This document shows, one piece after another, positions 1 through 20,462 of a stretch of 20,462 nucleotides of DNA. This DNA is from Deltaproteobacteria bacterium. Lineage in GTDB: Bacteria; Myxococcota_A; Polyangia; HGW-17. A program made the position numbers and the translations under genes. The number at the start of each line of letters is the position of its first letter. Position 1 is the stretch's first letter. The DNA is taken from the NCBI GenBank assembly GCA_003249585.1, contig QKIM01000589.1, positions 1-20,462 on the forward strand, read 5' to 3'. The notes under the pieces are model-generated. The model was given only the letters and a program-made list of their open reading frames with translations, made no database searches and was not told the origin of the DNA.

Positions 1-248
1 TGGAAGAGGTAGCCGATCCGTCGCTCCCCGGGGGGCAGATCGATGCCCCGGGACGAGTCGAAGAGCACCCGGTCCCCAAGGACGATCCGTCCCGCCCCAG
101 GCCGCTTCAGCCCCGAGATCATCTGCAGCGTGAGGCTCTTGCCGGCCCCGGAGAAGCCGAAGATGACCCCCAGTTCGTCGCCCCCGGTGAAGGCCACGTC
201 GAGGTCGAACTCGCGGTATCGCCTGGAGATCTCCACGGTGAGAGTCAT
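1..248 (-). CDS. modC: Molybdate ABC transporter ATP-binding protein ModC (N-terminal part, cut by window edge)
   Basis: This is the first 82 residues of the cytoplasmic ATPase that powers molybdate import through ModB. It starts at the ATG read from 248 to 246, preceded on the minus strand by AGGAGG with 5 bases of spacing. The Walker A motif GFSGAGKS is complete, and the fragment ends at YLF plus a broken codon, where ModC proteins have the Q-loop. The Walker A sequence resembles ModC, and the position directly after modA and modB makes the assignment firm. The start codon overlaps the modB stop as ATGA, which suggests translational coupling. The signature motif, Walker B and the C-terminal molybdate-binding (TOBE/MOP) domain lie outside the window, so completeness cannot be judged. 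Confidence 0.9.
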   Translation of the reverse strand, partial: MTLTVEISRRYREFDLDVAFTGGDELGVIFGFSGAGKSLTLQMISGLKRPGAGRIVLGDRVLFDSSRGIDLPPGERRIGYLF

Positions 249-898
249 GCCCGCCTCCTGGTGATGTGGAGGGCGGCGTACAGGAAGATCGCCGAGAAGG
301 CCGTGAAGACCAGCACCATGGTGTTTGCCTTGGACCACTCGCCCATGGCCACGTGGGAGTAGATGGAGATGGGCATGGTGTCCGTGGAGCCCGGGATGTT
401 GCCCGCCACCATGAGGGTGGCGCCGAACTCTCCCAGGGCCCTGGCGAAGGAGAGGATGGCCCCGGCGATGAGCCCGCGGCGCGACAGGGGGAGCAGCACG
501 CGCCGGAAGATCTCCCACCGCGAGTATCCCATGAGGGTGGCGGTGTCGACGAGGGTCTCGTCCACGGACTCCATGGCCACGCGGGACGTCCGGATCATGA
601 GCGGCAGCGAGACGATGAAGGAGGCGAGTACGGCCCCATGCCAGGAGAACATGAGGGTGTAGCCCGTGAGATCGTAGAGAGGGCCGCCCAGGACGCCGCG
701 CCTGCCGAAGAGGACGATGAGGTAGTAGCCGGTCACCGTGGGGGGCATGATCAGCGGCAGCGTGAGGAGGACATCCAGGAGCTCTTTGCCCCGAAAGCGC
801 CGGGTGGCCAGGAGATACCCCAGGGCGGTGCCCGCGAGGATCACGAGGACCGTGGCCGTGAGCGCCACCTTGAAGGAGAGCAGCAGCGGATGGATCAC
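245..898 (-). CDS. modB: Molybdate ABC transporter permease ModB
   Basis: This is the inner-membrane channel subunit of the molybdate importer, 217 residues, the usual ModB length. Hydrophobic segments run through the whole protein, starting with the N-terminal LLSFKVALTATVLVILAGTA. The cytoplasmic coupling (EAA-type) loop is visible as LMGYSRWEIFRRVLLPLSRR followed by the ModB-typical ARALGEFGATLMVAGNIPG. The start is GTG at 898, with GGAG about 8 bases upstream, and it overlaps the modA stop as GTGA. The end overlaps the modC start by 4 bases. The three genes therefore form one tightly coupled operon in the order modA-modB-modC. A sulfate or tungstate permease is the main alternative, but the GEFGA stretch and the ModA/ModC neighbours favour molybdate. 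Confidence 0.93.
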   Translation of the reverse strand: MIHPLLLSFKVALTATVLVILAGTALGYLLATRRFRGKELLDVLLTLPLIMPPTVTGYYLIVLFGRRGVLGGPLYDLTGYTLMFSWHGAVLASFIVSLPLMIRTSRVAMESVDETLVDTATLMGYSRWEIFRRVLLPLSRRGLIAGAILSFARALGEFGATLMVAGNIPGSTDTMPISIYSHVAMGEWSKANTMVLVFTAFSAIFLYAALHITRRRA

Positions 899-1650
899 GG
901 GGCGGTCTCCGGGGGAGGGCTGTAGCCGGCGCGGACGAGGATCGCCCGGGCCTCCTTCGATCTCAGGAAGGTGAGGAACTGCCGGGCGCGGGTCGCGTGG
1001 CGCGCGGAGGCCACCAGCGCCGCGGGGAAGATCACTGGGGCCGCCAGCGCGAGCGTGCCCACGATGCGCACCCGGGAGGCGGCGGACAGGTAGTCCGTGC
1101 GATACACCAGGCCCGCGTCCACCTCGCCGCGGACCACGTAGTCCAGGACCTGCCGCACGTGCTCTCCGAAGACCATGCGCGGTCTCAGGCGGTCGTAGAG
1201 CTTCAGGGCGCGCAGCCCGTCACGGGCGTAGCGACCCGCGGGGACCGAGGCGGGATTCCCCAGGGCCAGCCGCCCAGAGAAGCGGGACAGAGCCCCCACG
1301 CTGGTGAGGGGACTCCCCCTGGGGGCGATGAGCACCACGGTGTTGGTGGCGAAGTCCACACGGCTTCCCCGGACGACCACCCCCCTGCGCTCAAGATCGT
1401 CCATGAGGGGGAGCGAGGCGCTCAGGAAGAGGTCGACCGGGGCGCCCAGGCGCAGCTGCGCGGCCAGCTTCCCCGAAGCGGCGAAGTTGAACCGGAGGGG
1501 CGTCCCCGGGTGCTTTTGCACAAAGGCGTCGCCCAGGTCCTGGGCCACCACGGAGAGACCCATGGCGCAGCTCACGGTGAGCGCAGATCCGTTCTGGTCC
1601 CGGCCGCAGCCGAGGGTGAGGATCGTGAGGAGAAGGGCCAGCGCGCGCAT
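895..1650 (-). CDS. modA: Molybdate-binding lipoprotein ModA
   Basis: This is the extracytoplasmic substrate-binding protein that delivers molybdate (or tungstate) to ModBC, 251 residues. The start is placed at the ATG read from 1650 to 1648 because GAGAGAGG lies 6 bases upstream. An in-frame ATG 24 bases earlier has no Shine-Dalgarno sequence. The N-terminus MRALALLLTILTLGC ends in a lipobox with the lipidated Cys at residue 15, so the protein is probably membrane-anchored. Family landmarks include FNFAASGKLAAQLRLGAPVD near the N-terminus and GEVDAGLVYRTD in the second lobe, the usual periplasmic-binding-protein fold for ModA. It is the first gene of the modABC operon. Between it and the divergent gene at 1835 no convincing ModE operator or molybdenum-cofactor riboswitch was recognised. 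Confidence 0.93.
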   Translation of the reverse strand: MRALALLLTILTLGCGRDQNGSALTVSCAMGLSVVAQDLGDAFVQKHPGTPLRFNFAASGKLAAQLRLGAPVDLFLSASLPLMDDLERRGVVVRGSRVDFATNTVVLIAPRGSPLTSVGALSRFSGRLALGNPASVPAGRYARDGLRALKLYDRLRPRMVFGEHVRQVLDYVVRGEVDAGLVYRTDYLSAASRVRIVGTLALAAPVIFPAALVASARHATRARQFLTFLRSKEARAILVRAGYSPPPETAP

Positions 1651-1834
1651 AGGAGACCTCTCTCTTATTTCCACTGTTTTGTCAAAGTGTTTTCGGCAAA
1701 GTCCCGGTGAGAACAGCCGGGGGATGGACTCGGGTGGACGAACGACGCTTTGGCGATAGTCAAAAAAAACGGTTGCGCCTGCTGGAATTTACGGCAAAAT
1801 TATAACTGGCAATACAACCACCCGGAGGTGCAAG

Positions 1835-3487
1835 ATGGTGATTCGCAAGTTGTTGTTTGTAATGCTCTTATCCCTGGCCTTTCCCCTGGCTGCCTGTGAC
1901 GACGATTCGGGCAACGGGGACAAGGAGATCTGCGACAACGGGCTGGACGACGACGGGGACGGGTTCATCGACTGCGTCGATCAGGACTGCTTCAGCGACT
2001 CCGCGTGTTCCAGCAACAACGTGAACAATACCAACAACAACAACCTGAACCCCGAGGTGTGCGACAACGGCCTCGACGACGATCTGGACGGCTTCGCCGA
2101 CTGTCTCGATGTGGACTGCGCCGAGGCGTGCACCTACTCGGAGACCTGTGACAACGGGACCGATGACGACGGGGACGGGTTCATCGACTGCGACGATCAG
2201 GACTGCTTCAGCCACCAGGCGTGCGCCGAGCCCGCCGAGGAGATCTGCGACAACGGCATCGACGACGACTGGGACGGCCTGTTGGACTGCCATGACCCGG
2301 ACTGCGCCGACTTCCCAGGGTGCGAGGTCACCGAGGAGATCTGCAACAACAGCCTCGACGACGACGGCGACGGGCTCATCGACTGCGCCGACCCGGACTG
2401 CCAGTGGTTCGACGGGTGCATCGTGCACGACGAGATCTGTGAGAACGGGATCGACGACGATCTGGACGGGCGCGTGGACTGTGACGATCCCGACTGTCTG
2501 GAGGCGGACGAGTGCCTGCCCGGCGTGGAGAACTGCGCCGACGGCCTCGACAACGACGGTGACGGCTTCGTGGACTGCGAGGACCAGGACTGCTGGAACA
2601 GCACAGCCTGCAACCCCGTGGAGGAGATCTGCTGGAACGGCCTCGACGACGACGGCGACGGGCTCGTGGACTGCGAGGATCCCGACTGCAGTTGGGCCGA
2701 GGAGTGCATGTGGGAAGACTGCTGGAACGGGATCGACGACAACTTCGACGGGCTCGTGGACTGTGACGATCCCCAGTGCGCCGGCCTGCCCGACTGCGGC
2801 GTCGTGACCGGAGAGATCTGCAACAACGGCGTCGACGACGACGGTGACGGGGCTGTGGACTGCTACGACAGCGAGTGCTCCCACCTGGCCATCTGCTCCT
2901 CCATCTACGAATATTTCAATCCCAACACCTCGGGGGACAGCTGCGACCTCAGTTACACCAACATCCAGTTCTCCCCCGGAGGTTCGGCGCTCTACGTCTG
3001 GTCCGCCGTCGGCACCAACGGCTGGGCCGTGGAGCCTGGCAGCACCTCGGACAGCTATACGCTGCAGCTGGCCGACGACGACTCCCAGGAGATCGAGTTG
3101 GGCTTCGCCTTCCCCTTCTACAACGGCAGCTACAGCTCGGTCTATGTGGGATCCAACGGGTTCCTCACCTTCGGGTCCCCGGACACCGACTTCACGCCGA
3201 CCCTCTCGGAGTTCCTGCTGGGGTCTCCCCGCATCGCCCTGCTGTGGGACGACTACATGGTCCAGCCCACCTTGCCGGTCATCGTGGACTCCTATCCCGA
3301 GATGGTCGTGCTCACCTACGTCAACGCCTCCATCTTCAACGGTTCTCAGATCCTCAACGTCCAGGTCGTGCTCCACGCCTTCGGCGGCATCGAGATGACC
3401 TTCCTGGACACCACCAACACGGAGGGTATCGTCGGGATCACCGCCGGTGGCGGATCCTGGGCTGCTCCCGAGGTGAATTTCCGCTGA
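1835..3487 (+). CDS. Asp/Cys-repeat lipoprotein (MopE-like metal-binding repeats) with C-terminal beta domain
   Basis: This is a 550-residue predicted surface or periplasmic lipoprotein. GGAGG 6 bases upstream sets the ATG at 1835. The signal peptide ends in the lipobox LAAC with lipidated Cys21, followed directly by three Asp. Residues about 31-354 hold ten tandem repeats of about 30 residues with the core EICDNGxDDDGDGxxDCxDxDC and a fourth Cys, giving about 40 cysteines. The DxDxDGxxDC core resembles calcium-binding thrombospondin type 3 loops and the MopE-type putative metal-binding motif. An Asn-rich linker follows repeat 1. Residues about 355-550 are Cys-poor and rich in Gly, Ser and aromatic residues, as expected of a beta sandwich (for example SSVYVGSNGFLTFGS). 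Calcium-dependent folding and adhesion is a reasonable inference; the actual role is unknown. Confidence 0.85.
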   Translation: MVIRKLLFVMLLSLAFPLAACDDDSGNGDKEICDNGLDDDGDGFIDCVDQDCFSDSACSSNNVNNTNNNNLNPEVCDNGLDDDLDGFADCLDVDCAEACTYSETCDNGTDDDGDGFIDCDDQDCFSHQACAEPAEEICDNGIDDDWDGLLDCHDPDCADFPGCEVTEEICNNSLDDDGDGLIDCADPDCQWFDGCIVHDEICENGIDDDLDGRVDCDDPDCLEADECLPGVENCADGLDNDGDGFVDCEDQDCWNSTACNPVEEICWNGLDDDGDGLVDCEDPDCSWAEECMWEDCWNGIDDNFDGLVDCDDPQCAGLPDCGVVTGEICNNGVDDDGDGAVDCYDSECSHLAICSSIYEYFNPNTSGDSCDLSYTNIQFSPGGSALYVWSAVGTNGWAVEPGSTSDSYTLQLADDDSQEIELGFAFPFYNGSYSSVYVGSNGFLTFGSPDTDFTPTLSEFLLGSPRIALLWDDYMVQPTLPVIVDSYPEMVVLTYVNASIFNGSQILNVQVVLHAFGGIEMTFLDTTNTEGIVGITAGGGSWAAPEVNFR

Positions 3488-3538
3488 TGACCTCTGTCTC
3501 CATCCGGGAACCGCGCCAGCCTTGCTTACACCCCCACT

Positions 3539-3597
3539 GTAAAAATAAAAAAATTTAAGAATTTATCCTTGACAGAAAATTTTACCGCCACTATAGG
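3539..3597 (+). promoter_or_regulatory. Near-consensus sigma70-type promoter with A/T-rich UP-like element, no ORF downstream
   Basis: TTGACA at 3569-3574 is a perfect -35 box. It is separated by 17 bases from TATAGG at 3592-3597, which matches 4 of 6 bases of the -10 consensus. The 28 bases before the -35 box are almost pure A/T, with runs of A and T in otherwise GC-rich DNA, as in UP elements of strong promoters. Transcription would begin near 3603-3605, exactly at the left arm of the inverted repeat. The next plus-strand gene starts at 6830, so this promoter has no obvious protein-coding target. Confidence 0.6.
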
Positions 3598-3602
3598 ATC
3601 TG

Positions 3603-3710
3603 TATAGGCGTTCTTTCTCAGTTCCCGATCCTTCACTTCCTCTTTCTCTTCTGTTTTTTTCCCGAAATCCCACCATCAAATTTCCCAACTGAGAAAGAAC
3701 TGCGCCTATA
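3603..3710. repeat. Long imperfect inverted repeat, 21-bp stem with 63-base loop
   Basis: The left arm at 3603-3623 and the right arm at 3687-3710 are reverse complements over 8 bp (TATAGGCG/CGCCTATA) and 13 bp (TTCTTTCTCAGTT/AACTGAGAAAGAA). The only interruption is a 3-base insertion (CTG, 3700-3702) on the right. The loop 3624-3686 is pyrimidine-rich and contains seven consecutive T at 3654-3660. The element lies between the ends of two convergent genes. It could be the stem of a small RNA, a bidirectional mRNA 3'-end structure, or a small mobile element. Confidence 0.85.
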
Positions 3711-3712
3711 TT
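3604..3712 (+). ncRNA. Candidate small RNA with closed 21-bp stem and C/U-rich loop
   Basis: This is inferred from the near-consensus promoter at 3569-3597, whose expected start site coincides with the left end of the inverted repeat. The transcript would be about 107 bases long, with its two ends paired and a mostly unpaired loop. The loop has UUCCC at three places (3622-3626, 3659-3663, 3682-3686) and a stretch of C and U around 3630-3652 that could pair with purine-rich ribosome binding sites. No classical GC-stem plus U-run terminator is seen, so the 3' end is uncertain. RNA sequencing would settle it. Confidence 0.35.
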
Positions 3713-3730
3713 CAGGATATTTGCAATATG

Positions 3731-5242
3731 TTAAATGCGGGAGAGGGAGGAGAACAGTTCGCGGGTGTTCATGACATGGTCGCACCAGGTGCAGGCCACG
3801 GTGTCCGGGCCCATCTTCACGAAGCTGGGGGCGACATGCTCCCGGTGCTCAGGTCGTGAGACACAGCCGCTGTTGGGACAGTGCAGGGACTCGATGCCGG
3901 CGATGGTGTCCGGGAGGGCCAGCGCCAGCTTCTCGATGACCTGGGAGTTGACGATGCGGTTGACCCGGGCTCCGGGAGAGAGGGCGGCCACCAGGGCCAG
4001 CTCGGCCTCGGTGAGGGCCCGATCCTCGATCATGAGCATCCCCTTGATGTTCTCGGGGCGTTTCACGCTGCGCACCGTGGCCGCGCGGTAGATGTCGCCC
4101 CGCTCTTCCAGCTTCAAGAGGCGCGCCAGGAGGGACTCGGCGTAGGGTCGCAGGTGGTCGATGACGACGCCCCGATCCCGGATGGGTCGGATGGAGACGC
4201 CCTCGCGCACCGGTTTCCTAGAGACGGGCAGGGTCGTGAGGAAGGAGTCGGAGGAGTCGATCTCCCTTTGCGCCCCGGCGATGTGGTCGTCGGCCAGGCC
4301 CAGGGCCAGGGCCAGCTGGGCCATGCGCGTGGGGACCCCGTTCCCTGCCTGGGTCTTGTAGAGGGCGCCAGGGTGGTCGTCGAGCTCGGGGAGGATCCCC
4401 GGGAGGGCCTTGTCGATGGGCAACGGGTGCATGAGCCCGAAGCCGGGGCGGGTGCGGTCCATGAGGTCGAGGGTGAAGACGCCGGCCTTCTTGGCCTCCT
4501 CGAACTCCATGGGATCGGGCATGCGCTCGCGCTGGATGCGGGTCTGGTAGAAGATGTCCAGCTCGGGGACCATCCGCTCCAGGGAGGTGTGGAGCACGAC
4601 CTCGGTGCCGCGGGCCCGGGCGAGGTCGGTGATGGCCGCGGGCATGGCCAGGTTGGCCGGGGCGTTGAGATGGAGCGTGTTGCCCGGGAAGAGGGTCAGC
4701 GCCAGCGCCAGGGTGTGGGCCGTGCGACCGTACTTGAGATCACCCGAGAGGCCGATGTGCAGGTGGTCCAGCCGTCCGTGACGCTCGAGGATGGTGAAGA
4801 GGTCGAGGATGGTCTGGGTCGGGTGCTGCCGTTTGCCGTCGCCGGCGTTGAAGACGGGGATACCCACGCGGTTCGAGGCGAGTTTCGCGGCGCCGTCCAG
4901 GGGGTGGCGCAGGATGACGGCGTCACACTGGTAGGCGTCGAACATGTCCAGCGTGTGGGCCAGGGACTCGCCCTTCTTCACCGAGGAACCCTCGATGGAG
5001 CCGAAGCCCGTCACCTGGAGGCCCAGGCGGAGGGCGGCGATCTCGAAGCTGGAGCGCGTCCGGGTGGAATTCTCGTAAAAGAGGAGGGCGACCAGCATGT
5101 CGCGGTCCCGACCGAGCTTGTAGCCGGGGATGTCCCTTCGGGCGAGGGCCTCCTTGAGGCGCCGGGCCAGCTCCAGGATGGAGAGGATCCCCTCGGGGGA
5201 GAGACTGTGGATGTCGATGAGACCGCGCCTAAAAAGAGCCAT
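3731..5242 (-). CDS. pyrBI: Fused aspartate carbamoyltransferase, catalytic (PyrB) plus regulatory (PyrI) chains
   Basis: This enzyme catalyses the first committed step of pyrimidine synthesis, carbamoyl phosphate plus aspartate to carbamoyl-aspartate. It is 503 residues long. The start is set at the ATG read from 5242, with AGGAGG 5 bases upstream; an in-frame ATG at 5302 lacks a ribosome binding site. Residues 1 to about 325 are PyrB: STRT at 59-62 and VKKGES at 88-93 (carbamoyl phosphate site), then HPTQ, the QTRIQRER stretch and MHPLPI. After a short linker the PyrI chain follows, including GVVIDHL and VNRIVNS. Its zinc site is four cysteines at 455, 460, 484 and 487 (CPNSGC and CTWC). 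PyrB-PyrI fusions are known, for example in Thermotoga maritima, but the usual arrangement is two genes. All key residues seem intact. Confidence 0.93.
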   Translation of the reverse strand: MALFRRGLIDIHSLSPEGILSILELARRLKEALARRDIPGYKLGRDRDMLVALLFYENSTRTRSSFEIAALRLGLQVTGFGSIEGSSVKKGESLAHTLDMFDAYQCDAVILRHPLDGAAKLASNRVGIPVFNAGDGKRQHPTQTILDLFTILERHGRLDHLHIGLSGDLKYGRTAHTLALALTLFPGNTLHLNAPANLAMPAAITDLARARGTEVVLHTSLERMVPELDIFYQTRIQRERMPDPMEFEEAKKAGVFTLDLMDRTRPGFGLMHPLPIDKALPGILPELDDHPGALYKTQAGNGVPTRMAQLALALGLADDHIAGAQREIDSSDSFLTTLPVSRKPVREGVSIRPIRDRGVVIDHLRPYAESLLARLLKLEERGDIYRAATVRSVKRPENIKGMLMIEDRALTEAELALVAALSPGARVNRIVNSQVIEKLALALPDTIAGIESLHCPNSGCVSRPEHREHVAPSFVKMGPDTVACTWCDHVMNTRELFSSLSRI

Positions 5243-5387
5243 ATCAACCTCCTGTTTCGGATGTCCCTTTTTAATGGGATATGGCGCCCGGCGCAACTGC
5301 AATTCGGCTCTTTTCGTGGCTGGTCTCAGGGACAGGGCGGTGCCGTGGCAGGTCCGCAGACGACGACGTGTCCTGTACGCCGGTGAT

Positions 5388-6587
5388 TTAGTGGCAGATG
5401 GCGAGATCGGCGGGGTTTATGTGCCGAAGGCGCCCGAAGCGGCCACGGGGCAGCTCGCGGAGGAGGAGGGAACCGTCGGTGCGCATGAGGTAGAGGTTGG
5501 GTCTGGGGGTGTTGCAGGCGCCGCCGCCTCGGAAGATGGCCCAGGTGCTGGATTCGTCCATGGCGATGATCTCGGTCCACCGCGCCCACTTGAGCAGGCG
5601 GATCCGGGTGCCGTAGAGGGAGATGGAGGAGAGGCGGGGTTTTTTGCACTGCCACACCTGGTTGATGAGCAGGTTGGCTCGGGGGGCGTAGTAGCCGTAC
5701 GCCTCTTCGACGCCGAGGGTGTCGATGCGCTTCATGGACCGGGAGGGGAGGGGGCCCATGCGCCAGGCGGCCTTCTTCTTGCCCCAGCCCGCCGTGAGGA
5801 GCAGGTGGTTTTTGGAACTGAACCCGTGCAGCTTCTTGATGCCGTATCCGTTGGGAAAGCTGTGCGACTTGCCCGTGGAGAGGTTGTACAGGAGGAAGAA
5901 GCGGCGGCGGTCGCCACCCTTGAGGGGGACGGCGTCGAGGTTGAGGGCGACCCAGAGGCCGTCGGGGGACCAGTGCACCTCGAAGGCGGCGACGTCACGG
6001 ATCCCCATGCCCAGCGGCGAGAGGACGAGGCGGTCCCTGGTCTTGCGAACGTCGCGGAAGTGCAGGAGCAGCCGTCCGGTCTTCTTCTCGTGGGTGAGGT
6101 AGAGGAGCTCGGCGCCCCCGGGCCGCCAGCTGGCGGGGTGAACGATGCTCCTGCCGGCGGGGGGGAAGATCTTCGCTGTCAGGGAGCCGTCGTAGCTCTT
6201 GACGTTGAGGGCGACGCTGCCGGGCCACAGGACCTTGACCCCCAGAGGGTCGGGGACGATGAAGCGCCGCAGCTTTCCGCCGTAGAGGGAGGCGAGCCCC
6301 GCGGGGACACGGCCCAGGGTGTGCTCCTTGAGCGGTTTGTCGACCTGCTGCCAGTGGAGCTTGCCCCCGGCGGTGTAAAGGAGGCGTTTGCCCGAGCATT
6401 GGAGGGAGGTCTCCGAGCGCGTGTCGCGGGTGAACCAGGTGTTGGCGCCTCCGTACAGTGGGATGCGGAGGATGTCCCGTCCGCCCTTGCGATCGGCCAC
6501 GACGAAGATCTTGTGGGGACGTTTGGCGCCTATGAGGGCCGCATGGACGGGGGTCGATATTCCGATGAGCAGGAGAAGAAGGTGCAT
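5388..6587 (-). CDS. Exported TolB/WD40-like beta-propeller protein of unknown function
   Basis: This protein is 399 residues long with a short signal peptide (MHLLLLLIGISTPVHA, cleavage after HA likely), so it is probably periplasmic. AAAGGA 5 bases before the ATG supports the start. Repeated stretches such as SWRPGGAELLYL and HWSPDGLWVALNL resemble the PD40 motif of TolB and related propellers, spaced along the protein with strands of alternating hydrophobic residues. No catalytic motif of a peptidase was seen, so it is probably a binding propeller. It lies 145 bases upstream of pyrBI on the same strand. Its own promoter and the gap suggest independent expression, but readthrough into pyrBI is possible. 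Family assignment rests on motif resemblance only. Confidence 0.65.
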   Translation of the reverse strand: MHLLLLLIGISTPVHAALIGAKRPHKIFVVADRKGGRDILRIPLYGGANTWFTRDTRSETSLQCSGKRLLYTAGGKLHWQQVDKPLKEHTLGRVPAGLASLYGGKLRRFIVPDPLGVKVLWPGSVALNVKSYDGSLTAKIFPPAGRSIVHPASWRPGGAELLYLTHEKKTGRLLLHFRDVRKTRDRLVLSPLGMGIRDVAAFEVHWSPDGLWVALNLDAVPLKGGDRRRFFLLYNLSTGKSHSFPNGYGIKKLHGFSSKNHLLLTAGWGKKKAAWRMGPLPSRSMKRIDTLGVEEAYGYYAPRANLLINQVWQCKKPRLSSISLYGTRIRLLKWARWTEIIAMDESSTWAIFRGGGACNTPRPNLYLMRTDGSLLLRELPRGRFGRLRHINPADLAICH

Positions 6588-6607
6588 GGTGGTCCTTTAC
6601 GCGTACG

Positions 6608-6637
6608 GTTATACCCGCACCGGGGCGGGAATATCAA
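6608..6637 (-). promoter_or_regulatory. Sigma70-type promoter for the beta-propeller gene
   Basis: Read on the minus strand, TTGATA (6637-6632) and TATAAC (6613-6608) are separated by 18 bases, with 5 of 6 matches to each consensus box. Transcription would start near 6601, leaving a leader of about 14 bases that contains the AAAGGA ribosome binding site. The spacer carries a small CCCGC/GCGGG inverted repeat. Confidence 0.55.
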
Positions 6638-6721
6638 ATTTTATCCGTACAGCAGAGCCGGTTCCGCCGGGTCCTCCCCGTGACGGAGCTCCCGCTCGGC
6701 ATGGACATGTCCAATAATTCC

Positions 6722-6750
6722 TTGTTTCAATCCCGTGAAAAGTTTATCAT
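6722..6750 (+). promoter_or_regulatory. Possible promoter for the transporter-MscS-PFK operon
   Basis: TTGTTT at 6722-6727 and TATCAT at 6745-6750 are 17 bases apart, with 3 of 6 and 5 of 6 matches to the consensus boxes. The expected start near 6757 would give a leader of about 70 bases before the ATG at 6830. It is the best candidate in a divergent promoter region shared with the beta-propeller gene. Confidence 0.4.
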
Positions 6751-6829
6751 TAGCGCCCCGGTCCGGTTCTTGCGGTTGACCCACGGGATGCGCCCGGGAC
6801 GCATGCCACTCTTTTCAAGCGAGGTATTC

Positions 6830-8140
6830 ATGTCCACTCCAACCTACTCCTCGAAGTTCTCGAGCCGCCGCTTCTGGAACTGGTTCCCCCTGGGAATCGC
6901 CTATGCGGCGCTGTATATGGGGAGGTACAGCTACATTCCCGCGCAGGCTGAGCTTGGCGAGCTCGGTCTGCTCACCAAGGCCGGCCTCGGGTTCGTGACC
7001 ATGGTGGGCGCCATCACCTACGGCGTCTCCTTTTTGTTCAACGGGCCCCTCACCGACAAGATCGGCGGCCGCAAGGCCATGCTCATCGCCACCTTGGGCT
7101 CCGGTGTCATCAACGTGGTCATCGGTCTTTTGCTCGGTGCAGGCAAGGTGGGGAACTTCACCACCACCCTCGCCATCCTCTACGGCGTGAACATGTACTT
7201 CCAGAGCTTCGCCTCCGTGGCCATCGTGAAGGTGAACTCCAACTGGTTCCATATCTCCGAGCGCGGGGTCTTCGGCGGCATCTTCGGCATCCTCATCGCC
7301 TCGGGGCTCTTCCTCGCCTACACGGTCTCCCCCTTCCTCATGAAGTCCTTCTTCGCCGGGAGTCCGCAGTTCTATTTCCTCATCCCCGGCATGTTCCTCT
7401 TCGTGATGTTCATCTCCACCCTCATCTTCATCCGGGACACCCCCGCCGAGGCCGGCTTCCCCGAATTCTCCACGGGCACCGACAACGAATTCGACTCCGA
7501 GGAGAAGATCCCCGTGGTGCAGCTGGTCAAGCGCATCATCACCCACCCCATCGTGCTCACCATCTCCTTCATCGAGCTGTGTACGGGCATCCTGCGGGAC
7601 GGCTCCATCCAATGGTTCGGGGCCTTCGCCAAGGAGATGGGCGCGCCCAACTTCCGTCTGGCCCTGGGCATCGGGCTCTTCCTCTCCGGTGCCATGGGAT
7701 CCATGACCGCGGGCATCATCTCCGACAGGCTCTTCAACTCCCGGCGTCCGCCGGTGGCGGCGCTTCTGTACGGAATGATGATCGTCGTGCTGATCCTGGC
7801 GTCCATCGCCATGTTCCTCATTCCCAACACAGCGGCCATCAAGCCGTGGATTTTCTTTGCGGTCATCATTGTCATGTCCTTCGGCGTCATCGGCACCCAC
7901 GGCATGCTCTCGGGAGCCGCCACGGCGGACTTCGGCGGCAAGCAGGCCACCGCTACCGCAACGGGCATCATCGACGGGTTCGTCTATCTCGGCGTGGCCA
8001 TCCAGTCCATGTCCCTGGGGCGCCTCACCACCATGAACTGGAATTACTGGTTCCCCTTCCTCATTCCCTTTGCTATTATCGGGTTCTTCCTCGCATATCG
8101 TATTCGCCACGTGAAGCCCAAAATGAAGGGCGGTCACTGA
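6830..8140 (+). CDS. MFS transporter of the organophosphate:phosphate antiporter (OPA) type
   Basis: This is a 436-residue inner-membrane protein with about twelve hydrophobic segments. The start is the ATG at 6830, with GAGG 5 bases upstream; an open frame reaching back to 6680 has no ribosome binding site and no similarity. The first segments (ALYMGRYSY, then FNGPLTDKIGGRKAM with the MFS loop 2-3 signature), NSNWFHISERGVFGGIFG, and the central loop ending RDTPAEAGFPE resemble GlpT/UhpT/UhpC members of the OPA family, where RDTPxxxGLP is typical. Members exchange sugar or glycerol phosphates for inorganic phosphate, but substrate cannot be read from sequence. It heads a probable operon with MscS (34-base gap) and phosphofructokinase, which fits a role in phosphorylated sugar handling. 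Confidence 0.8.
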   Translation: MSTPTYSSKFSSRRFWNWFPLGIAYAALYMGRYSYIPAQAELGELGLLTKAGLGFVTMVGAITYGVSFLFNGPLTDKIGGRKAMLIATLGSGVINVVIGLLLGAGKVGNFTTTLAILYGVNMYFQSFASVAIVKVNSNWFHISERGVFGGIFGILIASGLFLAYTVSPFLMKSFFAGSPQFYFLIPGMFLFVMFISTLIFIRDTPAEAGFPEFSTGTDNEFDSEEKIPVVQLVKRIITHPIVLTISFIELCTGILRDGSIQWFGAFAKEMGAPNFRLALGIGLFLSGAMGSMTAGIISDRLFNSRRPPVAALLYGMMIVVLILASIAMFLIPNTAAIKPWIFFAVIIVMSFGVIGTHGMLSGAATADFGGKQATATATGIIDGFVYLGVAIQSMSLGRLTTMNWNYWFPFLIPFAIIGFFLAYRIRHVKPKMKGGH

Positions 8141-8174
8141 TCCGCCCCTTTTTGAGCTCGCACGGGAGGCTGAC

Positions 8175-9401
8175 ATGTACGCATCCCTGATCACGACGCT
8201 CCAAGATTTCTTCTACTCCAACATTCCCCACGTGGCCATCACCTGGGGCGAGGCCCTGGGCTCCCTGGGGATCCTGCTGTTCTCCTACGCCCTCCGCAAG
8301 TACATCGTCGAGGGGTTCCTCATGATCATGGGGCGCCTGGCCGAGAAGACCGACACCGAGGTGGACGATCTGCTGCTCGAGGTGATCCGCGTCCCCCTGC
8401 GCGTCACCGTGGTCTACTTCGGCATCCTGGCGGCCATCGCCATCCTGCCCATGGAACGCTATCCGAGGGGCGAGGAGACCATCTACACCCTCTTTCGGCT
8501 CGGGGCGGTGGTGATCCTCACCTGGACGGCCATCCGCTCCATCAAGGTGGTGACCTACCTCCTCAAACGCATCACCTCCCGCAGCGACACCCTCATCGAC
8601 GACAAGCTGGTCCCCTTCGTCGACCAGATCCTGCGCATCCTCTTCATCGTCATCGGTGTGGTCATGTTCATGCAGGAGCTGGGCTACAACCCCTCGGGGC
8701 TCCTCGCCGGTCTCGGGCTCGGCGGTCTCGCCTTCGCCCTGGCCGCCAAGGACACCCTCTCCAACTTCTTCGGCTCCATCATGCTCCTGACGGACAAGCC
8801 CTTCTCCGTGGGCGACTGGATCAAGGTCACCGACGCCGAGGGGACCGTGGAGCAGATCGGCTTCCGATCCACCCAGATCCGCCTCTTCGACAAGTCCCTG
8901 GTTCAGGTCCCCAACGGCAAGCTGGCCTCCGAGGCCATCCGCAACTTCAACCGCCGCGACCGCCGCCGCATCTACTTCCATGTGGGGGTCACCTACTCCA
9001 CCACACCCCTCATGATGAAGACGGCCATCGCCATCACCAAGAAGCTCATCGAGGACCACGAGGGGATCCGCAACGATTTCTATCTGGTCAATTTCAATGA
9101 GTTCAAAGACTCCTCCCTCTCCATCATGATCTACTGCTTCACCACCACTGTGGTGTGGGGCGAGTACCTCGACATCCAGCAGGATCTCATGATGTCCATC
9201 ATGGAGCAGTTCGAGGAGGCAGGGATCTCCATGGCCTTCCCGACCATGACGGTCCACATGGGCCAGGACACCCCGCCCGACATTGAGGCGAAGGCCCGGA
9301 TCATGCTCGACAAGCTGGGCGCGGACCTCGATCACGAGACCACCTATCGCCGCGCCAGCGAGCCCCTCGACCTGGACGCAGACGGCGGCGGCGAGGGCTG
9401 A
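8175..9401 (+). CDS. Small-conductance mechanosensitive channel (MscS family)
   Basis: This is a 408-residue membrane channel that releases solutes on hypo-osmotic shock. GGGAGG five bases before the ATG supports the start. The N-terminal half has several transmembrane segments (for example VTVVYFGILAAIAIL and ILRILFIVIGVVMFM). The pore helix region is clear: GLLAGLGLGGLAFALAAKDT with the Gly/Ala packing of MscS TM3, then NFFGSIMLLTDKPFSVGDWI, EGTVEQIGFRSTQIR and VPNGKL of the cytoplasmic beta domain. The C-terminal alpha/beta domain follows, ending in an acidic tail. It sits 34 bases after the OPA transporter and 11 bases before phosphofructokinase, so the three are likely co-transcribed. 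The family is certain; the exact subfamily is not. Confidence 0.93.
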   Translation: MYASLITTLQDFFYSNIPHVAITWGEALGSLGILLFSYALRKYIVEGFLMIMGRLAEKTDTEVDDLLLEVIRVPLRVTVVYFGILAAIAILPMERYPRGEETIYTLFRLGAVVILTWTAIRSIKVVTYLLKRITSRSDTLIDDKLVPFVDQILRILFIVIGVVMFMQELGYNPSGLLAGLGLGGLAFALAAKDTLSNFFGSIMLLTDKPFSVGDWIKVTDAEGTVEQIGFRSTQIRLFDKSLVQVPNGKLASEAIRNFNRRDRRRIYFHVGVTYSTTPLMMKTAIAITKKLIEDHEGIRNDFYLVNFNEFKDSSLSIMIYCFTTTVVWGEYLDIQQDLMMSIMEQFEEAGISMAFPTMTVHMGQDTPPDIEAKARIMLDKLGADLDHETTYRRASEPLDLDADGGGEG

Positions 9402-9412
9402 CAGGAGGCCCA

Positions 9413-10711
9413 TTGGAACCCACCCCCAATCTCAACGTCGAAATCCTCGGGGAATGCAAGATCCCCTCACCCCTCGCCCTCTCCACGGCCGACAACGATC
9501 TGGTCCCCAACTTCATCGTTCCGGGGGAGCGGGTCTTCCTCCACGGGAAGGCCGTCACCGACGATGTGGATCTCAGCCTCGCCTTCGAGGCGGCGGGCCC
9601 GCGGGACCGCATCTATTTCGATCCGCGTAAGACCCGCGCGGGCATCGTGACCTGCGGCGGGCTGTGTCCGGGTATCAACAACGTGATCATCGCCATCGTC
9701 AACGAACTGGTGAGCGGGTACGGGCTCAAGACCGTGACCGGGTTCCGGTACGGATATGCGGGGATGGTGGCCTCGGAAGGATACGAGACCGTGGCACTCA
9801 CCCCGGAGATGGTGGCCGACTGGAACCTCAAGGGCGGGTCCATGCTGGGCTCCTCGCGGGGAAACCAGGACACGGAGGAGATGGTGGACGCCCTCGAGCG
9901 CCTCTCCATCAACGTCCTGTTCACCATCGGCGGGGACGGCACCCAGCGGGGCGCCATGGCCATCCACGAGGAGGCGAAGCGCCGCGGCTACCGGCTGGCC
10001 GTGGTGGGCGTCCCCAAGACCATCGACAACGACATCAACTTCATCACCCGGACCTTCGGCTTCGAGACGGCGGTCTCCAAGGCCACGGAGGCCATCCACG
10101 CCGCTCTGGTCGAAGCCCAGGGCGCGCCACGCGGCGTTGGTCTCGTGCGGCTCATGGGCCGGCACTCCGGGTATATCGCCGCACACGCCTCCCTGGCAGC
10201 GGGCAACGTCGACTGCACGCTCATCCCCGAGGTGCCCTTCGCCCTCGAGCCCTTCTTCGCCCACGTGGACAAGGTGCTCAAGGCCAAGAACCACATGGTC
10301 ATCGTGGTGGCCGAGGGAGCGGGGCAGGAGCTCATGCACGGCGACGCGCCCCAGTACGACGCCTCGGGCAACAAGAAGCTCCTCAATGTGGGCACCTTCC
10401 TGGGCGACGCCATCAAGAGCCACTTCGCCGCCGCCGGCGCCCCCGTCAATCTGAAATACATCGACCCCTCCTACATCATCCGGGCCACCCCCGCCTCCCC
10501 CGCCGACGCCATCTTCTGCCGCCGCCTGGGGCAGAACGCCGTCCACGCGGCCATGGCCGGTCGCACGGGCGTGGTGGTGGGCATCTGGAGCGACCACTTC
10601 ACCCACGTGCCGCTCACCGCCGCCGTGGGGAACCGCAAGGTCATCGACACCGACGGCCACCTGTGGGGCAGTGTGCTGCTCATGACGGGCCAGCCCCCTG
10701 TCTTCTCCTGA
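9413..10711 (+). CDS. 6-phosphofructokinase, group II, probably ATP-dependent
   Basis: This is a glycolytic kinase of 432 residues that phosphorylates fructose 6-phosphate. The start is a TTG at 9413 with AGGAGG four bases upstream; the first downstream ATG would cut into the domain. A longer N-terminal segment of about 75 residues precedes TCGGLCPGINN. Key motifs are GGDGT at 173-177, PKTIDND starting at P201, and MGRHSGYIA. In this superfamily the second Gly of GGDGT favours ATP, whereas PPi enzymes have Asp there. Lys202 is shared by PPi enzymes and by ATP-using group II enzymes such as plant and trypanosome PFK. The combination therefore points to an ATP-dependent group II enzyme, but PPi use is not excluded. 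It is last in the probable operon. Confidence 0.9.
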   Translation: MEPTPNLNVEILGECKIPSPLALSTADNDLVPNFIVPGERVFLHGKAVTDDVDLSLAFEAAGPRDRIYFDPRKTRAGIVTCGGLCPGINNVIIAIVNELVSGYGLKTVTGFRYGYAGMVASEGYETVALTPEMVADWNLKGGSMLGSSRGNQDTEEMVDALERLSINVLFTIGGDGTQRGAMAIHEEAKRRGYRLAVVGVPKTIDNDINFITRTFGFETAVSKATEAIHAALVEAQGAPRGVGLVRLMGRHSGYIAAHASLAAGNVDCTLIPEVPFALEPFFAHVDKVLKAKNHMVIVVAEGAGQELMHGDAPQYDASGNKKLLNVGTFLGDAIKSHFAAAGAPVNLKYIDPSYIIRATPASPADAIFCRRLGQNAVHAAMAGRTGVVVGIWSDHFTHVPLTAAVGNRKVIDTDGHLWGSVLLMTGQPPVFS

Positions 10712-10719
10712 TTACGGAG

Positions 10720-10923
10720 TCAGTCGTCCTGCAGGGTGGAGCCTTCGGGGGTGATGACGCTGAGCTCCCTGTGCTGGATCATTCTGAGAATTCGTTTGAT
10801 CTGAGCCTCCTCTGCGGCGTCGATGAGCCCGTCGGCGTCGACGTGGTCCATGAACATACGATACTCTTCCTGCGTGAGGACGCCGTCTTCCACGATACGA
10901 TCCGTCAATTCCTTGATATTCAT
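10720..10923 (-). CDS. Small acidic EF-hand-like protein
   Basis: This is a 67-residue cytoplasmic protein without signal peptide. The start at 10923 is chosen for AAGGA with 6 bases of spacing; an in-frame ATG at 11007 would add 28 Pro/Arg/Gly-rich residues without a ribosome binding site. The middle reads YRMFMDHVDADGLIDAAEEAQIKRILRMI: helix, a loop with Asp at positions 3 and 5, Gly at 6, Ile at 8 and Glu at 12 of the EF-hand pattern, then helix. Position 1 is His instead of Asp. The preceding IVEDGVLTQEEY looks like a degenerate partner loop. Calcium binding is an inference. It converges on phosphofructokinase with a gap of 8 bases and diverges from the deformylase gene. Confidence 0.7.
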   Translation of the reverse strand: MNIKELTDRIVEDGVLTQEEYRMFMDHVDADGLIDAAEEAQIKRILRMIQHRELSVITPEGSTLQDD

Positions 10924-11060
10924 GCGCTTTCCTTCTGAGGGTCCACGGGATCGGGGCCCCTCGGAGTGAGGGTCGTGTCTCCCATATTGCCCCACTTCGC
11001 GTCCCAAATCAATCGTTGCACGGTGACTCCCTTTTTGCTAGGGATCATTCAGGAGGCCCA

Positions 11061-11774
11061 ATGCGCACTTCACTGGACAGCCGTCGGAATTTTCTAAAAT
11101 TTTTCGGTACAACGACCCTCGGCCTGGCCGTCGCGGCCTGTGCCGGGAGGGCCGCCCGCGAGGAGGTCACCGCCGCGGAGCTGGCCCTGATCAGGCGCAC
11201 AGGCACCCTCCCCATCGTCACCTGGTCCCCCTCGGCCACTGAGCGCGACGCGGTGCTCAGGCGCAAGGCCGCCCTGGCGGGCAGGCTGAGGCGCCGTGAC
11301 CTGGAGCGCCTGGACGTGCTCATGCGGGCCACGCTCAAGGTCTCCGGGGGGGTGGGACTCGCCGCGCCCCAGGTGGGGGTGAGCCGGCGCATCTTTCTCG
11401 TCGAGCTCCAGTCCGAGCCCAGGCGCGTGGTCACCTGTGTGGACCCGCGGATCATCGAGCGCTCCCGGGAGATGGTGGACGGCTACGAAGGCTGCCTGAG
11501 CATCCCCAAGGTCGGCGGCAAGGTCTCCCGCCACACCTCGGTGACCGTCTCCTACACCACCCTCGATGGGAAGCGGGTCACCTACGTCTCCAAAGGATGG
11601 GAGGCCCGCATCTTCCAGCACGAGTACGACCACCTCGACGGGATCCTCTACGTCGACCGCCTCAAGGGGCCCCTGCTCCCCTACGAAGAGATTCGCCGCC
11701 TGCGCAAAGCCGAGAAGAAGCCCGGCAAGCAGGCCGCCCTCGACCCCACCGCCACCCCATGGGCGGTGATGTAG
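11061..11774 (+). CDS. Peptide deformylase with twin-arginine signal and lipobox (predicted exported lipoprotein)
   Basis: This 237-residue protein has all three peptide deformylase motifs: GVGLAAPQ at 97-104, EGCLS at 143-147 (metal Cys145) and HEYDH at 187-191 (metal His187 and His191, catalytic Glu188). Normal deformylases are cytoplasmic and remove the formyl group from nascent proteins. This one begins with MRTSLDSRRNFLKFFGTTTLG, a good Tat motif (SRRNFLKF), then LAVAAC with Cys27 as the lipobox cysteine. It is therefore predicted to fold with its metal in the cytoplasm and be exported. AGGAGG 4 bases before the ATG fixes the start; extending to 11016 gains nothing. The C-terminal 20 residues are basic then Pro/Ala-rich. 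Substrate outside the cytoplasm is unknown. A housekeeping def gene is expected elsewhere. Confidence 0.9.
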   Translation: MRTSLDSRRNFLKFFGTTTLGLAVAACAGRAAREEVTAAELALIRRTGTLPIVTWSPSATERDAVLRRKAALAGRLRRRDLERLDVLMRATLKVSGGVGLAAPQVGVSRRIFLVELQSEPRRVVTCVDPRIIERSREMVDGYEGCLSIPKVGGKVSRHTSVTVSYTTLDGKRVTYVSKGWEARIFQHEYDHLDGILYVDRLKGPLLPYEEIRRLRKAEKKPGKQAALDPTATPWAVM

Positions 11775-11798
11775 CAGATCAGGACCGGTCTTTCGAAC

Positions 11799-11819
11799 GG
11801 GCTTAGCCGTGGCGAGCCC
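11799..11819. terminator. Weak hairpin between convergent genes
   Basis: GGGCT at 11799-11803 and AGCCC at 11815-11819 can pair, with a possible inner GCC/GGC pairing. The structure lies in the 58-base gap between the ends of the deformylase and GIN-domain genes and might act in both directions. There is no T run, so the call is weak. Confidence 0.25.
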
Positions 11820-11832
11820 TCAGAACCGCGCG

Positions 11833-12468
11833 TCAGCGCTTCTCGATACTGCCCGACCCGCTGATGGACCGCTCCACCTTTGGATTCCCGCCGTAGCGGA
11901 TGGTGCCCGACCCGCTGATCCTGGCCTTGAGGGTCTCGGTAGCCATGACCTGCACACGTCCCGAGCCGCTGATGTCCACGTCAACGGACTTCGCCTTCAG
12001 GTTCGCGGCGCGCACCTTCCCTGAGCCGGAGATGCTGACCCGAAATATCTCCGCGGTCCCCGACAAGTCCAGACGGCAGGAGCCTGTACAGATGAGGATA
12101 AAGCCTTTTGCCGCCACCCCTTTCACCTTGCCCGAAGCTGATCCGGAGATCTTGAGCCCGTCAAGGGACGCCGTGGTGATGGTGAGCTCCACGGGGGATT
12201 TCGGTGAGATGGCCTTTTTGTTCCTGATGCGCAAGACACTTTGGGTGACTTTGGACTCGATGAGGGGCAGGATATTGTCGTCGCCGCGGAGGTGGAGTCC
12301 CGGCTTCGTCCCGACGGTGACCGTGATCCGGTATCCTCCTGCGATGTCGAGGGCTGTGAAGGCGGTCACGGGACGATTCTCTTCGACAATGACGCCGCTC
12401 CCCCGGACTCCCGAGATGTTGCAGGCTGTGAGCAGACAGGCGAGCGAGAGGAGGGACAGCGGTCTCAT
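11833..12468 (-). CDS. GIN-domain (DUF2807-like) lipoprotein with ISGSG repeats
   Basis: This is a 211-residue lipoprotein: MRPLSLLSLACLLTAC places the lipidated Cys at residue 16. AAAGGAG six bases before the ATG supports the start. After EENRPVTAFTALDIAGGYRITVTVG, typical of the head GIN domain family once named putative auto-transporter adhesin, the C-terminal half repeats ISGSG or close variants at least five times (KISGSAS, SISGSGK, DISGSGR, RISGSGT, SISGSGS) at roughly 20-residue steps. Such repeats form the rungs of a right-handed beta helix. Function in the family is not established; adhesion is only a guess. The gene has its own strong promoter and is divergent from the kinase operon, 175 bases away. 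Confidence 0.85.
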   Translation of the reverse strand: MRPLSLLSLACLLTACNISGVRGSGVIVEENRPVTAFTALDIAGGYRITVTVGTKPGLHLRGDDNILPLIESKVTQSVLRIRNKKAISPKSPVELTITTASLDGLKISGSASGKVKGVAAKGFILICTGSCRLDLSGTAEIFRVSISGSGKVRAANLKAKSVDVDISGSGRVQVMATETLKARISGSGTIRYGGNPKVERSISGSGSIEKR

Positions 12469-12496
12469 GTGGGGCTCCTTTTCGTTGGGCCTTCGG

Positions 12497-12524
12497 ATTC
12501 TACATCGTCCCCAGATGATGTCAA
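12497..12524 (-). promoter_or_regulatory. Strong sigma70-type promoter for the GIN-domain lipoprotein
   Basis: On the minus strand a perfect TTGACA (12524-12519) is followed after 16 bases by TAGAAT (12502-12497), a 5 of 6 match. The expected start near 12490 gives a leader of about 20 bases that contains the AAAGGAG ribosome binding site. Confidence 0.6.
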
Positions 12525-12571
12525 TTCGCCGCAGTGCACGGTACTTGGGGACATACGGGCCCTCTTTTGTA

Positions 12572-12600
12572 TTGAAAGGGTGGGGCGGCCGTGGTATATT
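12572..12600 (+). promoter_or_regulatory. Sigma70-type promoter for the kinase operon
   Basis: TTGAAA at 12572-12577 and TATATT at 12595-12600 are separated by 17 bases and each match the consensus at 5 of 6 positions. Transcription from about 12607 gives a 37-base AT-rich leader with AGGA 7 bases before the GTG start. The promoter is back-to-back with that of the GIN-domain gene. Confidence 0.6.
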
Positions 12601-12643
12601 TCGTTCTTATATGTTGTTTTTATTACCTATTTAGGATAACACC

Positions 12644-14344
12644 GTGGCGCATACTCAGCCGGCCGACACCCTCATCGGGACATCTATCGGGAATTACGAG
12701 ATTAAAGAGCTCATGGGCCAGGGCGCCATGGGAGCCGTCTACCTGGGGGTGCACCCTCGCATCGGCAAGAAGGTCGCCGTGAAGGTGCTGGCCGAGGAGT
12801 TCACGCGCAACCGGGAGATCGCCGACCGCTTCATCCTGGAAGCGCAGACCATCAACGAGATCGAGCACCCGCACATCATCCAGATCTTCGACTTCGGCAC
12901 CCTGGAAGACGGCCGGGACTATTACACCATGGAGTGTCTCGAGGGGCTCTCCCTGGCTGAAGCCATCGTCACGGTCCCCCTCTCCCTGGGCGAGATCCGG
13001 CGCATCATGGGCCAGATCTGCGGGGCCCTCTCGGCGGTGCACAAGGCGGGCATCATCCACCGGGACCTCAAGCCCGGGAACATCTTCCTGATCACCCGCG
13101 AGGACGGATACCACGCCAAGGTCCTGGATTTCGGCATCGCCAAGCTCACGGGGAAGGGGCCCCAGAGCAACCTGGAGACCCAGACGGGGGTGGTCCTGGG
13201 TACGCCGGTCTACATGTCCCCCGAGCAGGCCATCGGCAAGAAGGGGACCGTGGACCACCTCTCGGACATCTATGCGCTCGGGGTCATCCTCTACCGCATG
13301 CTCTCGGGGGCCCTGCCCGTCACCGGCGACACCATGGGAGAGATCATCTCCCACCACCTCATGGACGAGCCGCGCCCCCTGGCCGAGGCGAACCCCCGGG
13401 TGCCCGGGCCCATCTGTTCGGTTGTCCACAGGGCCATCGCCAAGCACAAGGAGAACCGCTTCGAAGACGCCATGGAGCTCTTCGACGCCTTCGAGGAGGC
13501 CTGTGAGGGCCTCGACGACGCTGAGGTGTACCTGGAGCTCGGGGAACGGGGAGAGCCCCGGATGCTCTCCACGGCCATGGCGTCGGTGACGGCCGAGCCC
13601 GTGACGGGCGGCGCCGACGAGCCCACCCGCAACGTCCGTGACATGGACACCTCGGGCGAGGCCATGGCCCGCACCAAGCTGGCCCGCCCCCAGGAGAAGC
13701 CCACCCGGTACCAGGGCGCGAGGCTGCTCACACAGGTCCAGCCTGGCGCCGCGGAAGACACCCCACGGGAGGAAGACGAAGTCTACTCCGTCGATCCGGT
13801 CGGGTTCGGCCGGCGCAAGATGCTCTTCTTCGCTCTGGGCGCCGGAGCGCTGGTGGCCGCCGTGGCCGTGTTCTTCCTCATGAGCGTCCTGGGCCCCCAA
13901 AAGATCGGGGAGAGCCATGAAAAGGCACCAGAAGGGCCCGCCATGGGCCCCGTCATGCACACCGCGCTCCCCAAGCCCCCTGCCATGAGGGAGCCCGCCA
14001 TGCGCCCCATGGAGCCCGCAATGGCCGTTGTGACAGAGGCCATGACCACCATGACGGTCCCCGCGGTGGTTACCCGCACCGTGACCTTCACCTCGAGACT
14101 CAAGGGGGTCGCCCTGCTCCTCGAGGGGCTCGGCGCGAAGCCCGTCTCGGCGACGCTGCCCTACACGGCCAGGGTGCCTCAGGGAACGTCCCTCACCGTG
14201 ACCTTCTCCCTGAGGGGACACGCCCGGCTCAAGAAGACCTTCCAAGTCAAGGGTGACCTCAGCGAGGAGATTACGCTCAGGCGGCTCTCCACCATGTCCA
14301 TGGGGACGTCCCCGGGAATGAAACTCGGCGACGACCTCTTCTGA
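12644..14344 (+). CDS. Membrane-anchored Ser/Thr protein kinase with PEGA-like extracytoplasmic domain
   Basis: This is a 566-residue eukaryotic-type (Hanks) kinase that begins with GTG, AGGA 7 bases upstream. The kinase domain runs from about residue 18 to 280: glycine loop GQGAMG at 25-30, ATP lysine K47, HRDLKPGN with catalytic D141, DFG at 162-164, and [10 protein letters not shown] at the end of the activation loop. All catalytic residues are present, so it should be active. A linker leads to one transmembrane helix at about 393-417 preceded by RRK, so the kinase faces the cytoplasm. Outside lies a Met/Pro/Ala-rich linker, about 425-475, then a PEGA-like beta domain ([20 protein letters not shown] to the end). 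It heads a three-gene operon with a TPR protein and a Cys-rich lipoprotein, its possible partners. Confidence 0.93.
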
Positions 14345-14369
14345 CCTCGCGGCCCCGGGGGATGATCCC

Positions 14370-15329
14370 ATGAAGCTCGCTTTTCTCATAGTCCTCAGCC
14401 TCGCGCACCTCTCGGTGGTGGTCCCCGCCGCGGCCCGCAGCCGCAAGGCGCGGGTCCAGGCCTCCGACCGGTTCGCGGCCCATGAGAAGCTCGGGGTCGA
14501 CGCCTACCGCAACAGGAAGTACGCCGAAGCCCTGGGGCATTTTCTCAAGGCCATCGAGATCAAGAAGAAACAGGGGCTCTATTTCAACATCGCCCAGTGC
14601 TACCGGTTCACCGGGAAGTATGAAGAGGCGCTGCGGTACTACCAGCTCTTCTACGTGGCCCTGGACTCCATCGGCCGCCTCTCGAAGAGGCAGCGGGCCG
14701 CCTACAAGAAAGAGGTGGAGGGGCGCATGGCCGAGATGAAGATCAAGGCCGACGTGATCAGGGCGCAGCGGGCGCGGGAGGCCAGGGAGCGGCGGGACGC
14801 CGAGGTCAGGAGGCAGGAAGCCGAGAAGCGCAGACTCCTGGAGCAGGCTCGGGCGAAACGTGAGGCAGAGGCGAAACGGCACCGGACCCAGCTCGCCCGC
14901 GAGCGGGCCCGCAAGGCCAAAGCCGAGGCCGAGCTGCAGCGCCAGATCCGGCAGCGCCATGAGGAGCTGCTCAGCGAGCGGGCCGTGGTGATGAAGCGTC
15001 GCTCCTTCACCGACAAGTGGTGGTTCTGGACCGGGATCGGCACCACCGCGCTCTTCACCGCCGGGACGATCCTGTTCGGCATGAAGGCCCTGAGCGCCGC
15101 CGACGACTGGGAGCGCAGCTGGCTCGACAAGGATCGGGATCGGGTGAAGACGTTCCGCAACCTGACGGATCTGTGCCTCGGCGGCGCCATCGTCAGCGGT
15201 CTCACCACGGCCGTCATCACCCTCTTCAACCGGTACTCGAACCCGCTCCCCCGGATCGACGGCAATATCACCCTCTCGCCGGCCGTCACGGGCGACGGCG
15301 CCGGATTGACCCTCACCGTGAGGTTCTGA
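14370..15329 (+). CDS. TPR and coiled-coil membrane protein
   Basis: This is a 319-residue envelope protein starting 25 bases after the kinase. A signal peptide (MKLAFLIVLSLAHLSVVVPAAA) is followed by TPR-type helices at about 29-100 (AYRNRKYAEALGHFLKAIEI, YFNIAQCYRFTGKYEEALRYY). A long Arg/Glu/Ala-rich coiled coil follows at about 123-210, then two hydrophobic helices at about 217-238 and 265-285. The last residues form short beta-like stretches ending LTLTVRF. The TPR and coiled coil would lie outside the cytoplasm. TPR proteins of this layout commonly neighbour Ser/Thr kinases in Myxococcota genomes. It is likely to scaffold protein contacts; a specific function cannot be assigned. Confidence 0.8.
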   Translation: MKLAFLIVLSLAHLSVVVPAAARSRKARVQASDRFAAHEKLGVDAYRNRKYAEALGHFLKAIEIKKKQGLYFNIAQCYRFTGKYEEALRYYQLFYVALDSIGRLSKRQRAAYKKEVEGRMAEMKIKADVIRAQRAREARERRDAEVRRQEAEKRRLLEQARAKREAEAKRHRTQLARERARKAKAEAELQRQIRQRHEELLSERAVVMKRRSFTDKWWFWTGIGTTALFTAGTILFGMKALSAADDWERSWLDKDRDRVKTFRNLTDLCLGGAIVSGLTTAVITLFNRYSNPLPRIDGNITLSPAVTGDGAGLTLTVRF

Positions 15330-15330
15330 G

Positions 15331-16644
15331 ATGACTTCCACGCCCCTCCGCGTCCTCCTCCTTTCGCTGACCGTGGTGTGGTGGGCCGGGTGCAATCTGG
15401 TCCTCGAGCTCGAGGACCCTCCCGTGGAGTGCGGTGACGGGATGGTGCACGGCGACGAGATATGCGACACCGATGACCTGGCCGGACAGACCTGTATCAG
15501 CCGCGGCTTCACCGAGGGTGTCCTCACCTGCGCCGCCGACTGCAGAGGCTTTGTCACCACCCTGTGCGGTCCTCCGACCACCTGCGGCAACGGGACCCTC
15601 CAGACCCCCGAGAGCTGTGACGGGACGGACCTCGAACAGGCCACCTGCGAGAGCCTGGGGTACTATGGCGGCACGCTCGGCTGCGGGGCGGACTGCCGCT
15701 ATGATCTCACCGACTGTGCCGCTTCGGGGCGCTGCGGCGACGGTGTGAGCCAGGGGCTGGAAACATGCGACGGGACCGATCTCGGCGGGGCCACCTGCGA
15801 GAGTCTGGGCTATTACGGGGGTGAGCTCGCCTGCGCGGAGACCTGCGCATACGACACGACGGATTGCGCCACCTACGGGATCTGCGGCGACGATGTTCGC
15901 CAGGATGATCTTGAGGAGTGCGACGGCGTCGACGTCGGCGGCCTCACCTGCCAGGAGCTGGGCTACTCCGGGGGGACCATCGGGTGCACACAGACCTGCG
16001 CCATCGATGCCAGCGGCTGTTTCTACCACCTCTCCTGCGGCGACTCCGTCATCCAGTCCCCCGAGACCTGCGACGGGACCGATCTGAACGGCCAGACCTG
16101 CCTCACCATGGGCTTCTACGCAGGGACCCTGATGTGTCTGGCCAACTGCACCTTCGACCTCACCAACTGCGCACTGTACGGCCATTGCGGCGACAACCTG
16201 CGCCAGGAGGCGCACGAGGAGTGCGACGGCGAGGATCTCGGGCAGGTGACCTGCTCCGACCTCGGGTTTTACGGAGGCGAGTTGACCTGCGGGGCCGGGT
16301 GCCTCTTCGACACCACCGGTTGTCAGGCCTTCGGCTGGTGCGGCGACGGCGTCCGAGACGCCACCAACCTGGAGACCTGCGACGGCACAGACCTGGGAGG
16401 CGTGACCTGCGAAGGGCTCGGGTTCTACGGCGGCGTGCCCTTCTGCGACGGGGCCTGCGGGCTGGACCTCTCGGACTGCGAGGCCGCGGGCCGGTGCGGC
16501 GACGGGGTGATCCAGGGCGGCTTCGGCGAGACCTGCGACGGGACTGACTTTGATGGCGCCGACTGCACCACCCTGGGCCACGGGGGGGGAACCCTCACCT
16601 GCGACGGCACCTGCACCTACGACCTCACCGGCTGCACGGACTGA
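15331..16644 (+). CDS. Cys-rich repeat lipoprotein, eight Myxococcus-type disulfide repeats
   Basis: This is a 437-residue lipoprotein; its ATG lies 1 base after the TPR gene stop, with GTGAGG upstream, so it is probably translationally coupled. The lipobox WAGC follows a short hydrophobic N-terminus. The rest is eight tandem repeats of about 50 residues, consensus CGDGxxQxxETCDGTDLxGxTCxxLGxYGGxLxCxxxCxxDxxxC, each with six cysteines (about 48 in total), and the protein ends right after repeat eight. This is the Myxococcus Cys-rich (DUF4215-like) pattern. The repeats are surely disulfide-bonded outside the cytoplasm and probably form an elongated stalk. No catalytic domain is present. The same repeat type occurs three times in the lipoprotein encoded at 18633-20408. 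Confidence 0.88.
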   Translation: MTSTPLRVLLLSLTVVWWAGCNLVLELEDPPVECGDGMVHGDEICDTDDLAGQTCISRGFTEGVLTCAADCRGFVTTLCGPPTTCGNGTLQTPESCDGTDLEQATCESLGYYGGTLGCGADCRYDLTDCAASGRCGDGVSQGLETCDGTDLGGATCESLGYYGGELACAETCAYDTTDCATYGICGDDVRQDDLEECDGVDVGGLTCQELGYSGGTIGCTQTCAIDASGCFYHLSCGDSVIQSPETCDGTDLNGQTCLTMGFYAGTLMCLANCTFDLTNCALYGHCGDNLRQEAHEECDGEDLGQVTCSDLGFYGGELTCGAGCLFDTTGCQAFGWCGDGVRDATNLETCDGTDLGGVTCEGLGFYGGVPFCDGACGLDLSDCEAAGRCGDGVIQGGFGETCDGTDFDGADCTTLGHGGGTLTCDGTCTYDLTGCTD

Positions 16645-16702
16645 AAAAAGCCGAAGCGACAGCAGATTTTCCTAGAATACCGCCGAGCCAAAGGAGCACT
16701 CT

Positions 16703-17530
16703 ATGGGATTTTCGACTCGACTTCTTCTGATTTCCTCACTTTTGTTCACGTGGGCTCTGGCCTGCTCAGGCAAAAATGAGAGAGGGATGAACGCCGAAGA
16801 GAAAAAGGAACTCCAAAGAGTAGGCAAGCTTGCGGACAGTGCCAGGAAAGCGTTTTTCCAACTTGTGGAAAGTGGGGATTCTGACCTGTACATGATCAAA
16901 GTGGGCCGGTATTTCAGGTCCACGTATCACATCACGGAGATGGGCCAAGGGAGAAGTGAACCCTACACCGATACGTTCATCATTCGTGACGTGTACAAGG
17001 CGCGCAACAGTCAGGAGAAACACACAAGCTACTATTTTGAAGTGCACCTCCCGCGTGCGACGACACCCACTCGGCAGGTTTTCGAATTTCAGAAGGCACG
17101 CCAAAAGCTGGAGCAACTCTTCGCAGAGGCATTGGAGAAGGGAGACATCAACCGACCCACGGGGGTCTATATAGGATATCAAAAAGACTTCGTCTTGGAC
17201 AAAGATGGAAACAATACCCCCACGCCCTTGTTGCGGGCCATGCTTCTGCGATCTGAGGTGATCATCGAGGGCAGGCATATCAATAGAGCGGACCCCGTCC
17301 TCCTTCCACGAGGTCGAAAGGGGGTCGTCAGCATCATTCTCACCGATGAGGGGGCTCGGAAGATGGAGCGTATGACCGCTGCCCACCAGGGATGGAAGAT
17401 GGCCATCATCGCGGACGGGTGGGTCCTCGTGGCCCCTGTCATCCAGGACAGGATGGGAAAATACCTACAGATCACCATGCCCGGCTGGGCACCGTTCGAC
17501 GCTGATCAGACGTCTTCGCGCAAAGAGTGA
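16703..17530 (+). CDS. Lipoprotein with SecD P1-head-like domain, low GC
   Basis: This is a 275-residue protein; AAAGGAG 6 bases before the ATG fixes the start. The N-terminus ends in the lipobox ALAC. The C-terminal third, LLRSEVIIEGRHINRADPVL then VVSIILTDEGARKMERMTAA, followed by MAIIADGWVLVAPVIQDRMG and LQITM, closely follows the SecD P1 pattern (VLTGxDIxDA, VSxxLTxEGAxxFxxxT, LAIVLDGxVxxAPVI, xITG). Membrane SecD is far larger and has six transmembrane helices, none of which are here. Composition differs: three 60-base lines (from 16801, 16861 and 16981) hold 28-29 G/C each, about 48%, while genes either side are far richer. A recent acquisition is possible. A role in secretion is not implied by the fold alone. 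Confidence 0.7.
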   Translation: MGFSTRLLLISSLLFTWALACSGKNERGMNAEEKKELQRVGKLADSARKAFFQLVESGDSDLYMIKVGRYFRSTYHITEMGQGRSEPYTDTFIIRDVYKARNSQEKHTSYYFEVHLPRATTPTRQVFEFQKARQKLEQLFAEALEKGDINRPTGVYIGYQKDFVLDKDGNNTPTPLLRAMLLRSEVIIEGRHINRADPVLLPRGRKGVVSIILTDEGARKMERMTAAHQGWKMAIIADGWVLVAPVIQDRMGKYLQITMPGWAPFDADQTSSRKE

Positions 17531-17646
17531 GCAACCGGGCCAAGGAGGAGTATTCCGACGATGAAACAGGGGGGCGCACGCAGTGATAGTCGGAAAAAGC
17601 TCGCCCCTGTTGATATGGTCTGAGAAGGCGATGGCGACGCCGCCCG

Positions 17647-17675
17647 TTGCGCGAGGAAGATGCCCGGTGTAGAGT
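17647..17675 (+). promoter_or_regulatory. Weak candidate promoter for the lipoprotein at 17730
   Basis: TTGCGC at 17647-17652 and TAGAGT at 17670-17675 are 17 bases apart, with 3 and 4 of 6 matches. Position and spacing are right for a leader of about 48 bases. The surrounding gap 17531-17729 otherwise holds only a short 20-codon open frame at 17561-17623. Confidence 0.3.
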
Positions 17676-17729
17676 ATGGGGGACCGCAACATCGAAAGTG
17701 TGTCCGTAGGCAAAAGGAGGGATCGGGAG

Positions 17730-18494
17730 ATGAAGATGTCAGGAAAACGCAGGTTGTGTCCGGTGCTGATGGTGGCCGTTTGGTCGATAGGATGTCATTC
17801 CCTGAGCGGCAAACCGGCCGAGTACCCTCCGAGGACGCCCGTGTCCAAGGCCACCGAGATGCCTGCCTGGCTGGAGACCCGTCAGCAGTGGCGGGTGGGG
17901 GACTGGGTGAAGTTCAAGGACGACGGTGTGCTCACCAAGGGGAGCATGCGGCTCACCCTCATCGCCCGGGACGCTAAGGGAAACGAGTGGTGGGAGGTGC
18001 GCGACGTGTACAAGGGCAAGGTGCGTCCGGTCCAGGCCGTGATCCTGCGCGCGCCCGCGCCCGGATCGACCTCCCGTGCTCCCTCGGTGACCGCGGTCTA
18101 CGAGGGAAAACCAGGCGAGGTGGGACAGTACGAGTCCATCTGGCGGGCGAACCGCATCACCAGGGATATCCAGGACGGCTGGAACCTCTTCGCGCGCTAC
18201 CGCATCGTCCCGCGCAAGGGGAAGTACGATTCGGCCTCCTTCTCACGGGACGACGTGGAGGCCGCGGGGAAGACCTTCCACGCGCTGAGGCTGGTCTGGA
18301 AGAAGCGGGTGGGTCCGGGGAGCATGGAGATGACCGTCTGGGTGTCGCCGCTCATGCCGGGGCGCATCATCAGGGTGACGGCCAAGGGCTATCTGGGCCC
18401 CATCCGGCTCATGAAGTTCGAGCGGGAGGTGGTGGCCTTCGGGCACGACGCGCGCCCGGTTCTCAGGCTCCCCGCCCGGGCCTGGCCCCTGTAG
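17730..18494 (+). CDS. Lipoprotein of unknown function
   Basis: This is a 254-residue protein that I do not recognise. The start is placed at ATG 17730 with AGGAGG 9 bases upstream; ATG 17736, with GGGAG 6 bases upstream, is almost as good, and both are better than the upstream in-frame start at 17676. The N-terminus has Lys/Arg residues, a hydrophobic run and IGC as lipobox. The mature part is rich in beta-strand-like stretches with many Trp (QQWRVGDWVKFKDDG, NEWWEVRDVYKG, MEMTVWVSPLMPGRIIRVTAKG) and no cysteines, suggesting a soluble beta domain attached to the envelope. GC content returns to the high level of the other genes. It follows the SecD-like lipoprotein by 199 bases. Confidence 0.75.
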   Translation: MKMSGKRRLCPVLMVAVWSIGCHSLSGKPAEYPPRTPVSKATEMPAWLETRQQWRVGDWVKFKDDGVLTKGSMRLTLIARDAKGNEWWEVRDVYKGKVRPVQAVILRAPAPGSTSRAPSVTAVYEGKPGEVGQYESIWRANRITRDIQDGWNLFARYRIVPRKGKYDSASFSRDDVEAAGKTFHALRLVWKKRVGPGSMEMTVWVSPLMPGRIIRVTAKGYLGPIRLMKFEREVVAFGHDARPVLRLPARAWPL

Positions 18495-18575
18495 AGCCCC
18501 GACCAGTTAAGCGCTGGCCCGTCGTCCTCGCGCAGGCGGGTCTCGCATCCTCGTGGTCAGGAGAGTCTTTGGTAC

Positions 18576-18595
18576 GGGCATGCCGCGGCGTGCCC
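18576..18595. terminator. GC-rich hairpin between convergent lipoprotein genes
   Basis: GGGCATGC at 18576-18583 pairs with GCGTGCCC at 18588-18595 (one G.U in RNA) around the 4-base loop CGCG. It lies in the 138-base gap between the ends of the two convergent genes and can form on either strand. There is no T run, so it could slow RNA polymerase or protect 3' ends instead of terminating. Confidence 0.4.
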
Positions 18596-18604
18596 TCCCT
18601 GTGG

Positions 18605-18630
18605 GCAGGACACGACCTGCTCTCTCTCGC
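18605..18630 (+). terminator. Possible terminator hairpin followed by TCTCTCTC
   Basis: GCAGG at 18605-18609 pairs with CCTGC at 18616-18620 around ACACGA, followed by a T/C-alternating tail. This is a modest candidate terminator for the plus-strand gene ending at 18494, since the stem is short and the tail is not pure T. Confidence 0.3.
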
Positions 18631-18632
18631 AA

Positions 18633-20408
18633 TCAGGGAGTGGTGGGGAAGGCCACCTTGGTGGGCTGTGTCGCGTTGCTGGCGCTGCCAAGGCCCGTGG
18701 CGCCGTATTCCCCCTGGCCCCAGCACCAGACCCCGCCCTTGTGCTCGTAAAAGGCCAGGGTGCAGCAGTGGCTCTCGCCGCAGGCGATCCGAGAGAACCC
18801 GGTCCCTTGGGGGATGTTGTCCATGATCACCTGCTGGGGCCACTCACGGCTTCCCGTCTCCGCCCCGTTGCCCAGCTCGCCGAAGTCGTTGCCGCCCCAA
18901 CACCAGAGCTGGTCGGACATGTCCACGCCACAGGCATGGAAGTGCCCGGAGGTCACCTGGAAGATCCCCACGTCCGTGTCGAGCCCCGTCTCGTCGACGC
19001 GCACCAGGAAGTCGGCGCTGGTGAAGCTGTTGTCCCCCAGCTGTCCCGAGCCGTTGCCTCCCACGCACCACGCCTGCCCCTCGTCGGTGCTGCCGCAGGT
19101 GTGATATTGCCCGGGGACCATGGTGCTGAAATCAGTGGATCCCGTGATCATGGAGAGGTCCATGGCGGTGGGCGTCGGCTGGCAGGGGCGTTCAGAGCTG
19201 CACGAGCCAGGAGTATACTCGATGCCCAGGTTGGAGTAGTCGTTGATGCCCCAGCAGTAGGGCGTTCCGCCGTCGGAGACGGCGCAGGAGTGAGCGCCGC
19301 CGGAGAAGACGCTCGCCATGGATTCCAGGAAGGAATAGGTCAGCACGGGTGTCTGGGCGCACGCCGTCGGCGCGCCGCTCCAGTCACAGCTGTCGGGGCT
19401 CGGGTCGGGGAGGGCGAGCTGTCCGTACTGGTTGGCGCCCCAGCAGTAGAGATTGGACAAGGAGGTGAGGACGCAGGTGAAGCCACCGTCGGCGCGGCTC
19501 CCGCCGGCGCTGATGTCCGTGATGCTCTCCCCTATCTCCATGGAGAGCTCCACCTTGACCGGGGTGTATTTGCAGAAGTCGGGGGCGCAGTCACTGTCGG
19601 TCATGGTGACGCCCAGTTCCCCCATGTCCCCCTGCCCCCAGCACCACACATTATGGCTGCGATCCATGGCGCAGGTGTGGTTGTACCCGGCGGCGATGCG
19701 ATAGAATCCGGCAAACCCCGGGAGCCCGTTGGTCTCCACCTTGACGGGGGTGTTGCGGCAGTAGATCCCCATGCCGCACTGGGAGGTGCCGCTCTTGCCA
19801 TCGCCCAGCTGGCCGTAGGAACCTTCTCCCCAGCACCACACGTTGTCCAGGGCGTCGATGCCGCAGGTGTGGGAGCCCCCGGCCGCCAGCTGCACCATCT
19901 CCAGGCAGTCGTCGGTGTTGAAGCCGCAGCCCGCGTCGCAGGCGAGCGTTCCGGCGAAGTATCCGAGATCACCGCAGGTGGTGCCGTTCAGATTGTCGCC
20001 GTCGCACGCTTCGCCCGCCTCGGTCTGCACATTTCCATCTCCGCAGGTCTCGCAGCCCGAGTAGTCGAAGGCGCAGTCGGTGTTGCAGGCCAGGGTGCCC
20101 GAGCCCATGTCCAGGGAGGCGCAGGTGGCGTTGCCGAGGTTGGCGCCGTCGCACTCCTCGTTGGCGTCGTCGATGGCGCCATCCCCGCAGGAGCCCTCGC
20201 ACAAGGTGGTATCGAAGGTGCACTGGGCGGTGCACCCGAGGGTCCCGCCCCACATCCCGAGGGACTGACAGGTGTCCCCGCCGTGGTCGCTGCCGTCACA
20301 CTGCTCGCCCGGATCCACCACGTTGTCGCCGCAGGAGTCCATGTCGTCGTCGTCACAGCCCCCCAGCGCGAGTGCGAAGAAAAGGAGTACGGTCAGTAGA
20401 TTCCTCAT
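18633..20408 (-). CDS. Lipoprotein with three Cys-rich repeats and a seven-blade RCC1 propeller
   Basis: This is a 591-residue predicted surface lipoprotein. The start is placed at the ATG read from 20408 because AGGAG lies 8 bases upstream; the ATG at 20414 would leave only 2 bases. A hydrophobic signal ends in LGGC, then four Asp. Residues about 25-169 hold three six-Cys repeats of the kind found eight times in the gene at 15331. After that come seven RCC1 blades, each with a W/YCxGxxxxGxLG-type core (for example HTCGIDALDNVWCWGEGSYG), enough for a closed propeller. Each blade has a Cys near its start and one in the WCWG core, suggesting a disulfide per blade. Blades 1-4 also have a C-x5 to x8-C loop before a TP pair. 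RCC1 here probably serves binding, not nucleotide exchange. Confidence 0.88.
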   Translation of the reverse strand: MRNLLTVLLFFALALGGCDDDDMDSCGDNVVDPGEQCDGSDHGGDTCQSLGMWGGTLGCTAQCTFDTTLCEGSCGDGAIDDANEECDGANLGNATCASLDMGSGTLACNTDCAFDYSGCETCGDGNVQTEAGEACDGDNLNGTTCGDLGYFAGTLACDAGCGFNTDDCLEMVQLAAGGSHTCGIDALDNVWCWGEGSYGQLGDGKSGTSQCGMGIYCRNTPVKVETNGLPGFAGFYRIAAGYNHTCAMDRSHNVWCWGQGDMGELGVTMTDSDCAPDFCKYTPVKVELSMEIGESITDISAGGSRADGGFTCVLTSLSNLYCWGANQYGQLALPDPSPDSCDWSGAPTACAQTPVLTYSFLESMASVFSGGAHSCAVSDGGTPYCWGINDYSNLGIEYTPGSCSSERPCQPTPTAMDLSMITGSTDFSTMVPGQYHTCGSTDEGQAWCVGGNGSGQLGDNSFTSADFLVRVDETGLDTDVGIFQVTSGHFHACGVDMSDQLWCWGGNDFGELGNGAETGSREWPQQVIMDNIPQGTGFSRIACGESHCCTLAFYEHKGGVWCWGQGEYGATGLGSASNATQPTKVAFPTTP

Positions 20409-20462
20409 GTGCATGTCTCCTGTGAAGGTCCGAGCGTGCCGACCCGAGTCCGCGATGTTTTT

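Follow-up and report, generated by a model that had tools for sequence, protein, structure and literature searches.

A peptide deformylase with a twin-arginine lipoprotein signal and relatives with export signals in distant bacterial groups

The deformylase gene and its N-terminal signal

The window, that is, the whole stretch of 20,462 nucleotides analysed here, carries on its forward strand an ATG-initiated gene (11061..11774) for a predicted exported peptide deformylase of 237 amino acids, recognized from the ORF list and from PF01327 and NCBIfam matches. An AGGAGG ribosome-binding site (11051..11056, forward strand) is situated four bases 5' of the ATG. A phosphofructokinase gene lies upstream, and a DUF2807 protein is encoded downstream on the opposite strand. 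Elsewhere in the window, inspection by eye suggested an aspartate carbamoyltransferase fused to its regulatory chain (3731-5302, reverse strand) and repeat proteins, Cys-rich or RCC1-like, whose starts resemble those of lipoproteins (1835-3487 and 15331-16644, forward strand; 18633-20414, reverse strand).

The catalytic domain (residues 62-202; 11244..11666, forward strand) was delimited by profile search. It matches PF01327 with an E-value of 1.9e-42 and 145 bits (curated cut-off 22.8), and TIGR00079 of NCBIfam with 116.2 bits (cut-off 103.95). Sequence and alignment place three motifs on the forward strand: GVGLAAPQ (residues 97-104; 11349..11372), EGCLS (residues 143-147; 11487..11501), in which the metal ligand Cys145 corresponds to Cys90 of the Escherichia coli enzyme, and HEYDH (residues 187-191; 11619..11633), which supplies the metal ligands His187 and His191 and the catalytic Glu188. 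The protein thus carries the family pattern of GxGLAAxQ, EGCLS and HExxH with a Cys/His/His metal site, and the reading of the earlier note, a deformylase with three intact motifs, holds. Its relatives of solved structure begin at an E-value of 1.5e-26 (6jf6), and it shares with canonical Def (PF01327/TIGR00079) the sequence family, the three motifs and the catalytic residues. The dN/dS ratio (NG86) between the window gene and the same-genus copy is approximately 0.25 (0.290/1.161), so the gene is under constraint; the ratios of three pairs are 0.25, 0.22, and 0.32.

The N-terminus, MRTSLDSRRNFLKFFGTTTLGLAVAAC, combines a twin-arginine motif with a lipobox, both as the earlier note had described them. 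The motif SRRNFLK (residues 7-13; 11079..11099, forward strand) lies in the n-region before a hydrophobic segment, RR recurs in relatives, and TatC is encoded in 25 of 27 genomes with an exported copy, including that of the window. After the hydrophobic segment follows the lipobox VAAC (residues 24-27; 11130..11141, forward strand), whose Cys27 is an invariant column of alignments of 14 and 17 rows. A regular expression joining a start codon, the Tat motif and the lipobox has one match across the window's six frames and none in 300 codon-shuffled windows; its Tat half alone occurs on average 0.043 times per codon-shuffled window. A start-codon artefact was considered and dropped on two observations: codons 2 to 64 include no ATG, GTG or TTG from which a signal-less protein could start (CTG, a rare start, is present at codons 5, 22, 41, and 43), and a signal is kept in kind among the relatives.

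Distribution, phylogeny and signals of the exported relatives

A search profile (A2) built from 17 exported proteins was run over genome samples. In the class of the window, 46 of 240 genomes pass an E-value of 1e-38, and 19 of the 240 reach at least 180 bits, including six of the eight genomes of the window's family. Twenty of the 27 lower-scoring genomes were read, the other seven being unread: 11 have a lipoprotein-type N-terminus and nine lack one. In Bacteroidales, the order of genome G240 (Cryptobacteroides), 41 of 295 genomes pass 1e-44. All 41 proteins were read: L278 and L359 are canonical, and the other 39 are of export type, although in three of them the residue preceding the Cys is non-standard. 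In Bacteroidota as a phylum (that of G240), 10 of 345 genomes pass, nine with a protein exported by reading and one (L340) canonical. In another former-delta group, the phylum of L132, 10 of 193 genomes pass; nine show a lipoprotein-type N-terminus, and L290 is too masked to read. The Myxococcota label of L132 reflects only the catch-all under which NCBI places 'Deltaproteobacteria bacterium'. None of 297 genomes of Acidobacteriota (phylum of L185) passes 1e-46, and among 294 genomes of Planctomycetota (phylum of L154) the single one that passes reads canonical. A scan of genome contigs contributes the best 80 of its 582 matches, so that relatives with a name are few.

A phage origin was considered and dropped. 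Phage deformylases resemble the window protein in being PF01327 relatives (159 of 50,697 phage records and 475 viral stretches), but all 159 phage matches fall below 60% identity and short of 80% query coverage; 80 of the viral loci were kept, and none of the 53 ORFs that passed the motif filter was flagged as a lipoprotein. With L189 as query, 823 plasmid records were matched, all below 60% identity, and in none of the 12 matches listed is an exported copy apparent from the list itself.

In a careful tree of 83 rows, from which six near-duplicates and 20 canonical rows had been left out, 43 exported rows form a clade (UFBoot 100, SH-aLRT 96). A tree of 109 rows groups 48 exported rows in a single clade (SH-aLRT 97), and a tree of 131 rows groups 68 (SH-aLRT 98). 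Members of the window's class, of the phylum of L132 and of Bacteroidota come together in this clade. Unlike canonical Def, the window protein bears a twin-arginine lipoprotein signal and sits inside this separate clade, and it does not belong with the canonical cytosolic deformylases. Seven further exported rows, from large-genome relatives in the class, are placed elsewhere in the 109-row tree, adjoining Arthrobacter enzymes (the second group). A single origin of export appears in 0% of 200 bootstrap trees, and the AU test on a quick tree does not reject it (p 0.18). On these sequence comparisons, two origins of export are favoured.

A uniform script scanned the region ahead of the catalytic domain for a hydrophobic stretch, a basic n-region and a start codon. 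Of the 75 rows in the exported group (two tandem proteins being counted twice), 73 show this export-type N-terminus, versus one of 56 canonical rows, a contrast that is descriptive, since the labels were set before the script and the rows were found partly through N-terminal similarity. Both misses, L034 and L041, show RR and a lipobox by eye, and the one canonical row flagged probably reflects a match upstream of the true start of that gene. A stricter lipobox script flagged none of 159 control ORFs. A lipoprotein-type Cys is present in 63 of the 73 exported rows, seven Bacteroidota rows have a signal-peptidase-I-like end, and three second-group rows were missed by the lipobox script. By regular expression, RR lies within the signal of 17 rows: 14 of the main clade outside Bacteroidota (window included), two of Bacteroidota and one of the second group; in these last three the RR may be fortuitous.

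Export and lipid anchoring, as the earlier note had proposed, are supported by this conservation in kind: 13 other clade members outside Bacteroidota pair RR with a lipobox (by script), and homologues with a Sec lipobox or a signal-peptidase-I signal at the same place likewise point to export. Its further suggestion, that Tat is used so that the enzyme can fold with its metal, does not apply generally, because L037, from the same family, uses a Sec lipobox despite the presence of TatC in its genome. As Tat lipoprotein, Sec lipoprotein and signal-peptidase-I types all occur across the exported group, it looks as if export itself is kept and Tat is not essential; the case of L037 implies that one export route can stand in for another and that it is the destination which is conserved. 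Residues after the Cys that resemble the consensus of a surface-export signal are present in 11 of the 28 lipoprotein rows from Bacteroidota versus none of 35 others. Three exported deformylases (L047, 5401-6564, reverse strand; L048, 4840-6003, forward strand; and L361) have extra sequence ahead of the catalytic domain, and the genomes of L047 and L048 also hold a Tat-type exported copy. An Ig-like domain was considered for the insert of L047 and L048 and dropped, as it has no Pfam match.

The earlier note had also looked to a second, signal-less def in the same genome. This was not found: in the window's assembly (G000; 3.36 Mb, 682 contigs, 73% complete) the window gene is the sole PF01327 match. 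PF02911, the formyltransferase C-terminal domain, is likewise absent from this assembly; it is present in five of the seven genomes examined, and the other negative one is 65% complete. The missing canonical def is weak evidence, because the assembly is incomplete and lacks PF02911 too. Same-genus G001 has three PF01327 matches, of which L023 and L350 read as canonical and L032 as exported. A canonical-reading copy is present in 11 of the 14 exported-copy genomes of a first set, the exceptions being G000, G004 (88% complete), and G012 (65%), and a further deformylase copy is present in all four named exported-copy genomes. The expectation of a canonical def beside the exported one is thereby borne out in most of the exported-copy genomes checked, 15 of 18, a total that covers these genomes only. 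That the window gene is the only def found in G000 could be taken to mean that it encodes the usual housekeeping deformylase of the cytosol, extended at its N-terminus by chance. We regard this as very improbable, given the export-type N-termini across the exported group, the lack of an internal ATG, GTG or TTG start, the two canonical copies beside the exported one in G001, and the gaps in G000, from which the formyltransferase domain is missing as well.

C-terminal tail and active site

The C-terminal helix of E. coli deformylase is reported to bind the ribosomal protein uL22 (PMC9099147). Of the 35 exported Bacteroidota rows, 26 have a tail of no more than 22 residues beyond HExxH, versus none of nine canonical rows of Bacteroidota and Balneolota; the median tail is 17 versus 41 residues and the median net charge 0 versus +7. 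This loss fits departure from the ribosome, because in E. coli it is the C-terminal helix that makes the contact with uL22. Exported rows outside Bacteroidota keep the tail (short in four of 31), as do those of the second group (none of seven short), and in 47 other canonical rows the median tail is 30 residues with a median net charge of 0. The argument from the tail does not extend to the window's own group; in the window's family the tail differs from that of canonical Def in sequence.

At the E. coli-numbered positions G43, G45, Q50, E88, C90, L91, S92, H132, E133, and H136, all 48 main-clade rows and all seven second-group rows agree, although most of these positions belonged to the motif filter by which the rows were picked, so that the fair test lies in the proteins missed by the filter. 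These were read individually. In one Bacteroidales group DGCLS replaces EGCLS, and in seven secreted Bacteroidota proteins (L333-L339) the motif is EGDLS, the metal-binding Cys being changed to Asp. The latter carry a signal of the signal-peptidase-I type. L268, L274, and L356 are tandem lipoproteins with two deformylase domains each; the active site of the first domain is damaged, and the second appears intact except for DGCLS. Because EGDLS and DGCLS variants occur, some exported members may not be standard deformylases.

The Asp replacements in motif 2 and the damaged first domains of the three tandem proteins would be in line with the domain having been recruited to another extracellular amide or peptide bond and having ceased to be a deformylase. 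For the window enzyme we consider such a recruitment unlikely. None of the EGDLS, DGCLS or damaged-domain changes is present in its own subclade, where the catalytic residues are retained, and the residues around the Met pocket of the window copy and its subclade are within the range of canonical enzymes.

Possible roles outside the cytoplasm

Deformylation has been described as a cytosolic step on the ribosome side, and the window enzyme would sit outside. Plant organelle deformylases (1zxz, mitochondrial; 3m6o, chloroplastic) carry a targeting sequence and are comparable in that a deformylase is sent to another compartment. However, theirs enter compartments that make formyl-Met proteins, whereas the window enzyme would leave the translating one. 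In an open-access library, covered through titles and the beginnings of abstracts, no description of an exported, periplasmic, secreted or lipoprotein deformylase family was found. Among PMC9099147, PMC12130866, PMC8567305, PMC12864828, PMC4339577, PMC3094199, and PMC12020853, two record an ordinary deformylase in proteomes of the envelope or of culture fluid: one in the outer-membrane fraction of Ehrlichia, classed as cytoplasmic, and the other, DefB, in the cell-free liquid of Bacillus, with the location "unknown"; the excerpts of both claim no export signal.

The export tags in distant bacterial groups suggest an undescribed deformylation step outside the cytoplasm. It seems to us slightly more likely than not that a second deformylation system, outside the cytoplasm, exists in at least two phyla, namely Bacteroidota and that of the window. 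In this system a dedicated exported family, whose origin would predate the Tat and Sec variants seen today, would edit formyl-Met termini at the envelope or surface, and in the secreted branch the change from Cys to Asp would adapt the metal site to oxidising surroundings.

For the window enzyme itself, we infer localisation, metal, activity and substrate as follows. Judging from its signal, the precursor would be exported via Tat in folded form, probably already metallated. Signal peptidase II would cleave before Cys27, and a lipid anchor would then hold the enzyme at the outer face of the cytoplasmic membrane or else in the outer membrane, where it may hydrolyse the formyl group of N-formyl-methionyl peptides through the metal bound by Cys/His/His, with Glu188 and Gln104 acting as in canonical deformylase. 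The likeliest use would be to unblock formyl-Met peptides for aminopeptidases and peptide uptake; released signal peptides, fragments of envelope proteins and peptides of other bacteria are candidate substrates. We give this account as a whole an even chance. Such an enzyme would also matter for what becomes of the formyl peptides that bacteria release, and for deformylase-directed drugs, as the extra copy would lie outside.

SRP prevents deformylation, and the termini of N-out membrane proteins have been proposed to keep their formyl group, out of reach of cytosolic PDF; released signal peptides may retain it too, and the role of formyl kept on bacterial membrane and periplasmic proteins is stated as not known (PMC5454389, Ranjan et al.). 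An enzyme placed to remove the retained groups makes this role testable. These findings also open a different reading, in which the exported enzyme serves maturation of the cell's own envelope by deformylating N-out proteins of the inner membrane and residual signal peptides, both shielded by SRP from the cytosolic enzyme, and so completes a step left undone by other bacteria. We hold this possible, if doubtful. Some Bacteroidota members look surface-exposed, and the patchy distribution in the window's class speaks against a general need. By the Lol sorting rule, the AG that follows the lipobox Cys suggests sorting to the outer membrane, away from inner-membrane substrates. Because of the surface-exposed appearance of some members and the patchy distribution, we infer that unblocking or scavenging of peptides comes ahead of maturing the cell's own N-out proteins.

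When neighbouring ORFs of 59 loci were clustered (one of the analyses mapped 55 of the 59), no conserved partner gene was found around the exported copies. By eye, an NtrC-type regulator recurs weakly at eight loci, a protein kinase at six and a phosphofructokinase at five. The phosphofructokinase lies near the exported gene in L032, L036, and L311 as well as in the window; three of the five loci belong to the window's family, and the L301 copy is only 26% identical. Annotated neighbours are diverse (chloride channel, chromate transporter, nuclease-phosphatase, OpuAC, M23, M64, and others). An operon with a conserved partner was dropped on these grounds, and the gene looks self-standing. The absence of conserved neighbours fits a housekeeping role in envelope maturation, and with no partner gene nothing favours peptide use specifically.

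The neighbourhood also bears on a role in defence, in which the enzyme would inactivate formylated antimicrobials of competitors, a class that includes microcin C and some bacteriocins, or soak up actinonin-like deformylase inhibitors before they enter the cell. LydA of the lydiamycin gene cluster, an extra deformylase besides the housekeeping one, confers self-immunity to a deformylase inhibitor, so that spare deformylases can serve resistance; unlike the window enzyme, it is an immunity copy within a biosynthetic cluster, and the excerpted text mentions no export signal (PMC12130866). Defence appears quite unlikely here, as no defence or biosynthesis gene recurs among the neighbours annotated or clustered, and the conserved catalytic residues would be unneeded in a mere sponge. 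Beside the deformylase gene, a small divergent ORF (window 10720-11007, reverse strand) has no Pfam or NCBIfam match; it was not found in the other 57 of the 58 loci compared and has a counterpart with 73% identity over 67 amino acids in same-genus L032.
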